Positions 1-64,000 of a stretch of 64,000 nt of DNA are shown piece by piece. Made by a program: the position numbers and the translations under genes. Under the pieces are notes generated by a model. That model saw only the letters and a list, made by a program, of their open reading frames with translations, ran no database searches and was not told the origin of the DNA. This stretch comes from Haladaptatus paucihalophilus DX253 (GTDB lineage: Archaea > Halobacteriota > Halobacteria > Halobacteriales > Haladaptataceae). The number at the start of each line of letters is the position of its first letter. Within the stretch, counting starts at the first letter, position 1. The stretch covers positions 2,629,734 through 2,693,733 of the forward strand of contig NZ_AQXI01000001.1 in the NCBI RefSeq assembly GCF_000376445.1, in the 5' to 3' direction.

Positions 1-1
1 C

Positions 2-274
2 GACGTGCTCGTCACGCTCTTGGAGCGCGGAACCGCCCGCCCCGGGACGCTAGCCGACGACCTCGGAATCGCCCGGAGCACGCTCGAATGGCACGTCTCG
101 CACCTCGAAGAGCAGGACCTCGTGGAGAAACGCCACGACGTTCGAAATCGGGTGACGCTCGCGCCGACGCGACCCGAGGAGACGGCCCACCTGCTGGCGG
201 CCGTCACGCCGTCGTTCCCCGAGCGGATGGTGGACCGCTTCACCCGCCTGGTGGACGGATTGCTGGCTGAGTAG
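2..274 (+). CDS. Winged-helix transcriptional regulator, C-terminal part (cut by window edge)
   Basis: The reading frame is open to the left edge, so only the C-terminal ~90 residues are visible; a GTG at position 5 is probably internal. The visible part reads as a winged helix: a helix-turn-helix segment (LADDLGIARSTLEWHVSHLE, about residues 17-36) is followed by a wing (LVEKRHDVRNRVTLAPT) and a short C-terminal helix. This is the usual layout of haloarchaeal MarR/ArsR-like or double winged-helix regulators. A T-run follows the stop codon directly. The target is unknown. The downstream flavoprotein gene on the same strand begins 34 nt later and might be co-transcribed. Confidence 0.7.
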   Translation, partial: DVLVTLLERGTARPGTLADDLGIARSTLEWHVSHLEEQDLVEKRHDVRNRVTLAPTRPEETAHLLAAVTPSFPERMVDRFTRLVDGLLAE

Positions 275-282
275 CTTTTTTC
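275..282 (+). terminator. T-rich terminator
   Basis: A run of six T residues directly follows the stop codon of the winged-helix gene. Oligo-T tracts at gene ends are the usual archaeal termination signal. There is no strong hairpin. Confidence 0.4.
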
Positions 283-308
283 GCACGCCGAATCGTATCG
301 GAGACGAT

Positions 309-1478
309 ATGCGACGTCGGAGATCTATCGCGGTCGTCGGCGGTGCGGTCGGCGGCCTCGCGGCCGCCACCGAATTCCGGCGACTCGGCGACGACGTGAC
401 CCTCTACGAGCGTCAGCGGTACGACGAAAAACGGGTCAACTGCGGCGAGGCGATGACGGCCGCCTCGGGAATCCCGCTCGAAAAGACCGCCGAAAACGGG
501 TTTTTGAACCCCGTCCCGTCGTTTCGAGTGGCGGTTCGGGGAGACGAGACGGTCATCGGCAGCGGCACGTTTCCCGCACGGGACGCCTACATCACCGACC
601 GAAATCTGGTCGAGCGACGGTGGGCGGCGTGGCTGGCCGACCGGGGCGTCGATGTCCGGGCAAACCACGGCGTGAGCAAGGCAGAATTTCGCCGTCTCGG
701 GGGCGAGTACGACCTGTTGGTGGACGCTACGGGTCAGCCGTCGCTCACGAGCAAGGTTCGCGCGGCGACCGACGAGTACGCCGGTCGGATGGTCGCGCTC
801 AACGCCGACGTGACGGGCGACTTTTCCGCCCTCTTCCCCCATTCACGCATCGTTTTCGAGGGGTATCTGGGCTACGAGTGGCTGTTCCCGAAGACCGAAA
901 CGCGGGCCAACGTCGGCGTCGGATGGCACGAGGGCGACGTTCCGGACGACTACTTCGCCGCGTTCCGCGCCGCGTGCGAGCGCAACGACTGGCCGAAACC
1001 GGACCGGAGCCGAACGAACGTCGCCGTCATCCCGCGCGGGCCGAGTTTGGACCCGGCGCGAATCTATCGCCCGGAGAACAACGTCGTTCGCGTCGGCGAC
1101 GCCGCCGGAATCGCAAATCGCTTCACGGGAAAAGGCATCTCACAGGCGATTCACTCAGCGTCCCTGCTCGCGGAGTGCGTTGCGGCGGGAGAACTGGACG
1201 AGTACCCCGACCGCCTCCATCGAGGTATGCGAGCCGAATACCTCCTCTCGTCGCTCGTAACGACCGTTCTGGACGAGGGTCGAACCGACCTGTTGGCCGA
1301 CCTGCTCTCGGCCGCCTCCGGCATCGACATCGAAGCTATCGACAGGAAGCCCTACCGGGCGCTGATTCGTCTTCTCTCCCACCCGTCGCTTGCGGGCCGT
1401 CTGCTGTCGATTTCCGCCGTCCGAACGTCTGTGTGGCGGGCGCTCCGCGACGACTGGGAGTACGACCGGACGAACTGA
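309..1478 (+). CDS. Geranylgeranyl reductase family FAD-dependent oxidoreductase
   Basis: 389 aa. The N-terminus has an FAD-binding Rossmann motif (SIAVVGGAVGGLAAATEFRR, residues 6-25) followed by an acidic strand end (LYERQ). Around residue 184 it has GYEWLFPK, matching the PxxYxWxFP motif that lines the active site of geranylgeranyl reductases. RVGDAAGIANRFTGKGI (from about residue 260) is the second FAD-contact motif. In archaea this family saturates the isoprenoid chains of lipids or menaquinone; relatives act in other isoprenoid reductions, so the substrate is uncertain. The ATG is 9 nt inside a GAGACGAT context after a short intergenic region. It converges on the ferritin-like/VIT1 gene with 32 nt between stops. 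Confidence 0.75.
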   Translation: MRRRRSIAVVGGAVGGLAAATEFRRLGDDVTLYERQRYDEKRVNCGEAMTAASGIPLEKTAENGFLNPVPSFRVAVRGDETVIGSGTFPARDAYITDRNLVERRWAAWLADRGVDVRANHGVSKAEFRRLGGEYDLLVDATGQPSLTSKVRAATDEYAGRMVALNADVTGDFSALFPHSRIVFEGYLGYEWLFPKTETRANVGVGWHEGDVPDDYFAAFRAACERNDWPKPDRSRTNVAVIPRGPSLDPARIYRPENNVVRVGDAAGIANRFTGKGISQAIHSASLLAECVAAGELDEYPDRLHRGMRAEYLLSSLVTTVLDEGRTDLLADLLSAASGIDIEAIDRKPYRALIRLLSHPSLAGRLLSISAVRTSVWRALRDDWEYDRTN

Positions 1479-1510
1479 GTTCCCGAGTTCAGTGTACTCG
1501 TTCCCCACCG

Positions 1511-2629
1511 TCACCCGGCGATGGTCACGCCGATGAGCCGACCCACGCCGAACGTCAGGGCCGCCGCCGCGAGTCCGATGAGGACCTGCCGTCCGCCGGA
1601 GTACAGGACGCTTCGTCCGGTGAGAAGCGTGATTCCCGCGCCGATGACGAACAGCGCGAGCGCGCTGGCGAGGAGGCTCACGCCGACTGCGGTGAGTCCG
1701 GCGAAGGCGGCGAACGGCGCGACCGGAACGACCGCGCCGAGCGCGAACAGGACGAACGACGACCCCGCGGCTTCCCACGCCGACCCGCCGAGTCCCTCCG
1801 GGTCGATGCCCAGTTCCTCCCGCGCGAGCGTGTCGAGCGCCGTCTCACGGTCCGAGACGATTTGAGCGGCGAGTTCGTCGGCCTGCTCCTCCGACAGCCC
1901 TTTCGCCCGATAGATGAGGGCGAGTTCGGTCTCCTCTTCCTCCGGCACCTCCGCGAGCTCGTCGGCTTCGACGGCGATCTGCCGCTGGAATAGCTCCCGC
2001 GAACTCTGAACGGAGAGCCACTCGCCCATCGCCATCGAACCTGCGCCCGCCAGCAACCCCGCGAGTCCGGTGATGAGTATCGAGTTCGGGGACAGCGCCG
2101 CCCCCGCGACGCCCATCACCAGACTCAGGTTCGAGACGAGTCCGTCGTTCGCGCCGAGGACGGCGGCCCGAAGCGCGTTTCCGCTGGTCGCCCGATGCCT
2201 GCCTTCGAGTCGCGCCAGCGTCCCGCCCTCGACGCCGTTCGGCGTGTCCAGTTGGGAGAGGAGTCGAGCGTGCGACCGCTCGTCGTCCGCGAGCGTCGTC
2301 CCCGCGTCGGCTTGTGCCGCGTACGCCGCGCTCCCGCCGATTTCGCTCCCACGAACCGCCGGGAGGACGAACGCCGCGCCGAACCGCCGCGCCAGCCACG
2401 CGAGGGTTCGCGCGCGACGGCTCGGCGTCGGCTCGCCGACCGGCTCGTCGGCGTCGTCCAGCTTCGTCGCCCAGAAATCCGCGTGTTCGGCTTCCGTCGC
2501 CGCCAAGTTTTCGTACAGTTCTGCCAGCTCCGGATTCGACTCCGATTCGGCCATCGCCCGGTAGAGCGCCGCGCCGTCCACCTCGTCCTGCCAGTTGTCC
2601 CGCCAGCGTTCCACGTCCCCTGATTGCAT
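1511..2629 (-). CDS. Ferritin-like (rubrerythrin-type) domain fused to VIT1/CCC1 transporter
   Basis: 372 aa. Residues ~1-150 form a ferritin-like four-helix region with di-iron type motifs (ENLAATEAEHADFW and later DDERSHARLL, ExxH pattern). Residues ~155-372 form a VIT1/CCC1 membrane domain with several hydrophobic segments and the typical GANDGLVSNLSLVMGVAGA start. Fused proteins of this kind (MbfA-like) export iron or manganese using a cytosolic ferritin-like domain to deliver the metal. The ATG at 2629 gives the full ferritin domain. It is followed on the other side by DoxX in the same direction, but a T-run separates the two genes. Likely role: intracellular iron/manganese homeostasis and oxidative stress protection. 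Confidence 0.85.
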   Translation of the reverse strand: MQSGDVERWRDNWQDEVDGAALYRAMAESESNPELAELYENLAATEAEHADFWATKLDDADEPVGEPTPSRRARTLAWLARRFGAAFVLPAVRGSEIGGSAAYAAQADAGTTLADDERSHARLLSQLDTPNGVEGGTLARLEGRHRATSGNALRAAVLGANDGLVSNLSLVMGVAGAALSPNSILITGLAGLLAGAGSMAMGEWLSVQSSRELFQRQIAVEADELAEVPEEEETELALIYRAKGLSEEQADELAAQIVSDRETALDTLAREELGIDPEGLGGSAWEAAGSSFVLFALGAVVPVAPFAAFAGLTAVGVSLLASALALFVIGAGITLLTGRSVLYSGGRQVLIGLAAAALTFGVGRLIGVTIAG

Positions 2630-2654
2630 AACTACTGTATCGACGGTATCCGCG

Positions 2655-2660
2655 AAAAAA
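2655..2660 (-). terminator. Oligo-T terminator of doxX-like gene
   Basis: On the minus strand six T residues lie 7 nt past the DoxX stop codon, before the start of the ferritin-like/VIT1 gene. It may separate the two transcription units. Confidence 0.35.
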
Positions 2661-2666
2661 GCGTGC

Positions 2667-3236
2667 TTAGCCGAGGATGTATCGCAGGGCGGGGTAGCGT
2701 TCGACCAGCGCCTTGCCGCCGACCTCGTACCGCTCGATGAGCGCGTCCAATCCGAGGATGTGGCCCGCGCCGAACGCCGCGACGGCGAGGAAGACGAGCA
2801 TGTACGCGAAGTCGCCGTTGATGATACCGTGTTCGACCGTCCAGTTGCCGAAGTAGAACATCGCCATCATGAACGCGCCGAAGAACGCCGCGAGGCGGAC
2901 GAACGCGCCGACGATGAGGGCGAGGCCGATGAAGAACTCACCGAACGGGACGGCCACGTTCACGAAGTCCACGAACCACGGCGTGGTGCCCATCCAGTGG
3001 AACACGCCGAGCATCGGGCTGGTTTTCGGCACCGCGTGCAGGAGGTATCCCGCCGCATCGAACGGTTCCGCCGCGGCGATCTTCGCCCACCCGGCGTGGA
3101 GGAACGCGTAGCCCATCATGAGCCGAAGCGCCAATACGAACCACGCGCTCAGGCTGTGTGCCTGTCCGCGAACGGTCAGTCCCCCGATTTTGCTTTCGAA
3201 CGTGTTTGCACCGGTGTTGATTTCGTTAGTTGCCAT
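2667..3236 (-). CDS. DoxX family membrane protein
   Basis: 189 aa from the ATG at 3236; a GTG three codons upstream is an alternative. The central part carries the DoxX signature: ALRLMMGYAFLHAGWAKI, then a second segment around GEFFIGLALIVGAFVRLAAF, and further hydrophobic helices (about four in total). DoxX proteins are small polytopic membrane proteins; some act as quinol-related oxidoreductase subunits, others have unknown roles in redox stress. The soluble N-terminal 30 residues are polar and not conserved in the family. A T-run follows the stop. Confidence 0.75.
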   Translation of the reverse strand: MATNEINTGANTFESKIGGLTVRGQAHSLSAWFVLALRLMMGYAFLHAGWAKIAAAEPFDAAGYLLHAVPKTSPMLGVFHWMGTTPWFVDFVNVAVPFGEFFIGLALIVGAFVRLAAFFGAFMMAMFYFGNWTVEHGIINGDFAYMLVFLAVAAFGAGHILGLDALIERYEVGGKALVERYPALRYILG

Positions 3237-3412
3237 TGTCTTCACCTACAAATGAAGAGACGACCGCTTGGAGCATATAGCCGATTCCTATTTCCCACGG
3301 CCTGAGAACTCTTTTTTCACACTTCTGTTTTAGGATGAATAACCAGTGCTGTCACGTGACACTTGAGGAAGGGAAACCGGGCAACGGATTGGGAACGGAA
3401 TCGGAACGGGTG

Positions 3413-4231
3413 TCAGTCGGCCCGCACCGCACACGACGATTCGGTGTACTCCACGTCCTCGATGGAGTCGATGGGGTCCTCGCCACAGACGGGGCAGTCG
3501 GGATTGCGCCGATATTCGACCTCTTCGAAGCTCATGTCCATCGCGTCGTAAAACAGCATCCGGCCCTCAAGCACCTCTCCGACTCCGATGATGGATTTGA
3601 CCGTCTCGGTGGCCTGAATACAGCCGACGGTTCCGGGGAGGACGCCGAGCACGCCCGTCGTCGCACAGTCGGCGACCATTCCCTCCGGCGGTGCTTCCGG
3701 GAAGAGACAGCGATAGCACGGCCCGTCGGTCGTGAACGTCGTCACCTGTCCCTCGAACTTGTAAATCGCACCGTGGGAAAACGGCGTGCCGGAGAGGGTA
3801 CACACGTCGTTGACGAGGTACCGAGTTCGGAAGTTGTCGCTCGCGTCAACGACGAAATCGTACTCCGCGACGAGCGACGCCGCGTTGTCGGGTTCGACGC
3901 GGACCGCGTGCGTTTCGACGTCGATGTCGGGATTCAGTTCCCGAACGAAGTCGGCGGCGCTCTCGACTTTCGGACGCCCCACGTCGTCGTCGCCGTGAAT
4001 CACCTGTCGCTGGAGGTTGCTCCGTTCGACGGCATCGTCGTCGGCGATACCGATGGTGCCGACGCCCGCCGCCGCGAGGTATTCGATGACCGGTGCGCCG
4101 AGACCGCCAGCGCCGATGACGAGAACGCGGGCGTCGAGGAGCGCCTGTTGGCCCTCTGCCCCCACCTCGTCCATGATGATGTGCCGGGAGTAGCGGTCGA
4201 GCTGTGTCGCGTCGAGCGAAAGGCCGCTCAT
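3413..4231 (-). CDS. ubaA: SAMP-activating E1-like enzyme UbaA (ThiF/MoeB/HesA family)
   Basis: 272 aa from ATG 4231 (MSGLSLDATQLDRYSRHI); the longer reading frame upstream has no family match, and an ATG at 4249 is the alternative. It has an adenylation fold with GxGxxG nucleotide motif (VIGAGGLGAP, residues 38-47), DDD and SNLQRQ active-site segments, Zn-binding pairs C172/C175 (CYRC) and CPVC near the C-terminus, and the catalytic Cys region DCATTGVLG (C189). UbaA adenylates the ubiquitin-like SAMP proteins and feeds both protein sampylation and sulfur transfer to tRNA and molybdopterin. The tRNA thiolase NcsA, which uses SAMP2 sulfur, lies at 37.3 kb in this window. Confidence 0.93.
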   Translation of the reverse strand: MSGLSLDATQLDRYSRHIIMDEVGAEGQQALLDARVLVIGAGGLGAPVIEYLAAAGVGTIGIADDDAVERSNLQRQVIHGDDDVGRPKVESAADFVRELNPDIDVETHAVRVEPDNAASLVAEYDFVVDASDNFRTRYLVNDVCTLSGTPFSHGAIYKFEGQVTTFTTDGPCYRCLFPEAPPEGMVADCATTGVLGVLPGTVGCIQATETVKSIIGVGEVLEGRMLFYDAMDMSFEEVEYRRNPDCPVCGEDPIDSIEDVEYTESSCAVRAD

Positions 4232-4323
4232 GGTTTTCAGTAGGCGCATCGAGCTATAAATCCGTGGTTCGACCCGCCGGACGACTCGAACCCTTTTTCG
4301 CCTTCGGGCGCGCGCCGAGTCGT

Positions 4324-5139
4324 ATGCACACCCCCGGGTCGACGACGGAGCGAACGCGACGGCGTTCGTTCCTCGAAGGGGCCCTCGTGACGTTCCTCCT
4401 CGGGCTTCCCGGAATCGTGGCGGTCGGCGCGTCGTTGCTGGACGAACTCCGAGCCCTCCCACAGTTCGCCGACACACCGACTCCCTCCCTCTTTTTCGTC
4501 GGTATCGCACAACCTCTCGTCCTGCTCGCGCTCGCCTGTCTCGTCGGGACGGCGCTCGCACCGCGCGTGAAGCTACATTCGCACGTCCTCTACCGACTCG
4601 TCGGGCGGACGCAGCCGCCGGTCCTGTTCGCCGAGGAACTCCCCGGGGCGGTCGGCGTCGGTGTCGCCCTCGCCGTCACCGTGCTCGCCCTCGACGGTGC
4701 GCTCGCGGTGGTCGCGCCCGACCTCCCGTCGCTCGGCGTTGCAGGAGGGGTCCACTCGACCGTCTTCTCGGTCATCGCAACCGTCCCCACCAGGTTCCTC
4801 TACGGGGGAATCACCGAAGAGTTGCTCGTGCGATACGGCTTCATGACGCTCGTCGTGTGGCTGGTCTGGAAACTCGTCGGCGGCGACCGACCGTCCTCGG
4901 GCGTCATGTGGACGGCCGTCGTCGTCTCCGCGCTCGCCTTCGGGGCCGGACACCTTCCCGTGCTCTCGACGTCCCCGGCGTTCACGCCCGCGTTGGGCGC
5001 GCTTGCCGTCTCCCTCAACGCGCTCGTCGGCGTCGGCTTGGGGTGGCTCTACTGGCAGGGGAGCCTCGAATCGGCGATGGTCGGTCACGTCACCTTCCAC
5101 GTCGTGGTCGTCCTCGTGTCACTCGGTACCGTCCTGTAA
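4324..5139 (+). CDS. CPBP (CAAX/Abi) family intramembrane metalloprotease
   Basis: 271 aa from ATG 4324. Polytopic membrane protein with about seven or eight hydrophobic segments. The family signature is present: EELLVR (E165-R170, motif 1 EExxxR), AFGAGHLP (motif 2, FxxxH) and GHVTFHVVVV (motif 3, HxxxD/N-like region). CPBP proteases cleave prenylated or other membrane-associated peptides; in archaea most have no known substrate. It is divergent from ubaA (92 nt between starts), so the two promoters share that gap. Confidence 0.85.
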   Translation: MHTPGSTTERTRRRSFLEGALVTFLLGLPGIVAVGASLLDELRALPQFADTPTPSLFFVGIAQPLVLLALACLVGTALAPRVKLHSHVLYRLVGRTQPPVLFAEELPGAVGVGVALAVTVLALDGALAVVAPDLPSLGVAGGVHSTVFSVIATVPTRFLYGGITEELLVRYGFMTLVVWLVWKLVGGDRPSSGVMWTAVVVSALAFGAGHLPVLSTSPAFTPALGALAVSLNALVGVGLGWLYWQGSLESAMVGHVTFHVVVVLVSLGTVL

Positions 5140-5197
5140 GCGGCAAAGGCGGCTTCCGCCACAGCCCCCTTATCCGTGCGCGTAGTATTTGTTCAGC

Positions 5198-6214
5198 ATG
5201 GCGACGAATCGAAAATTCCTGCTGTCGAAGCGCCCGAGCGGAACGCCCGACCGAGACACCTTCGAGTTAGTCGAAGAAGACGTCCCGGAACCGGGGCCGG
5301 GCGAGGCGCTCGTCCGAACGCTGTACCTCTCCGTGGACCCGTACATGCGCGGTCGGATGGACGCCGGAGAGTCCTACGCCGAACCGTGGGAGGTCGGCGA
5401 GCCGCTGGAGGGCGGCGTCGTCGGCGAAGTCGTCGAATCCAACGGCGCTGGCTTCGAGGCTGGCGACATCGTGACCGGAAACCTCGAATGGGCCGACTAC
5501 GTTACCGCCCTCGGTCCGGAACTCCAGCAGGTCAACCCCGACCTCGCACCCATCTCCACCTCGCTCGGCGTCCTCGGAATGCCGGGGCTGACCGGCTACT
5601 TCGGCACCCGCGAAGTCCTCCAACCGCGCGCTGGTGATACTGTCGTCGTCACCGGTGCGGCGGGGGCTGTCGGCTCCGTCGTCGGCCAGATTTCGAAACT
5701 CACCGGCGCCAAAGTCGTCGGCTTCGCCGGGTCCGACGAGAAGGTCTCCTTCCTCGAAGACGACCTCGGCTTCGACGTCGGAATCAACTACAAGGACGTG
5801 GACGACTACGGCGCGGTGCTCGACGACGCCGCACCCGAGGGCGTTGACCGCTACTTCGATAACGTCGGTGGCGAAATCACGGATGCGGTCTTCTCGAAAC
5901 TCAACGTCGATGCCCGCGTCGCCGTGTGCGGTCAAATCGCGCTCTACAACGCCGAGTCGATGCCCACCGGACCGCGCAAACTCGGCAAACTCATCGAGAC
6001 GCGCGCGACGGTCGAGGGCCTCCTCGTCGGCGACTTCGCGCCGCGCTTTGCGGAGGGTGCGAAACAACTCGGCCAGTGGATATCCGAGGGTAAAATTCAG
6101 TACCGCGAAACCGTCACCGAGGGGCTGGAGAACGCCCCCAACGCCTTCCTCGGCCTGTTCGAGGGCGAGAACATCGGCAAGCAGTTGGTGAAGGTCGGCG
6201 AACCCGAAGAGTAA
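5198..6214 (+). CDS. NADP-dependent medium-chain dehydrogenase/reductase (zinc-less, PTGR/quinone-reductase type)
   Basis: 338 aa from ATG 5198. N-terminal GroES-like domain with SVDPYMRGRM, typical of the leukotriene-B4 12-hydroxydehydrogenase/prostaglandin reductase subgroup. A Rossmann domain begins near residue 150 with GAAGAVGSVVGQISKL and GAKVVGFAGSDEK (NADPH specificity). The dimer-interface segment near GQIALYN is also typical. No Zn-binding cysteines are seen, consistent with the zinc-less enoyl/quinone reductase branch. It probably reduces alpha,beta-unsaturated carbonyls or quinones. Monocistronic by position. Confidence 0.85.
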   Translation: MATNRKFLLSKRPSGTPDRDTFELVEEDVPEPGPGEALVRTLYLSVDPYMRGRMDAGESYAEPWEVGEPLEGGVVGEVVESNGAGFEAGDIVTGNLEWADYVTALGPELQQVNPDLAPISTSLGVLGMPGLTGYFGTREVLQPRAGDTVVVTGAAGAVGSVVGQISKLTGAKVVGFAGSDEKVSFLEDDLGFDVGINYKDVDDYGAVLDDAAPEGVDRYFDNVGGEITDAVFSKLNVDARVAVCGQIALYNAESMPTGPRKLGKLIETRATVEGLLVGDFAPRFAEGAKQLGQWISEGKIQYRETVTEGLENAPNAFLGLFEGENIGKQLVKVGEPEE

Positions 6215-6438
6215 TCGAGTAGTCCGGTTTTCGACGGTTATCTTTTCTCTCGCGCTGCCTCGACCCGTGAGCGTAGCGCGAAGTCTTACGGTTCGCTATC
6301 GGACGACCGTCGCCGACCGAACGGTCAGCGTCCGTCGGCGACGCGAACCATTTCATATCGCAAAATACGATTCATTCGAGTGGTTTTCCAATGGGTCGAA
6401 CCAGTTTCACATCTCTCGTACCCTCAGATTTCACCGTT

Positions 6439-7074
6439 TCACCCCCGAGCGGTTTCTCCTCCGAGCAACCGCTCCCTCGCGGAATCGGCGAACAAGAGGA
6501 GCACCCACGAGTACATCGCCAGTTGTGCGCTCACGAAGGACACCAGAATCGACCCGGCGAAGACGACGGCGGGCGTGAGAATACTGGCGGTGACGTCGCG
6601 CACTTTCTCGCCGTCGACCGTGCCGTCGAGCAGGTCGTACGTCCACGCGTATCGCCAGAGAACGGCGAGGACGATGCTCGTCAGCGTGAGCGTTCCGGCG
6701 TAGACGATGACGGGAAAGCGTCCCGGAACGTCGCCGAGCAACGAGGTGGAAAAGGGAATGAACGCGATGAACATGAGATAGACGACGTTCAACCAGAGGA
6801 ACCGTCGGTCGTAGCTATCGACGTCCTCGAAGATGCTGTGGTGAACGATCCAGTAGTTGCCGATGACGAGAAAGCTGATGACGTAGCTCAACACGTCCGG
6901 CCACTCGCGTATCACCTGTGCGACCGCGACCGCCGCCGAAGCAGTCGATTCGGGCACCTCGATGTTCAGTATCAACAACGTGATGGCGATTGCGAAGACG
7001 CCGTCGCTGAATCCCGCCAATCGGGCCATCCCCTCCGTCCCCGTTGCCTGACCCTCCGCTTCGGACTCCCCCAT
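6439..7074 (-). CDS. TMEM175-like potassium channel family protein
   Basis: 211 aa from ATG 7074 (MGESEAEG); the upstream extension lacks family features. FSDGVFAIAITLLIL at residues 22-36 is the highly diagnostic FSDGVFAIAxTLL segment of the TMEM175 family, where prokaryotic members have one six-helix repeat and form tetrameric K+ channels with the pore lined by this first helix. Five further hydrophobic segments follow, with the His-rich motif NYWIVHHSIF after TM2-3 that is also seen in the family. K+ is the major cytosolic cation in haloarchaea, so a role in K+ flux is plausible but inferred. Confidence 0.82.
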   Translation of the reverse strand: MGESEAEGQATGTEGMARLAGFSDGVFAIAITLLILNIEVPESTASAAVAVAQVIREWPDVLSYVISFLVIGNYWIVHHSIFEDVDSYDRRFLWLNVVYLMFIAFIPFSTSLLGDVPGRFPVIVYAGTLTLTSIVLAVLWRYAWTYDLLDGTVDGEKVRDVTASILTPAVVFAGSILVSFVSAQLAMYSWVLLLFADSARERLLGGETARG

Positions 7075-7243
7075 CGCGTACGACGAACGGTCGCCGAGGT
7101 GATAATCGTTGAGATGAGTCTGGGCGATTCGACCCTCGTTTTCCCATCCGTCGTCTCCGCTCCGACTCGTCAATCGCTAGCAATCGCTGGCGGGTCGTCG
7201 CACCGATACAATAAATTCGAGTTCCGAACCGCGAACGGCGGTG

Positions 7244-7834
7244 TTACTTGCCGCGGCCCTTGCCGCTGGTGTTGCTCGGACGGGTGTGTTCGGTACCCTT
7301 GCCGCGCTGTTGGAGACCGCGGTTTCGCTGTCCTGCACTCGTGAGGCCACGTTGTGCGCGGCCGCGGTGCGAGTCGTCACAAATCCAGTTGAGGTCCGAG
7401 TCGTTCTGGATGGCGGGATGTTCGGGGTCCACCAGAATCACTTCGTGCCACTTCTGGCTGCCGTCCTCGCCGACCCAGTAGGAGTTGAGGACGCGAAGGT
7501 TCGGGTACTTCTTGCTGACGCGCTCTTCCGCGATGCGCTGGATGTTCTTCCGCCGTCCGAGGCGGTTGACACCCTGACGCTTGGAACGGCGTCCGGCCTT
7601 GTGTCGCTGTTTGCGTGCGCCACCTTTGCGGACACTTGCGCGTGCGACGACGACGCCCTGCTTGGCCTTGTAGCCGAGCGAGCGGGCGCGGTCGAGGCGG
7701 GTCGGGCGGTCGATTCGCTCGATGGCACCCTGCTTGCGCCAGTCCTGCTTTCGTTGCCACTGGAGTTCGGCGAGTTTGCCGTCGTCCGGGTCCTTCCATG
7801 CGTCCCGAATGTGGGAGTAGAAACTTTTTGCCAT
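7244..7834 (-). CDS. rpl15e: 50S ribosomal protein L15e
   Basis: 196 aa, the usual length for archaeal L15e. [14 protein letters not shown] at the start, the [18 protein letters not shown] core and the Arg/Lys-rich C-terminal tail (NTSGKGRGK) match this eukaryote/archaea-specific large-subunit protein. It is basic, unlike most of the acidic proteome, and binds 23S rRNA. It is transcribed divergently from the CHAT module copy 1; the gap of 205 nt holds promoters for both. Confidence 0.97.
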
Positions 7835-8007
7835 GGTCTATCACCACGGGCGTTGAGTGGTTCAGCGTGGAATCGATTCACAATCGACCACGCCACATTC
7901 CGTCCTGCAGTTGCAGGTGCCCACTGGTGCCCGTTTCCCAGCGAGTTATCGAACGTTCCCGGTTGGCGGGTTTAAGAGCTTCGTCTTCGCTCGTCACAAC
8001 CAGAGAT

Positions 8008-8020
8008 GTTTTATCAAATT
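8008..8020 (+). promoter_or_regulatory. TATA-like box for CHAT module copy 1
   Basis: GTTTTATCAAATT lies about 25 nt upstream of the ATG at 8040, the distance expected for a nearly leaderless archaeal transcript. Module copy 2 has a comparable ATTTTATTT box about the same distance from its first ATG. Confidence 0.4.
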
Positions 8021-8039
8021 ACGAGGAATACAACGTAAG

Positions 8040-8741
8040 ATGAACGACTGTCGGCCGTTATTCCGGGACGAGGAGGACGTGTACGTGTTCCGGGACCACC
8101 TCGAAAGCCTCCGACAGCACGGAAGTAACCTCCTCGTCACCGGCGAAGTGTCACAACGTGTTACGAACCGCGCGTCGCGCACCCTCTTCGGAGATGACAT
8201 GCACGACCGAAAACGCGTCCTCGCGCTCACGGACGCGGGAATCAACACCGCGAACGAGCATTTCCCGGCGGGCGTTTCGTATGACGATGCCTCCGTCTGG
8301 CTCATCGACCGCGGAAACCGTCGCCGCGCCATGCCACAGGCCGCCGCGGGGGTCAGCGAAACCCTCCCGCCGTTGGACGGCCACAACGGTCTCCACGAAC
8401 TCCGCGAGGAGATAGTGACCGCCGTCGGCTACTACGACGACGCCGCGGAGGGCGTCGCCCCGGCCGAGCTTCGGCTCTGTGTCGATTCGCTGAACTACCT
8501 CGTGGACGAACACGACCTGCTCGCGCTCAAGCGATTCCTGCGCTCCATCGGCGCGGTTACCAAGGGCGTTCGCGGAATGGCCCACTACCACCTTCCCGTG
8601 CCGGACGACGCCGACATGGTTGCTGAACTGTCGCCTCTATTCGACGCCCGAATCGAACTCCGGCAGCGGGACGGTGACCGTCCCGACCACCGGTGGCACA
8701 TCCCGTCCCTCGATATGACGACCGCGTGGGTAGACCTATAA
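8040..8741 (+). CDS. CHAT-module partner protein A, copy 1 (degenerate RecA/KaiC-like?)
   Basis: 233 aa from ATG 8040 (TATA-like box 25 nt upstream). Clearly homologous to the protein at 47761-48447: shared GSNLLVTGEV, RTLFG, FRSEIV/LREEIV, PAELRL-VDS, and KGVRGMAHYHLPVPDD...LSPLFDARIELR blocks in the same order. The GSNLLVTGEV strand-loop sits where a Walker A would be in RecA/KaiC-like folds, but the GK[ST] residues are missing; the later LRLCVDSLNYLV strand resembles a Walker B strand. So this may be a non-hydrolysing member of that superfamily; this is inference. I recall uncharacterised haloarchaeal DUF7504-type proteins of this look but did not verify it. It lies 28 nt upstream of the CHAT gene, almost certainly in one operon. 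Confidence 0.8.
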   Translation: MNDCRPLFRDEEDVYVFRDHLESLRQHGSNLLVTGEVSQRVTNRASRTLFGDDMHDRKRVLALTDAGINTANEHFPAGVSYDDASVWLIDRGNRRRAMPQAAAGVSETLPPLDGHNGLHELREEIVTAVGYYDDAAEGVAPAELRLCVDSLNYLVDEHDLLALKRFLRSIGAVTKGVRGMAHYHLPVPDDADMVAELSPLFDARIELRQRDGDRPDHRWHIPSLDMTTAWVDL

Positions 8742-8769
8742 GTATCTGGAATCTGAAACACACGAAATC

Positions 8770-10875
8770 GTGGAGCCACAGTTCGATTCGCTGGACGGAC
8801 GGTCCGGCGTCGAGATTCGGGACCCCATCGAGAAGGTGCGATTCGAGTTGCACACCCCGAGCGCCGTCGAACCGACGCCAGCAACCGCCGAATCGTTTTA
8901 CTATCCCGTCGATTCGGCCGTGACCGTCGAGACGGACGAGATAGTCTTCCCGATATTGGGGAGCATTTACGTATACTCGGCCGATGGCGAGTTTCTACAG
9001 GATTTCACGCCGAACAGTGACACCGAACTGACGATTGAACCGGGAGAGAAATACTATCAACTCAACGGGACGCCGATAGTCATCTATCTCTCGTTCTCGT
9101 CCGCGGTCACGATTCGAAAGTCGGAGACGGAGATACGGCTCTCGTTCGACGGATCGACGGCCGTTCGAATCGGCGCGCGTTCGTATCACGAATCCCCCGA
9201 GGGAACCATCACCGTCACCGGGTCGGTTCGGGATACGATGCGCGCGCTCTCGACGTTCGGGTCCGCGCTCAAGATGACGACTCCCGACCGCGCGCATCCG
9301 ACGCTCCGGGGGCATCCGCCGCTCGTGGAACTGGGCGACGAATTCCACGTTCCGGAGTCCATCGACCCGCCGGACACCGGCGTCCGACTCGAACTGCCCC
9401 TGTTGCACGAGAAGGTCTATCCGGCGGCGTCGTTGGCCTACTACCTCGGCGCGGAGGTGGTTCCGACGAGCGGGGTCCCCAAACTGGTCGCTGGTGACTT
9501 CGAGTACTCCCTCGAAAGCGACGGCACCTACGAGGGGATCCTGCATCGACTCCTCCGCCAGACCGCGTTTCTCGACTGTCTGGTTCGGACGGAAGGAATC
9601 GTCAAGGACGAACTCTACGAACGAAACCAACTGGAACCGCGCCTCGACTGGGACTTCGCGGACGTGTACGACAGTTCGCTCCCCGAGCAGTTGGAGACGT
9701 ATCTCTCGGTTCCCTTCGAGACGATTTCGGAGTACGTCCCGACGTGGACGCTCACGACGGACGTGACGCCGCTCGAAAAACACGCCGCGGTGTTGCCGTT
9801 TCTCGCGTACGACCTCTCCCAGATTCGTTCCGCGCCGCTCCGCTCCTCGAAGCAGTCGATTTCACAGCCACAGATGTTCGACGACTTCTACCGGACGGGA
9901 TTCACGCGGGGCGAAAAGCGCGAGTTCGAAAGCCCGGACCTTCTTCGGGGGGCGAGCGAGCGAACCGATGCGGGAAAAATCGTTCGACCCGACCCCGTGG
10001 AAACGACCGAACACGCGTGGATTGGGGATGGGTTTCCGTTGGGTGCGAACAAGTTGACGGTTGAGACTCTCAAACGCCGGTTCGACTACTCCGCGCCGAA
10101 CAAATCTGGAATTAGCATTCACGTCGTCTGTAACGACGGGGAGATGAGCGACGAAATCGTGGATGAACTGTACGGGTTTCGTGAACTGGTTGATTATGAC
10201 ATCACCATCGATTACAATCGAACTGTGGCCGAGTTGCGTGAGATAATTGAATCACCCATCGATTTGTTCCACTACGTTGGTCACGTAGACGAAAATGGAT
10301 TCCTCTGTGTCGATGGTAGTTTGGACGCTCAAACACTCGAGGACGTTGGTATCAAGGCATTCTTTTTGAACGCTTGTTCTTCGTACGAGCAGGGGATGGC
10401 ATTGATTGGGCGAGGTAGTATGGGTGGTGTGGTTACCCTTGCAGATGTTGCGAATAAGACTGCTACGAGAGTCGGTCGTACGTTTGCAAGTTTGCTAAAT
10501 AATGGATTTCAATTACGAACAGCTCTGTCAATTGCCCGTAAAGAAACGGTGTCTGGTTACAGATATATCACACTAGGCAACGGTGGACGACCATTGATGC
10601 AACCCGAAGGCGGTGTCCCAAGTTGGACATCTGTTTCTGATATGGGTGGTGAAAAATACGATGTTTCAGTTGAAACGTTTCTAGATATACGATGTGGGTT
10701 TGGTTCAACATTCACGATGAACGTTCTCGGTACATCTGCACGAAATCTTGTCTCGAATGGTATAGAATTTGAGAAAGTGAGTACGGATAAACTAAAGCAA
10801 TTCTGGAAATTAGAACGTCAACCCGCAGTTATCGGTGGGCAGGTTTGCTGGAATCCAATCAGACACCTCAATTGA
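8770..10875 (+). CDS. CHAT-domain protease-like protein, copy 1
   Basis: 701 aa from GTG 8770, a start supported by alignment with the copy at 48468 (both reach a DPIE-VRF block within ~18 residues). Residues 1-~440 are a conserved region of unknown fold, rich in beta-like stretches (YYLGAEVVP, LVAGDFEYSLES, LRQTAFLDCLVRTEG, LETYLSVPFETI). Residues ~450-620 match a CHAT domain (clan CD cysteine peptidase): SIHVVCNDGEM start, catalytic His in FHYVGHVDENG (H505) and Cys in FFLNACSSYEQG (C536), then GGVVTLADV. The last ~80 residues are specific. There is no signal peptide or TM, so it is cytosolic. The DNA from about 10130 on is much more AT-rich than the N-terminal part. Confidence 0.85.
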   Translation: MEPQFDSLDGRSGVEIRDPIEKVRFELHTPSAVEPTPATAESFYYPVDSAVTVETDEIVFPILGSIYVYSADGEFLQDFTPNSDTELTIEPGEKYYQLNGTPIVIYLSFSSAVTIRKSETEIRLSFDGSTAVRIGARSYHESPEGTITVTGSVRDTMRALSTFGSALKMTTPDRAHPTLRGHPPLVELGDEFHVPESIDPPDTGVRLELPLLHEKVYPAASLAYYLGAEVVPTSGVPKLVAGDFEYSLESDGTYEGILHRLLRQTAFLDCLVRTEGIVKDELYERNQLEPRLDWDFADVYDSSLPEQLETYLSVPFETISEYVPTWTLTTDVTPLEKHAAVLPFLAYDLSQIRSAPLRSSKQSISQPQMFDDFYRTGFTRGEKREFESPDLLRGASERTDAGKIVRPDPVETTEHAWIGDGFPLGANKLTVETLKRRFDYSAPNKSGISIHVVCNDGEMSDEIVDELYGFRELVDYDITIDYNRTVAELREIIESPIDLFHYVGHVDENGFLCVDGSLDAQTLEDVGIKAFFLNACSSYEQGMALIGRGSMGGVVTLADVANKTATRVGRTFASLLNNGFQLRTALSIARKETVSGYRYITLGNGGRPLMQPEGGVPSWTSVSDMGGEKYDVSVETFLDIRCGFGSTFTMNVLGTSARNLVSNGIEFEKVSTDKLKQFWKLERQPAVIGGQVCWNPIRHLN

Positions 10876-10879
10876 TATT

Positions 10880-11014
10880 TTAAGGGCCGATGTGAACTTC
10901 TGGACCCCCTGCCAACACAGGCGTGGTCTGCATCAACAACAGACTGGCCATGAACAAAGCGCCGATCATTCGTGGGTGCTGTGCGAGATACGTGGCGACA
11001 TCCTGTCGTGCCAT
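10880..11014 (-). CDS. 44-aa hydrophobic peptide convergent to CHAT gene, copy 1
   Basis: 44 codons plus TAA, read from ATG 11014. The peptide begins MARQDVATYLAQHPRMIG, then a hydrophobic stretch (ALFMASLLLMQTTPVLAGG), and ends in HIGP. It is one TM helix or signal-peptide-like, with a small-residue site at its end. A homologue of exactly the same length with the same HPR-[ML]-[IL]-G motif and a GP end sits in the same convergent position beside CHAT copy 2 (50550-50684). This conservation of motif, length and place argues for a real gene although it is short. It may be a membrane or secreted peptide, perhaps target, toxin or signal of the CHAT protein; function unknown. Its stop is 4 nt from the CHAT stop. 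Confidence 0.75.
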   Translation of the reverse strand: MARQDVATYLAQHPRMIGALFMASLLLMQTTPVLAGGPEVHIGP

Positions 11015-11038
11015 ACATCCATTATATTCCCTAGCACA

Positions 11039-11055
11039 GATTAATTTATTTAATC
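11039..11055. promoter_or_regulatory. AT-rich dyad at promoter of the 44-aa gene (copy 1)
   Basis: GATTAATTTATTTAATC: 6-bp arms around a 5-bp centre, about 25-40 nt upstream of the ATG at 11014. It can serve as TATA region and perhaps operator. The surrounding 11015-11160 is strikingly AT-rich for this genome. Confidence 0.3.
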
Positions 11056-11229
11056 AGTTTAAACAAGATAATTATAATACGAACCCTTGTATTCCATGAT
11101 AAAATCTCCTCACGGCCACAAATAACATACTGTACTTGCTAATTCAGCCCACGACACGAAGTGACCAGGGGGTCTATGACTGTGCATGTATCTCGCATAC
11201 AGATACGGCGTCGGCGGGGTGAGTCGCTA

Positions 11230-11382
11230 ATGGCGATTCTCGAACTCGCGATCGCGTTCGCCGTCCTCGCCATCGTTGCTGGAGTTCTCGGCGCGGGTGG
11301 CATCGCTGGCATGTCGATGGACATCGCCAAGTGGTTGATAATAGTGTTCCTCGTGTTGGCGGTGGTGTCCTACGTCATTTAA
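11230..11382 (+). CDS. DUF1328 family small membrane protein
   Basis: 50 aa from ATG 11230 (an upstream frame extension starting with a basic RIQIRRRRGES stretch is less likely). Two hydrophobic helices separated by the GAGGIAGMSMDIAKW turn match the DUF1328/YtjA family of tiny inner-membrane proteins (LAIVAGVLGAGGIAG, then AKWLIIVFLVLAVVSYV). The family is widespread but has no assigned function. Its stop overlaps the convergent rio2 stop by 4 nt. Confidence 0.75.
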   Translation: MAILELAIAFAVLAIVAGVLGAGGIAGMSMDIAKWLIIVFLVLAVVSYVI

Positions 11383-12296
11383 GGCCCGTCGCTCACGTGG
11401 TTGCGAACCGAGTCGAACTCTATTTCGGTGATGGCGTCTGCGACCGCGGGGACGTCCACGTCGCCAACGAGTTGCGGGTATTTGCGCTGGAAGTAGCCGA
11501 CGATGTTGCGAACGTCACGTTCGAGGAACTCCGCCGCGTTCTGGTGGTCGGTCGGAATCGCTTGCGGCCAATCGAAGATGGTGATTCCCTCGCTGTTGAC
11601 GAACACGTTGTACTCGCTCATGTCCGCGTGGACGTACCCGCCTTCGTAGGCGTCTCCCACCTCGCGGAGCACGAGGTCGAGGACGGGGACGACCTGCTCG
11701 TCTTCGAACTTCGAGCGCGCGAGTTCCACGCCGTCTATCTTCTCCATCACGATGGCGTGGCGGTTGTGGTCGATGGGGCGCGGAACGCTCACGTCGGGGT
11801 ACAGCGCTTCGAGGACATCGTGCTCCCGCTCGGCGGCTTTGCGAGCGGTGTAGAGCCACGAGACGTGCTCCCGGTCGGACGTGTAATCGCGTTCCTTCAT
11901 CACTTCTCGGAAGTTGGTGTAGCCCTCGCGGTGGTACTTCAACGCGAGCGGCCGGAACGACTGCACTTCGTACACGTCGCTTTCCTTGCCGACGCCGAGC
12001 GGCGACCCGACGCCCTGAATCGTATCGCGCTCGGAAAACGCCCGAAGCGCGAGCGCGTCGTACCCCTCGAACGTGAGCGTGTAGCCCTCGTACTGGATGG
12101 TCTTGCGTTCGAGCAGCTCGCGGTCGAGACACCGGTCGATTCGATATTCGACCTCCTCCGCGGTCAACCGCGAGAAGCGTGGAATCTTCTCCTTCTGTAC
12201 CCACTCGCTGAAGCGCATCCCCTGCTCGACGCCCGAGAGGAGATAGAAGTCCTCCGGCTCCAACTCGGCCATCTCGGGTGCGACGTTCCGAACCAT
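11379..12296 (-). CDS. rio2: Rio2 serine/threonine protein kinase (ribosome biogenesis)
   Basis: 305 aa. An N-terminal winged helix (residues ~1-90), specific to Rio2, is followed by the RIO kinase domain: nucleotide loop GVGKESDVYE (101-110), ATP-binding lysine K120 (LALKYHREG), flexible loop through YTNFREVMKERDYTSDREH, catalytic YVHADMSEYNVFV (D225, N230) and metal-binding D242 in IFDWPQ. Rio2 acts in late maturation of the small ribosomal subunit in archaea and eukaryotes. It is complete, with all catalytic residues present. Together with rpl15e it shows that both sides of the CHAT module are core genome. Confidence 0.95.
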   Translation of the reverse strand: MVRNVAPEMAELEPEDFYLLSGVEQGMRFSEWVQKEKIPRFSRLTAEEVEYRIDRCLDRELLERKTIQYEGYTLTFEGYDALALRAFSERDTIQGVGSPLGVGKESDVYEVQSFRPLALKYHREGYTNFREVMKERDYTSDREHVSWLYTARKAAEREHDVLEALYPDVSVPRPIDHNRHAIVMEKIDGVELARSKFEDEQVVPVLDLVLREVGDAYEGGYVHADMSEYNVFVNSEGITIFDWPQAIPTDHQNAAEFLERDVRNIVGYFQRKYPQLVGDVDVPAVADAITEIEFDSVRNHVSDGP

Positions 12297-12488
12297 CGCG
12301 TTCGCCTACTCGTCCGGCGCGTAAGGGGCTTGCGACTACGCTGATAGGGGTCTTCGATACGACTTTCGTGGCGATTGCGATGGAAACGGCGTGCGATTCA
12401 TACTTCGATTGATTACTCCGTATGATTATGTATTCGCCATATAGACCTATTACAACGCCTTAAGTTCGGTTGCTCAAATCGACGGATA

Positions 12489-13814
12489 ATGACGAACGAA
12501 TCCACTCGTCGAAAGTTCCTGGCCACGAGCGCCGCAACCGGTGCGTTGGCGCTCGCCGGTTGTAGCGGTCAGTTGAGCGGCGGAAAAACCTCAATCAAGT
12601 TCTGGCACGCGATGGGCGGCGACACCGCGAAGCTGTTGGACCAGATGGGTTCCGACTTCGAATCCCAACACGAGGACGTCTCCGTCGAGGTGACGTCGAA
12701 GGGGAGCTACCGCGAGACGTTGAACTCGACCCTTTCGGCGGTCAAGGCGGACAAACCCCCGGCGGTCGCCCAGATTTTCGACATCGGGACCGGACTGGCA
12801 CGAACCAGCGACGCGTTCGTCTCCGTCCAGGACATCATTCCGTCGGACGCAATCGACTACGACAACTTCCTGAATCCGGTCCTCAACTACTACCGCATCG
12901 GTGATACGCTCAACTCGATGCCGTTCAACTCCTCGAATCCCGTCCTGTACTACAACAAGGACGCCTTCGAGAAGGCCGGTCTCGACCCCGAGAGTCCGCC
13001 GAAAACCTTCCAAGGTATCGCGGACGCCTCGGCAAAGCTGATCGACTCTGGAGCCACGAAGAAGGGAATCACGTGGCCGAACCACGGTTGGTTCGTCGAG
13101 CAGTGGATGGCCGAGCAAAATCAGCTCCTCGTCAACGAGGAGAACGGTCGCGCGGGCGAGCCGACCGAGGTTTACCTCGAAAGCGACGCGGCAAAGCGCA
13201 TCTTCAACTGGTGGACGGAACTGTACGAACAGGGCGCGTACCTCAACCCCGGCATCGAGGATTGGAGCGCCGCGAAACAGGCGTTCATCGCCGGGAAAGT
13301 CGGGATGCTCATCACCTCCACCTCGGGCATCGCCTCGACCACCGCGGGCGCGAAGGAGAACGGCTTCGAGATGGGTACCGGCTACCTGCCCACCCCGGAG
13401 GGGAAACGCAAGGGCGTCGTCATCGGCGGCGGGTCGCTCTGGGTTCCGAAGGGACTCTCGGACGCCAAACAGAAGGCGGCGGCGGACTTTCTCGTGTGGC
13501 TCACCCAGCCCGAACAGCAGGTTCGATGGCACAAGAACACGGGATACTTCCCCGTCCGCAAGGAGGCCGTCGGCCAACTCCAAGACAACGGCTGGTTCGA
13601 CGAGAATCCCAACTTCAAGACGGCGTTCGACCAACTGCAGGCCACGAAGGATACGACGGCGACTCGCGGCGCACAGATGGCACCGTTCGCAAAGACGCGA
13701 ACCATCGTCGAGAAGAGCTACGTGAGCATGATTCAGGGCACCAGCGTCGATAGCGCGCTCGCCAGCGCGAAGAAGGACGTCGAGTCCGAACTGGCCCGCG
13801 CGAACCAGAAGTAA
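12489..13814 (+). CDS. ugpB: UgpB-like ABC transporter substrate-binding lipoprotein
   Basis: 441 aa. Tat lipoprotein signal: RR at 7-8 (STRRKFLATSA) and lipobox ALAGC with Cys25. The mature part begins with IKFWHAMGGDTAKLLDQM and PPAVAQIFDIGTGLA, closely resembling bacterial UgpB, which binds glycerol-3-phosphate or its diesters. It is the first gene of a four-gene importer operon (B-A-E-C), followed after 16 nt by the permease. Substrate assignment is from family resemblance only; a sugar substrate cannot be excluded. It is anchored to the outer face of the membrane through the lipid-modified Cys. Confidence 0.88.
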   Translation: MTNESTRRKFLATSAATGALALAGCSGQLSGGKTSIKFWHAMGGDTAKLLDQMGSDFESQHEDVSVEVTSKGSYRETLNSTLSAVKADKPPAVAQIFDIGTGLARTSDAFVSVQDIIPSDAIDYDNFLNPVLNYYRIGDTLNSMPFNSSNPVLYYNKDAFEKAGLDPESPPKTFQGIADASAKLIDSGATKKGITWPNHGWFVEQWMAEQNQLLVNEENGRAGEPTEVYLESDAAKRIFNWWTELYEQGAYLNPGIEDWSAAKQAFIAGKVGMLITSTSGIASTTAGAKENGFEMGTGYLPTPEGKRKGVVIGGGSLWVPKGLSDAKQKAAADFLVWLTQPEQQVRWHKNTGYFPVRKEAVGQLQDNGWFDENPNFKTAFDQLQATKDTTATRGAQMAPFAKTRTIVEKSYVSMIQGTSVDSALASAKKDVESELARANQK

Positions 13815-13830
13815 CTCACCTCAGCTTTTC

Positions 13831-14730
13831 ATGTCCACTAAAGAATCAACGTATTCGAGCACCTGGCAGGCGGCCTTGTTGTTGCTGCCGACGATAGTCG
13901 TCCTCGTCGCGTTCCTGTACTATCCGTCGATCGAGACGATCCGTCTGAGCCTCTACAACACGGGCGTGCTGGGTCTCCACAAGACGTTCGTCGGACTGGA
14001 CAACTTCGCAACCCTCCTCACCTCCCCCGAGTATCGTCACAGCATCGCGGTGACGGCCCTCTTCGCCGTCGCCGTCGTGGTCGGCACGCTGACCGTCTCG
14101 CTGTTCGTGGCGACGCTCCTCTACGAGGTGACGACCGGGCAAGCGGCGTACCTCGTGGCCGCCATCTGGCCGTACGCGCTCCCGCCAGCGGTCGCAGGGA
14201 CGATTCTGCTCTTCCTGTTTCATCCCACGCTTGGCGTCATCACGTACTTCCTTCACGACCTGTTCGGCATCACGCTCGACTGGTTCACGAACGGCACGCT
14301 CGCGTTGGTCATCGTTGCGATAGCGGCCATCTGGAAGCAACTCGGCTACAACATCATCTTCATCCTCGCCGCGTTGAACAACGTCCCCGAGACGCTCAAC
14401 GAGGCGGCGAAACTCGACGGCGTTAGTCGGTTTCAACTCGTCACCCGCGTCTACATCCCGCTCATCTCGCCGACGCTCCTGTTCCTCGTGGTCATGGACA
14501 CCATCTACGCGTTCTTCAGCACCTTCTCGTTGGTGGACCTGATGACCCACGGCGGCCCGAACGGGGCGACCAACTTCCTCATCTTCAAGCTCTACCGGGA
14601 CGCCTTCGAGTTCTCGAACCCCGGACTCGCATCCGCCGAGTCCGTCATCCTGTTCGGCATCGTCGGCGTGCTGACGTACGCCCAGTTGCGCCTCTCCGAC
14701 CGGTACGTCCAGTACGGAGGGAACTCATGA
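13831..14730 (+). CDS. ugpA: UgpA-like ABC transporter permease
   Basis: 299 aa, six TM helices expected. It carries the EAA motif (TLNEAAKLDGVSRFQLVTRV, near residue 190) that docks with the ATPase. MalF/UgpA class, with YYPSIETIRLSLYN after TM1. Its last 4 nt overlap the ugpE start (ATGA), indicating translational coupling. Confidence 0.9.
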   Translation: MSTKESTYSSTWQAALLLLPTIVVLVAFLYYPSIETIRLSLYNTGVLGLHKTFVGLDNFATLLTSPEYRHSIAVTALFAVAVVVGTLTVSLFVATLLYEVTTGQAAYLVAAIWPYALPPAVAGTILLFLFHPTLGVITYFLHDLFGITLDWFTNGTLALVIVAIAAIWKQLGYNIIFILAALNNVPETLNEAAKLDGVSRFQLVTRVYIPLISPTLLFLVVMDTIYAFFSTFSLVDLMTHGGPNGATNFLIFKLYRDAFEFSNPGLASAESVILFGIVGVLTYAQLRLSDRYVQYGGNS

Positions 14731-15599
14731 GCACGGAGTCGTTCCCCGCCGCCGACCGAGTGCGTCGGGGGTCGTGGCGGGACGTACTCCCTGACAACCT
14801 CTTCGTGCACGTCGCACTCGTCGGCTCGACGTTCGTCATGGCGTTGCCCCTGTTGCTCGCGCTCCTGATGAGCACGCAGACGACGACCCAGATATACCAG
14901 ACGACGAACCTCGCCCCCGGCGGGCAGGCGGCGCACAACTACGTCGCCGCCATGACCGAGTACGGGATGGGTCGGTATCTGCTCAACTCGCTCGCGATGT
15001 CACTCGTCATCGTCGTGGGCAAGGTGACGATTTCGCTGTTCGCGGCGCTGGCCATCGTCTACTACCGGTTCCGGTTCAAGCGATTGGTGTTCATGTTCAT
15101 CCTGTTCACGCTGATGCTCCCCGTCCCGGTGCGCATCCTCTCTCTGTTCCAGTTCGTGGCGAGCATCGGCTGGTCGGATTCGTTGCTCGCGCTGACCGCG
15201 CCCTACCTCGCCAGCGCGACGACCGTTTTCCTGCTTCGACAGCACTTCCGGTCGATTCCGGACTCGCTCGTCGAAACAGCCCGACTGGACGGTATCGGAC
15301 CGCTCACGTTCCTGTTTCGCGTCCTCGTGCCGATGTCGAAGGGCATGATCGCGGGCGTCGCGGTCATCGAGTTCATCTACGCGTGGAACCAGTACCTCTG
15401 GCCGCTCACCATCATGAGCACGCAACGAAAGCAGGTCGCGCAGGTCGGCGTCAAACTCTTGCAGTCGGCCAGCGCCGCGGGGCAAACCCAGTGGGGACTC
15501 ATCATGGCGGGTGCCGTCATCGCGCTCGTCCCCCCGCTCTTGGTTCTCCTCGTGTTGCACCGCCCACTCCTCCAGACGTTCGGACTTCAACAAAAGTGA
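14727..15599 (+). CDS. ugpE: UgpE-like ABC transporter permease
   Basis: 290 aa. The second permease of the importer, with a TM1 segment near residue 32, the LMLPVPVRILSLF segment typical of UgpE, and an EAA loop (LVETARLDGIGPLTFLFRVL). It starts inside the end of ugpA (4-nt overlap) and is followed after 6 nt by the ATPase gene, confirming one operon. It forms a heterodimeric channel with UgpA. Confidence 0.9.
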   Translation: MSTESFPAADRVRRGSWRDVLPDNLFVHVALVGSTFVMALPLLLALLMSTQTTTQIYQTTNLAPGGQAAHNYVAAMTEYGMGRYLLNSLAMSLVIVVGKVTISLFAALAIVYYRFRFKRLVFMFILFTLMLPVPVRILSLFQFVASIGWSDSLLALTAPYLASATTVFLLRQHFRSIPDSLVETARLDGIGPLTFLFRVLVPMSKGMIAGVAVIEFIYAWNQYLWPLTIMSTQRKQVAQVGVKLLQSASAAGQTQWGLIMAGAVIALVPPLLVLLVLHRPLLQTFGLQQK

Positions 15600-15605
15600 C
15601 CAGTT

Positions 15606-16736
15606 ATGGCAACCATCTCACTGAAAAACGTCGTCAAGCGGTACGACGACGTGACGGCAGTCAACGGCATCGACCTCGAAGTGAACGACGGCGAGTTCCT
15701 CGTCGTCGTCGGACCGAGCGGGTGCGGGAAATCCACCACGCTTCGCATGCTCGCCGGACTCGAAACGATATCCGACGGAACGATTCGGTTCGGCGGCGAC
15801 GTCGTCAACGGCGTCCCACCCAAGGACCGCAACGTGGCGATGGTGTTCCAGAACTACGCGCTCTACCCGCACATGACCGCGGAGCAGAACATGACCTTCG
15901 GCATGAACTCGTCGGGGTCGTACACGAGCGACGAAATCGAGCGAGCGGTCGCCGACGCGGCCGACACGCTCGACATCGTGGACCTCCTCGACCGGAAACC
16001 GGGTGAACTCTCGGGCGGCGAACGACAGCGGGTCGCCATCGGCCGGACGCTCGTTCGGGACCCCGAAATTCTCCTCATGGACGAGCCGCTGTCGAACCTC
16101 GACGCCAAACTGCGCGTCGAAATGCGCGCGGAACTCGCGGAACTCCACGCCGAACTCGAACGAACCACCATCTACGTCACGCACGACCAGACGGAGGCGA
16201 TGACGCTCGGCGACCGCGTTGCGGTCATGAACGACGGGAAAATCCAGCAAGTGGATGATCCGCAGACGCTCTATGACTATCCCGTCAACCGATTTGTGGC
16301 GGAGTTCGTCGGCAGTCCGTCGATGAACGTCCTTCCCGCTCGCGTCTCCGAGGGTGACGGACGCCGGGTCGCCGAGGGGAACGGATTTCGCATCCCGCTT
16401 CCACGGGCGGAGACGCGCGTCGATACCGATATCGACCGCGCGCAGGTCGGAATTCGTCCCGAAGACCTCGCGGTCAGCGAGGGCGAGGGCGATATCGAAC
16501 TCTCGGTGAGCGTCACGGAACCGCTCGGCGAGTCGCTGTTGCTCCGCGGCACCGTCGGCGAGACCGAACTCTCGGTCAAAGCCGACCCGCGAAGGTCGGT
16601 CGGAGTGGGTGAAACGGTCGGCCTCGTCGCCGACTCGGAACGGCTCCACCTGTTCCGTTCCGATACCGGGGCGGCGATATACCACTCGTCGCCGGGCGCA
16701 TCCGAGCGAACGCCGGTGAAGCGTCCCTCGGCGTAG
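15606..16736 (+). CDS. ugpC: UgpC/MalK-type ABC transporter ATPase
   Basis: 376 aa. Walker A GPSGCGKST (about residue 38), Q-loop in VFQNYALYPHM, signature LSGGERQRVAIGRTL, Walker B ILLMDEPLSNLDAKLR and switch His (VTHDQTEAM). The C-terminal ~130 residues form the TOBE/regulatory domain found in CUT1-type ATPases. It powers the UgpBAE importer. It is the last gene of the operon. MalK-type ATPases are sometimes shared between several importers. Confidence 0.92.
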   Translation: MATISLKNVVKRYDDVTAVNGIDLEVNDGEFLVVVGPSGCGKSTTLRMLAGLETISDGTIRFGGDVVNGVPPKDRNVAMVFQNYALYPHMTAEQNMTFGMNSSGSYTSDEIERAVADAADTLDIVDLLDRKPGELSGGERQRVAIGRTLVRDPEILLMDEPLSNLDAKLRVEMRAELAELHAELERTTIYVTHDQTEAMTLGDRVAVMNDGKIQQVDDPQTLYDYPVNRFVAEFVGSPSMNVLPARVSEGDGRRVAEGNGFRIPLPRAETRVDTDIDRAQVGIRPEDLAVSEGEGDIELSVSVTEPLGESLLLRGTVGETELSVKADPRRSVGVGETVGLVADSERLHLFRSDTGAAIYHSSPGASERTPVKRPSA

Positions 16737-16796
16737 CCGGACCGGACCCGACCCTCGTTTCACGCCTCGAACGAGCAGCCATACAATGCGATTCTA

Positions 16797-16810
16797 ACTG
16801 ACTGGTCAGT
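16797..16810. promoter_or_regulatory. TetR-type operator-like palindrome
   Basis: ACTGACTGGTCAGT is a perfect 6-bp-arm dyad with a 2-bp centre, ~125 nt upstream of the P450 start. Sites of the form TGAC..GTCA are common operators of TetR/AcrR regulators in haloarchaea. No TetR gene is next to it. Confidence 0.45.
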
Positions 16811-16935
16811 ACTTCTCTCACTTCGAAATTGCTCCGTGTTGATAGTTGTTCGACGTTTATCTCTACGTTTTCTTTCTACTATCAACCATCTCCTGACCAA
16901 AAAGCATACAATCTAATTGAACGATTATTCAGTCG

Positions 16936-18150
16936 ATGGAATCCCCCAATCAAGCGTCATCGGTCCTCCGACCGCCCGAAGAACTGTACGACAGACAGCG
17001 GCAACTCGACCCGTTCGACTGGTACGCACGAATGCGTCGGGAGTCTCCCGTTCGCTACGACGAGAGTCGAAAGATGTGGGACGTGTTTCGGTACGAGGAC
17101 GTGGACCGCGTGCTCTCCGACTACGACGCGTTCTCCTCGGACATGCGGGACGCCGAGGCGGTGTCGTTCGACGACGACCAAGCGATGCGCCGGACCATGA
17201 TAAACGCGGAACCGCCGGAACACGACCGACTTCGGCGGTTCGTGGACGAACGATTCCGGCCGGGAACGATACGCGAACTGCAACCCCGTCTCGAAGCGTT
17301 CGCCGCCGAATTTCTGGATGCGGTCGAGGACGCGGACCGAATCGACCTCGTCGGGGACTTCGCGTATCCGTTCCCCGTGACCGTCATCGCGGAACTGCTC
17401 GGAATTCCGGCCGACCGCCGCGACCAGTTCAAGTCGTGGTCGGACGCGCTGGTCGCCAGTCCGACGGAAGAGACGACAGCGGCGATGGAGAAAAACGAAC
17501 GGCAGCGCCAACGCGCTCGTCGGGAGATGGCCGAGTACTTCGGCGACCTGCTCGACGAGCGGGCCGACGGGGACGGCGACGACCTCATCACGCTCGCGGC
17601 GACGAGCGACGACCTCGAACGCGATGAGAAGGTCGGGTTTTGCATCCTCCTTCTCATCGCGGGCAACATCACGACGACGAATCTCATCACGAACGCCGTG
17701 TGGTGTTTCGACGAACACGACGTGACCGACGCCGTTCGAACGGGCGAAATCGACCGAAAACAGGCGATAGAGGAGGTACTTCGGTACCGCTCTCCCGCCC
17801 AGTCTATCCGTCGCGTCGCCACCCGGGACGTCGAACTCGGCGGCGAAACCATCGAAGCCGGTGAGTTGGTGACCGCGTGGATCGGGTCCGCGAACCGCGA
17901 CCCCGACGTGTTCGACGCGCCGGAGGAGTTCCGGCCGGAGCGAAGCCCCAACCGACACATCGCGTTCGGCAAGGGCATCCACTACTGCCTCGGCGCGCCG
18001 CTCGCCCGCGTCGAGGCGGACATCGCGCTCGACGCGCTCTTGGACCGGTTCGACACCATCGAGCCGACCGACGAACCCAAGAGTCCGCTTTCGACCCAAC
18101 TGCTCCACGGACTCGAAGCCCTGCCGTGTCGCGTCGAACGCGCCGAGTGA
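16936..18150 (+). CDS. Cytochrome P450
   Basis: 404 aa, a standard bacterial/archaeal class size. I-helix segment LLLIAGNITTTNLI, ExxR motif in EEVLRYR (about residue 279), and the heme-binding loop AFGKGIHYCLGAPLAR with axial thiolate Cys351. The B-C region and PEHDRLRRFVDERF are also typical CYP features. The substrate is unknown. No ferredoxin or reductase gene sits nearby, so redox partners must be encoded elsewhere. The start ATG at 16936 lies after a possible TetR-type operator. Confidence 0.93.
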   Translation: MESPNQASSVLRPPEELYDRQRQLDPFDWYARMRRESPVRYDESRKMWDVFRYEDVDRVLSDYDAFSSDMRDAEAVSFDDDQAMRRTMINAEPPEHDRLRRFVDERFRPGTIRELQPRLEAFAAEFLDAVEDADRIDLVGDFAYPFPVTVIAELLGIPADRRDQFKSWSDALVASPTEETTAAMEKNERQRQRARREMAEYFGDLLDERADGDGDDLITLAATSDDLERDEKVGFCILLLIAGNITTTNLITNAVWCFDEHDVTDAVRTGEIDRKQAIEEVLRYRSPAQSIRRVATRDVELGGETIEAGELVTAWIGSANRDPDVFDAPEEFRPERSPNRHIAFGKGIHYCLGAPLARVEADIALDALLDRFDTIEPTDEPKSPLSTQLLHGLEALPCRVERAE

Positions 18151-18152
18151 CA

Positions 18153-18160
18153 AAAAATTG
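18153..18160 (-). terminator. Oligo-T terminator after the small NSS-partner gene
   Basis: The plus strand has CAAAAAATTGG just past the stop of the minus-strand gene; on the minus strand this reads as a T-run. It serves the symporter operon. Confidence 0.35.
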
Positions 18161-18168
18161 GACCGCCG

Positions 18169-18486
18169 CTACAACCGCTCCAGCGAGTCGATTTCCGATT
18201 GGCTCCAGTCGTAGAACGTCGTATCGATACGTCTGAGCGTCTCGACGCACTCGTTGTAGCGCTCGCGAGCCTCGGACGCGTGTTTGTCGTTAGGATTCTC
18301 CCGTATCCACTCCCGGAGTTCCGTCATCGAGCGCGGGGAGTAGGTGTCGATTTCGCCCTGTTCGTTCAGCAGTTCGAGCTTTTCGTCCTCGTCTCGGAGC
18401 GAGCGAACGAGCGCCCACACGGCCGTGCCCCAGAGGACGGCGATGGACCCGAGCATGACGACCCACGCGCTCGTCGAGAGTGCCAT
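18169..18486 (-). CDS. Small single-TM partner protein of the NSS symporter
   Basis: 105 aa from ATG 18486. One TM helix at residues ~7-27 (STSAWVVMLGSIAVLWGTAV) is followed by a charged cytosolic tail with EWIRENPNDKHASEARERYN, which resembles a helical repeat. Its start lies 1 nt past the symporter stop, so translation is coupled. Small accessory subunits next to NSS transporters are known in bacteria (MetS with MetP), usually ~60 aa. This one is longer. Assignment as an accessory subunit is inferred from position and topology. Confidence 0.6.
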   Translation of the reverse strand: MALSTSAWVVMLGSIAVLWGTAVWALVRSLRDEDEKLELLNEQGEIDTYSPRSMTELREWIRENPNDKHASEARERYNECVETLRRIDTTFYDWSQSEIDSLERL

Positions 18487-18487
18487 C

Positions 18488-19957
18488 TCAATCACCTCCT
18501 CCCGCGGCGGTTTCAGGTGAGTCACTCGTCCCACCACGTCCGCGGAGCGCACCCATGATGAGGACCGCACCGACGAGCAACACGGCCATCAACACGACGC
18601 CGCCGACCGTCCGGACGAACGACGTACCGACACTCATCACGACATAGTAGGCCATGATGCCCACCATCAGCGCCGGAATGAGGAATTTGATGATGCCGAC
18701 CCACCACCCACCGACGTGGATGTCGGAGTTGCGGTTGAGCGCGATGACGCGCATGGGTTCGGCTTCGAGCTGCCAGCCGACGGTCAGGATGATGAGCAAC
18801 GCCGCGAGCGGCAGCCCCCAGTTTCCGAACATGAAGTCCATCAGCCCGAGGAAGTCGGCGGAGTACGCGCTCGGAAGGCCGACCAACCAGATGAGGCCGA
18901 CGACTCCGAGAACGGCACCGCGGCGGTCCAACCTCGTCTCCTCGGTGACCGTCGTCACCGCGACTTCGGTGATGGCGAGGCCGGACGAAAACGTGGCGAA
19001 CAGGAAGCCAACGAAGAACAGGATGGCCCAAATCGCTCCGCCCGTCATCTGCGGGAAGACGCTCGGTAGGGAGATAAACGCCAGATTGGACCCGGCGCTC
19101 GGCTCCAGCCCGAACGCGAACACCGCCGGGAAGACGGCGAAGATGGCGAGCAGCCCGACGCTCGTGTTTCCGACGGCGGTGAAGACGCCCGCACCAAGCG
19201 GCACGTCGTCGTTCTTGCTCAGGTAACTCCCGAAGGTGAGCGCGATACCCCAACCGAGGCCGGTTGAGAAGAGCGCCTGTCCGAGCGCGGCGGTCCACGT
19301 CTCCGCACGCACGAGGTAGTTCCAGTCGGGGGTGAACACGAACTCCAGTCCACCCATCGCGCCGGGGAGCGTGAGTCCCTTGATTCCCACCGCGATGAGC
19401 GCGAGGACGAGGAACGGAATCATCCACTTGACGACGCGCTCGATGCCGTCCTTGATGCCGAACAGGAGGACGCCTCCCGTCGCCGCCATGGCGACGGTGT
19501 GCATCCCGACGGTGAGCGCCGGAGATCCCGAAAAGGCCGACCAGAACGACTGCGGGTCGAAGCCCGGTTGCGAGAAGGTTAGGAGAACCGAGTTCGCCGC
19601 GTAGTACATCGTCCACCCGATGATGGGCGCGTAGTAGGACATCAAGGCGATGTTCACGATGACGACGACCAACCCGAGCCCTTCCGCGCGGCCCTCACCG
19701 AACGCGGATTTGAACGACCCGATGACGCCGCGGTTCGTGTACGACCCGAACACCGTCTCGGCCATCAGCCCCGGAATGGCGATGAGGAACAGGAGGATGA
19801 CGTACGCCACGAGGAACGCGCCACCCCCGTTTTCCCCCGTCGTGAACGGCATCCGCCATATGTTTCCGGCGCCGACCATCGCGCCGAGCATTGCCATGAG
19901 GAAGCCGAAGCGACTTCCCCACTGTTCCCGTACGGTCCGTGCGTTAGCATCTGACAT
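18488..19957 (-). CDS. Sodium-dependent transporter, NSS (SNF) family
   Basis: 489 aa, 11-12 TM helices. TM1 has the NSS signature GAMVGAGNIWRMPF with its unwound Na+/substrate-binding segment; further segments such as GLGWGIALTFGSYLSKNDD (TM6 to loop) and FSSGLAITEV (TM8) match LeuT-type transporters. It probably imports an amino acid (possibly methionine or alanine, as for the MetPS type) with Na+. The promoter lies at 19958-20000 with a TATA-like ACTTATATTGA (19987-19997). It is coupled to the small partner gene downstream. Confidence 0.9.
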   Translation of the reverse strand: MSDANARTVREQWGSRFGFLMAMLGAMVGAGNIWRMPFTTGENGGGAFLVAYVILLFLIAIPGLMAETVFGSYTNRGVIGSFKSAFGEGRAEGLGLVVVIVNIALMSYYAPIIGWTMYYAANSVLLTFSQPGFDPQSFWSAFSGSPALTVGMHTVAMAATGGVLLFGIKDGIERVVKWMIPFLVLALIAVGIKGLTLPGAMGGLEFVFTPDWNYLVRAETWTAALGQALFSTGLGWGIALTFGSYLSKNDDVPLGAGVFTAVGNTSVGLLAIFAVFPAVFAFGLEPSAGSNLAFISLPSVFPQMTGGAIWAILFFVGFLFATFSSGLAITEVAVTTVTEETRLDRRGAVLGVVGLIWLVGLPSAYSADFLGLMDFMFGNWGLPLAALLIILTVGWQLEAEPMRVIALNRNSDIHVGGWWVGIIKFLIPALMVGIMAYYVVMSVGTSFVRTVGGVVLMAVLLVGAVLIMGALRGRGGTSDSPETAAGGGD

Positions 19958-20219
19958 GGATACGGCGGTTCGGACGGTCGGCAGAAACTTATATTGATAC
20001 GGTTAGGTGGTGATATTCTACTTTCACCGACATGAATACACTTTCTCTACTGATCGCTGTACTCAACCGCTCTGATTCTGTAGAGAACCTCGACTGTCTC
20101 GCTCTGACAGAATTGGGATGGTTTGGCGCAATAAATCACATTCCACGATATGAAATAGCTGGTGTGAGGGTACTTCGGCGACATCGTAATGTCGCTCCTC
20201 ATCGAATCGGTTGCCACTC

Positions 20220-21014
20220 ATGCCCTCCGCGGCCCCGCTCTACATCACCGATTTCGCCGACGAACGCTGTCGCTTCGACAGCTACTGGCCTCGGCTTCGG
20301 GAACTCGACGTTCCGGTTCCGAAGACGGCGCTCGTCCCGCTCGAAACGGACGAGGAGGAAATCCGCTGGGACACGGACGCGATTCTGTCGTTCATGGACC
20401 GAAACGGGTTCGACCGGGCGTTCGTTCGGACGCAGGTCAAGGCCGCCACGGTCCGACTCCGCGAGGGGTCGTTCATCTACCGCCCCGAGGCGGACGTGAT
20501 AGACCGGGTGGTCGAATCGCTGCTCACGCAGAACGGCGAACAGGGCTGGCCGCACGGCGGCGGACTCGTGGTGCGCGAGTGGCTCGACTTCGATTTCTGT
20601 CGGCACCCGAACCACACCTGCCATCCGTCGGTTCGATTCTTCGTGGACGACGGCGACGTTCTCGGCCACACGCCGCCGACCGCGGAGCGAGCGAGGAACG
20701 TCTGTGACGACACCTACGACTACCTTGACCCCGTGATTCGGAGCGTGGACCTCTCCACGCCGCGTCGGTACGCCGAACGGATTGCGGGCGAGTTCTCCGA
20801 GACGTGGGGCGTCGATTTCATCATGGACACGACGGGAACGTGGTACTGCCCGGAACTCAACTTCAACGGCGTCTACTGGAATCGAATGGAAGAGCGGTGG
20901 TGGAACATGTGCGGCCAAGGCGACTTCGAACCGTGGAGTCCGGTCGAGATTCACTCGGCCGCGCTGTACGGAACGAGACCGGACGATTCTGACGACGGAG
21001 CGAGATGGTGGTGA
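20220..21014 (+). CDS. ATP-grasp-like protein (hypothetical)
   Basis: 264 aa from ATG 20220; TTG at 20211 is an alternative. FDRAFVRTQVKAATVRLREG resembles the ATP-grasp lysine strand, and WGVDFIMDTTGTWYCPELNF near the C-terminus resembles the closing ATP-grasp block that binds Mg (D..g.w...ElN). Trp/Tyr-rich ends and several Cys are unusual. The family is not identified; a carboxylate-amine ligase activity is plausible by fold only. It is monocistronic and ends close to the remnant described at 21018-21121. Confidence 0.5.
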   Translation: MPSAAPLYITDFADERCRFDSYWPRLRELDVPVPKTALVPLETDEEEIRWDTDAILSFMDRNGFDRAFVRTQVKAATVRLREGSFIYRPEADVIDRVVESLLTQNGEQGWPHGGGLVVREWLDFDFCRHPNHTCHPSVRFFVDDGDVLGHTPPTAERARNVCDDTYDYLDPVIRSVDLSTPRRYAERIAGEFSETWGVDFIMDTTGTWYCPELNFNGVYWNRMEERWWNMCGQGDFEPWSPVEIHSAALYGTRPDDSDDGARWW

Positions 21015-21017
21015 CGG

Positions 21018-21121
21018 TTACTTGCCGGTGATGATGCTGGCGAGCTTCTTTTGGTCGCACAGCCGTCTTCCTTCGGAATCTTCGGGATGCCCTCGAACTC
21101 GATGTTTCCCACCAGTTTCAT
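21018..21121 (-). pseudogene. Short gene remnant with apparent frameshift
   Basis: On the minus strand from ATG 21121 a frame reads MKLVGNIEFEGIPKIPKEDG, then after an apparent 1-nt loss the neighbouring frame continues as CDQKKLASIITGK followed by TAA at 21018. Both parts look coding (Lys/Glu-rich, sensible codon use), yet neither frame alone gives an intact protein. It begins 21 nt after the GNAT stop and in the same frame. Could be a decayed small gene or a sequencing error in a small intact one. Confidence 0.35.
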
Positions 21122-21142
21122 CGACACCGAGTGCGGACCGTC

Positions 21143-21667
21143 CTATCGATATGTCTCATCCGGCATCTCGTCGAGTATCGAATCACCGTCGTTGAGCGAT
21201 TTCCTCATAACCAACACCGGAATCGACACTTCGCGTCCGTCGTGTTCCTTCTCGACTGCTTCCTCGGCTATCGGGCGGTAGTCCATTCGTTCGTAAAACT
21301 CGACGGCGTTGCGCGATGCCCACAGTTCGAGTCGGGTCAGTCCAACACCGCGGGCGTACTCCTCCAGATGGCCGAGGATGGCTGAGCCGATACCGTTCCG
21401 TGCGGCGTCGGGATGTACGTACACTGCCCGCACTTCGTCGTTCTCCGGCACGAGATGTCCGTACCCAACCACGCCGTCGTTCACGGCGACGACGAGGTAG
21501 TGACCCGGCGTGTCGATGGGATAGCCCCTGGTTCCGTCGTCCTTTTCCGCCCACGCCTCGACCTGTGTTTCGTCGTACGCGTCCGGGCCGAACGCGCGAA
21601 TCGACGCGATGTGAAGGCGCAAAATCTCGGACGCATCGTCCCGTGTCGCTTCCCGAATCTCGGCCAT
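21143..21667 (-). CDS. GNAT family N-acetyltransferase
   Basis: 174 aa. Complete GNAT fold: N-terminal IREATRDDASEILRLH, central VNDGVVGYGHLVPENDEVRAV strand pair, acetyl-CoA pyrophosphate loop VHPDAARNGIGSAIL (R/QxxGxG/A), and the terminal LELWASRNAVEFYERMDY block. The substrate is unknown; the middle resembles small-molecule/protein acetyltransferases rather than RimI. Its frame runs on past the TAG stop into the remnant at 21018-21121. Confidence 0.85.
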   Translation of the reverse strand: MAEIREATRDDASEILRLHIASIRAFGPDAYDETQVEAWAEKDDGTRGYPIDTPGHYLVVAVNDGVVGYGHLVPENDEVRAVYVHPDAARNGIGSAILGHLEEYARGVGLTRLELWASRNAVEFYERMDYRPIAEEAVEKEHDGREVSIPVLVMRKSLNDGDSILDEMPDETYR

Positions 21668-21800
21668 CTCGTGCGGACCGTCTCTCCGTGAACGGAATAA
21701 CCGCCCGGTCGCGCAGGTCGGACTGCAGTTCTCCCGTGTTTCGCCAGCCCGTTGTCAGGTGCGACCAAACTACTTGTGCCCCCGCCCAGAAAGGGGTGCT

Positions 21801-22289
21801 ATGGAGTCGAAACGGGAACTACTGGAACTGCTCCTGTCGAACGCCCGCGAGAGCACCGCCGACCTCGCGCGACAGACCGGACTGTCGGAGTCGGAAGTGG
21901 AATCGCTGATTACGGAACTCGAATCCGAGGGTGCAGTCCGCGGCTATCAGGCGGTCGTCGATTGGCACAACATCGACGACCAACACGTGCAAGCGGAGGT
22001 CGAACTCAACGTCGAACTCGACCGGGAAACCGGCTACGAGGAGATCGCGCGTCGAATAGCGAAATTCCCCAAGGTCGTCTCGCTGCGGTTGATAAGTGGC
22101 GATTACGATTTCGCCGTGGACATCGAGGGCGAGTCGATGCACGACGTGTCGAACTTCGTCTCCGAGCAGATAGCGCCCATCCCGGAGGTGACGCAGACGG
22201 TGACACACTTCGTCATGGAGACGTACAAGGAACGCGGTATCGAGTTCGAGGACCGCGACGACGACGACCGTCTCTCGGTTTCGCCATGA
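21801..22289 (+). CDS. Lrp/AsnC family transcriptional regulator
   Basis: 162 aa from ATG 21801. N-terminal HTH (ADLARQTGLSESEVESLITE), linker beta-strand (GAVRGYQAVVDW), and a C-terminal RAM-like ligand/oligomerisation domain (VEAEVELNV-like to GDYDFAVDIEG). It overlaps the start of the aminotransferase gene by 4 nt (ATGA), so it is translationally coupled with it. Lrp regulators often control such adjacent amino acid enzymes, so it probably regulates this operon in response to an amino acid. Confidence 0.9.
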   Translation: MESKRELLELLLSNARESTADLARQTGLSESEVESLITELESEGAVRGYQAVVDWHNIDDQHVQAEVELNVELDRETGYEEIARRIAKFPKVVSLRLISGDYDFAVDIEGESMHDVSNFVSEQIAPIPEVTQTVTHFVMETYKERGIEFEDRDDDDRLSVSP

Positions 22290-23425
22290 AACCCGCCGAC
22301 CGCGTTCAACAGGTTCCCCCATCGGGGATTCGGCGCTTCTTCGAACTCGCGGAGGAGCGCGACGACGTTATCTCGCTCGGGGTGGGCGAACCGGATTTCT
22401 CCGCGCCGTGGGCCGCCAGAACGGCCGCAATCGACGCGCTGGAACGGGGGAAAACGTCCTACACCGCGAACCGCGGCCGCCGCGACCTTCGGACGGCCAT
22501 CGCGGACCACGTGGAGCGCTACGACCTCGACTACGACCCGGACGAGGAGATTCTGGTGACGGCGGGCGCGAGCGAGGCCATCGACGTGGCGATGCGGGCG
22601 CTCGTGAACCCCGGCGACACCGTGGCGGTTCACCAGCCCTCGTACATCTCCTACGTCCCCGGCGTCGTCTTCGCGGGCGGCGAACCGCTGGCGGTTCCGA
22701 CGCGGGCGGAGAACGGTTTCGCGCTCACCTACGACGCGCTGGAAGCGGCGGGTGCGGCCGACGCCGATGCGCTGATGCTGTGCTATCCCAACAACCCGAC
22801 CGGCGCGACGATGAGCGCGGACCAACTCGCCGACGTCGCGGAGTTCGTTCGGGAACACGACCTGTTCGTCCTCTCCGACGAGATTTACGCCGCGCTGACC
22901 TACGGCGGCGACCACACGTCGATTTCGACGTTCCCCGGCATGCGCGAGCGAACCGTCGTCTTCAACGGCTTCTCGAAGGCCTACGCGATGACCGGCCTTC
23001 GACTGGGCTACGCGCTCGGTCCCGCGGACGCCATCGCCGCGATGAATCGAATCCACCAGTATTCGATGCTCTCCGCACCGGTGACCGCCCAATACGCCGC
23101 GCTGGAGGCGCTCCGGAGTTGCGAAGAGAGCGTCAGAGAGATGCACGACGAGTACAACCGCCGTCGGCGGTTCGTCCTCTCGCGCTTCGAGGAGATGGGC
23201 CTCGACTGCTTCGAGGCCAGCGGCGCGTTCTACGCGTTCCCCGCGTGCGGCGACGACGACGAGGCCTTCGCGGAGGAACTCCTCGAAGAACAGGGCGTCG
23301 CCGTCGTCCCCGGAAGCGCCTTCGGCGAGGGTGGCGCGGGCCACTTCCGCGCCTCCTACGCGACCGGCATGGCCGAGTTGCGCGAGGCGATGAACCGAAT
23401 CGAGACGTTCGTTCGCGGACGGTAG
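22286..23425 (+). CDS. PLP-dependent class I/II aminotransferase
   Basis: 379 aa from ATG 22286. Complete fold type I enzyme: SLGVGEPDFSAPW at the N-terminus, CYPNNPTGATMS, LSDEIYAALTYGG and the PLP lysine K231 in FNGFSKAYAMTGLRLGY. The C-terminal Arg that binds the alpha-carboxylate lies in HFRASYATG. It groups by look with haloarchaeal aspartate/alanine-type aminotransferases. The Lrp gene overlaps by 4 nt upstream. Confidence 0.92.
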   Translation: MKPADRVQQVPPSGIRRFFELAEERDDVISLGVGEPDFSAPWAARTAAIDALERGKTSYTANRGRRDLRTAIADHVERYDLDYDPDEEILVTAGASEAIDVAMRALVNPGDTVAVHQPSYISYVPGVVFAGGEPLAVPTRAENGFALTYDALEAAGAADADALMLCYPNNPTGATMSADQLADVAEFVREHDLFVLSDEIYAALTYGGDHTSISTFPGMRERTVVFNGFSKAYAMTGLRLGYALGPADAIAAMNRIHQYSMLSAPVTAQYAALEALRSCEESVREMHDEYNRRRRFVLSRFEEMGLDCFEASGAFYAFPACGDDDEAFAEELLEEQGVAVVPGSAFGEGGAGHFRASYATGMAELREAMNRIETFVRGR

Positions 23426-23515
23426 GGACCGTCTTTTCCCCGCTCGTTTTCCGACCACTTTCACTCAACGTACGGCACAGCGTTATTCCGGTATCGCGCT
23501 TTTTTCTACACGCTC

Positions 23516-23908
23516 ATGATGACCGAAATCGGTCGCACGACGCTGTTGGTGGACGACTACGACGACGCCATCGAGTTTTACGCCGAAACGCTCGGCTTCG
23601 AGGTGCTCTACGACGACGAACTGGAGGAGGGGTATCGGGCGGTGCACGTCGGTCGTTCCGGACGGTCGCCGGTCGGAATCTGGCTGATGGAACCCAGTGG
23701 CGAAGCGGAACGCGCGTTAGTCGGCGAGCAGACCGGTGACCAACCGGCGTTCGTCTTCTACACCGACGACTGTCGGAAAACCTACGAGACGCTCTCCGAC
23801 CGAGGTGTCACGTTCCTCGGCGAACCGAAGTCGGACGAGAGCGGCGTTCACGTCCACTTCGAGGACCCGTACGGCACCAAAATCGTCCTCGTCGAACTGG
23901 CCGCGTGA
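23516..23908 (+). CDS. VOC/glyoxalase superfamily protein (first)
   Basis: 130 aa. Repeats of the betaalphabetabetabeta motif: LLVDDYDDAIEFYAETLGFEVLYDDEL and then KTYETLSDRGVTFLGEP with VHVHFEDPYGTKIVLVEL. Metal-binding residues may be present (GIWLM region and the final E). Unknown substrate. It converges with the next VOC gene, stops 2 nt apart. A second VOC gene side by side on the opposite strand suggests an old duplication or a shared stress role. Confidence 0.8.
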   Translation: MMTEIGRTTLLVDDYDDAIEFYAETLGFEVLYDDELEEGYRAVHVGRSGRSPVGIWLMEPSGEAERALVGEQTGDQPAFVFYTDDCRKTYETLSDRGVTFLGEPKSDESGVHVHFEDPYGTKIVLVELAA

Positions 23909-23909
23909 G

Positions 23910-24320
23910 TCACTCCGGCGCGACGAGTTCGACCTTTATCCGTTCGGGGTCCTCGAAGTAGACCGCGTAGTGGTCCTCGCCGCCAGCGAACGGGTGGTCG
24001 TCCTCGTACAAAATCGGGACGCCCTTCGAGCGCAACGTCTCCGTCAGTTCGTCCACGTGGTCGCGCGACGCGGCGTGAAACGCGAGGTGGTTCAGCCCCG
24101 GACGACGGCGGTGATACGGTTCGTCCCGAAACTCCTCATCGGCTTGGACGAGGACGATGTACGTCTCACCTCGCTTCCACGACCGGCCGCCGTCCCAGTC
24201 CTGATACACCGAGTACCCGAGTTCGTCGAGTAACCAGCCCCAGAAGGACGCCGACGCTTCGAAGTCGCTGGCGTAGAGTTCGACGTGGTGGAGCAGGCCG
24301 GTTGGACTGTCGTTCGTCAC
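23910..24320 (-). CDS. VOC/glyoxalase superfamily protein (second)
   Basis: 136 aa from GTG 24320. LLHHVELYASDFEASASFWGWLL, HLAFHAASRDHVDELTETL and HYAVYFEDPERIKVELVAPE match a glyoxalase/bleomycin-resistance-type VOC fold; His6-like N-terminal H and the end E are possible metal ligands. It is more related to the metal-binding glyoxalase I-like branch than the convergent neighbour at 23516. No operon partner. Confidence 0.8.
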   Translation of the reverse strand: MTNDSPTGLLHHVELYASDFEASASFWGWLLDELGYSVYQDWDGGRSWKRGETYIVLVQADEEFRDEPYHRRRPGLNHLAFHAASRDHVDELTETLRSKGVPILYEDDHPFAGGEDHYAVYFEDPERIKVELVAPE

Positions 24321-24397
24321 GGTCGGAATGGCGGTTGCATCACGAAATCACTGTCGACCGTCGAACGAATCCCCGGTTGGGGCCGCCGACTCCCACG

Positions 24398-25684
24398 CTA
24401 CGACGACTCTTGCGATTGGACGAACACGACTTCGACGGTCGTCTTCTGCCCCGTTCGTCGCGTGATATCGCGGTCGATTCGCTGTGCGATGCCGTCCGGT
24501 GGCTGACCCGGCGGGTCGGTGACGATTCGAACCTGTGCGGGTTTCCCCTGGTAGAACTCGATCGGTCGGTACGTCACCGAGGAATTCACGAGCTGATACT
24601 CCGCATACGGTGCGTTCTCGCCGTTGAACAGCGAGTGTATCTCGTCGTTCGCCTGCTCTTGATAGACCGTCGTCCGGTTCGTTCCGTAGGTGACGAGTCC
24701 GAGACCGAGCGAGAGGACCGCGATGGCGACGAGGATGACCGCGATTCGCGCCAGGGTTCTGGAACGGGCTTCCCCGACGGACCGTATCCGTTCGGGGCGA
24801 TAGCCGGACACCCACAGCAGCGCCAGCGCGGTGAGGTTTATCGACAGGAGGTTCACGAGGACGTTCACGGTCGCACCCAACGCGACGCCGAAATCGAGCC
24901 ACGCGATTCCGAGGCCGACGGTCGCGGCCGGGGGGACCAACGCGACGGCGATCATCACGCCGACGATGACCGACCCGGAACCGCGCATGAGGCTGATGAC
25001 GCCCGCCGCGCCCGCGCCGAGCGCCAGCAGCAACGACAGGAAGTTCGGCGTGAACCGTTCCGTCACCGCCGGAATCGTTCGGATGTCGATTCCGGGCGGG
25101 ATGAGCACGGTTCCCTGAACGAGGAACCCGAAGAGGGCCGCGCTCGCGATGGCGACCAGTAGACCGGTGATCTGGTACCAGACGCCCCTGGACACCAAAT
25201 CGGGTTCGTCAACGACCGTCCCGACGCTCGCGGCCATTGCCGGACCCATCAGCGGTGCGATGACCATCGCGCCGATGATGACGGCCGACGAGTTGAGCAA
25301 CAGCCCGGTCGCCGCGATGATGGTGCTGATGACCGTCATCGAGAAGAAGGTCGAGCGGTCGGGAGCCATCTCGGACGCCCTGTCGCGGAGTTCCTCGCGG
25401 GCGATGTTCACCCCGGCGTACCGCCGTTTGAGTTCCCCGATTCGCCTCGAAACGACCGTTTCCGGCTGTAGCACGATGGTGAAGGCGTCCTCCTCGATGC
25501 CCACGTCGCGGAGTTTTTCGAGGATGGGTTCGACGGCGCTCGGCGGCACCGGGAACGTGACCAGCGCGGTGAACTCCGTCCGCCCGGTTTCGTCGAACAC
25601 GGCGTAGTCTACCCCCTCCTCGTCCAGTGCATCGAGAACGTCCGTCCGTTTGCCACGTGGGACGAGAATTTGCACGAGACGCAT
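24398..25684 (-). CDS. DUF389/TIGR00341 family membrane protein
   Basis: 428 aa. The N-terminal ~110 residues are soluble (MRLVQILVPRGKRTDVLDAL, a small ferredoxin-like fold), then FFSMTVISTIIAATGLLLNS begins the polytopic part with the SSAVIIGAMVIAPLMGPAMA signature. A hydrophobic core with ~8 helices ends near residue 315, followed by a soluble C-terminal region (YGTNRTTVYQEQANDE). The family is found in cyanobacteria and archaea; function unknown, sometimes described as hydrophobic membrane proteins possibly in transport. Confidence 0.85.
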   Translation of the reverse strand: MRLVQILVPRGKRTDVLDALDEEGVDYAVFDETGRTEFTALVTFPVPPSAVEPILEKLRDVGIEEDAFTIVLQPETVVSRRIGELKRRYAGVNIAREELRDRASEMAPDRSTFFSMTVISTIIAATGLLLNSSAVIIGAMVIAPLMGPAMAASVGTVVDEPDLVSRGVWYQITGLLVAIASAALFGFLVQGTVLIPPGIDIRTIPAVTERFTPNFLSLLLALGAGAAGVISLMRGSGSVIVGVMIAVALVPPAATVGLGIAWLDFGVALGATVNVLVNLLSINLTALALLWVSGYRPERIRSVGEARSRTLARIAVILVAIAVLSLGLGLVTYGTNRTTVYQEQANDEIHSLFNGENAPYAEYQLVNSSVTYRPIEFYQGKPAQVRIVTDPPGQPPDGIAQRIDRDITRRTGQKTTVEVVFVQSQESS

Positions 25685-25874
25685 ACACCTGTTACGTCGG
25701 CAGAATATTTAGTTGATTGTGTAGTTCAGCGCTCCCGGTCACACCTTGAAGACGACGGGTTTCGCCACGACGTCGCCGATTCGTTGTCGGCGGTCCGTCA
25801 TACTCCCGATTCGACTGGTCAGGCGAAACGTTACTGGCCGTCATTCCTAATCCGTTCGCGGTTGCACCGCTCGT

Positions 25875-26246
25875 ATGGCGACCGAAACCCGCTCGTGGTT
25901 CGACCGCACAGACGGACTGGCGTCGCTCGATTACGTAGGTATCGTCCTCGCCGCGATTACCGGTTTCATTCACCTCTACGAGGGCGTGGAGGACCTCGGC
26001 GAGGGAATCTTCGGAATCCTGTTCATCCTCGCCGGACTCGGCTTCTTCGGTGCCATCGTCCTCCTCTGGTTGGGATTCAATCGGCGGATTCTGTACCCCG
26101 TCGGTATCGCGTTCACCGGCATCCAGTTCGCCGCGTACTTCGGCCTGCGCTGGCCGAACGTCTACGAACCGCTCGGTCTCGTGGACAAACTCGTCCAGCT
26201 CCTGCTCATCGTCGTCCTCTTCCTGCTGTGGCAGACGGTGGAGTGA
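25875..26246 (+). CDS. Small polytopic membrane protein, unknown
   Basis: 123 aa, four predicted hydrophobic helices: YVGIVLAAITGFIHLYEGVE, ILFILAGLGFFGAIVLLWLG, YPVGIAFTGIQFAAYFGLRW and LVQLLLIVVLFLLWQTV. The polar N-terminus and GFIHLYEGVED resemble many uncharacterised haloarchaeal proteins of this size. No function assigned; neighbour genes give no clue. Confidence 0.6.
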   Translation: MATETRSWFDRTDGLASLDYVGIVLAAITGFIHLYEGVEDLGEGIFGILFILAGLGFFGAIVLLWLGFNRRILYPVGIAFTGIQFAAYFGLRWPNVYEPLGLVDKLVQLLLIVVLFLLWQTVE

Positions 26247-26289
26247 CGGGCCGCCATCCCTATTGAACCGCGGACCGGATACGAAACGT

Positions 26290-26766
26290 ATGGGCGACCT
26301 CTCCATTCGAACGTCTTCGCTCACGCACGGCGAAGAGATACCCGAGAAGTTCACCAAGGAGGGTGCGGACGTCTCCCCGGAACTGACAATCGGTGGCGCG
26401 CCGGACGACGCGGCGTCGCTCGCCGTCATCGTCGACGACCCGGACGCGCCGAACGCGACGTTCACCCACTGGACGATGTGGAACCTGCCGCCGGATACCG
26501 TCGAAATCCCGGAGGGCGTGCCGACGACGGAGACGGTAACGACCCTCGGCGACGCGTCGCAAGGCCAGAACGATTTCGGCGACGTGGGCTACGGCGGTCC
26601 ACGCCCGCCGAAGGGCCACGGCCCTCACGAGTATCGATTTCGACTGCTCGCCGTCGATACGACGTTGGACCTGCCGCCGGGTGCTCCGCGACGGGAGTTG
26701 GACACGTCGCTCGCGGGGCACGTGCTGGCCGAGGACCGATTCACGGGCGTTTTCGAGCGATCGTAG
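26290..26766 (+). CDS. YbhB/YbcL family Raf kinase inhibitor-like (PEBP) protein
   Basis: 158 aa from ATG 26290. PEBP signature: LAVIVDDPDAPNATFTHWTMWNLP around residue 40 (DPDAP, HW), GYGGPRPPKGHGPHEYRFRLLAVD and a C-terminal VLAEDRFTGVFER. These small proteins bind an anionic ligand in a pocket formed by the D, H and GPH residues. The function in prokaryotes is unclear. It is monocistronic, with lplA-like gene following 103 nt later. Confidence 0.9.
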   Translation: MGDLSIRTSSLTHGEEIPEKFTKEGADVSPELTIGGAPDDAASLAVIVDDPDAPNATFTHWTMWNLPPDTVEIPEGVPTTETVTTLGDASQGQNDFGDVGYGGPRPPKGHGPHEYRFRLLAVDTTLDLPPGAPRRELDTSLAGHVLAEDRFTGVFERS

Positions 26767-26869
26767 ACGCTTCGGTCCAGAATTTCGGGGTGACCGCGCG
26801 CTCTCTTGTGGACGTTTCGCCGGTCCGTCGTCCGTAACCGATTTCGTCCCACCATGCGAATGACGTAGC

Positions 26870-27679
26870 ATGACGCTGGCGGACAGGGACTGGCGGCTCG
26901 TGCGAGAAGAATCGTGGGACGGCCCGCTGAACATGGCGCTCGACGAAATCGCCGCGGAAACGGCCGCGAACGGCGGGCCGCGAACTCTCCGCGTGTATCG
27001 CTGGGACCCGAGCACGCTGTCGCTCGGCTACCGACAGGACCCGGAGACGGTCGATTGGGAGTTCTGCGAGGACGAAGGAATCACCGTCACGCGGCGGCCG
27101 ACCGGCGGCGGCGGCATTTATCACGACAACTACGGCGACATCTCCTACTCCATCATCGCCCCCGCCGACGAACTGCCGGGCGACCTGATGGAGACGTACG
27201 AACTGCTCTGTGAGCCGATTTTTGACGCGTTCCAGCGAATGGGCGTCGACGCGGGGTTCACCGAGGAGAAACTCCCCGTCATCCACGAACCGGCGTGCTA
27301 CCTCCGGGAACTCCACCCCGCACACGACGTGGTGGCGAACGGGCGCAAAATTAGCGGCAACGCGCAGTATCGCCGGAAGGATGCCGTCATCCAACACGGT
27401 TCGCTGAAGTTCGCACTCGACGCGACACGCCACCTCTCGACGTTTGCGAATCCCGAGACGACGGCGGCGCAGTTCCACGAACGCGTGACCACCATCAACG
27501 AGGAAGCCAGCATCGACCGCGACGACGCCGTGACCGCCGTCGAGGAGGCGCTTCACGACTGGGGAGACGCGACAGAAGGGTCGTGGACGGACGACGAACT
27601 GTCCCGAGCACGCGAGCACGCGGACGCGAAGTTCGGAAGCGAGGCGTGGACGAAGCACCGCGACGACCCGACCGCGTGA
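26870..27679 (+). CDS. Lipoate--protein ligase A family (BPL/LplA fold)
   Basis: 269 aa. LNMALDEIAAETAANGGPRTLRVYRW, LSLGYRQDPETVD, RRPTGGGGIYHDNYGDISYS (lipoyl-AMP binding), and VVANGRKISGNAQYRRKDAVIQHGS (catalytic K of LplA lies in the GxKI segment, here GRKISG). This enzyme attaches lipoate or octanoate to carrier lysines of 2-oxoacid dehydrogenase or glycine cleavage H protein. Haloarchaea have such complexes. The C-terminal accessory domain continues to the end (ALHDWGDATEG...). Confidence 0.88.
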   Translation: MTLADRDWRLVREESWDGPLNMALDEIAAETAANGGPRTLRVYRWDPSTLSLGYRQDPETVDWEFCEDEGITVTRRPTGGGGIYHDNYGDISYSIIAPADELPGDLMETYELLCEPIFDAFQRMGVDAGFTEEKLPVIHEPACYLRELHPAHDVVANGRKISGNAQYRRKDAVIQHGSLKFALDATRHLSTFANPETTAAQFHERVTTINEEASIDRDDAVTAVEEALHDWGDATEGSWTDDELSRAREHADAKFGSEAWTKHRDDPTA

Positions 27680-27693
27680 ATCGAATTCTCTTC

Positions 27694-27771
27694 CTATTCC
27701 GTAAACCGTCCCGTCTCCGCTCCGCAGACGGCGCATTCGGCGACGATGGCGAGACGGCGTATCGGTGTCAC
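27694..27771 (-). CDS. 25-aa CxxC mini-ORF overlapping redoxin remnant stop
   Basis: Starts with GTG at 27771 that overlaps the TGA of the redoxin-like frame (GTGA), and reads VTPIRRLAIVAECAVCGAET followed by GRFTE and TAG. The CAVC pair and the exact stop/start overlap look like a coupled small gene. It could also be the far end of a decayed gene. Low confidence. Confidence 0.3.
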   Translation of the reverse strand: MTPIRRLAIVAECAVCGAETGRFTE

Positions 27772-27960
27772 TCCACCCCGAACGTCTCCGGTTCGGTGCC
27801 GAACGCCTCCAGAACAGCGTCGTGAACCTCCGCGAGCGGGGGTCGTCTCATCGTCGGGTCGATGGGGTGGTCGCTGACCCAGACGTACCGGACGACGCCC
27901 GACCGGTCGATGAGAAAACACGACCGTCTGGCACGGCGGACCATCTCGAAGACGCTGACG
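27768..27960 (-). pseudogene. Truncated redoxin/thioredoxin-like remnant
   Basis: About 60 residues of the C-terminal half of an AhpC/TSA-like redoxin are readable: SCFLIDRSGVVRYVWVSDHP (the usual FLIDRxGxVRYxWVS strand), and a final helix AEVHDAVLEAFG. The N-terminal half with the peroxidatic Cys is absent, and upstream sequence is taken by the nfo promoter and gene in the other direction. The limits are approximate. It overlaps a 25-aa CxxC ORF by 4 nt at its stop. Confidence 0.55.
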
Positions 27961-28006
27961 CCGACGCTTCGAAGTACATTTGACCACCGAACGGAAGGCT
28001 GTGAGT

Positions 28007-28882
28007 ATGCGAGTCGGCGCACACGTTTCCATGTCCAGTTCGAAGGTCACGAGCGACGAGACGAAACCACCCCACGGCAACATCGCGAACGCGGTCTGCC
28101 GACAGGTCGCCTTCGGCGGCAACTGCGGGCAGATTTTCACCACGTCCCCGCAGGTCTGGCAGGACCCGGACCTCAGCGACGAGGAGGTCGAACTGTTCGT
28201 GAACGAAACCGACGAGAAACTCGACGGCCCGTGGGTCATCCACTCGTCGTACCTCGTCAACCTCTGCACGCCGAAGGACGACCTCCGCGCGAAATCCATC
28301 GCCAGCATGCAGACCGAAGTGGACGCCGCGGACGAACTCGGCATCGAATACGTCAACGTCCACCTCGGCGCTCACACTGGCGCGGGCGTCGAAGGCGGCC
28401 TGGACAACGCCGCCAGCGCGCTGGACGAACTGGATATCCCGGACGGCGTCACCGTCCTCATCGAGAGCGACGCCGGGAGCGGGACCAAACTCGGCGGCGA
28501 CTTCGAACACCTCGCCACCGTCCTCGACGAGTCCGAGCAGGACCTCGACGTGTGCATCGACACCGCCCACGCCTTCGCCGCGGGCTACGACCTCTCCACC
28601 GAGGAGGGCGTCGAGGAGACCATCGAGGAATTCGACGAGGTGGTCGGTCTGGAGCACCTCAAGTGCATCCACCTCAACGACTCGAAACACGAGTGTGGCA
28701 CGAACAAGGACGAACACGCCCTCATCGGCGAGGGCTACATCGGTGAGGAGGGCATGTCCGCCATCATCAACCACCCCGAACTCGAAGACGTGCCGCTCGT
28801 CCTCGAAACGCCGACCGAGGACGGCAAGGGCTTCGCGTGGAACATCGCCCGCGTGAAGGAACTGCGCGAGAACGGCGAATAA
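28007..28882 (+). CDS. nfo: Endonuclease IV (AP endonuclease)
   Basis: 291 aa from ATG 28007. TIM-barrel Xylose-isomerase-like nuclease with the Zn-cluster motifs: [12 protein letters not shown] at start, [59 protein letters not shown] and [20 protein letters not shown] with E in [10 protein letters not shown]. It cleaves DNA 5' to AP sites in base excision repair. Its promoter region overlaps the redoxin remnant on the other strand. Confidence 0.95.
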
Positions 28883-29297
28883 CGTCGGAACGAGCATCTC
28901 TTTTCGAGAGCGTCGAGGACCATGCGGCGATTCCGAGCGCTCCGAATTTTCTCCGTGGCGAACGCTCGGTCGGTCAACCGAACGGTTGTGCCAGCGCGTT
29001 TCGCGCGAGGCGGGAGACGCGAACGGCGAGCGCATTCCCGTGCTGGCGGGGAGGTGTGGGGACACCGGCGGTGCGGGTACGGATGCGGATGCAGATGGGG
29101 ATGCAGATGCGGATGCGGATGCAGGTACGGATGCGGATGCGGTATGGACGTCGCCAGTATCAGCTCGAAACACGGGTGAGGGACTGGACGGGAATGGGCA
29201 GGACGAGAACGAGGAAGCGAACGCTCCGAAACCACGTTCGTGATTTCCACCGCGGATAACTCAGGTTTTTTGTCGAATCGGCGAGTAGGTGTATGCC
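28883..29297. other. Intergenic region with hexanucleotide repeat tract
   Basis: No gene family is recognisable here. The short frames on both strands overlap one another. The notable content is a 72-bp hexamer array (separate entry). A T-run (GGTTTTTTG near 29263) follows. A plus-strand frame through the array encodes an Asp/Ala repeat peptide, but it has no clear start signal and is not called. Confidence 0.4.
29071..29142. repeat. ATGCGG hexanucleotide tandem array, 12 units
   Basis: Twelve hexamers of the form ATGCGG with single changes (ATGCAG, GTACGG, ATGGGG, GTGCGG) run without gap. In one plus frame they encode alternating Asp-Ala; in the reverse frames His-Pro. Variable copy number is likely. 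Could be phase-variable or neutral. Confidence 0.85.
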
Positions 29298-29483
29298 ATG
29301 CGTTCCCAATCCCCCGCCCTCCGACTCGTCGGAATCCTCGCCTGTATCGTCGGTGTCGTCGGCTACGTCGCCTTCGACTGGCGGTTCGAGTCCACAGGTA
29401 GTCCGGTCGTGACCGTGCTCGCACTGGCGTGCGTGGTCGTCGCGGTCGCGGCGACGATTTGGCGGAGCGTCGGCAGTTCGTGA
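29298..29483 (+). CDS. Small two-helix membrane protein, unknown
   Basis: 61 aa from ATG 29298 (GTG 29289 alternative). Two hydrophobic segments: ALRLVGILACIVGVVGYVAF and TVLALACVVVAVAATIWRS, linked by a short polar loop. No family recognised. It converges with azlD 26 nt away. Confidence 0.5.
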   Translation: MRSQSPALRLVGILACIVGVVGYVAFDWRFESTGSPVVTVLALACVVVAVAATIWRSVGSS

Positions 29484-29508
29484 ACCGCCGTCAACGGTTT
29501 TTCCGGGA

Positions 29509-29859
29509 CTACAGCAGGTAACTCAACAGCCACAGCGCGCCCATCCCGGCGACGATGGTCGCCAAGATGTTCTCGGTTTTCCACGCGACGACGACGGCGA
29601 ACGCGCCCGCGAACAACCGAAGGTTGTCCGGCGAGAGCGCGAGGCTCCCGTCGGCGTAGACGAACTGGGGGACGACAAGCGCGGAGAGGACGGCGGCCGG
29701 GACGAAGCGGAGCGCGCGCTCGACGCCCTCGGGTATCTCGTCTAATCGGCCGAACAGGGCGATGAACGAGACGCGAATCGCGTAGGTGCCGACGCCCGCG
29801 GCGAGGATGACGAGCCAGAGGGTGTTCGAGCCGAAGTCGGTGGTCGGTGCGGGGGACAT
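29509..29859 (-). CDS. azlD: AzlD family branched-chain amino acid transport subunit
   Basis: 116 aa, four hydrophobic segments; WLVILAAGVGTYAIRVSFIAL and LRFVPAAVLSALVVPQFVY are characteristic of AzlD, the small partner of AzlC. The start follows directly on the azlC stop. Together they form a branched-chain amino acid (or azaleucine) exporter. Confidence 0.88.
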   Translation of the reverse strand: MSPAPTTDFGSNTLWLVILAAGVGTYAIRVSFIALFGRLDEIPEGVERALRFVPAAVLSALVVPQFVYADGSLALSPDNLRLFAGAFAVVVAWKTENILATIVAGMGALWLLSYLL

Positions 29860-30537
29860 TCAGAACACCTCCTCCGCGGCGAGTCCGGCTCCGATACCGA
29901 CGATTGCCGCCGCGACGAGGCCGAGGTCGAACGGGAGGCCGTTGGCCGCGACCGCCGCCGCACCGCCAACGATGGCGGCGGCCAGCGTCGCGCGGTCCGT
30001 GACGGTCGGGACCAACACGGCGAGGAAGACCAGCGGGACGGCGAATTCGAGGTGCCAGCCTTCGGGAACGCCCCCGCCGAGGAGGATGCCGACGACGGTA
30101 GCCGTCTGCCACGCGACCCAGAGCGGCACCGCGACGCCGAGGTAGTACCATCGCCTGCTGGTGGTCTCATCGTTTCTGAACTTCAGCAGGGAGACGGCGT
30201 AGGCCTGATCGGTCAACAGGTACGGGAGTGCCGCCTTCCACCGCGCCGACTCGCGCTCGAAGTACGGTGCGATGGAGGCGCTGTACATCATCATCCGGAG
30301 GTTGACGACGAGCATGGTCAGGATGACGACGGCGATGGGTGCGTTTCGGCCGATGAGTTCGATAGCGGCGAGTTGCGACGCCCCGGCGAAGACGATAACC
30401 GACATCGCGAAGGCGTGTATCGCCGGAATGCCGACGTCCACCGCGGCGACACCGGTGACCATCCCGAACGGAACGACGCCGAGCGTAATCGGCAACGCGA
30501 CGCGGACGCCCGCGAGAAAATCGGCACGTGATGACAC
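29860..30537 (-). CDS. azlC: AzlC family branched-chain amino acid transporter
   Basis: 225 aa from GTG 30537. FLAGVRVALPITLGVVPFGMVTGVAA is the AzlC N-terminus; SVIVFAGASQLAAIELIG and NLRMMMYSASIAPYFE are further typical helices. It is the large subunit of an AzlCD type exporter; azlD starts right after its stop. Exports branched-chain amino acids in bacteria; the archaeal role is inferred. Confidence 0.88.
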   Translation of the reverse strand: MSSRADFLAGVRVALPITLGVVPFGMVTGVAAVDVGIPAIHAFAMSVIVFAGASQLAAIELIGRNAPIAVVILTMLVVNLRMMMYSASIAPYFERESARWKAALPYLLTDQAYAVSLLKFRNDETTSRRWYYLGVAVPLWVAWQTATVVGILLGGGVPEGWHLEFAVPLVFLAVLVPTVTDRATLAAAIVGGAAAVAANGLPFDLGLVAAAIVGIGAGLAAEEVF

Positions 30538-30667
30538 TGCCTACTCGTAGACGCTCAGGCTGGTATCAACGTTGGTATCCCGGTCAGTTACGTTCGCCGA
30601 CCGACCTGTCGCGCGACGAACCACCCCGCTTTTGACGCCGCCCATCAAAAACCGACTGACCATACCC

Positions 30668-31459
30668 ATGCGCGAGTTCTCCGCCGATTACCTCCGGCGA
30701 ACACGGGACGGAATGTGGGATTCCCGCGACGCGCTCGCCGACCTCGACCTCGATTCCCGGCGACGCGTGCTCGATGTCGGCTGTGGCACCGGCGAGCTGG
30801 CCCGCGTCCTCGCGGACGAAACACCGGGCGAGGTCGTCGGGACGGACGCCGACCCGCGACTCCTCTCGGTCGCCGCTGAGTTCGTCCCCTGTGTCGCTGG
30901 CGACGCCCACCGCCTGCCGTTTCCCGACGACACCTTCGACCTCGTTGTCTGTCAGGCGCTGCTCATCAACCTCCCGGATCCGATTCGGGCGGTGCGGGAG
31001 TTCGCCCGCGTCTCCTCGGACCTCGTGGCCGCGGTCGAACCCGACAACTCCGCCGTGTCGGTCGAATCGACGGTTCCGGAGGAGCGAACCCTCTCCCGGA
31101 AGGCGCGCGATGCCTACGTCGAGGGGACGACCACCGACATTACGCTCGGCGGGGACGGCACGCGCGAGGTCTTTCGCACTGCCGGACTCGACGAAATCAC
31201 CACCCGAGCGCACCACCACGCGAAGACGGTCGAACCGCCGTATTCGACCCGCGACGTCGAGGCCGCGAAACGGAAGGCGACGGCGGGCGCGCTGGCCGAC
31301 AAACGCGACACGCTGGTCGGACCGCTGTCGCCCGACGAGTACGAGGACCTCCGAGCGGGATGGCGGAAGATGGGCCACGCCGTCGTCGATCAGATGCAGG
31401 CCGACGACTACCGACGTGCGGAAGTCGTTCCGTTCTACGTCACCTCCGGTCGGGTCTAA
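30668..31459 (+). CDS. Class I SAM-dependent methyltransferase
   Basis: 263 aa from ATG 30668. Motif I VLDVGCGTGELARVL (residues ~34-48), acidic motif GTDADPRLL, post-motif GDAHRLPFPDDTFDLVVCQALL and motif with LINLPDPIRAVREFARV. Similar to UbiE/COQ5-type methyltransferases, but the substrate is not known. It lies 39 nt upstream of the M29 peptidase on the same strand. Confidence 0.85.
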   Translation: MREFSADYLRRTRDGMWDSRDALADLDLDSRRRVLDVGCGTGELARVLADETPGEVVGTDADPRLLSVAAEFVPCVAGDAHRLPFPDDTFDLVVCQALLINLPDPIRAVREFARVSSDLVAAVEPDNSAVSVESTVPEERTLSRKARDAYVEGTTTDITLGGDGTREVFRTAGLDEITTRAHHHAKTVEPPYSTRDVEAAKRKATAGALADKRDTLVGPLSPDEYEDLRAGWRKMGHAVVDQMQADDYRRAEVVPFYVTSGRV

Positions 31460-31498
31460 ACTGAAACCATTTTCACGGTAACGCCTCTCTTTTCCGAC

Positions 31499-32590
31499 AT
31501 GGACCCACGAGTTCGAGACCACGCGGAAGTCATCGCTGACCACTCCGTGAGCATCGAAAAAGGCGACAGAGTGGAGATTTTGGCACCGACCGTCGCCGAG
31601 GACCTCGCCGTCGCGCTTTACGAGAAAATCGGAGAGTGCGGCGCGAAACCGTCGCTCTCGATGCGAAGCCCGCGGGCGAAACGGGCGTTCCTTCGAAGCT
31701 GTGACGCGGACGATATCGACCTCCCCGACCACTCCCTGGCGGCGCTGGAGGAAACCGACGTCGTGATCATCATCAAAGGCTCCGAGAACACGGCGGAGAC
31801 GAGCGACGTTCCGACCGAGAAGGTCGCCGCCCAAGCGCGTGCACACGCCCCGATTCAGCAGGAACGGATGGGGAAACGGTGGGTCGGTACACAGTTCCCC
31901 GCGTCGGGCGACGCCCAGTTGGCCGAGATGAGCACGGAAGCCTACGAGGAGTTCGTCTACGGCGCGGTGAACAAAGACTGGGACCAGCAACGAAAACACC
32001 AGCAGCAGATGGTCGAAATCCTCGACTCGGCCGACGAGGTGCGCATCGTCTCCGGCGACACCACCGACCTCACGATGTCCGTGTCGGGAATGAAGACCGT
32101 CAACGATTACGGCGAGAAGAATCTCCCCGGCGGGGAAGTGTTCACCGCGCCCGTCCCCGATTCGGTCGAGGGCGAAGTGCTCTTCGACAAACCACTCGTC
32201 CGGCAGGGTAGCATCGTGGAGAACGTCTGGCTCGAATTCGAGGACGGCGAGGTCGTCGATTTCAGCGCCGAGAAGAACGAGGAGGTCCTCGCTGGCGTGC
32301 TCGACACCGACGAGGGCGCACGGCGACTCGGCGAACTCGGCATCGGCATGAACCGCGACATCGACCGCTTCACCTACAACATGCTCTTCGACGAGAAGAT
32401 GGGCGATACGATTCACCTCGCCGTCGGCAAGGCCATCGAGCAGACCGTCCCCGAGGGCCAACCGCTCAACGAGAGCGCCACGCACATCGATATGATCGTC
32501 GATATGAGCGAGGACTCGTTCATCGAGGTGGACGGAGAAATCGTCCAGCGCAACGGGACCTTCAGATTCGAAGACGGCTTCGAGGGATAG
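31499..32590 (+). CDS. M29 family aminopeptidase
   Basis: 363 aa. Zinc ligands and motif of the thermophilic aminopeptidase family: LPGGEVFTAPVPDSVEGEV (metal-binding E), EKNEEVL, DEKMGDTIHLAVGKA (E/H) and THIDMIVDMS (H,D). The fold is complete. It releases N-terminal residues from peptides. The end of the gene (final ~35 bases plus flank) is repeated as a perfect 51-bp copy 135 bp downstream. Possibly co-transcribed with the methyltransferase. Confidence 0.9.
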   Translation: MDPRVRDHAEVIADHSVSIEKGDRVEILAPTVAEDLAVALYEKIGECGAKPSLSMRSPRAKRAFLRSCDADDIDLPDHSLAALEETDVVIIIKGSENTAETSDVPTEKVAAQARAHAPIQQERMGKRWVGTQFPASGDAQLAEMSTEAYEEFVYGAVNKDWDQQRKHQQQMVEILDSADEVRIVSGDTTDLTMSVSGMKTVNDYGEKNLPGGEVFTAPVPDSVEGEVLFDKPLVRQGSIVENVWLEFEDGEVVDFSAEKNEEVLAGVLDTDEGARRLGELGIGMNRDIDRFTYNMLFDEKMGDTIHLAVGKAIEQTVPEGQPLNESATHIDMIVDMSEDSFIEVDGEIVQRNGTFRFEDGFEG

Positions 32591-32606
32591 GTCCGCGAGG
32601 GAGCAC
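32556..32606 (+). repeat. 51-bp direct repeat, copy 1 (end of M29 gene)
   Basis: Starts GGACCTTCAGATTCGAAGAC and ends GAGGGAGCAC; identical to 32691-32741. It covers the last 35 coding bases of the M29 gene including the stop. Confidence 0.95.
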
Positions 32607-32690
32607 CGTGACCGAGCGGGAGTTTTTAGTCCAGGTTTTTGCGAGGAGTGGTCGGCGAAGCCGACCCGACGACGTAAAAACGTGGAATGC

Positions 32691-32741
32691 GGACCTTCAG
32701 ATTCGAAGACGGCTTCGAGGGATAGGTCCGCGAGGGAGCAC
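32691..32741 (+). repeat. 51-bp direct repeat, copy 2
   Basis: Perfect copy of 32556-32606, start to start 135 bp. The flanks differ after both copies, so it looks like an insertion or partial duplication of the gene tail. Confidence 0.95.
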
Positions 32742-32748
32742 AGCGAGG

Positions 32749-32780
32749 GTTTATATACCGTGCCGGGACCAACCCCGGCA
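32749..32780 (+). promoter_or_regulatory. TATA-like box with downstream dyad
   Basis: GTTTATATACC at 32749-32759 is a good archaeal TATA box. It is followed by TGCCGGGACCAACCCCGGCA (32761-32780), 7-bp arms with a 6-nt loop, just where transcription would start. No gene begins on the plus strand here. The dyad could be an operator or the 5' hairpin of an RNA. On the minus strand the TATA box could drive antisense transcription into the M29 gene end. Confidence 0.3.
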
Positions 32781-32872
32781 TGACCTGATCGTCGGCGCGC
32801 GAGCGGTCGAGGCGGGTGCGTGGCCGTCCCTCGCGCGAAACCGGTTGTGCCACCTGTTCGCCCGTACAGTTG

Positions 32873-33520
32873 CTACACTACGTCGCCGCGAACCGTCGTT
32901 CCCTCCTGTCGCCGACGGTAGGATTCGACGGCCTGTGCCGCTTCTTCCGTCTCCTCTTCGTCCATGCCGAGCATCTCCAGTGCGGCCGGGAGCGTCGGGA
33001 AGGCGAACTCCCCCTCCCGTAGCTTGCGAAACGCTTCGTCGCTCCGTTGCCCATCCACCCAGAGACAGACGCCTCGAGGGTCGAGGATTTGTTCGTAGGC
33101 CTCTCGCGCCATCGCGCCGCGCAAGCGTTGGGTAACGTTGTCCTCGAAACTGGAATTGCAGACTTCGAGGTGAACCGGTTCGTCGTCCGGAAGCAAGTGA
33201 GCCGCGAGACACTTCTCCGGGGCGGTGTAGCCGTTTTCGCTCGCTCGAATCAGTTCGGGATGTTCGTCGGCCCACTCCGCACGAACCGTCTTTCCGATTC
33301 CCTTCACGCCGTGCGATTCGACGAACTCAGTCTCGCGGTCGGCGTCGTCGCCGCGGAGGAGGATGTCCTTGGTCACGTACACGTCGAGTCTGTCGATGGG
33401 GTCGAGTCCGAGGGACACGTCGCCGTACACCCAAATCTCGCGGACGGGAACCGGCATGGTGTCGTTCTCGACCGTTTCGACGATCTCCTCGACGCGTTCG
33501 ATTGCCGCGCTTCGCTCCAT
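32873..33520 (-). CDS. Conserved hypothetical haloarchaeal protein
   Basis: 215 aa. Recognised by look only: acidic, with REIWVYGDVSLGLDPIDRLDVYVTKDIL near the start (nucleotidyltransferase-like GDVS..LD..D pattern) and a long helical C-terminus (ALEMLGMDEEETEEAAQAVE). Proteins of this kind are widespread in haloarchaea (a DUF7095-type family as I recall, unverified). The GD...D..D pattern resembles minimal nucleotidyltransferases, but the typical GS is replaced, so the fold is uncertain. No signal or TM. Confidence 0.6.
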   Translation of the reverse strand: MERSAAIERVEEIVETVENDTMPVPVREIWVYGDVSLGLDPIDRLDVYVTKDILLRGDDADRETEFVESHGVKGIGKTVRAEWADEHPELIRASENGYTAPEKCLAAHLLPDDEPVHLEVCNSSFEDNVTQRLRGAMAREAYEQILDPRGVCLWVDGQRSDEAFRKLREGEFAFPTLPAALEMLGMDEEETEEAAQAVESYRRRQEGTTVRGDVV

Positions 33521-33688
33521 CGGTGCTTGATTCGGGGTTGTCGTGGATAAGTGCGATGGAACGACGAAGGTTCGGTGACGGCCGTTTGGTTTCCGTTTCC
33601 ATCGTTCTCACCTCACATCTCTCTTCTCCATTGTCTCGTTCGCACACCGCCCGACACTCCTTTCGCCGTCGCTGCCGAACCGTCCGAT

Positions 33689-34834
33689 ATGGTCGAAGCG
33701 ATTACTCCGGAGGAATTAGCGGACAAACAGGACGCCGACGAGGAGTTCGTCCTCCTCGATACGCGACCGGAAGAGAGCTTCGAGTCGTGGCACATCCAGG
33801 GGGCCGTGAACTTCCCCTTCGGCCCGGACGAATCGCTTTCGGAGGACGGTGCGTCGGCCGTCGAGTCGATGCTCGACGGAAACGACGAAATCCTCACCGT
33901 CTGTGCGAAAGGGATTTCTTCGGCCCATTTCGTCGACGAACTCGAAAAGCACGGCTTCGAGGACGTGAAGGTCGTCGAAGGCGGCATGGAGGAGTGGAGT
34001 CAGGTGTACGAACACGTCCCGATAGAGACGGACGGTGACGCGGAAATCGTCCAGATACAGCGGCGCGCGAAGGGTTGTCTCGGCTACCTCGTCGGAAGCG
34101 ACGGCGAGGCGGCGGCCATCGACGTGAGCCGCCACATCGACGAGTTCCGCGACGCGGCCGCTGCTCGCGGCTACGACATCACGCACGTCTTCGATACGCA
34201 CATCCACGCCGACCACATCTCTGGTGGCCGACGGCTCGCCGACGAGCTCGGCGTTCCGTACCATCTCGGCGAGCGCGCTCGGAAACGCGGCGTCGAATAC
34301 GAGTACGACGCTCTCGGACGGAACGATGTGGTTCGCGTCGGCGATACGGACATCAAAGCCGTTTACACGCCGGGGCACACCTCCGAAATCACCAGCTATC
34401 TCGTGAACGACGAAGCCGTCCTCACGGGAGATACCCTGTTCGTGGATTCCATCGGACGCACCGAACTGGAGTTCGGCGAGGAGGGGGCCGGAAAAGGGGC
34501 AGAAATGCAGTACGACTCCCTGCACAAAGTGCTGATGAGCGAGCCGGACAGCGTCGTCGTCTTGCCGGGCCACGTCACCGTCACGGAGGACGGACGCTTC
34601 GCACACGGTAGTCCGGGACAGCCGATTCAGGCGACGGTCGGTGACCTACGGCGTGAACTCGACGTACTCCAGTTGCCCGAAGACGAGTTCGTCGCTCGAC
34701 TGACCGAAACCGTCCCGGAGAAGCCGCCGAACTACGAAACCGTCATCGCCATCAATCGCGGACTGGACGAACCCGACGACGAGGGGGAAGCAACCGAACT
34801 CGAATTGGGGCCGAACCGTTGTTCCGCACCGTAG
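33689..34834 (+). CDS. Rhodanese plus MBL-fold persulfide dioxygenase-like protein (ETHE1-like)
   Basis: 381 aa from ATG 33689. Residues 1-~105 form a rhodanese domain with active-site Cys72 (TVCAKGISSA). The remainder is a metallo-beta-lactamase fold with THIHADHISGG (HxHxDH), TPGHTSEI, LTGDTLFVDSIGRTEL and LPGHV, resembling ETHE1/persulfide dioxygenases. Such fusions process persulfide sulfur. In this window a UbaA and an NcsA also sit in sulfur trafficking, but the gene is not in one operon with them. The N-terminal domain order (rhodanese first) is unusual versus the bacterial C-terminal order. Confidence 0.88.
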   Translation: MVEAITPEELADKQDADEEFVLLDTRPEESFESWHIQGAVNFPFGPDESLSEDGASAVESMLDGNDEILTVCAKGISSAHFVDELEKHGFEDVKVVEGGMEEWSQVYEHVPIETDGDAEIVQIQRRAKGCLGYLVGSDGEAAAIDVSRHIDEFRDAAAARGYDITHVFDTHIHADHISGGRRLADELGVPYHLGERARKRGVEYEYDALGRNDVVRVGDTDIKAVYTPGHTSEITSYLVNDEAVLTGDTLFVDSIGRTELEFGEEGAGKGAEMQYDSLHKVLMSEPDSVVVLPGHVTVTEDGRFAHGSPGQPIQATVGDLRRELDVLQLPEDEFVARLTETVPEKPPNYETVIAINRGLDEPDDEGEATELELGPNRCSAP

Positions 34835-34850
34835 CCGAATCGCCCGTCCG

Positions 34851-36956
34851 CTATCGGAACGCGTAGGTTTCGTCGGCCGTCGCGTACACGCGGTCGCCGT
34901 CGACCGCGACCAACTCGACCACACCGCCGGTTTCGAATCGCCGCTGTTCGGTGCCGTCCGCCGCCGAGAGTGCGTACACTCGACGGTCGCTGGCACCGAC
35001 GTAGACCGTTTCGTCCTCGACAACCGGTTCACAGAGCGACCCGAACGGGAGGAATTTCGGGTGGAACGTCCAGTCAACCGTTCCTTCGTCGAGCGAAACC
35101 AACCACTCGCGGCTGTCGGTTCCGGTGCTCGTAACGGCTGTCGTCACGGCGTAGAGACCGTCATCCGCGACGAGACTCGTCACTTGGTTGCCGTCGTCGA
35201 GCGTCGCGTTCCACAGTTCCGTTCCGTCGAAACCGTAGGCGACGACCTCGTTTTGTTCGGTCCCGGTGTACACCGCGTCGCCGACGGCGATGGTTTGAAC
35301 GCCGCTCCCGGCCGACCACTGTCGTTCATCGAAATCGAGCGCTACGACGCGGCCGTCCACGACCGCGAACGCCGTTTTTCCTTCGGCGGACAGCGCTTCG
35401 ACCGTCCCGAGTCCGGCACAATCCCCGTCGTTCGTCCAGCGGTGCGTGCCAGTGGTCGGGTCGAGCGCCGTTACCCAGCCGTCGCCAGCGACGACGACGG
35501 AGTCGTCCGTGACCACTGGTTCGGTCGTGATTTTCCCGTCACAGTCGAAACGCCACCGTTCCGTTCCGTCCGGCGTGTAGGCGACGACGGCCGACCAGTC
35601 CGTTCCGTAGACCATTCCGTTCGCCGTGACGGGGGTTTCGTCGGCTTCCCCACGCCACCGCTTCGACCCTGTTTCGGCGTCGAGCGCGGAGAAGTGGCCG
35701 CGGCCGTTCGAAACGTAGACGTTTTCGTCGACCGCGAGCGACCCGATTTGGTTCGCTCGCCAGTCGAGCCACGTCGGATCGGCGACGGCGTAGAGAAATC
35801 CCTCTCGACCGGTGACGTAGATGGCGTCGTCGATGGCCGGTGGAAGCGACGAATTGCTGAGATTTCGAATCGGGACCCACCACCGTTGGTCGCCCGATTG
35901 CAGGTCGAGTGCGACGAGGCCGTCCTCGTCGTCGGCGATGGGAACGTAGGCCGTTTCGTCCGCGATGACGGGCGTTCCCGCGGAGCCTCCGGTTCCTTCG
36001 ACCGTCCAGCGAATCGCTCCGTCGTCAGCGGCCAGCGCCCAAATCCGTGCCCGAGAGCCGTCCGTGACGACAACGGCGTCGTCGGTGACGGCGGGCGACT
36101 GGCTCAAACGCGCCGAGTCGCCGAGGTCGGTCTTCCATTTCGCCCGTCCGTCGTCGGCCGAGAGCGCGAACGCCCGTTCTCCACACACGTAGACGGTATC
36201 GTTCGCAACGGTCGGTGCGTGGTCGATGATCCCATCGACGCTCGCTTGCCACCGTGGCGTGCCGTCCTCCGCGCGGAGGGCGTACACCGCGTCCTTGTCG
36301 GCGAAGTACGCGACACCGCCGACGACCGCCGGAGGTACGTGTTCGGCGCTCGGCGTTTCGCCGTCCTTGCCCGTCGGGAGGCGAACGTGCCAGCGTTCCG
36401 TCCCCGTCGCGGCATCGACCGCCCAGCACGACCCTTGGCCGTTCACGTCGCTGGTTTTGAAGAATAGGGTTCCGTCGGCGGCGGTTACGGGGGACGACTC
36501 CGCGATTCCGACGTCGAATCGCCAGCGTTCGTTGCCGTCTGCGGCCGAGAGCGCAACGAGGTCAGTCCCGGCGGCGTACACGGTGTCGCCGACGACGCTC
36601 GGAGCGTAGTCCAACCCTCTGATTCGTGCCGTCCATCGCGTCTCTCGGGTGTCCGTGTCGAACGCCGTTATCTCGCCGGAAACGTCGCTGACGTAGACGA
36701 TACCGTCCGCGACGGTCGGCGAGTGGAGCGGACGGTCGCTCACCTGTTCGCTCCACTCTATCCACGCATCCGGGCCGGGGTCGGTCCCGTCCGGGGTGGT
36801 GCCCGTGTTTCCGGCGTCGTGCTGAAACGACGCCCACGCTCGATTCGTGGTCGTTTCCGTCTCGGACGTCACGCTTCCCACGAATCCGGTCGCCCCGATA
36901 GCAACACCGCTCAGTGTGAGAAAACTCCGCCGGGTCTCGTCGAAGGGCTTACCCAT
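34851..36956 (-). CDS. PQQ-like beta-propeller repeat protein, Tat-exported (first)
   Basis: 701 aa from ATG 36956 (36965 and 36983 also possible). Tat signal: TRRSFLTLSGVAIGATGF, no lipobox Cys, so secreted or anchored otherwise. The mature protein is a chain of ~30-residue PQQ-type blades, each with a GxVYxxxxx...LDAxTG-like pattern (e.g. GTVYA.., ALSAADGNERWRF). This forms an 8-bladed propeller, typical of outer-membrane assembly and binding proteins (BamB-like) or extracellular enzyme scaffolds. A related gene (38388) lies on the other side of ncsA. Confidence 0.8.
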   Translation of the reverse strand: MGKPFDETRRSFLTLSGVAIGATGFVGSVTSETETTTNRAWASFQHDAGNTGTTPDGTDPGPDAWIEWSEQVSDRPLHSPTVADGIVYVSDVSGEITAFDTDTRETRWTARIRGLDYAPSVVGDTVYAAGTDLVALSAADGNERWRFDVGIAESSPVTAADGTLFFKTSDVNGQGSCWAVDAATGTERWHVRLPTGKDGETPSAEHVPPAVVGGVAYFADKDAVYALRAEDGTPRWQASVDGIIDHAPTVANDTVYVCGERAFALSADDGRAKWKTDLGDSARLSQSPAVTDDAVVVTDGSRARIWALAADDGAIRWTVEGTGGSAGTPVIADETAYVPIADDEDGLVALDLQSGDQRWWVPIRNLSNSSLPPAIDDAIYVTGREGFLYAVADPTWLDWRANQIGSLAVDENVYVSNGRGHFSALDAETGSKRWRGEADETPVTANGMVYGTDWSAVVAYTPDGTERWRFDCDGKITTEPVVTDDSVVVAGDGWVTALDPTTGTHRWTNDGDCAGLGTVEALSAEGKTAFAVVDGRVVALDFDERQWSAGSGVQTIAVGDAVYTGTEQNEVVAYGFDGTELWNATLDDGNQVTSLVADDGLYAVTTAVTSTGTDSREWLVSLDEGTVDWTFHPKFLPFGSLCEPVVEDETVYVGASDRRVYALSAADGTEQRRFETGGVVELVAVDGDRVYATADETYAFR

Positions 36957-37321
36957 GAACTGCATGCCGCCGCCTCGTCGCATTATTATTCAGGGGTTAA
37001 ATCGGCTGCAATCGACTCCTGTTGCCCGAAACTATCGTCGTACGACGGCAACTTATCAGTTCTCAGGGGAGAGATACGACGGGTGGTGTCTGGTATCTCC
37101 CGTCCGCAATGGTCGATTCGCTCAACCGGCCGACACCCCATGTCGGAGTTCGCTCCCGCCCGTCCCCGTGGCGTTGACTAACCGTTTTGATTCGCACTCA
37201 CTTGCTTGTTTTGCCCTCCGGTTTCGTGACCGTCACATCGCCGCGACCGCATTTGCTATCGCACCATCCGATTTATACCGGAGCGAAACCGTGAAACGGC
37301 CCGCGACGCAACCGACACGTA
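36957..37321. other. 365-nt gap between propeller gene and ncsA
   Basis: Divergent promoter region of both flanking genes. Contains an AT-richer stretch (ATTATTATTCAGGGG at about 36984) and a TCGTCGTACGACG palindrome near 37033. I see no gene. An upstream TATA-like GATTTATACC lies near 37270 for ncsA. Confidence 0.4.
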
Positions 37322-38290
37322 ATGGACTGCGATAAGTGCGAACGGGAGGCCGTCATGCACGCGGCCTATTCGGGGCTGCATCTCTGCGACGACCACTTCT
37401 GTCGGTCGGTCGAGAAGCGACTTCGACGCCGAATCCGAGACGATAACCTACTGCCCGCGTCCGCGACGCCGGACGACCCGCAAGTCTGGCTCATCGGCCT
37501 TTCGGGCGGGAAAGATAGCGTCGTGCTCACGAAAATCCTCCACGACACGTTCGCGGAGGACCCGCGAATCGAACTCGTCGCGCTGACGATTCACGAGGGT
37601 ATCGAGGGCTATCGAGACAAGAGTCTGGACGCCTGCCTCGAACTCACCGACGACCTCGACATCCGACACGAGGTCGTCAGCTACGAGGAAGAGTTCGACC
37701 TGCGCATGGACGACGTGGTGGGAAAGGACCCCGAGAACATGGCCGCCTGTGCGTACTGCGGCGTCTTCCGCCGCGACCTGCTCTCGAAGTACGCGGAGGA
37801 GTACGGCGCGAACAAACTCCTCACCGGGCACAATCTGGACGACGAGGCGGAAACGGCGCTGATGAACTTCCTCGAAGGCGATGTCGCTCAAGTGGCGAAA
37901 CACTTCGACGCGAGTCTGGCCGGGTTCGACGAGCGGTCCGACCAAGACGAGTTCGTCCCCCGGGCGAAACCCCTCCGCGACGTTCCCGAAAAGGAGGTCG
38001 CGCTGTACGCGCACCTCGAAGACCTTCCCGCACACATCACGGAGTGTCCCCACTCCAGCGAGGCCTATCGCGCCGAGATTCAGCAGTTGATGCTGTCGCT
38101 GGAGGAAAATCACCCCGGAACGCGTCACTCCATCATGGCCGGGTACGAGGAGCTCGCCAAGCTCGCGGCCGACGAGTTCGGTGCCGGTGACGGCAAACGA
38201 GAACTCAACGAATGCGAACGCTGTGGCGCGGCGACGACGCGAGACGTGTGTCGGAAGTGCTCGCTCGTGGACGCGATTCACGCGGCGTAG
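37322..38290 (+). CDS. ncsA: tRNA 2-thiolation protein NcsA (TtuA/Ncs6 family)
   Basis: 322 aa. N-terminal zinc finger (CDKC...HLCDDHFC), PP-loop ATPase motif GLSGGKDSVVL, catalytic/Fe-S region CAYCGVFRRDLL, TGHNLDDEAETALMNF and a C-terminal zinc finger (CERCG...CRKC). NcsA thiolates wobble U34 of tRNA Lys/Glu/Gln using sulfur from SAMP2 activated by UbaA. In Haloferax volcanii ncsA lies next to ftsZ2; here one propeller gene lies between them. Complete and likely essential. Confidence 0.93.
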   Translation: MDCDKCEREAVMHAAYSGLHLCDDHFCRSVEKRLRRRIRDDNLLPASATPDDPQVWLIGLSGGKDSVVLTKILHDTFAEDPRIELVALTIHEGIEGYRDKSLDACLELTDDLDIRHEVVSYEEEFDLRMDDVVGKDPENMAACAYCGVFRRDLLSKYAEEYGANKLLTGHNLDDEAETALMNFLEGDVAQVAKHFDASLAGFDERSDQDEFVPRAKPLRDVPEKEVALYAHLEDLPAHITECPHSSEAYRAEIQQLMLSLEENHPGTRHSIMAGYEELAKLAADEFGAGDGKRELNECERCGAATTRDVCRKCSLVDAIHAA

Positions 38291-38387
38291 GGCGGAGGGC
38301 GTAGAGCGGAGGGCGGAGGCGTAGTTCGGTTCGCACGAATCACGACAGCGAAGAAGACTTATTACTCGCTGATTCGACACGGCAGGC

Positions 38388-39575
38388 ATGCCCTCCCGAC
38401 GACGGTTTCTCGCCCTCGGCGCGACGGCCGCGCTCGCCGGTTGTGCGACGACGGCCGACGACCCCCCGAAAGCGGGCGCGGACGAATCGCCCGACCCCGA
38501 AGAACACATCGACGGCGCGAACGGCGAGTGGTCGAGTTTCGGCTGTAACGCAAGCAACACCCGCACCGTCGCGGACGGGAACGCCCCCGTCGATGGCGTC
38601 ACCGAGCGCTGGCGCGTCGATGCACCACAACTGCTGTTTCACCCTCCGGTGGCGTCCGACGGGCGAGTGTTCCTCCCGGTTCCGAACCGACTCGAAGCGT
38701 ACGACGCACGGGACGGGTCGATGCTGTGGGCCACCGACGAGGACGAAGCCGAAACCGCGCCGCTCGTCCGCGACGGGACGGTGTACGTCGGGGCGAGCAA
38801 TCGGCTTCGCGCGCTCGACGCGAAAACCGGGACGACGAAATGGGAACGGACGTTCGACGCCGACGGAACCGTGGCGGCACCATCGACGTACGGCGGGGAC
38901 CGGCTGTACGTTCCGGTCGGCGAGATGGTGTATCGCGTCGATTCGAAAACGGGCGAGACCGATTGGTCTCGCCGCCTGTTCGGTACCCTCCTCGGCTCGT
39001 CGCCGTGTGGTTCTCGGGGGGTCACGCTGGCGACCGAGGCCGGAAAGATATACGTGCTCGGACCAGACGGAACCGGGTGGGGCGAGTGGGGCCTCCCCTC
39101 GCAACCCCAAGCGCCGCCGACCATCGACACCGACGGCATCTACGTCAACTGTCTCGACAGGAAGACCTACGGCATCAGAACCGAGACCGAACCGCGGTTG
39201 GACATCGATTGGAGCGTCGAAACCGGGTGGGCGAACGGCGGACTCGCGGTGAAAGCAAACCTCTACGCCGCCGGGACGAAAGGGCTACACGCCATCGACC
39301 CGGCAACCGGCGAGCAACTGTGGACGGAAGACACGGGCGACTGGCGTCGGACCGCTCCGGCCCTCGTCCGCGATACGCTCTTCGTCGGCGGGGAGAAACT
39401 GTTCGCCTTCGACCCCACGCCGTCGTCCGGGTTGCTCTCGGGAGACGGACCGGCGCGACGGTTCGAGAAGTCGTTTTCCGGTCCCGTCAGGTTCGGTCCC
39501 GTGCTGAACGACGGCGCGCTCTACGTCGTCGCACAAACCGGCGAAGAGACGTACCAGTTGGTCGCGCTGGAGTGA
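38388..39575 (+). CDS. PQQ-like beta-propeller lipoprotein (second)
   Basis: 395 aa. Tat lipoprotein signal: SRRRFLALGATAALAGC with lipobox Cys19. About seven propeller blades with PQQ-type W/DxxTG repeats (ALDAKTGTTKWERTF, RVDSKTGETDWSR, AIDPATGEQLW). Related to the propeller at 34851-36956, shorter. Extracytoplasmic, membrane-anchored via Cys19. Function unknown; its transcript would run into a 13-bp repeat array and ftsZ2 convergently. Confidence 0.82.
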   Translation: MPSRRRFLALGATAALAGCATTADDPPKAGADESPDPEEHIDGANGEWSSFGCNASNTRTVADGNAPVDGVTERWRVDAPQLLFHPPVASDGRVFLPVPNRLEAYDARDGSMLWATDEDEAETAPLVRDGTVYVGASNRLRALDAKTGTTKWERTFDADGTVAAPSTYGGDRLYVPVGEMVYRVDSKTGETDWSRRLFGTLLGSSPCGSRGVTLATEAGKIYVLGPDGTGWGEWGLPSQPQAPPTIDTDGIYVNCLDRKTYGIRTETEPRLDIDWSVETGWANGGLAVKANLYAAGTKGLHAIDPATGEQLWTEDTGDWRRTAPALVRDTLFVGGEKLFAFDPTPSSGLLSGDGPARRFEKSFSGPVRFGPVLNDGALYVVAQTGEETYQLVALE

Positions 39576-39594
39576 GGCAGGGATACGAAAAAAC

Positions 39595-39672
39595 GAAAGA
39601 CGAGAACGGAAGACGAGAGCGGAAGACGAGAACGGAAGACGAGAGCGGAAGACGAGAGCGGAAGACGAGAGC
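39595..39672. repeat. 13-bp tandem array, 6 units
   Basis: Six 13-bp units GGAAGACGAGAGC (two with AAC instead of AGC; first starts GAAAG) run from 39595 to 39672 between the stops of the propeller gene and ftsZ2. Short purine-rich arrays are slippage-prone. No coding frame. Confidence 0.9.
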
Positions 39673-39678
39673 GGTAGA

Positions 39679-40866
39679 TTACCGGATGACGTCGAGACCG
39701 TTGTTTTTCTCCAGTTCGCTTCGGCCGCCGTCGCTCTGGGCGCCGAACGTACCGCTACTCTGTTCGGCTCTGTTGCTCGCGTCGTAGGACTGCGCGTCCA
39801 CGTCGCGCATCTTCTGTCGGGAGCGGTCGGCCTGCTTCTGCGTCGTCGGGCCGAGCACCTGCGCGCTCTTGACGCCGGTCATGATGGCCATGACGCGAAC
39901 CTTGTTCTTGTAGTTCTCCTGAATCCGCGCGCCCCAGATGACGTTGGCGTTGGCTTCGAGGCGCTCCGTGATGTTGCCCGCGATTCCTTCGGCCTCTTTG
40001 AGCGTCAAGTCGGGACCGCCCGTGATGTGGACGAGACCGCCGGATGCCCCACGGTAATCCACGTCGAGGAGCGGGTGGTTCATCGCGTCGCGGACCACTT
40101 CTTCGCTCTTGTTCTTGTCCTGCGTCTCGCCGACGAGCATCACGGCGACGCCGCCCTGATTCATGATAGTGGACATGTCGGCGTAGTCGAGGTTGATGAG
40201 CGACGGTTGGGTAATCGTCTCCGAGATGCCCTTGACGGTCTCGGCGATGATTTGGTCCATGACCGAGAACGCCTTGCCGATGGGCAGGTTCGGGACGTAA
40301 TCGAGCAGGCGGTTGTTGTCGAGGACGATGATGGAATCCGCTTCGTTACGGAGTTTCTCCAGTCCTTCCTCGGCTTTCACCGTGCGGGCACGCTCGACGT
40401 TGAACGGCGTGGAGACCATTCCGACGACGATTGCACCCTGCTCTTTGGCGATTTTGGCGACGACGGGTGCCGCGCCGGTCCCGGTTCCGCCGCCCATGCC
40501 CGCGGTCACGAACACGAGGTCCGCGTCGCCGAGCACTTCCTTGACCGTTCCCTGCGCCATTTCGGTCGCGCGCTCCCCCATCGAGGGGTCGCCGCCTGCG
40601 CCGAGACCGGACGTGAGGGATTTGCCGACGAGGATTTTCGTGTCGGCTTCGATCATCTTCAAGTGCTGTTTGTCCGTGTTGATGGCAACCGTGTCGGCCC
40701 CGTCGACGCCGATGTTGTACAGGCGGTTGATGGTGTTGTTGCCCGCACCACCACAGCCGACGATGACGATTCGCGGGTCGCCGAACTCGTCGTCTGCCGT
40801 CGCCGCCTCCATCTCGCGCTGTTCGCTTTCGGCGTTTTCCAGCGCTTCTTGAACGATATCCTGCAT
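39679..40866 (-). CDS. ftsZ2: Cell division protein FtsZ2
   Basis: 395 aa. Tubulin signature GGGTGTG (125-131) in [16 protein letters not shown], nucleotide loop [16 protein letters not shown]7 loop [13 protein letters not shown] and [17 protein letters not shown]. Identified as the FtsZ2 paralogue (constriction) rather than FtsZ1 because of the adjacent cdrS gene and the nearby ncsA, and by sequence look. GTPase that polymerises at the septum in haloarchaea. It is the second gene of the cdrS-ftsZ2 operon (3-nt spacing). Confidence 0.93.
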
Positions 40867-40869
40867 CGC

Positions 40870-41046
40870 TTATACCTTTGCCCACGTGCGCTTGTTCGTG
40901 GTCTCGGCGGCTTCGTCATGCTCGTTGAGCATGTCTCGAACCGCGGCCCGAATCGCTTCGCTCCGATTCGGGAACTCGCCGGTTTCGACCATCTGTTCGA
41001 CTTCTTCGATTTGCTGCTTTGGGATTCGTAGTGTCACGCGCTCCAT
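40870..41046 (-). CDS. cdrS: CdrS, ribbon-helix-helix regulator of ftsZ2
   Basis: 58 aa from ATG 41046. [20 protein letters not shown] then [16 protein letters not shown] is the compact RHH (CopG/Arc) DNA-binding fold. It lies 3 nt upstream of ftsZ2 in the same direction, as in the cdrS-ftsZ2 operon studied in Halobacterium and Haloferax, where CdrS controls cell division genes. The length and position agree with CdrS. Its promoter region contains palindromic operators. Confidence 0.9.
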
Positions 41047-41065
41047 AGTAGGTTCCCCTTGTTTG

Positions 41066-41103
41066 GTAAGACGACACGCAGTGTTTTATTTTGTCCGTCT
41101 TAC
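41066..41103. promoter_or_regulatory. Spaced inverted repeat upstream of cdrS
   Basis: GTAAGACG (41066-41073) and its inverse CGTCTTAC (41096-41103) are separated by 22 nt. The half-site GTAAGAC equals that of the perfect palindrome at 41151-41170. A likely weaker operator of the same regulator, in the leader between promoter and cdrS. Confidence 0.55.
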
Positions 41104-41150
41104 GCCATTACAGCGGCCGAGACACCCGGCATCGGCCGTTTTCGGGATGG

Positions 41151-41170
41151 CGTAAGACAATCGTCTTACG
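41151..41170. promoter_or_regulatory. CGTAAGAC-AATC-GTCTTACG operator
   Basis: Perfect 8-bp-arm palindrome with AATC centre, at the position expected for transcription start of cdrS-ftsZ2 when the TATA-like stretch near 41194-41204 (minus strand) is used. Probably bound by the RHH proteins CdrL and/or CdrS. Confidence 0.7.
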
Positions 41171-41193
41171 TAGAAGTATCCACATAGCCACAG

Positions 41194-41204
41194 CATATAT
41201 AATT
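41194..41204 (-). promoter_or_regulatory. TATA box of cdrS-ftsZ2
   Basis: The plus strand reads CATATATAATT here, so the minus strand has AATTATATATG, a good TATA box. The operator at 41151-41170 lies about 25-35 nt downstream. Confidence 0.5.
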
Positions 41205-41214
41205 AACGGCGGCT

Positions 41215-41232
41215 GTAAAACAATCGTTTTAC
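41215..41232. promoter_or_regulatory. GTAAAAC-AATC-GTTTTAC palindrome
   Basis: Perfect 7-bp-arm palindrome with the same AATC centre as the 41151 site. It overlaps the last codon and stop of cdrL and lies just upstream of the cdrS TATA box. Consensus of both: GTAARACAATCGTYTTAC. Confidence 0.65.
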
Positions 41233-41768
41233 GACGAGTCTAAAACGTCCGCCGACGGCGTTCGTCGCCCACAGCCGGGGCAGAACGCCCAGTCGGACCT
41301 GAGTTCGTCGCCACAGTCACAGAACACGCGGTGAGTCGCTTTCTCGCCGCAGTTCGGACAGTAAACGTGTCCGGAGTCGAGTTGTTCGCCGCACTGGTGG
41401 CAGCTGTTTTCCGTCTGCTTCGCGTCGGCGGTCGTCCGACGCGTCGGTTCGTCCGTTCGCGTTCGGTCGCCCTGCGTTTGCGTCTGGGCATCTTCGCGCG
41501 TGTGCACCGCCCCCGCACCGTCGAGGGTGACGTTGACGTTGATGTCCCGTCCGGTTTCGTTCGTTCGGGCGGTCGTCTCGGCGAGCCGTCGGTCGACGAG
41601 TTCATCGACGCGCTCGGCCACGACGGCATCGAGACTCCGCTCGTCGTTCGTGTCGGGTGTTTCCAAATAGGCCCGGAGCGCCTCGCGCATCACCTCGCTC
41701 TTCGAGGCGTCGAGCGATTCGATGCCTTCCACGAGGTCGTCGTCCGCCCGGAATGTAATTTTACTCAT
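41229..41768 (-). CDS. cdrL: CdrL, long RHH regulator with zinc ribbons
   Basis: 179 aa from ATG 41768. An N-terminal RHH domain (KITFRADDDLVEGIESLDAS then SEVMREALRAYLE), a mid linker of low complexity rich in T/D/E (residues ~65-115), and two C-terminal zinc ribbons (CHQCGEQLDSGHVYCPNCGE; CDCGDELRSDWAFCPGCG). It lies immediately upstream of cdrS-ftsZ2. In haloarchaea CdrL is the partner regulator that binds the cdrS-ftsZ2 promoter. The AATC-centred palindromes flanking the promoter suit a dimeric RHH protein. Confidence 0.85.
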   Translation of the reverse strand: MSKITFRADDDLVEGIESLDASKSEVMREALRAYLETPDTNDERSLDAVVAERVDELVDRRLAETTARTNETGRDINVNVTLDGAGAVHTREDAQTQTQGDRTRTDEPTRRTTADAKQTENSCHQCGEQLDSGHVYCPNCGEKATHRVFCDCGDELRSDWAFCPGCGRRTPSADVLDSS

Positions 41769-41897
41769 GTTTTTCACCCGAATTCGTCTGTTTCCCGAAA
41801 CACTGGGTCTATCATACTTGAACCTTTCCGTCTGGAAAGAACGCCAGCCAGAATAATAATTCTTAAGTCCGTGACCGGGATAGGTGAAAGTGCGTGC

Positions 41898-41971
41898 CCG
41901 CCCTTAGCTCAGATTGGTAGAGCAGTCGACTGTAGATCGACTTGTCCCCCGTTCAAATCGGGGAGGGCGGA
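41898..41971 (+). tRNA. tRNA-Tyr (GUA)
   Basis: 74-nt cloverleaf: acceptor CCGCCCT/AGGGCGG with C1-G72 typical of archaeal tRNA-Tyr; D arm GCTC-AGATTGGTA-GAGC; anticodon arm GTCGA-CTGTAGA-TCGAC with anticodon GTA; variable TTGTC; T arm CCCCG-TTCAAAT-CGGGG; discriminator A. No intron. No CCA encoded. Confidence 0.96.
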
Positions 41972-42553
41972 CTTCTCTGAATCCGACTCGAACAGCGTGA
42001 GCCGTCGGATCCGAGAACGCCCAACCGACACGATTTGAGCCTGGAAGTCACTGCCCGTAAAGCGTAGCAAGTCGGCGTGGGAGTGTCTTCCGGCGTTCAA
42101 TCGAGGAGGATGACCACGTTCCGACTTTTCGTGCCCTACGTCAAACGAGTGAGCACTCGCCACGAAACTCGTTTACCCATTCGACGAGCGGGGTCGAAGC
42201 CGTACGTTCAGCGGGGTTCAATAACTACGAATAATTGAAAATATTCGATTAGGTGTCGGGTATTATTTATGTCGTTGAAGGAGGAAGAACTCGTAATACA
42301 GTTCGGGTACAGATCGTTTATCGTTCGCTTTGCGGCCTGTCGGTGGGATTTACGGCGTTTACTCAGTCTCGATGCGAGCTCGGAGGGAATCGTTCGACAT
42401 ACGCAGCTACCCCGGATGGTAAATCGTCCTCCCTGAAACGGGGCTAGGCCGACGATACCGGAACGGAAACGAAGCGTTTCCATGGGTCGGTCCGATTTGG
42501 GACGCCTTTCCGGCAGGTCAACGCTTTTACACCGCTCCCGTGAACGAACTGCC
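41972..42553. other. 582-nt gap after tRNA-Tyr
   Basis: I see no gene here. It contains an AT-rich stretch (42220-42290, ATAACTACGAATAATTG and ATATTCGATT) and GC-rich flanks. A minus-strand frame from 42690 to 42208 overlaps the M24 gene start and has no family features. The M24 promoter must lie near its 3' end. Confidence 0.4.
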
Positions 42554-43735
42554 ATGTCGACACGGCTACCCGAGTCCGAGTTCGAAACCCGTCTCGCCGC
42601 CGTCCGCGAGAAGATACGCGACAGCGGCGCGGATGCCGGCGTCTGGTTCGGCGCGACGAGCATCGAATACCTCACCGGCTTCGACCACATTCAGACCGAG
42701 CGCCCGGTCGTTCTCGCCGTCACGGACGAGCGCGTCGAAATCACCGTGCCGCGTCTCGAAGTCGAGCGCGTGCAGCCCAACCCTCGTATCGACGCGGTAC
42801 ACCACTACTTCGATTATCCCGGCGGTAAGCCCATTGCCGTGGCCGCCGAGATGCTCTCGGAACTCAACGCCGAGTCGGTCGTGACGGACGCCGACGGCGC
42901 GCCGGGCGTCATGGGCTACGACGGCCCCCCTCTCTCGGAGTTCGTCGGCGTCGAAATGCAGAGCTGGGTGGACCGAATGCGCTGGGCGAAGTCCGACGCC
43001 GAAATCGACTGCATCCGCGAGTCCGCCAAGTGGGGCAACCTCGCCCATCAGTACCTCGCGGACTACACCGAACCCGGTGCCCACCCGGCCACCGTCAGCC
43101 AGCGGGCATCGACGGACGCCTCCCGCGCCATGCTCGACACGCTCGGGGACCAGTACGTCCCCCGAACGCGCGGGGACGGCCCGGCCTTCGCGGGCTACAT
43201 CACCGGTCCGCAGACCGCGCTTCCCCACGGCCACACCGCGAACCGCCGAATCGAGGAGGGCGACGTCCTCATCACCGGTGCCGCCGCGAACGTCGATGGC
43301 TATCACTCCGAACTGGAGCGGACGATGTTCGTCGGCGACCCGACCGACGAACAGGAACACTACTTCGAGTTGATGCTCGAATCCCAGACCATCGCCATCG
43401 ACGCCCTCGGCCCGGGCGTCCCGCTGTCATACGTTGACGAACTCGTGTCCGACTACTTCGAGGAGCAAGGCGTCGCCGACCTCGCCCAGCACCACGTCGG
43501 CCACAACATCGGCATGGGCGGCCATGAACCGCCGTACATCGACCGCGGCTGGTCGGACCACGTGGACGAGGGCGACGCCGAGATGGAACCCGGCCACGTT
43601 TACACCATCGAACCCGGCCTGTACACCGATACGTACGGCTACCGCCACTCGGATACCGTCGCCGTCACCGAAACCGGCACGGAGATGCTGACCTACTTCC
43701 CCCGCGACTTGGAATCCAACATCATCCGGTGGTGA
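42554..43735 (+). CDS. M24 family Xaa-Pro peptidase-like protein
   Basis: 393 aa from ATG 42554. N-terminal creatinase-like domain (GVWFGATSIEYLTGFDHIQ), C-terminal pita-bread domain with GAAANVDGYHSELERTMFVG, HHVGHNIGMGGHEPP (His ligand) and EPGHVYTIEPGLYTDTYGYR with RHSDTV. In most M24 enzymes the metal site has DxxxxxxxSD(F/L)TRT; here S-E-L-E-R-T replaces the second Asp by Glu. It may still bind metal. A cytosolic prolidase or related hydrolase. Confidence 0.85.
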   Translation: MSTRLPESEFETRLAAVREKIRDSGADAGVWFGATSIEYLTGFDHIQTERPVVLAVTDERVEITVPRLEVERVQPNPRIDAVHHYFDYPGGKPIAVAAEMLSELNAESVVTDADGAPGVMGYDGPPLSEFVGVEMQSWVDRMRWAKSDAEIDCIRESAKWGNLAHQYLADYTEPGAHPATVSQRASTDASRAMLDTLGDQYVPRTRGDGPAFAGYITGPQTALPHGHTANRRIEEGDVLITGAAANVDGYHSELERTMFVGDPTDEQEHYFELMLESQTIAIDALGPGVPLSYVDELVSDYFEEQGVADLAQHHVGHNIGMGGHEPPYIDRGWSDHVDEGDAEMEPGHVYTIEPGLYTDTYGYRHSDTVAVTETGTEMLTYFPRDLESNIIRW

Positions 43736-43778
43736 AGCGATATCCGGTGGTGAGGCGGAATCCGGAAGTGAGGCGACT
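43725..43778 (+). repeat. 18-bp tandem repeat, 3 units, over M24 stop
   Basis: Units TCCGGTGGTGAAGCGATA, TCCGGTGGTGAGGCGGAA and TCCGGAAGTGAGGCGACT. The first includes the end of the M24 gene (stop TGA). Confidence 0.7.
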
Positions 43779-43878
43779 CTTTTGAGACGGGTTCGGTTTC
43801 GTTCTCGGAACGACGACAGGGAGGTTCGTCCTCGAACGCTCCCGCCCGCTCGTTACGAGTTGTCGTTGTGTCGTTGGT

Positions 43879-43920
43879 TCCTCTGTGACTGCTCTTCTGT
43901 GACTGCTCTTCTGTGACTGC
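43879..43920. repeat. 14-bp tandem repeat, 3 units
   Basis: TCCTCTGTGACTGC followed by two copies of TCTTCTGTGACTGC. Confidence 0.8.
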
Positions 43921-43960
43921 AACGACAGACGTCACTGAAACCGCAACCGCACCGCGTGCT

Positions 43961-44003
43961 CACGGCGTTGCCGTTCGTTTTCGAGGGTTCTCCGAACCCT
44001 CGC
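43961..44003. repeat. Hairpin repeat unit A
   Basis: CACGGCGTTGCCGTTC followed by a 9-bp stem CGAGGGTTC-TCC-GAACCCTCG (43982-44002). Related to unit B at 44089. Confidence 0.6.
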
Positions 44004-44088
44004 ACGCCACACCCTCCCCAACCGATTCCTTCGCATTCGCTCAGTCATCCCTCGCGTGATAACCAGCTAGTCCCTCGGCCCGACGGCT

Positions 44089-44131
44089 CGCGGCGTTGCC
44101 GCTCACTTCCGAGGTTTCAGAGAAACCTCGC
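44089..44131. repeat. Hairpin repeat unit B
   Basis: CGCGGCGTTGCCGCTC followed by stem CGAGGTTTC-AGA-GAAACCTCG (44110-44130). Same lead sequence and stem design as unit A, with compensated changes (GGTTC/GAACC versus GTTTC/GAAAC). Confidence 0.6.
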
Positions 44132-44399
44132 TGGCCTCGGGACTGCTGGCGCACGCGCCGGGGACGCTTGGTCCGTATCACGAACCTGTCTTCTGCCGCG
44201 GCGCGCGCTGACGTGGCGTTCGAAAACTCCATCGCCCCCGAAGCGAATCTTCCGAAAAGTCGATTGTGGGAACTATTTCACACTGAAAGCTACTAAATCA
44301 CACTGTAACCTACTAAACGTCGGACTGTCGAATTTCGGGTGAACAACCGCTCGCGTTGGTCACCAGCATTGATTTGTCAGATACCATCGTAGAGGGGGT

Positions 44400-45911
44400 A
44401 TGCGCGTGGGGGGTGTGGTAGCCGCGGTTCTCGTGTGCGCCACGCTAGTTGGTGGGGGAGTGGTGAGCAAACAGGCCGCGGAGCAGTCCGGTATCGACGT
44501 GTTCGCGCCGGACGACAGGCTGGCACCGGGCGAGGAGACGCAACTGAAACTCGTCGTGACGAACGACGGAACGGAACCGGTCAACGCCGCGACGGTCGAA
44601 GTCGGGGACCAAAACGCCCCGGTTCGGGTGTTGACGAACCGCGCTCCGGTCGGGACGGTTCCGCCCGGAGCGCAGCGGCCGGTTTCGGTTCGGATTCGCG
44701 TCGGCGAGCAGGCGACGCCGGGGGAGTACACGCTGCCGGTTCGGGTCAGCTACGACGCGGCGTCCGGGGGGGAAACCGTCGTCCGGTACGTCACCGTTCG
44801 GGTCGAGCGACGGCCGCGGTTTCGCGTCGTGAACACGACGGTCAACGCCAGCGCGGGCGGGACGGGGACGCTCTCGCTTGCAGTTCGGAACGCCGGAACG
44901 GTCGGCGCGTTCGATTCCAGCGTCGTGGTCAATTCGACCGATTCGGGCATCCGGTTCGGGAACAACGCCACGACGGCCCAAACCTCGGTCGGCGAGTGGT
45001 TGCGCGGCGACACGAAGTACGTCGAATTCCCGTTGCAGGTCGGCCCGGACACCGCGCGCAACGTCACGGCGCAGGTTCGCGTCGCGTACGAGAGCAGGAC
45101 CGGCCAGCGTCGAGTTTCGGACCCGCTGTTCATCGGCATCCGACCCGAGGGCAAACCGTCGTTCGCACTCCGGAACGTGACGAGCACGGTCCGCGTCGGC
45201 GACACGGGTGCGGTTACGGGCCGGGTCGTGAACACCGGTGCGCGGACCGTCGAGGACGCGACGCTCGTCTTTCAGCCGTCGAACGGTACCGCGTTGCGCC
45301 CCGAGGAAACCCGGTTCCCGCTCGGTACCCTCCGGAACAACAGCTCGCGGCGGTTCCGATTCGAGGTGGACGCGACGAACGCCACGAACCCCGGTCCTCG
45401 GGACTTCACCGCCAGGGTCACCTACCGCGACGGGAGCGGCGAGCGGCGCGTGAGCGACCCGATTTCGATGCCGGTGCGTGTCGAACAGCGACGTGAGCCG
45501 TTCGTCGTCACCGCGACGGACGCGAACTTCACCGTGGATTCGAGCGGGACGCTTCGGGTGCGGGTGCGGAACAACGCGGGAGAACGGCTCTCGAACGTGA
45601 CGGCGAAACTGTTGGTTTCGGACCCCCTGTCGAGCGACGACAGCGAGTCGTACATCGGCGTGCTCGGCCCCAACAACTCGATGTCGGCGTCGTTCCAGTT
45701 GACGGTGAGCGGCGACGCGATTCCCGACCGGCATCCCGTCGCCGTCGTCCTCACCTACGAGACGCCGAACGGCGACCGTCGAGAGGCGGGACCGTACGCG
45801 GTTCCGGTGACGATTCGACGCCAGTCCGGCGTCGGGTCGTCCGTGCTGTCGGTCGCGGCCGCCGTCGTCGTCCTGCTTCTCGGCGTCGCGTGGTGGCTCT
45901 GGCGGCGGTAG
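44400..45911 (+). CDS. Secreted CARDB/COG1361-type repeat protein with C-terminal anchor
   Basis: 503 aa. N-terminal signal peptide (VGGVVAAVLVCATLVGGG) and a C-terminal TM helix (VLSVAAAVVVLLLGVAWWLW) with RR at the end. In between lie about four ~100-residue beta-sandwich repeats typical of CARDB/NEW3-like adhesive or S-layer-like modules (DGTEPVNAATVEVGD, VRNAGTVGAFDSSVVVN, VNTGARTVEDATLVFQ, VRNNAGERLSNVTAKL). Located outside the cell. It converges with an ABC-2 exporter; in many haloarchaea such proteins neighbour ABC-2 exporters, so they may act together. Confidence 0.82.
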   Translation: MRVGGVVAAVLVCATLVGGGVVSKQAAEQSGIDVFAPDDRLAPGEETQLKLVVTNDGTEPVNAATVEVGDQNAPVRVLTNRAPVGTVPPGAQRPVSVRIRVGEQATPGEYTLPVRVSYDAASGGETVVRYVTVRVERRPRFRVVNTTVNASAGGTGTLSLAVRNAGTVGAFDSSVVVNSTDSGIRFGNNATTAQTSVGEWLRGDTKYVEFPLQVGPDTARNVTAQVRVAYESRTGQRRVSDPLFIGIRPEGKPSFALRNVTSTVRVGDTGAVTGRVVNTGARTVEDATLVFQPSNGTALRPEETRFPLGTLRNNSSRRFRFEVDATNATNPGPRDFTARVTYRDGSGERRVSDPISMPVRVEQRREPFVVTATDANFTVDSSGTLRVRVRNNAGERLSNVTAKLLVSDPLSSDDSESYIGVLGPNNSMSASFQLTVSGDAIPDRHPVAVVLTYETPNGDRREAGPYAVPVTIRRQSGVGSSVLSVAAAVVVLLLGVAWWLWRR

Positions 45912-45916
45912 TCCGG

Positions 45917-46711
45917 TCACACGTCCCGCCGTTCGAACAGCTCCGCGCTCACGACGAGCAGGGCGACGGCGGCGACGGCGAGCACCGCGAAATCGTCGGC
46001 GGACACGGTTCCGTCGGTCAGTATCTTCCCCACGTCGAAGTAGCGGGTGAACGCGAAATCTCCGATCCATTCGTAATCCGTCCCGAAGGTGACGGTATCG
46101 ACGAGGAACATTCCGAATATCGCGCCGACGCCGACCGTCCGGGCGCGGCGTGCCGTGTCGAATCGCACCGAGGCGACCATTCCGAGGCTCGCGCACGCGA
46201 GGAAGTAGACGATGGAGTAGGCGTGCAGGGCGAGCAGGTATCCGGGGTCGAGGAACTCGCCGATGAACTCGACGCTGACGTACACCGAGAGGAAGGTGAA
46301 CGCGTTGACGGCGAGCATGCTCGGAATGAGCGCGAGGTACTTTCCCATGACGAGGCGGGTTCGCGTGACCGGGTGGGCGAGCACCAGTTCGAGCGTGCCG
46401 TTCTCCATCTCCTTTGCGACGCTCGAAGCACCGGCGTACGCGTAGTAGATTCCGAGACCGAGGAGCCACGCGATTTGATAGAACTGCGAGGCGAGGTAGC
46501 CGTCGATGGTCGTGATGCTATCGACGTCGCCGATGAACGCGCGGCGCGCCTCCTCCGGCAAGTTCTGGATGTACGCATCGAGGTTGACGCCGGACTGCTG
46601 AATCGACGGGAACAGCGCGATGGTGAGCACGACGAAGGCGATGAGCGACCCCGACAGCAACAGCGTTCCGCGGACGCGCCGCCCCATCTCGAAGTTCGTT
46701 ATCTCGAACAT
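45917..46711 (-). CDS. ABC-2 type transporter permease
   Basis: 264 aa, six hydrophobic segments. LLLSGSLIAFVVLTIALFPS at the N-terminus, then SVAKEMENGTLELVLAHPVTRTRLVMGKYLALIP, the usual loop after TM2 of ABC-2 permeases. It follows the ATPase gene in the same direction with 39 nt between them. Exports an unknown substrate. Confidence 0.85.
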   Translation of the reverse strand: MFEITNFEMGRRVRGTLLLSGSLIAFVVLTIALFPSIQQSGVNLDAYIQNLPEEARRAFIGDVDSITTIDGYLASQFYQIAWLLGLGIYYAYAGASSVAKEMENGTLELVLAHPVTRTRLVMGKYLALIPSMLAVNAFTFLSVYVSVEFIGEFLDPGYLLALHAYSIVYFLACASLGMVASVRFDTARRARTVGVGAIFGMFLVDTVTFGTDYEWIGDFAFTRYFDVGKILTDGTVSADDFAVLAVAAVALLVVSAELFERRDV

Positions 46712-46750
46712 CGCGCCGGTCTTCTCCCCATTCGGATTTGCATGGCTCCT

Positions 46751-47692
46751 TCACGTTCCCCCGTAAAACTCCATGAACACGTCTTCGAGCGAGGTCTCCT
46801 CGACCTCCAAATCCAGAACCGAGTAGCGGTCGAGCACGTCCACGAGACCGTCGAAGTTCTCGGTGACGACCAGCCGGTAGTAGCCGTCCGGGTCGAGGTC
46901 GCTGCTTAGCGCCCCGTCGAACAACAGGTCGTCCGGCGGCGGGTCCTCCGCGAGGTCGAGGCGCACGATTTTGCCGCTTTTGGCCAGCAGTTCGCCGATG
47001 TTCTCCAGCGCGACGAGTCGCCCGTCGCGGATGATTCCCACGCGGTCACACACCTTTCGAACCTCGCTGAGGACGTGCGTCGAGAACAGCACCGTGACGC
47101 CGCGGTCGCGCTCCGCGAGCAACAGTTCGTACAGGGCGTTCTGTGCGAGCGGGTCGAGTCCCGCCGTCGGTTCGTCCATGATGAGGAGGTCCGGGTCGTG
47201 CATGAACGCCTGCACGAGCGCGAGTTTCTGTCGGTTCCCGCGGGAGTAGTTTTTCACGGCTCGGTCGATGGGGACCGGAAACCGGTCGAGCAACTCCTCG
47301 CGGCGCTCGTCGCCGGACAGCGTGGCGAAGTAATCGAGCAACTCCGCTCCGGTGACGTTCTCGTAGACAGTCGCGTCGCCGGGGACGTAGCCGATTCGGC
47401 CTTCCACGCTTCGCGTTCGCTCGGTGATTGTGTGTCCGAGAACCTGCGCGGTCCCGCTCGTCGGCTTCAGCAGGCCGAGCAGGAGTCGAATCGCGGTCGA
47501 TTTTCCCGCCCCGTTCGGCCCGAGAAAGCCGAATATCTCGCCCGATTCGACGGCGAACGTCAGGTCCTCGACGCCGCGAACGTCTCCGTAATACTTGGTC
47601 AACTCCTCGATGGCGATGGGTTCCGGCGCGGACACCGACGAATGAACGCCCGCGAGCGACTTATACGGTTCGCCGAACGTATCAGAGATCAT
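46751..47692 (-). CDS. ABC-2 transporter ATPase
   Basis: 313 aa. Walker A GPNGAGKSTA, Q-loop, signature YSRGNRQKLALVQAF (variant of LSGGQ), Walker B LLIMDEPTAGLDPLAQ and H-switch FSTHVLSEV. CcmA/NatA-like exporter ATPase. It is divergent from the CHAT module copy 2 (68 nt between starts). Confidence 0.9.
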   Translation of the reverse strand: MISDTFGEPYKSLAGVHSSVSAPEPIAIEELTKYYGDVRGVEDLTFAVESGEIFGFLGPNGAGKSTAIRLLLGLLKPTSGTAQVLGHTITERTRSVEGRIGYVPGDATVYENVTGAELLDYFATLSGDERREELLDRFPVPIDRAVKNYSRGNRQKLALVQAFMHDPDLLIMDEPTAGLDPLAQNALYELLLAERDRGVTVLFSTHVLSEVRKVCDRVGIIRDGRLVALENIGELLAKSGKIVRLDLAEDPPPDDLLFDGALSSDLDPDGYYRLVVTENFDGLVDVLDRYSVLDLEVEETSLEDVFMEFYGGT

Positions 47693-47725
47693 ATTTGTTT
47701 TCCGGCAGAGCTGACCGAGCTCCAG

Positions 47726-47736
47726 AAATTTTATTT
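47726..47736 (+). promoter_or_regulatory. TATA-like box for CHAT module copy 2
   Basis: AATTTTATTTC about 28 nt upstream of the ATG at 47761. The 68-nt gap is shared with the divergent ABC ATPase. Confidence 0.4.
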
Positions 47737-47760
47737 CAACATCTGACTTTCTCCTTACTA

Positions 47761-48447
47761 ATGGTTTCTCGCCTCAGGTTTCGAAACGAGTCGGGCGAGG
47801 GTTCCTCCGTCCGGGACGTGACGTTCAGGGAGTGGCTTTCCGGGTTGAAAGTCAGTGGCAGTAACTTGCTCGTCACGGGCGAGGTTCCCGAAACCACCAG
47901 CGCCGAGTTTAGCCGGACGCTCTTCGGACAGGGGAGACGAACGCGCATCCTCGGACTCCTCAATCCGGCGACGCCCGCCGCCGAGTCGTATCTCCCGGGT
48001 TCGCCCGACAGTCCGGGGACGCAGATCATCGACCGACGGCCGAACGACCGCGGGACGACGGCGACCTGTTCGAACGTCCACCGTCCGATGATCGACCGCC
48101 AGACGTTTCGCTCGGAGATCGTCTCCGCCATCGGCGTCCACGAGGAGCGAAACGGCGGCTTCGAACCCGCCGAGTTGCGCCTCGGTGTCGATTCGGTCGA
48201 GCTGTTGGAGGTGAACGACGACCTCGTTTCGGTCGGACAGTTCCTCCGGGGGCTTACCGCCCTCGTTCGCGGCGTTCACGGAATGGCACACTATCACCTT
48301 CGCGTCCCGGATGATGACCCGTTGGTGGAGGAACTATCGCCGCTGTTCGACGCCCGTATCGAACTTCGGAAGCGACCGGGATGGGCCGAACAACGGTGGC
48401 ACGTCCCGGAACTCGGTGAGACTACCCACTGGGTAGAATTATCATAG
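47761..48447 (+). CDS. CHAT-module partner protein A, copy 2
   Basis: 228 aa from ATG 47761. Homologous to 8040-8741 over its whole length, with GSNLLVTGEV, RTLFG, AIGVHEERNGGFEPAELRLGVDS and RGVHGMAHYHLRVPDDDPLVEELSPLFDARIELRKR-type blocks (kept in the same order). The strand-loop LLVTGEV lacks the GK[ST] of a Walker A. It is followed after 20 nt by the CHAT gene. No TM or signal. Possibly a nucleotide-free RecA-like sensor of the CHAT partner (inference). Confidence 0.8.
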   Translation: MVSRLRFRNESGEGSSVRDVTFREWLSGLKVSGSNLLVTGEVPETTSAEFSRTLFGQGRRTRILGLLNPATPAAESYLPGSPDSPGTQIIDRRPNDRGTTATCSNVHRPMIDRQTFRSEIVSAIGVHEERNGGFEPAELRLGVDSVELLEVNDDLVSVGQFLRGLTALVRGVHGMAHYHLRVPDDDPLVEELSPLFDARIELRKRPGWAEQRWHVPELGETTHWVELS

Positions 48448-48467
48448 CTGACCATACTACTGTTACC

Positions 48468-50549
48468 ATGGAGTTTCGGCGGCACGCGGAACACGACGGA
48501 CTCGACATCTACGACCCCATCGAGAACGTTCGGTTCGCGCTGTTTACGTCCGCGTCCGTAGACCCGACGCCGGTCGATACGTCGCCGTTTTACTTTCCGG
48601 TCGATGCCGCCGTCGAAATCGTGACGCCGATGCTCGAAGTCCCGAAAGCCGTGCCCATCACGGTTCGTCAACAGGACGGGACGATGATGGTCGAGACGTC
48701 GGACGAACGGGACCGAACCCTCGGTTCGGACGCGTATCTCGTCGAGGTGAGTACGGCACCGATGAAGCTCTACTTCCTCGTGGACGGACGAATGACCATC
48801 GAGCACGGCGACGATACCGTCCGCTTTTCGTTCGACGCGACGACGGCGGTTCGCGTCGGCGCGCGCTCCTTTCACGACCGCCCGGCGGGGACGATAACCG
48901 TCACGGACGACGTTCGTGACGTGATGCGCGCCGTCTCGCTGTTCGGGTCGGCGCTGAAGACGCTCTCGCCGGAACGGTCGTTTCCGACGCTCCGCGGCCA
49001 TCCACCGCTCGTCGAACGAGGTGAGACGTTTTCCGTGCCGAACGGACTCGGACCGGCGGCGACGGACGTCGAACTGGTCGTTCCACCCGACCGCGAACAC
49101 GTCTTCCCCGTCGTCTCGCTCGCGTACTATCTCGGTGCGACGGTCGTTCCGGGGCACGACCCGCGTCTCGTCGCGGGGTCGTTCGAGCGGTCGCTCGACG
49201 GACCCGGCGGGTACGTCGAAACGGTCAACCGCGTCCTCAGACAGACGTTCTTTCTCGACTGTCTCACGCGGACGGAGGGCTACTACAAGGTCGAACTGCA
49301 CGAGCGCGAGCGGGTCGAACCGCTGGTGGACCTCGATTTCGCCGACCTGTACGAAACGCCGCTCCCGGAGCGTCTCGCGGTTTACCTGTCCGTTCCGTTC
49401 GAAACGCTCGAACCGCACATCCCGAATTGGCGGTTGGGCGTTGACCTAACGCCGACGATCCAAAACGCCGAGTACATGCCGCACATCGCTCGTGACCTCG
49501 CGCTCGTTCGCATTCCCGACAAACCGACCTCGAAGACGGTCAAACCGATGTCCGACGCACAGTCGGAGTTCTTCCGTGCGCCCTCGTCGGAGGTCTTGGT
49601 TCGCGGAGCGAGCGGATGGGACACCGTAGACGGTCGGGACGTGTTTCAGGTGGACCCGATGCCGAACGTGATCGGGCAGGCGTGGGCCGGTCCGGGGTAT
49701 CCGCTCACGGTCAACAAACTCGACGTGAGCGCGCTTCGACAGCGTATCGACCGTCGCCCGTCGAACGAAACTATCGACATTCACGTCGTCTGCAACGACG
49801 AGCACATGCGGGAGGAAGACGTCGTTCGAGAACTGTACGGCTTGCGCGACCTGCTCGATTTCGACGTGACCGCCCACTACGACCTGTCGCGCGACGAGCT
49901 TACCGACCTGTTAGCGAAACCGGCGGACTTCATCCACTACATCGGCCACGTCGATGAGAACGGTATCCTGTGTGCCGACGGGTCGCTCGACGTGAAATCA
50001 ATCTCCGAAGTCGGCGTCTCCGCGTTTCTCCTGAACGCCTGCCAATCCTACGAACAGGGACGCGAACTGATCACGAAGGGAAGCCGCGGCGGTGTCGTGA
50101 CGCTCTCGCCGGTCGGGAATCCGATGGCGACGGAGCTCGGACGGACGCTGGCCCGTCTCCTCAATTGCGGGTTCCCGCTTCGACCGGCGCTGTCGATCGC
50201 ACAGCGACACTCGGCACACGGCTATCAGTACACCGTCTTGGGCGACGGCGGCTTGTCGCTCGTCCAGAGCGAGCGAGGAAGTCCGCAACACTTGAAAATC
50301 GAACGGGTTGGGGAGAACCGATTCGAAGTCGAGGTCAGCATGTATCCGACTGACCTGTTCGGGTTCGGCTCTCACACCAATTTCCACCCCAGTTGGTCCC
50401 ATCAACGGTTTCTTAGCACCTCGCCGGTGACGACGCTCGCGCTGACCGAGGAGGAACTCCGTGCGGAGTTCTCCGACCAGCTCATACCGATAGAAGCCAA
50501 CGGGGAACTGCGGTGGAGCGACGAGCTGTGTCTGTCCGAAATCGAATAG
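48468..50549 (+). CDS. CHAT-domain protease-like protein, copy 2
   Basis: 693 aa from ATG 48468. N-terminal ~430 residues are shared with copy 1 (YYLGATVVPGH, LVAGSFERSLDG, VLRQTFFLDCLTRTEG, RLAVYLSVPFETL). CHAT domain from ~430: IHVVCNDEHM, catalytic His in FIHYIGHVDENG (H494), Cys in FLLNACQSYEQG (C525), RGGVVTLSPV, then LARLLNCGFPLRPALSIAQ. Both catalytic residues are present and 31 residues apart, as in copy 1. It is GC-rich throughout, unlike copy 1. Ends at the stop of the convergent 44-aa gene with no gap. Confidence 0.87.
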   Translation: MEFRRHAEHDGLDIYDPIENVRFALFTSASVDPTPVDTSPFYFPVDAAVEIVTPMLEVPKAVPITVRQQDGTMMVETSDERDRTLGSDAYLVEVSTAPMKLYFLVDGRMTIEHGDDTVRFSFDATTAVRVGARSFHDRPAGTITVTDDVRDVMRAVSLFGSALKTLSPERSFPTLRGHPPLVERGETFSVPNGLGPAATDVELVVPPDREHVFPVVSLAYYLGATVVPGHDPRLVAGSFERSLDGPGGYVETVNRVLRQTFFLDCLTRTEGYYKVELHERERVEPLVDLDFADLYETPLPERLAVYLSVPFETLEPHIPNWRLGVDLTPTIQNAEYMPHIARDLALVRIPDKPTSKTVKPMSDAQSEFFRAPSSEVLVRGASGWDTVDGRDVFQVDPMPNVIGQAWAGPGYPLTVNKLDVSALRQRIDRRPSNETIDIHVVCNDEHMREEDVVRELYGLRDLLDFDVTAHYDLSRDELTDLLAKPADFIHYIGHVDENGILCADGSLDVKSISEVGVSAFLLNACQSYEQGRELITKGSRGGVVTLSPVGNPMATELGRTLARLLNCGFPLRPALSIAQRHSAHGYQYTVLGDGGLSLVQSERGSPQHLKIERVGENRFEVEVSMYPTDLFGFGSHTNFHPSWSHQRFLSTSPVTTLALTEEELRAEFSDQLIPIEANGELRWSDELCLSEIE

Positions 50550-50684
50550 TTACGGCCCGGAGTTTGCCCCACTCCCCGCGAGTACCGTTCCGAACTGCAG
50601 CACCAGCAAGCTGAGGGTGAACAGGACGCCGAGCAATCGGGGGTGATCTGCCAGTTTTCCACGTACCGCGTCTTTTTGCGACAT
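50550..50684 (-). CDS. 44-aa hydrophobic peptide convergent to CHAT gene, copy 2
   Basis: 44 codons plus TAA from ATG 50684. MSQKDAVRGKLADHPRLLG, then hydrophobic VLFTLSLLVLQFGTVLAG, and end NSGP. Same length, HPR motif and end as the peptide at 10880-11014. Its stop abuts the CHAT stop with no base between. An AT-rich upstream stretch (about 50708-50720) may be its TATA region, giving a leaderless mRNA. Function unknown; likely membrane-inserted. Confidence 0.78.
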   Translation of the reverse strand: MSQKDAVRGKLADHPRLLGVLFTLSLLVLQFGTVLAGSGANSGP

Positions 50685-50792
50685 CACGTGCAAACCGTGC
50701 TTTCGATATGAATTATAATTTTTTTAATAATACATAACAAATATTAATTACAATTATTATAATAAAAATGCATTAATTTGTTTTGCGGATTC
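50685..50792. other. Very AT-rich gap between peptide and regulator genes
   Basis: About 108 nt, in large part A/T only (e.g. AATTATAATTTTTTTAATAA around 50711-50730). No gene. It holds the promoter of the 44-aa gene and the terminator of the regulator. Confidence 0.6.
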
Positions 50793-51143
50793 TCATTGGG
50801 AGAATCCATCGATAGCGTCCGAAATGGGATCTTTGAGTTCGTGGATTACGTCGTCGAGTTCGTCGGACAGTCGCTGAAGCAGTCGGGCGTGCGTCGTCGT
50901 GGCGAGCGTATATTCGGGGTGTGAACCCCCCGTCTCTACCGTTTTCACCAGTTCGAGTTCGAGGAGGTCGTCCCGGTGGGCCGTCCACGTGCTCGGGGCG
51001 GTTCCGGCGTGGTCTACCAACTCCGTCGCGCTGAAACTCTCGTTCGGGTCGTCCGCGAGTACCGCGAGAAACTTCATTCGCGCCGGATAGGTGAACACCT
51101 GTGCGAGGGGAGGTGCGGTGAGGTCGGCCTCGGAGGGACGCAT
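50793..51143 (-). CDS. Winged-helix (ArsR/MarR-like) regulator beside CHAT copy 2
   Basis: 116 aa from ATG 51143 (MRPSEADLTAPPLAQVF). HTH wing region FTYPARMKFLAVLADDPNESFSATELVDHAG, then TAPSTWTAHRDDLLELELVKTVE, a helix-wing-helix pattern of haloarchaeal winged-helix proteins (HTH_20-like). C-terminal helix LLQRLSDELDDVIHEL likely dimerises. Two GTTTGAAAA direct repeats lie just upstream (51165-51173, 51188-51196). It is upstream of and in the same direction as the 44-aa gene. Confidence 0.75.
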   Translation of the reverse strand: MRPSEADLTAPPLAQVFTYPARMKFLAVLADDPNESFSATELVDHAGTAPSTWTAHRDDLLELELVKTVETGGSHPEYTLATTTHARLLQRLSDELDDVIHELKDPISDAIDGFSQ

Positions 51144-51598
51144 ATGGTATGCTATTCCATGTTTGTTTGAAAACAGTGTCGAAGTTCGTTTGAAAAAGAA
51201 AGAGGTTAACATACGGCCAAATGAATGGAAAATTTTTAGACAATGTGGTCTGTATCACCCCTTGGATGCGTGAGAAGTGCACGAATCGCCGGTACAAACG
51301 CACGCCACTCTCCGCTGGTCACCGCCACTCAACCAGTACCGGAGTACGTCAAACTGCGACACACCGTTCGTATCGGCGGCCGTGTCGGCACGCATCCTGT
51401 CACTGCCTACCGGTCGGGATACTTCGCCACACCTGACCGGTCGCACCTTTTGTTTGGTCTCCTCTGACGGTTTCGTGCGTCGGTTTCTCCGTTGAATCGG
51501 CGCGTCCCCCGCTTTCATCAGTGTCTTTCTCTCGCCGTTCCTCTATCCGTCGTGGAAATACCTGTATTTTTAACTGATGACGACCGGAGTCTAAAACG
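51144..51598. other. 455-nt gap upstream of MinD-like gene
   Basis: Region between the regulator start (minus) and the MinD-like start (plus). It starts AT-rich with two GTTTGAAAA repeats, then continues GC-rich with no recognised gene; short frames on both strands overlap. Confidence 0.5.
51165..51196. promoter_or_regulatory. GTTTGAAAA direct repeats
   Basis: GTTTGAAAA occurs at 51165-51173 and 51188-51196, 23 bp start to start, i.e. 22-53 nt upstream of the regulator ATG. Candidate autoregulation site and possible operator for the divergent region. Confidence 0.4.
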
Positions 51599-52372
51599 AT
51601 GGTCGAGGCGTTTGCGGTCGCGAGCGGGAAAGGTGGCACCGGCAAGACCACGAGCACGCTCTCCCTCGGGATGGCGCTGGCCGAGGAGTACGACGTGACG
51701 GTCGTCGATGCCGACACTGGCATGGCGAACCTCCTGTTTCACACGGGACTGACCGACGCGGAGACGACGCTCCACGACTTGCTCATCGGGGACAGCGACG
51801 CGTCGGTCGAAGAGGCCGTCTACGAACGGTTCGGGATGCGCGTCGTCCCCTGTGGAACGAGCCTTGCCGCGTTCGAGCGTGCCGACCCGGACCGGTTACA
51901 GGACGTCGTGGCGACGCTGGCCGCGGAGACGGACGTGCTCTTGCTCGACTCGCCCGCCGCGCTCGGAAGCAAGAGCGCGATTCTCCCCATCGTCCTCGCC
52001 GACCGAATCGTCGTCGTCCTCCAACCCACGATACCCTCCCTGAGCGACGGGCTGAAGGTCCAAGAGTACGCTCGCTCGTACGGCACCGGAACCGCGGGGG
52101 TGCTGTTCAACAAGGTTCACGACGACGAGGACGTGCGTCCGATAGCGGACAAGAGCGAGCGGTATTTCGACGGGCCGACGCTCGCGGCGGTCCCCGACGA
52201 CCACGCGGCGCGGGCGGCCCGTCGGGCGGGAAAACCGCTCCTCGCGCACGCGCCCGAGAGCGCGGCCGCGAGCGCCTACCGCGATGCCGCCACAACCCTC
52301 GACGTTCGGACCGGCGAGTCGGAACGCGTCGCCAAACGCTTCCGCAGTGCGGTCATCCCCGACGCACCATGA
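51599..52372 (+). CDS. MinD/ParA-like ATPase
   Basis: 257 aa. Deviant Walker A SGKGGTGKTT (K11, K16), VVDADTGMANLLFH and VLLLDSPAAL. MinD-like, possibly one of the several haloarchaeal MinD homologues (MinD2/4-like). It overlaps by 4 nt (ATGA) with the next gene. MinD proteins in haloarchaea position motility and chemotaxis arrays at the cell poles. Which paralogue this is cannot be told. Confidence 0.88.
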   Translation: MVEAFAVASGKGGTGKTTSTLSLGMALAEEYDVTVVDADTGMANLLFHTGLTDAETTLHDLLIGDSDASVEEAVYERFGMRVVPCGTSLAAFERADPDRLQDVVATLAAETDVLLLDSPAALGSKSAILPIVLADRIVVVLQPTIPSLSDGLKVQEYARSYGTGTAGVLFNKVHDDEDVRPIADKSERYFDGPTLAAVPDDHAARAARRAGKPLLAHAPESAAASAYRDAATTLDVRTGESERVAKRFRSAVIPDAP

Positions 52373-52914
52373 CGTCCCCGCACGGCGAACTGGTCCGTTC
52401 CCGCGTCGTCAGCGACCCGTCGACAGCGCTCGCCACCGCGCTGGAACGCGACCTCACCGGTCACGCCGTCTTCAAACCCCAAGACTCGCTCCTCCTCGAC
52501 GCGGACGGGTACGGCGTGCTGACCTTCGAGGACGGCATCCCCGTGCAAGCCCATCACACCGGGACGGGCCGCGGCGGACCGGCGGCCGTCGCCGACCTCG
52601 CCGTTCCCGGACCGTACAGCGTCGAACTCTATCGACAACCCGTGGACGAACGCGAGACGACCCATGGAGCGGACGACCGGACGATTCCGCCGGGAATGCC
52701 CGCCGAACGGCTGGCGGGCGACCCGCAACTGGCCGCGAGAACGCGGGCGCGTGCGCCGGAACGACCGACGTCCGACACGGAAACGACCCCGACCAGCGCC
52801 GTGGAAGCGTTCCTCGAAGACGAGGAGAAAATCGCGGCCATTCGGAAGCAGGCGAAACGAGAGGCCGAGCGGCGGGCCGAGGAGTGGGGATTGGGCGACC
52901 AACTGGACCCGTAG
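52369..52914 (+). CDS. Conserved hypothetical coupled to MinD-like ATPase
   Basis: 181 aa. An N-terminal ~95-residue domain with strands (TGHAVFKPQDSLLLDADGYG, VLTFEDGIPVQAHHTGTG) then an acidic/basic linker and a C-terminal coiled-coil (FLEDEEKIAAIRKQAKREAE). It is translationally coupled to the MinD-like gene, so it may be its effector or partner. Not recognised in any family. Confidence 0.6.
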   Translation: MTSPHGELVRSRVVSDPSTALATALERDLTGHAVFKPQDSLLLDADGYGVLTFEDGIPVQAHHTGTGRGGPAAVADLAVPGPYSVELYRQPVDERETTHGADDRTIPPGMPAERLAGDPQLAARTRARAPERPTSDTETTPTSAVEAFLEDEEKIAAIRKQAKREAERRAEEWGLGDQLDP

Positions 52915-52923
52915 CGGCCCGCA

Positions 52924-53676
52924 CTACTCCTGTTCGATGTCCGATTTCAGCGCCGAGAGGATGATGTCGGTCGTCTCGGCGACGACCTCTTCGAGGAACT
53001 CGGGGTCCGATTGGGTCGGGTCGCCGCGTCCGCCCTGCTCCGTGATGTCGTCGAAGTAGGTGTACTTGCGCGCCTCGAACCGTGCCTTTCGAACCTGTGG
53101 CTCTTTCTTCTCGGTCTTCACGAGGTCGGGATAGAACAGTTCGATGACGCTCGTCTCGTGGTCGCCCGCGTGGCCCCACTCGTCGCCGAACCGCTCTTCC
53201 AACCGGTCCCGTGCGAAATTCGTCCAGTGGACGAGCGACGTTTTGACGCCGTGGTCGCGCTGAATCCTGTCCGCGGCGAGCGTGAGCGGCGCGTTGTTCC
53301 CGCCGTGGCAGTTGACGATGGCGAGTCGCTCGGCCCCGTGTTCCGCGATGGATTCGCCGATGTCCTCGATGACGCGCTGGTAGGTGTCGCTCGACAGCGT
53401 GACGGTCCCGGCGTAGTTCATGTGGTGTTCGGAGTAGCCGTAGGGCAGGGTCGGCAGTCGAACCATCGACAGGTCGCGGTCCGGTGCCGCCTCGACGAGT
53501 TCCCGCGAGAGGGATTCGGCACGGAGCGTGTCCACCGTCACCGGGAGGTGGAGGGAGTGTTGTTCGACGCTTCCGGTCGGGAGGACGACGAAATCGGCGT
53601 CGGGAATCGCCTCCTCGGCGTCCTCCCACGTCATCCCGCCGAGGTCGTACGGTTCGTAGTCGAGTCGAACCGTCAT
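52924..53676 (-). CDS. Creatininase family protein
   Basis: 250 aa from ATG 53676. Metal-dependent amidohydrolase motifs: VVLPTGSVEQHSLHLPVTVDT (E, H, D ligands), NCHGGNNAPL and GDHETSVIEL. Creatininase/ArfB-like; ArfB of this fold acts in archaeal riboflavin/F420 synthesis, but this one lacks evidence for that. It overlaps the M28 gene by 4 nt (ATGA). The pair of peptidase and amidohydrolase suggests a peptide/amide catabolic operon. Confidence 0.88.
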   Translation of the reverse strand: MTVRLDYEPYDLGGMTWEDAEEAIPDADFVVLPTGSVEQHSLHLPVTVDTLRAESLSRELVEAAPDRDLSMVRLPTLPYGYSEHHMNYAGTVTLSSDTYQRVIEDIGESIAEHGAERLAIVNCHGGNNAPLTLAADRIQRDHGVKTSLVHWTNFARDRLEERFGDEWGHAGDHETSVIELFYPDLVKTEKKEPQVRKARFEARKYTYFDDITEQGGRGDPTQSDPEFLEEVVAETTDIILSALKSDIEQE

Positions 53677-55061
53677 CGGTCCGCCTCCGCCGCTGGTTCC
53701 GCGTCCGCCGTTGCAGCGTCGTCGAACGGCCAACTGCCGGAGTTTCGCATCCCGGCTTCGAATCCCTGTTCGACCGTCGCGTCGCGGACGTCCGCGACCG
53801 ACTTGTGCGGGATGTCCCGGTCTTCCTCCGCGAGTTTGAGCACGGCCGCCGTGAAGACGACGGAGAGGTCACGGAGGTCGCGGACGTCTAGTTTGTCGAG
53901 CGTATCCCCGTGGGTGTGCCCCCAGCCGCGCCCGCTTTCGCCCGCTATCGACCGGCCCTGCATGCCCGCGACGCCCTTCTGGACGAACGGCCAGTGGTCG
54001 CTGTGCGGGCGGATGCCGTCGTGGATTTCGACCGGGACGTCGAGTTCGTCGCGCACCTCTGCGAACGCCTCGCCCATCGGGTCGAATCCGTGCGTGTACA
54101 CGTCGGCGGTGCGCGAGTATCCCGCGCCGTCCATGTTGAAGATGCACTTCACCGCGTCCATGTCGTGCGTCTCGGCCCAGTGGTACGCGCCGAACAGGCC
54201 GACCTCCTCGGCACCGAAGACGAGACAGCGGACCCGCGTTTCGAGGGCGTCTTCCATCTCGACCAGCAGGCGGCCGATTTCGGCGACGAGCACCGTCCCG
54301 ACGCCGTTGTCATTCGCGCCTTCGCCGACGTCGTGGGCATCGACATGCGCGGTGACGAGCACTTCCTCGTCGGTGTCAGGACCGACGACGGCCTCGATGT
54401 TGCGCGAGTTCGTCGGTTCGTTCCGGCAGTTCACCGCGAGTCGCGCGGTCGTCTCGCCGCTGCCGCAGTATCGGACGAGTCTGTCGCCGACTTCCTTCGA
54501 GACGCCGACGGCGGGGATGTCGCCGGGGCCGTCTTCCTTCCCGATGCTTCCCGTCGGCGGGAGGTTCCCCTCCAAGTGGTTGCGAAAGAGGAAGCCGACC
54601 GCGCCGCCCCGCGCCGCGGCACCGTACTTCTCCGCACGGTGAATCCAGCGGCCGTAGTCGTCCGGGGTCATGCTCGACGCCATGACGAGTTTGCCCTCGA
54701 CGTCGGCCGCCTCGAAGTCCTCCGGAAGTCCGTAGCCGACGTCGACCAGTTCCGCCTCCACGTCGCCGCTCGGCGTTCCGGGTAGGGCGACGGTTTCGTG
54801 TTGCGCGTCGAACTCGTGCGTCCGGTCGTGTTCGACGGTCAGTGCGCTCGACTCGCGCCACCAACCGGGAATCTCGAACTCGGAGATGGTCGCATCGCGG
54901 AGGCCGTTCGCTTCGAACGCTTCCTGTACGAGTTCCGCCCCTTCCGCCTCTCCGTCCTGTCCGGCCATCCGATTGTCGAGGTCGACGAGGTTACAGAGGA
55001 GGTCCCAGTGCCGCGTGCTCGTGTACGCATCGCCAACGATTGTCGTGGGTAGTGTTGTCAT
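53673..55061 (-). CDS. M28 family zinc aminopeptidase
   Basis: 462 aa. Active site: VTAHVDAHDVGEGANDNGVG (H, D ligands), FGAEEVGLFGA (catalytic E and ligand), NMDGAGYS (D) and HSDHWPFV (H). PA domain (protease-associated, residues ~90-210) inserted near the N-terminus (GDVEAELVDVGYGLPEDF). There is no signal peptide. Cytosolic or surface zinc aminopeptidase/carboxypeptidase. Coupled to the creatininase gene downstream. Confidence 0.92.
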   Translation of the reverse strand: MTTLPTTIVGDAYTSTRHWDLLCNLVDLDNRMAGQDGEAEGAELVQEAFEANGLRDATISEFEIPGWWRESSALTVEHDRTHEFDAQHETVALPGTPSGDVEAELVDVGYGLPEDFEAADVEGKLVMASSMTPDDYGRWIHRAEKYGAAARGGAVGFLFRNHLEGNLPPTGSIGKEDGPGDIPAVGVSKEVGDRLVRYCGSGETTARLAVNCRNEPTNSRNIEAVVGPDTDEEVLVTAHVDAHDVGEGANDNGVGTVLVAEIGRLLVEMEDALETRVRCLVFGAEEVGLFGAYHWAETHDMDAVKCIFNMDGAGYSRTADVYTHGFDPMGEAFAEVRDELDVPVEIHDGIRPHSDHWPFVQKGVAGMQGRSIAGESGRGWGHTHGDTLDKLDVRDLRDLSVVFTAAVLKLAEEDRDIPHKSVADVRDATVEQGFEAGMRNSGSWPFDDAATADAEPAAEADR

Positions 55062-55169
55062 TTTACGTGGTAGGGTTTACGATTGGTTCCGGGTGTGATG
55101 TACGTTTGGTTCGAAGAAATCCGTGCACTCGTGGGTCGGATTTTAGGAGTCCCCCGCGAAGGAGGTGGT

Positions 55170-56690
55170 ATGGACGAGACGGAGGACGGACCCGATTTGG
55201 GGGACGAACTCGACGTCGCGGAGTGGATTCTCTCGCGGTTCGATTCCGACGACGAAGTGGCCGTCGCGGAAGTGGGATATCTCGACAGAACGCAGACTAC
55301 TGGGTCGGCGACTCCGGCCGAGGTTCGCTCCGCCGATGACCTCTCGAACGAGGGCATCTGGTGGCGCGTGTTCGTGGAGGGAAGCGCTGACTATCGGTTC
55401 ACGACGTCGTTTTCGGAATCCCATCTGGAAGACCTGATGGAGCGGTCGATTCGGTCGGCCCGCGTCTTGGACCAGCGCGTCCCCGCCAAATACGACCCGG
55501 GGACGGTCCATCAGGCGGTTCACCCGGGATGGACGGTCGGCGGATCGCTGTCCGACTCCGCGGCGACCGAAAAACTCACGGCCGTCAGGTCGGCGTTCGC
55601 GGAGTCGATGGACGGCCTCGCGCTGGACCGCGCGGCCGTCTCGTACCGCGACGAGCGGTTGTCGTCGGTCCTGTTGACGACGACCGGGACGACGGTCCGA
55701 ACGTCGCTCGAACGGGCGTCAGTCGAAACGGTCGTCGCGCCCGCGAACGCGGAGAAGGTCCAGCGTCACTTCGGAACGACCACCGGACCCGCGTTCTTCG
55801 ACGCGCTTCCCGGCCACTTCGACGAACTGGCGGCGTCGGTTCGGGAGCGGAAGGGGTATCCCCCGCTCGACGACGCTGAGACGACGAGTATCGGAGGCGA
55901 CGGCGACGCGGACGTCGTGTTCGGCCCGCGGGCGGCGGCGGCGTTGTTCCACCACGTCGCGCACTATCTGGAGATGGACGCGGCGTATCTCGGGTCGAGT
56001 CCCTTCTCCGTCGGTGACCGATTCGGCCCGCCGGGACTCGACGTCGAGGATTGCGTTCACGCCGGGTCGTGGGCGGCGTTGGGATACGACGCGGAGGGAA
56101 AACCGACGACGCCGGTGACGTTGGTGTCCGACGGTATCGTCCGGAACTTCCTCCACGATACGGTGTCCGCCATCGAGGAAGAGACGGTCCCGATGGGGTC
56201 CGTGGTTCCGAGCGTCGGTTACGAACGGCCGCCGCGGATTCACGCCCGCCATCTGGACGTCGCCGCCGGGTCCGCTTCGCGGGCGTCGCTTCTCGACGGG
56301 GCGGACGTCTACGTCGAATCGGTCGAGACGCCGCGAATCGAGAACGAGGCCACGCGAACGAAGCGCGCGAGTTCGATGCCGCCGAGCGTCCTGTACGCGA
56401 AGGACATCGCGGCGACGACGCCCAGCGAGTTCGAGGACGAGGCGACGACGCAGGAACTAACCTTCCCGGTTCGACTCGGCTACACGGTGGACGGGAGCGA
56501 GCGCGGAAAGCGGTTCGCGGGCGGAGCGGTGACGGTTCCTCTCGGTGCACTCCGTTCGATAACGGGTATCGACGACGTCCGCGAAACGGTGACCGGCGTC
56601 TGCTCCAAACACCGGTCGATGATTCCGTACGCCGTCACCGCGCCGTCGATTCGGTTTTCGATGCGTTTTTCAAATCTGAGGATATGTTAG
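55170..56690 (+). CDS. TldD/PmbA family protein with altered metal motif
   Basis: 506 aa from ATG 55170 with a strong Shine-Dalgarno (GGAGGTGG) in front. It has the PmbA/TldD fold over its length (ending PVRLGYTVDGSERGKRF, GAVTVPLGALRSITGI). TldD has a HExxxH zinc motif; here the equivalent is FHHVAHYLEMD, in which the first His-Glu is replaced by Phe-His. So the catalytic pair is lost or changed. PmbA (TldE) partners also lack it. No neighbour with an intact TldD is seen in the window. Confidence 0.75.
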   Translation: MDETEDGPDLGDELDVAEWILSRFDSDDEVAVAEVGYLDRTQTTGSATPAEVRSADDLSNEGIWWRVFVEGSADYRFTTSFSESHLEDLMERSIRSARVLDQRVPAKYDPGTVHQAVHPGWTVGGSLSDSAATEKLTAVRSAFAESMDGLALDRAAVSYRDERLSSVLLTTTGTTVRTSLERASVETVVAPANAEKVQRHFGTTTGPAFFDALPGHFDELAASVRERKGYPPLDDAETTSIGGDGDADVVFGPRAAAALFHHVAHYLEMDAAYLGSSPFSVGDRFGPPGLDVEDCVHAGSWAALGYDAEGKPTTPVTLVSDGIVRNFLHDTVSAIEEETVPMGSVVPSVGYERPPRIHARHLDVAAGSASRASLLDGADVYVESVETPRIENEATRTKRASSMPPSVLYAKDIAATTPSEFEDEATTQELTFPVRLGYTVDGSERGKRFAGGAVTVPLGALRSITGIDDVRETVTGVCSKHRSMIPYAVTAPSIRFSMRFSNLRIC

Positions 56691-56769
56691 TGTAAATTTC
56701 CGCATTCGATAACGTATTCAGAAATATGTTCCATTTCCCTCTTCTGATTTGTAATATATTGTCAGTTTT

Positions 56770-56779
56770 GTTTATATAG
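56770..56779 (+). promoter_or_regulatory. TATA box of the dpp operon
   Basis: TTTATATAGT about 30 nt upstream of the ATG at 56806, in an AT-rich gap (56691-56805). Confidence 0.5.
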
Positions 56780-56805
56780 TAGGCACGCCTGGTAATTAAT
56801 GACAA

Positions 56806-58464
56806 ATGCCAAGTGGTAACATGGATGTCAAACGGCGTGACTTTTTAAAGATGACCACCGCAACCGGCGTCGGTGGAATGGCCGCACTCGCCGGTTGCAG
56901 CGGTTCCAATGACGACAACGGCGGCGGTGGCGGAAGCGGCGGCGACAAGCTACCCCAGTACACCTACCTCAACAACCCCGCGAACTACAACCCCGCGCGC
57001 CACGACGCCATCAACCTCGTGGGCGACCAGCTCAAGAAAGTCGGACTCGACACCAAGGTGCAGGTGTTCGAGTGGGGCACCCTCTACACGAAAATCACCG
57101 AGGAGTTCAACTTCTCCTTCGCAACGTGGTCACGTGGCCTCGGCATCGACCCCGGTCGTCGAATGCCCGAGCAGTTCCACTCCTCGAACACGGGGAAGGG
57201 CCAGGGCAACTTCACCGGCTACACCAACAAGGACCTTGACCCGAAGCTGATGGAACAGCTGCAGATGAAAGACGAACAAAAGCGCATCGACACGCTGTTC
57301 GACATTCAGAAGACCATCAACGAGGACGTCCCGATGCACCCCATCGTTCAGATGCCCAACATCGTGGCGTACAACAAAAATCAGGTCAGCGGGTGGACCG
57401 ACCACATCGCGGGCTACTTCCACTTCGAACCGATGACCAATATCGAAGTGAACAACAGCAAAAAGGAGCTTCGCGGCTCGTGGGCCGAGACCCTCGGCAC
57501 GCTCAGCGTTCTCGGTTACAACAACGAGACGAAACTCATCCACCAGTTCGAGATGCTGTACGACAAGCTCGTGCGCATCAACTCGAAACTCGAAGCCGAC
57601 CCGAAACTGAGTCTGGCGACCGAGTGGGAACGCCCGGACAACAAGACGGTGAAGTACAAGATTCGGGAGGGCCACAAGTGGCACGACGGCGAGGACCTGA
57701 CGCCGGAGGACGTGAAGTTCACGCTCGAATATATCAAGAAAAACGAGATTCCGCTCTACTCCACGCAGTGGGAGATGTACGACTCGGTGTCGGTGGACGG
57801 TCAGTGGGTGACGGTGAACTTCAAGGACCCCGTCGGTCCGGTCCACAAACTGTTCTCCAACCAGATACCCATCGTGCCGAAGCACAAGTGGGAGAGCCGG
57901 AGCAACCCGGCCAAAGCGAACATCACGGAACCCGTCGGAAGCGGTCCGCTCCAGTTCGATTACTGGGACAAGGGCAGCGAACTGAGCCTGAAGAAGTACG
58001 AAGACCACTGGCGGCCGGTCAAGTTCAACCGCCGCATCTGGCGCATCATCCCGGAGAGTTCGACCGTGTGGTCCCTGTTGAAGAAGGGGACGCTGAACTA
58101 CCTGCCGTACACCCGTATCGGCAAACAGCTCAACGACAACCAGGACGCCTCGAACATCGGCGTGAAGTCCGCGCCCGGCGACGGCTGGTGGCACTTCAGC
58201 CAGAACACGCGCCAGAAGGGACTCGACGACAAGGCCGTCCGACAGGCCGCCGTCAACGCGATTCCCAAGAAGGCCATCAACGAGCAGATTCTCTACGGCT
58301 TCGCCACCGAGGGGTGGAACCTCGTCGGCGAATCGTTCGGCAAGTTCAGCAACCCGGACGTCAAGAAGTACCAGCCGGACGACGGCGTGAAAGCCGGGAA
58401 GCAGTCCCTCAAAGATGCCGGATACGTCATCGACGGCGACGGAATGGCGCACTTCCCTAAGTAG
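56806..58464 (+). CDS. DppA/OppA-type substrate-binding lipoprotein
   Basis: 552 aa from ATG 56806 (an in-frame ATG at 56821 is an alternative). Tat lipoprotein signal: KRRDFLKMTTATGVGGMAAL with RR at 10-11 and lipobox LAGC, Cys31. The body is a family 5 solute-binding protein with YKIREGHKWHDGEDLTPEDV, the SBP_bac_5 signature. It lies upstream of two permeases and two ATPases. Peptide importer; the ligand may also be nickel or another. Confidence 0.88.
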   Translation: MPSGNMDVKRRDFLKMTTATGVGGMAALAGCSGSNDDNGGGGGSGGDKLPQYTYLNNPANYNPARHDAINLVGDQLKKVGLDTKVQVFEWGTLYTKITEEFNFSFATWSRGLGIDPGRRMPEQFHSSNTGKGQGNFTGYTNKDLDPKLMEQLQMKDEQKRIDTLFDIQKTINEDVPMHPIVQMPNIVAYNKNQVSGWTDHIAGYFHFEPMTNIEVNNSKKELRGSWAETLGTLSVLGYNNETKLIHQFEMLYDKLVRINSKLEADPKLSLATEWERPDNKTVKYKIREGHKWHDGEDLTPEDVKFTLEYIKKNEIPLYSTQWEMYDSVSVDGQWVTVNFKDPVGPVHKLFSNQIPIVPKHKWESRSNPAKANITEPVGSGPLQFDYWDKGSELSLKKYEDHWRPVKFNRRIWRIIPESSTVWSLLKKGTLNYLPYTRIGKQLNDNQDASNIGVKSAPGDGWWHFSQNTRQKGLDDKAVRQAAVNAIPKKAINEQILYGFATEGWNLVGESFGKFSNPDVKKYQPDDGVKAGKQSLKDAGYVIDGDGMAHFPK

Positions 58465-58499
58465 AGCCGACCGACCAACAAAAATTTCGATACTAATAA

Positions 58500-59477
58500 A
58501 TGGGTAAATTAGACTTCTTCGTCAGGCGCACCGTGCAGTTGGGAATCACGCTGTGGGCAGTTGCAACCGCGCTGTTCATGCTGTTTCGCCTCATGCCGGG
58601 CGACCCGACGTCGTACATCATTTCGCCCGGAATGACGCCCGCGGTTCGACAGCGGCTCATCGCGAGCTACGGGTTGAACGACCCGCTGTGGGTGCAGTAC
58701 GTTCGGTACATACAGAACCTCCTGACGCTCGACCTCGGGCGCTCGTTCAAGACCAACGAGCGCGTCATCAACATGCTCGTCACGTACCTCCCGAACACGC
58801 TCGTCCTGATGCTGACCGCGTTCGTCGTGGCGTACATCATCGGCATCTCGCTCGGCGTCCTCACCGGCTGGTACCGTGGAACGCGGTTCGAGAAGGCGAC
58901 GGTCGTGACCGCGCTCGTCGGACGGAGCGTCCCCAGCTTCTGGATGGGCATCCTCGTCCTCTGGATCTTCGGCGCGAAACTCGGCATCATCCCGATGAGC
59001 GGGATGACGAGCCTCGGCTCCGGCCCGAAGAACTTCTGGGCGATGGTGTTCTCGCTCGATTTCCTCAAACACATGGTCGCGCCGGTCATCGTCCTCGCGT
59101 TCTACTACATGGGCTATCCGCTGCTCATCATGCGCAACAGCATGCTGGAAACCCTCTCGGAGGACTTCATCGACCTCTGCCGCGCGAAGGGACTGACGGA
59201 GCGGAAGATAATGTTCAACCACGCGGCCCGCAACGCCCTGTTGCCCGTGCTGACCGCCGCCGCCATCGCCATCGGCTACGCGGTGGGCGGCAGCGTCCTC
59301 ATCGAGACGGTGTTCGGTTGGCCGGGCATCGGCCGCGAGATGATTCGCGCCGTGCTTCGACGCGACTACCCGGTGGCCCAGGGGACGTTCCTCGTCCTCG
59401 CACTGTCGGTCATCGTGATGAACTTCGTCGCCGACCTGCTGTACGGCGTCCTCGACCCACGGGTGACCTATGACTGA
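58500..59477 (+). CDS. dppB: DppB-type ABC transporter permease
   Basis: 325 aa. Six TM helices; RRTVQLGITLWAVATALFMLFRLMPGDP at the start is the DppB/OppB signature, and the EAA-like loop is DFIDLCRAKGLTERKIMFNH. It overlaps dppC by 8 nt. Confidence 0.9.
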   Translation: MGKLDFFVRRTVQLGITLWAVATALFMLFRLMPGDPTSYIISPGMTPAVRQRLIASYGLNDPLWVQYVRYIQNLLTLDLGRSFKTNERVINMLVTYLPNTLVLMLTAFVVAYIIGISLGVLTGWYRGTRFEKATVVTALVGRSVPSFWMGILVLWIFGAKLGIIPMSGMTSLGSGPKNFWAMVFSLDFLKHMVAPVIVLAFYYMGYPLLIMRNSMLETLSEDFIDLCRAKGLTERKIMFNHAARNALLPVLTAAAIAIGYAVGGSVLIETVFGWPGIGREMIRAVLRRDYPVAQGTFLVLALSVIVMNFVADLLYGVLDPRVTYD

Positions 59478-60453
59478 AACGATGAATCAGGAGCACGACG
59501 GTTCGATATTCGCGGACATCGACGAGGAGAGCGAGGAGCAGTTCAGCGCGTGGCAGCGCAACCTCCGCCTCTGGAAGGAGACGATAACCGAACAGTTCTC
59601 GATGCTCACGGAGGACCCACTGGTCGTCGCCGCGATGGCTATCCTCGCGTTCTTCGGCATCGTCGCCGTCTTCGCGCCCTACATCGCGCCGTACGGACCG
59701 AAGGAACGCCTGATGGTGAACGCGCTCTTCGCCAAGTGGATCAAACCGTCCTTCCTCGGCGGCGAGGGCGGCTACATCCTCGGAACGACGGCGCAGGGCT
59801 ACGACATCTTCAGCCAACTGGTGTACGGGGCGCGTCCCGCCATCATGGTCGGCCTCGTGGCCGCCGTGATGACCGTCGGCCTCGGAACGCTCGTCGGCCT
59901 CGTCAGCGGCTACTACGGCGGCTACGTGGACGACGTGCTCATGCGACTCGTGGACTTCGTGTACGGACTCCCGCTCCTGCCGACGGTCATCGTCCTCGTG
60001 ACGGTGCTCGGGCCGGGACTGGAGAACATCATCCTCGCGTTCGTGCTCCTGCAGTGGCGCACGTCCGCCCGCGTCATCCGCGCGCTCGTCCTCTCGCTCC
60101 GCGAACGCTCGTTCGTCAAGGCGGCGAAGATTTCCGGGGCGAGCAACTGGCGCATCATCTCGCGGCACATCGCACCGAACGTCCTTCCGATGGCATTTCT
60201 CTACGGCGCGTTCGCCATCGCGTGGGCGATTCTGACGGAAGCCGGGGTGTCCTTCTTGGGCCTCGGCGACCCGAAGAGCGTCTCGTGGGGCATGATGCTC
60301 CAGAGCGCCCGCGTCTACAGCGCCATGACGGAAGGAACGTGGTGGTGGTTCGTGCCGCCCGGAGTCTGTATCGCCCTCGTGGTCATCAGCGGCTTCCTCA
60401 TCGGCCGCGGCTACGAAGAGATCGTCAACCCCGAACTACAGGTCGAAGGATGA
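59470..60453 (+). CDS. dppC: DppC-type ABC transporter permease
   Basis: 327 aa with a long cytoplasmic N-terminus. DPLVVAAMAILAFFGIVAVF, EAA-like loop SFVKAAKISGASNWRIISRHI. It overlaps dppB by 8 nt and, at its end (ATGA, 60450-60453), a 26-aa ORF. Confidence 0.9.
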   Translation: MTETMNQEHDGSIFADIDEESEEQFSAWQRNLRLWKETITEQFSMLTEDPLVVAAMAILAFFGIVAVFAPYIAPYGPKERLMVNALFAKWIKPSFLGGEGGYILGTTAQGYDIFSQLVYGARPAIMVGLVAAVMTVGLGTLVGLVSGYYGGYVDDVLMRLVDFVYGLPLLPTVIVLVTVLGPGLENIILAFVLLQWRTSARVIRALVLSLRERSFVKAAKISGASNWRIISRHIAPNVLPMAFLYGAFAIAWAILTEAGVSFLGLGDPKSVSWGMMLQSARVYSAMTEGTWWWFVPPGVCIALVVISGFLIGRGYEEIVNPELQVEG

Positions 60454-60530
60454 ACGTATTCAAACGATTCACGCTCGCACGATTCACGCACATAGGATTC
60501 ATGTACTCGGACGAAACGGAGGCCCGCTGA
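60450..60530 (+). CDS. 26-aa coupling ORF between dppC and dppD
   Basis: ATG at 60450 overlaps the dppC stop (ATGA); its TGA (60528-60530) is directly followed by the dppD ATG (TGAATG). The peptide starts MNVFKRFTLARFTHIGFMYS. The exact fit of both junctions suggests that it is translated, perhaps only to carry ribosomes from dppC to dppD. Confidence 0.45.
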   Translation: MNVFKRFTLARFTHIGFMYSDETEAR

Positions 60531-61565
60531 ATGGCCCTGCTCGAAGTCGAAGACCTCGAAGTCTACTACGACAGCGAGGACGGCCCCGTCAAAGCGGTTG
60601 ACGGCGTGAGCTTCCAGATAGAGGCCGGGGAAACCGTCGGCATCGTCGGCGAATCCGGCTGTGGAAAATCGACGCTCGCCAAGGCGCTTATCGGCATCCT
60701 GCCGAAGAACGGTTACATCAACGGCGGGAAGATACTGTTCAAGGGCGAGGACCTGACCGACATGCCCGAGAAGCGCCGCCGAGCGCTTCGCTGGGACGAG
60801 ATTTCGCTCATCGCCCAGTCCGCGATGAACGCGCTCGACCCGGTGTACACCATCCGCGAGCAGATTCTGGAGGCCATCGACGCCCACTACCCGAAGATGG
60901 GACGGTCGGAGGCCCAAGACATCATCGACGAGTCCTTCGACCTCGTTGGACTCGACCGCGACCGCCAGACGGACTATCCCCACCAGTTCTCCGGCGGGAT
61001 GCGCCAGCGGGCGATGATCGCCATGTCGCTCGTCCTCGAACCGTCGCTCATCCTCGCGGACGAACCGACGACGGCGCTGGACGTCATCATGCAGGACCAG
61101 ATTCTCAAGCGCATCAACGGGATTCAACAGGAGAGCGACACCGCCATGATGGTCATCACGCACGACGTGGCCGTCGTCGCGGAGACCTGCGACCGCGTGG
61201 TCGTCATGTACGCTGGCGAACTCGCCGAGGAAGGCCCGTCGGAGTTCATCTTCGGCGAACCGTACCACCCCTACACGCTCGGGCTGAAGAGCGCGTTCCC
61301 CGACATCCGCCGGTCCGAACAGGACCTCGTGAGCATCGGCGGCCACCCGCCGGATTTGAGCAACCCGCCGAGCGGGTGTCGGTTCGCGGAACGCTGTCCG
61401 CTGGCGACAGAAGTCTGCCGGGAGGAGTCCCCGCCCGCCGTCGAACACGGCGAGTTGCGCTCGTTCTGCCACCACACCGACCGGATCGACGCGGAACTTC
61501 GCTCGGTCGCCAGCAAGGCGCGGACGTGGCAGAACGACGCGTCGATGGAGGCGACCGATGACTGA
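60531..61565 (+). CDS. dppD: DppD-type ABC transporter ATPase
   Basis: 344 aa. Walker A GESGCGKSTLA, signature FSGGMRQRAMIAMSL, Walker B LILADEPTTALDV, and the oligopeptide C-terminal region GCRFAERCPLATEVC with Fe-S-like Cys pattern. Overlaps dppF by 8 nt. Confidence 0.92.
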   Translation: MALLEVEDLEVYYDSEDGPVKAVDGVSFQIEAGETVGIVGESGCGKSTLAKALIGILPKNGYINGGKILFKGEDLTDMPEKRRRALRWDEISLIAQSAMNALDPVYTIREQILEAIDAHYPKMGRSEAQDIIDESFDLVGLDRDRQTDYPHQFSGGMRQRAMIAMSLVLEPSLILADEPTTALDVIMQDQILKRINGIQQESDTAMMVITHDVAVVAETCDRVVVMYAGELAEEGPSEFIFGEPYHPYTLGLKSAFPDIRRSEQDLVSIGGHPPDLSNPPSGCRFAERCPLATEVCREESPPAVEHGELRSFCHHTDRIDAELRSVASKARTWQNDASMEATDD

Positions 61566-62646
61566 CGACGACACGCTCGTTCGCGTGGAGGGGTTGGAAA
61601 AGGAGTTCCCGGTCGGCAGCGGCCTCGTTTCCAGTCTGATGAACACCATCCGCGGCGAAGAGGAGGACGCGGTGCACGCCATCGACGGCATCGACTTCGA
61701 ACTGCACGAGGGCGAGACGTTCGGCATCGCGGGCGAGTCCGGATGTGGGAAGACCACGACCGGGATGTGCCTGACGAAGCTGTACGAACCGACCGGCGGG
61801 AGCATCTACTACGACGGCGAGGACATCGCGGACAAGAGCGGCTCGGCCCTCACGAACTTCCGTCAGAACGCCCAGATGATATTTCAGGACCCGTTCGAGA
61901 GCCTGAACCCGCGGATGACGGTGTACGACACGGTGGTCGAACCGCTCCGCATCCACGACGTTCCGAATCAGCGGGCGCGGGTCCGACGGGCGCTTGAATT
62001 CGCGGAACTCGAACCCGCCGAATCGTTCTTCGACCGCTACCCGCACGAACTGTCCGGCGGACAGCGCCAACGCCTCGCCATCGCCCGCGCGCTGGTCATC
62101 GACCCGGACTTCATCGTCGCCGACGAACCGGTGTCGATGCTCGACGTGAGCCTTCGGGCTGGCGTGCTCTCGCTCTTGGAGCGCATGACCGACGAGTTCG
62201 GTCTCTCCGTGGTGTACATCAGCCACGACCTCTCGCTCCTGCGGCACATGTGCGACCGACTCGCCATCATGTACATGGGAAAAATCGTGGAGCAGGGACC
62301 CACCGAGGAGATAATCACGAACCCAAAACACCCCTACACGCGGGCGCTCATCGACGCCGTGCCGGTTCCCGACCCGACGGCGGGCCGGGAGCGCGTCGAG
62401 TTGCAGGGCGAAGTCGGCGATGCCGTCAACATCCCGTCCGGATGTCGGTTCAAGAACCGGTGTGAGAAGTACATCGGCGGCGTGTGCGATTCGGTGCAAC
62501 CGCCGCTCGAAGCGAAGTCCGACGTCGAGGACGACCGGGAAGTCGCCTGCCACCTCTACGAGAGCGCGGAGGGCTTCGACCCGTACGCCGAGACTGACGA
62601 GACGGACCGCGACGAGGCCGTCGCGGCGGAGTCGTCGGCGGACTGA
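61558..62646 (+). CDS. dppF: DppF-type ABC transporter ATPase
   Basis: 362 aa. Walker A GESGCGKTTTG, signature LSGGQRQRLAIARAL, Walker B FIVADEPVSMLDVSL, C-terminal GCRFKNRCEKYIGGVC. Last gene of the operon. Confidence 0.92.
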   Translation: MTDDDTLVRVEGLEKEFPVGSGLVSSLMNTIRGEEEDAVHAIDGIDFELHEGETFGIAGESGCGKTTTGMCLTKLYEPTGGSIYYDGEDIADKSGSALTNFRQNAQMIFQDPFESLNPRMTVYDTVVEPLRIHDVPNQRARVRRALEFAELEPAESFFDRYPHELSGGQRQRLAIARALVIDPDFIVADEPVSMLDVSLRAGVLSLLERMTDEFGLSVVYISHDLSLLRHMCDRLAIMYMGKIVEQGPTEEIITNPKHPYTRALIDAVPVPDPTAGRERVELQGEVGDAVNIPSGCRFKNRCEKYIGGVCDSVQPPLEAKSDVEDDREVACHLYESAEGFDPYAETDETDRDEAVAAESSAD

Positions 62647-62892
62647 CCCGTCGTCCGGTTTCGGGTCCGTGGCGACCGGATGATCGATGCGAAACTCCGA
62701 CTCCGTTGGGTATTAATACGGTCCTGTTCTAACACCCAACATATTGAAAATAGAACTATTTTATATGGATTCAGATAGATATATTTCATCAATTTCGGAC
62801 GTTGATTGGAAGTTCTGGGAAAATCTGTACCGTGCGGGTCGAATGCGTTCTCATCGAATATCTGGAATGATGGACGATACGTTGCAAGTTAT

Positions 62893-63813
62893 ATGACGAA
62901 GGTTTCTCGTCGGGACCTTCTCGATGTTTTTTCTCGTGCGGACGACCCTCACGCACCACTGACGACGAGCGAGATAGCGTCCGCGCTGGGACGTGTCGAA
63001 GAACAGACACTCGAACGACTACGGACGTTAGCGGACGACGGCCTCCTCCAAACGAGAACCGTCGCGGATACGCACCGAGTCTGGTGGCCGCCGTGCGGCC
63101 GCTCGGACTGTTTTGCGGAGAACGACCGCCCTACGGACGGCCACCCCCGGATTCGAACGGTGTTTCGTTCCACCGACCTCGCCGAACCGTTCCGTGAGTT
63201 GGCGAACGGTTCGCTGTTCATCGAAATCGATTCGGTCGTACACCTCTCGGAGGGCGAACATCTCCAGTACTGGACCGCGACGGGAATATCCGCGGAAGCG
63301 TTGCTCGAAACGGTGATGGAGTTTCCGGCGACACTCGACGCGCGGTTGTTGAGCACCGTCAACGGAACTCACCGGGTAGAGTCCCACAGTTCGTTTCAGT
63401 CGTTGTTATCGATATTCGGTGAATTCGACGGAAAAACGAAATCAGCGACGTACGACGAGCAGGAAATCCGTATCGTAGCGGAGTTTCCTCCTTCGGTCGA
63501 TACGGAACGCGTCCAAGCGGTCGTTCGAGACGTCTACCCGGACCTCGAACTCGTCTCCACCTGTCGCGTCATCACGTCGAGTTTCGATTATCACCTGATA
63601 GAAGAGAAGTTGACGGAGCGACAGTTGACCGCGTTGCAGATGTCCTACTTCAGCGGCTATTTCGAGCAACCGCGCAAGTGCTCGGGCGTGGTGCTGGCAG
63701 AGAGGATGGGTATCTCCAAGCAGGCGTTCCACGAGCATCTCCGCAAAGCGTACGATACGGTGTTCGAGCAACTGTTCACGAACGTCGATGAAACGACAGT
63801 GCCTGACCAGTAA
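62893..63813 (+). CDS. HTH_10 (bacterio-opsin activator type) regulator
   Basis: 306 aa from ATG 62893. N-terminal winged helix (RDLLDVFSRADDPHAPLTTS, residues ~6-60), middle sensor-like region of unknown fold, and a C-terminal HTH_10 domain (TERQLTALQMSYFSGYFEQP, AERMGISKQAFHEHLRKAYD). Bat-like HTH_10 proteins are common haloarchaeal regulators. The middle region lacks PAS/GAF marks, so the signal is unknown. It may regulate the dpp operon just upstream. Confidence 0.85.
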   Translation: MTKVSRRDLLDVFSRADDPHAPLTTSEIASALGRVEEQTLERLRTLADDGLLQTRTVADTHRVWWPPCGRSDCFAENDRPTDGHPRIRTVFRSTDLAEPFRELANGSLFIEIDSVVHLSEGEHLQYWTATGISAEALLETVMEFPATLDARLLSTVNGTHRVESHSSFQSLLSIFGEFDGKTKSATYDEQEIRIVAEFPPSVDTERVQAVVRDVYPDLELVSTCRVITSSFDYHLIEEKLTERQLTALQMSYFSGYFEQPRKCSGVVLAERMGISKQAFHEHLRKAYDTVFEQLFTNVDETTVPDQ

Positions 63814-63850
63814 AGCTCTATTTTCATTGGCTTCGGACGCGATTATATTC

Positions 63851-63868
63851 CTGACTCGTTTGAGTCAG
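63851..63868. promoter_or_regulatory. CTGACTC-GTTT-GAGTCAG palindrome
   Basis: Perfect 7-bp arms with a 4-bp centre, 13 nt upstream of the ATG at 63881, with an upstream TTATATTC TATA-like stretch (63843-63850). A strong operator candidate overlapping the expected transcription start of the last gene. Confidence 0.55.
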
Positions 63869-63880
63869 TGACCTGTAGAC

Positions 63881-64000
63881 ATGATAGACGAACCCATCTG
63901 CTCGAAGCTTTCGGTAGATTCGGTGTGTGGTGTGTTATCGAATGGGTGCCGCCGAAGCGTTTTATACCACCTCGACGCCTCGTCGTCCGACGTGTTCACG
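63881..64000 (+). CDS. Start of a winged-helix-like (DUF7344-like) gene, cut by window edge
   Basis: 40 codons are visible. CGVLSNGCRRSVLYHLDAS resembles the LSNxRRRxVLxxL segment at the start of small haloarchaeal winged-helix domains (DUF7344 as I recall, unverified). The frame is open to the right edge. Confidence 0.6.
   Translation, partial: MIDEPICSKLSVDSVCGVLSNGCRRSVLYHLDASSSDVFT

Follow-up and report, generated by a model that had tools for sequence, protein, structure and literature searches.

Judged from divergence among related genomes, the last ~90 codons of the CHAT gene, together with the final 5-7 variable codons of the convergent DUF7503 peptide gene, form one cassette that is hypervariable within genera of haloarchaea. 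We give an even chance to the reading that the module made up of gene A, the CHAT gene, and the peptide gene constitutes a polymorphic specificity pair of ligand and receptor, with a caspase-like protease at its center. Copies 1 and 2 of this module lie within the window analyzed here (a 64-kb stretch of the genome of Haladaptatus paucihalophilus DX253), and the coordinates of their genes and neighbors are collected in Table 1.

Table 1. Features of the two module copies and of their neighborhood, in positions of the 64-kb window
Feature	Position	Strand	Evidence or remark
Copy 2 gene A, DUF7504	47761-48447	+	228 aa; Pfam 154.6 bits, cut-off 27
Copy 2 CHAT, putative caspase-fold protease	48468-50549	+	693 aa; AlphaFold2 pLDDT 88.4
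Copy 2 CHAT, predicted catalytic His494 (HYIGH)	49947-49949	+	invariant in 93/93 module CHATs
Copy 2 CHAT, predicted catalytic Cys525 (LNAC)	50040-50042	+	invariant in 93/93 module CHATs
Copy 2 CHAT, C-terminal beta-rich domain (CTD), residues ~600-693, hypervariable	50265-50546	+	divergence from L050
Copy 2 small hydrophobic peptide, DUF7503, convergent with CHAT	50550-50684	-	44 aa; Pfam 59 bits, cut-off 27
Copy 2 variable peptide tail GSGANSGP, following VLA signal-peptidase-like motif	50553-50576	-	column statistics, variability within genera
Putative specificity cassette (CHAT 3' end and tail-coding peptide end)	50265-50576	.	divergence profiles of relatives, transferred by alignment
Winged-helix (ArsR-like) gene upstream of the copy 2 peptide gene, same strand	50793-51143	-	weak HTH matches
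ABC-2 ATPase and permease, divergent from copy 2 gene A	45917-47692	-	
Copy 1 gene A, DUF7504	7857-8741	+	Pfam 185 bits
Copy 1 CHAT	8770-10875	+	701 aa; 44% identity to copy 2
Copy 1 peptide, DUF7503, tail GGPEVHIGP	10880-11014	-	Pfam 67.4 bits

Organization and Ancestry of the Two Copies

As proposed in an initial annotation of this DNA, the region 47761-50684 (copy 2) holds the three genes A, CHAT, and peptide, which correspond to DUF7504, a sub-threshold PF12770 match, and DUF7503, respectively, and for none of which did our profile search yield an NCBIfam recognition. The CHAT and peptide genes of this copy stand tail to tail, their stop codons abutting with zero bases between them, and copy 1 (7857-11014) has three genes identical in kind and order, with the real start codon of its gene A probably internal to the annotated open reading frame. 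The GC content of copy 2 (0.632 for A, 0.627 for CHAT, and 0.600 for the peptide) is like that of the genome, as had been noted, with 0.627 for the window as a whole; the CHAT gene of copy 1 has a value of 0.552. Also borne out were the retention of the His/Cys dyad and of the peptide in both copies, and the presence beside copy 2 of a winged-helix gene and a divergent ABC-2 exporter. Where the annotation had seen strong divergence between the copies in the N-terminus and linker, the most variable part proved instead to be the CHAT CTD together with the peptide tail.

Of these neighbors, the exporter was ruled out as a part of the module, since it is not conserved as a neighbor among relatives. 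The winged-helix gene was likewise ruled out as a general part, its recurrence (with orthologues at the equivalent position in L051-L053) being confined to Haladaptatus; the CHAT-side regulators found in other clades are HTH-10 or Bat-like.

The two copies had further been taken for paralogues, perhaps tuned to different inputs, rather than for a recent duplication; that they are old paralogues is upheld by the CHAT tree. In this tree, copy 1 pairs with locus L093 and copy 2 with locus L050, and both of these loci are from Haladaptatus sp. DYF46. As each copy has a different DYF46 locus as its partner, the copies predate the species split from DYF46, and a recent duplication as the source of copy 2 is ruled out. 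The annotation had also raised the question of whether the trees of A and CHAT agree, and across the 46 loci that we compared they do: 30 of 43 splits are in common, and the distances of the two proteins correlate with a rho of 0.76 (permutation maximum 0.22), or of 0.82 when Haladaptatus is taken alone (permutation maximum 0.54). Since the trees share splits and the distances correlate, we conclude that A and CHAT have evolved jointly, as one unit.

Predicted Folds of Gene A and CHAT

According to its AlphaFold2 model (pLDDT 88.8), the product of gene A is a KaiC-like (RecA-superfamily) single domain that lacks a Walker A motif. The top Foldseek matches to this model are KaiC CI (E 8e-8, probability 1.00, TM-score ~0.58), and the gene A profile also matches KaiC in sequence (E 3e-4). 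DUF7504 thus resembles KaiC in fold (RecA/KaiC CI), as both model and profile indicate, and departs from it in that GSNLLVTGEVPETT takes the place of Walker A (GKT); no GK[TS] was found at the P-loop position in the aligned sequences of A3.

By sequence, the CHAT protein of copy 2 gives a sub-threshold match to PF12770 (E 0.0026). The Pfam CHAT cut-off is missed (P0002 scores 17.7 bits against 24), and 17 of 60 members match this family at E <= 0.1. The structural model places an N-terminal beta domain first, followed by a helical part, a caspase fold at residues ~320-600, and a beta-rich CTD of ~95 residues. Its structure matches, a list taken up by the catalytic domain, include gingipain RgpB (Z 21.2), SAVED-CHAT (Z 18.2), separase (Z 17.4), and Craspase (Z ~14), such that the caspase-fold matches reach Z 21 across ~240 residues. 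With its invariant His/Cys dyad, the protein is, on the strength of this model, a caspase-fold (clan CD) putative peptidase. It shares the CHAT fold, the dyad, and an accessory sensing part with Craspase (TPR-CHAT/Csx29), SAVED-CHAT, and HetF, but no TPR, SAVED, CRISPR, or sigma partner was seen at the module, and unlike the known CHAT proteases it appears to have an N-terminal beta domain and a hypervariable CTD of its own.

Distribution across the Halobacteria

The 4.3 Mb host genome carries ten CHAT paralogues, sixteen DUF7504 genes, and six DUF7503 genes above the cut-off in addition to one divergent copy. Among 194 sampled Halobacteria genomes, CHAT is found in 179 and DUF7503 in 165, mostly as a single copy; all 165 of the latter carry CHAT, and none of the 15 genomes that lack CHAT carries DUF7503 (Fisher p 9e-15). 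In the loci that we fetched, a convergent peptide gene adjoins 81 of 93 CHAT genes, with the two stop codons between -3 and +13 bp apart in 70 of these 81 pairs, and gene A lies upstream on the same strand at 47 of the 93. Sampling from the peptide side gave a convergent CHAT neighbor at 19 of 20 loci. The arrangement of CHAT and peptide is far above chance.

The module is near-core in Halobacteria, with one copy per genome in Haloferax (the DUF7503 model matches the H. volcanii genome), whereas in Haladaptatus and Halorussus it is expanded and occurs on plasmids as well; some haloarchaeal megaplasmids bear it. We ruled out that it is virus-borne, there being no occurrences among viral contigs and phage records, and that it is a known defence system, with A, CHAT, and peptide all lacking a PADLOC match.

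A Hypervariable Region at the Convergent 3' Ends

In Haloarcula-, Halorubrum-, and Haloferax-like genomes, CHAT is conserved up to residue ~600 and divergent beyond it: for residues 611-670, pN is 0.27-0.51 versus 0.04-0.20 earlier in the protein, and pS is ~0.7-0.8 versus ~0.3-0.5. We extended the comparison of orthologues to 36 disjoint pairs with a peptide, drawn from many genera, and the amino-acid difference was larger in the CTD than in the CHAT core in all 36, with pS also larger in 35 of them. As synonymous divergence is raised too, the divergence of the CTD is not a matter of relaxed protein constraint only. The copies in the window follow the same pattern, with amino-acid differences of 0.46 in the CTD and 0.15 in the core between copy 2 and its nearest orthologue L050 (pS 0.61 and 0.42, respectively), and of 0.51 and 0.10 between copy 1 and L093.

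Base-level profiles of close relatives delimit this region further. Between L213 and L215, the flanks differ by 0-3% and ~220 bp of the CTD by 20-55%, while the tails are one residue apart, with 10-15% of the tail bases differing; between L166 and L174, the upstream DNA differs by 1-8%, an island running out of the CTD and just into the peptide tail by 30-80%, and the remaining peptide gene by 0-5%. A strongly divergent island inside near-identical flanks points to a different allele imported by recombination, and in some pairs the CTD/tail segment has a different history from that of its near-identical flanks. Silent CTD cassettes were found neither in the host genome, with ten CTDs for ten CHATs, nor in the three further genomes searched (one Haloferax-like, two Haloarcula-like), with one CTD each.

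These islands bear on the simplest alternative, namely, that tail and CTD stand in no ligand/receptor relation, and that the patch arises from fast drift of weakly constrained adjacent gene ends combined with the frequent recombination of haloarchaea. Gene 3' ends are often less constrained, and the ratio of pN to pS in the tail is below 1, as this account would have it. Islands of the kind seen between L213 and L215, though, cannot be drift in place, and the raised pS of the CTD also speaks against it, as do two fixed features on either side of the variable tail residues, the terminal GP and the AxA site. We regard this alternative as distinctly improbable, in view also of the peptide-less genera discussed below.

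Association between Tail and CTD

With the core controlled for, the difference between tails correlates with that between CTDs (partial rho 0.58, n = 36 disjoint pairs, p 3e-4). Partial Mantel tests within genera gave p 0.001 for Haloferax and 0.002 for Haloarcula, but were not significant for Halorubrum (p 0.14). At equal core distance, pairs with identical tails are mostly closer in the CTD than are pairs with different tails.

A further comparison is provided by two genera that have CHAT but no detectable peptide. There, the CTD is conserved, against what unconstrained gene ends would lead one to expect, with a difference of 0.16-0.24 at a core difference of 0.09-0.17 and CTD/core ratios of only 1.2-1.9, whereas in peptide-linked pairs the CTD difference is mostly 0.3-0.58. 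The exception is the tandem peptide-less CHAT pair L067_b1/L068_b1 (CTD 0.51 versus core 0.14), whose fast CTD counts in favor of there being no relation. In addition, the CTD/core ratio showed no rise with tail difference among the disjoint pairs (rho -0.01). Given these exceptions (Halorubrum, L067_b1/L068_b1, and the ratio), the association of tail and CTD is real but imperfect.

Leader and Tail of the DUF7503 Peptide

An alignment of 102 members of the peptide family gives the consensus [YF]L..[HN]P[RK]MxGxLFTxxLLLxQAGx[AV]xA, followed by a tail that is mostly 7-9 residues long, 5-7 of them variable, with a Gly-Pro end. Position -3 before the tail is Ala or Val in 93 of 102 members, and position -1 is Ala or Gly in 100 of 102; small residues at -3 and -1 are the rule for signal-peptidase I, as the family shows. 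In two respects, the leader departs from ordinary signal peptides: the residues N-terminal to the peptide helix are net negative, and its sequence is the more strongly conserved. For both reasons, export of the peptide is uncertain.

To follow variation within genera, we sampled peptide loci from 24 Haloarcula-like, 30 Halorubrum-like, and 15 Haloferax-like genomes, with genus labels inferred by sequence similarity to named loci. Inside one genus, a near-fixed leader is followed by a changing tail (for example, NMATTNPGP, NVAQTTPGP, and NQATSVAGP), with pN of 0.03-0.10 in the leader and 0.20-0.38 in the tail. Positive selection on the tail is unsupported: the tail draws on small residues, and its pN/pS is 0.25-0.5.

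The features of the leader also invite another explanation, in which DUF7503 would be a single-pass membrane peptide cut by CHAT, for example after [HN]-P-[RK], to free a toxic or signaling helix in a regulated cell-death or stress device, with the tail as a spacer. The best fold match of CHAT is the Arg-specific gingipain, with separase close, and gingipain R and separase both cleave after Arg. P-[RK] is kept in 101 of 102 peptides, although a basic residue at the membrane edge is expected from topology alone, and the hydrophobic stretch of ~20 residues and the finding that the peptide never occurs without CHAT would also fit. Such a protease could account for the strong caspase-like activity of H. 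volcanii, to which no gene is assigned, but that activity prefers Asp at P1 (LEVDase; PMC3615174), unlike the Arg-cutting nearest folds. Moreover, cleavage of a membrane substrate does not predict the covariation of tail and CTD or synonymous islands that are bounded by both. We therefore consider this explanation unlikely, while it is the one that we weigh most seriously beside a specificity pair.

Proposed Mechanism and Relation to Known Systems

In the specificity pair that we propose, the DUF7503 product would be a short, hydrophobic precursor whose membrane-type leader is constant and whose tail of 5-7 residues, ending in Gly-Pro, varies; the CTD of the adjoining CHAT would recognize this tail. 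Recognition would switch the putative His/Cys protease on or off, and A, which is KaiC-like, has lost the nucleotide-binding loop, and is inherited with CHAT, would probably act as a regulatory partner. The tail-to-tail order would hold the ligand end and the receptor domain together, so that they may diversify, and sometimes be exchanged, as one cassette; with zero-gap convergence, a single recombination event would suffice to replace both tail and CTD. Among the outputs, we rate as likeliest a peptide that is exported and acts like a pheromone (as in SHP/Rgg), and next a membrane-tethered self-recognition or cell-death switch.

A related scheme would have the module tell self from non-self when cells touch or fuse: peptide and CHAT would be matched in each strain, and a mismatched pair brought together by mating or fusion would de-repress the protease and kill or arrest the hybrid, much like fungal heterokaryon incompatibility. 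Divergent cassette alleles in near-identical backgrounds and a caspase-fold protease as executor would suit this scheme, as would the mating of Haloferax via cytoplasmic bridges (PMC7749143), but most genomes have just one copy of the module, which is near-universal and present also in genera without documented fusion, and we find the scheme very doubtful.

The polymorphic specificity pair has its closest counterpart in streptococcal SHP/Rgg loci. In Rgg group III, the SHP gene follows the receptor gene and converges on it, and the mature pheromone comes from the C-terminal end of a precursor that is short and hydrophobic (PMC3679016). The module is alike in that the gene for a short hydrophobic precursor is convergent with and downstream of its partner, that the last few peptide residues are the variable, informative part, and that it is near-universal in its clade and present in multiple copies in certain genomes. 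It differs in that its partner is a caspase-fold protease and lacks the HTH/TPR receptor of the RRNPP/Rgg family, that its peptide ends in a conserved Gly-Pro, and that it belongs to Archaea, where export, processing, and re-import of the peptide are hypothetical. Polymorphism in a signal and the adjoining receptor segment is also found at the comQXPA and agr pherotype loci, where it defines specificity groups (PMC4408185, PMC3673130); in contrast to these, the module has neither maturation enzyme nor histidine kinase, and a protease replaces the two-component receptor. Peptide and protease look as if they were a lock and key that vary between species, in the manner of bacterial pheromone loci.

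Our literature search found no paper naming DUF7503, DUF7504, or CHAT in haloarchaea, and no haloarchaeal peptide-based communication or allele-specific recognition system. The parts of the module are known folds, while their combination and the allele structure appear to be undescribed. Archaea are said to be without caspase homologues, and yet caspase-like activity is strong in Haloferax volcanii (PMC3615174), a puzzle on which a predicted caspase-fold protease family present in nearly all of the sampled Halobacteria genomes bears. Tentatively, and with somewhat less than even confidence, we suggest that the module is a near-universal haloarchaeal locus for peptide communication or kin recognition, in which the receptor itself would be a caspase-like protease and pherotype-like alleles would be carried in a cassette across the convergent gene ends; as far as we know, no genetically encoded, polymorphic pair of peptide and receptor has been described from Archaea before. 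The module shows the genetic signature of peptide communication or allele-specific recognition, and Haloferax is a tractable genus in which to pursue it.

Sequence Divergence of the CHAT Protease and Its Peptide

In most orthologue pairs the N-terminal beta domain of the predicted CHAT protease, like the C-terminal domain, changes more quickly than the core, but its synonymous divergence is not elevated. Among close members of one Haladaptatus subfamily, the C-terminal domain is not hypervariable (C-terminal/core amino-acid difference ratio 1.3-1.4); the peptide of this subfamily ends in ...GGTIR, not Gly-Pro. At the haloarchaeal locus L049, the most divergent CHAT is the convergent partner of a divergent DUF7503-like ORF (MRDKIHQWLTEHPRTISAAF...SAGP), which the Pfam search of the genome did not pick up, and thus DUF7503 absences judged by Pfam may reflect an undercount of the peptide.

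Coordinates of the module features discussed
Feature	Location	Remark
CHAT N-terminal beta domain	window:48468-48884	residues 1-139
GGTIR-type peptide	L024:7147-7281	
GGTIR-type peptide	L111:9074-9208	
GGTIR-type peptide	L119:9071-9391	
DUF7503-like ORF	L049:5576-5716	

Genomic Context of the Module and of DUF7504

HTH-10/Bat-like and response-regulator genes repeatedly adjoin CHAT modules (36 genes at 28 loci, e.g., L098, L125 and L100), and in some clades such a gene lies immediately upstream of the peptide gene on the same strand. DUF7504 (gene A) outnumbers CHAT in the genome, 16 to 10, and as several KaiC-like DUF7504 genes occur without an accompanying CHAT (L027, L030-L037), the family has further contexts. 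Some loci, mainly from Haloarculaceae, carry an A-like gene on the far side of the peptide and divergent from it (L075, L079, L110, L118, L120, L127); these genes lack the QRWH C-terminus and are possibly a separate recruitment.
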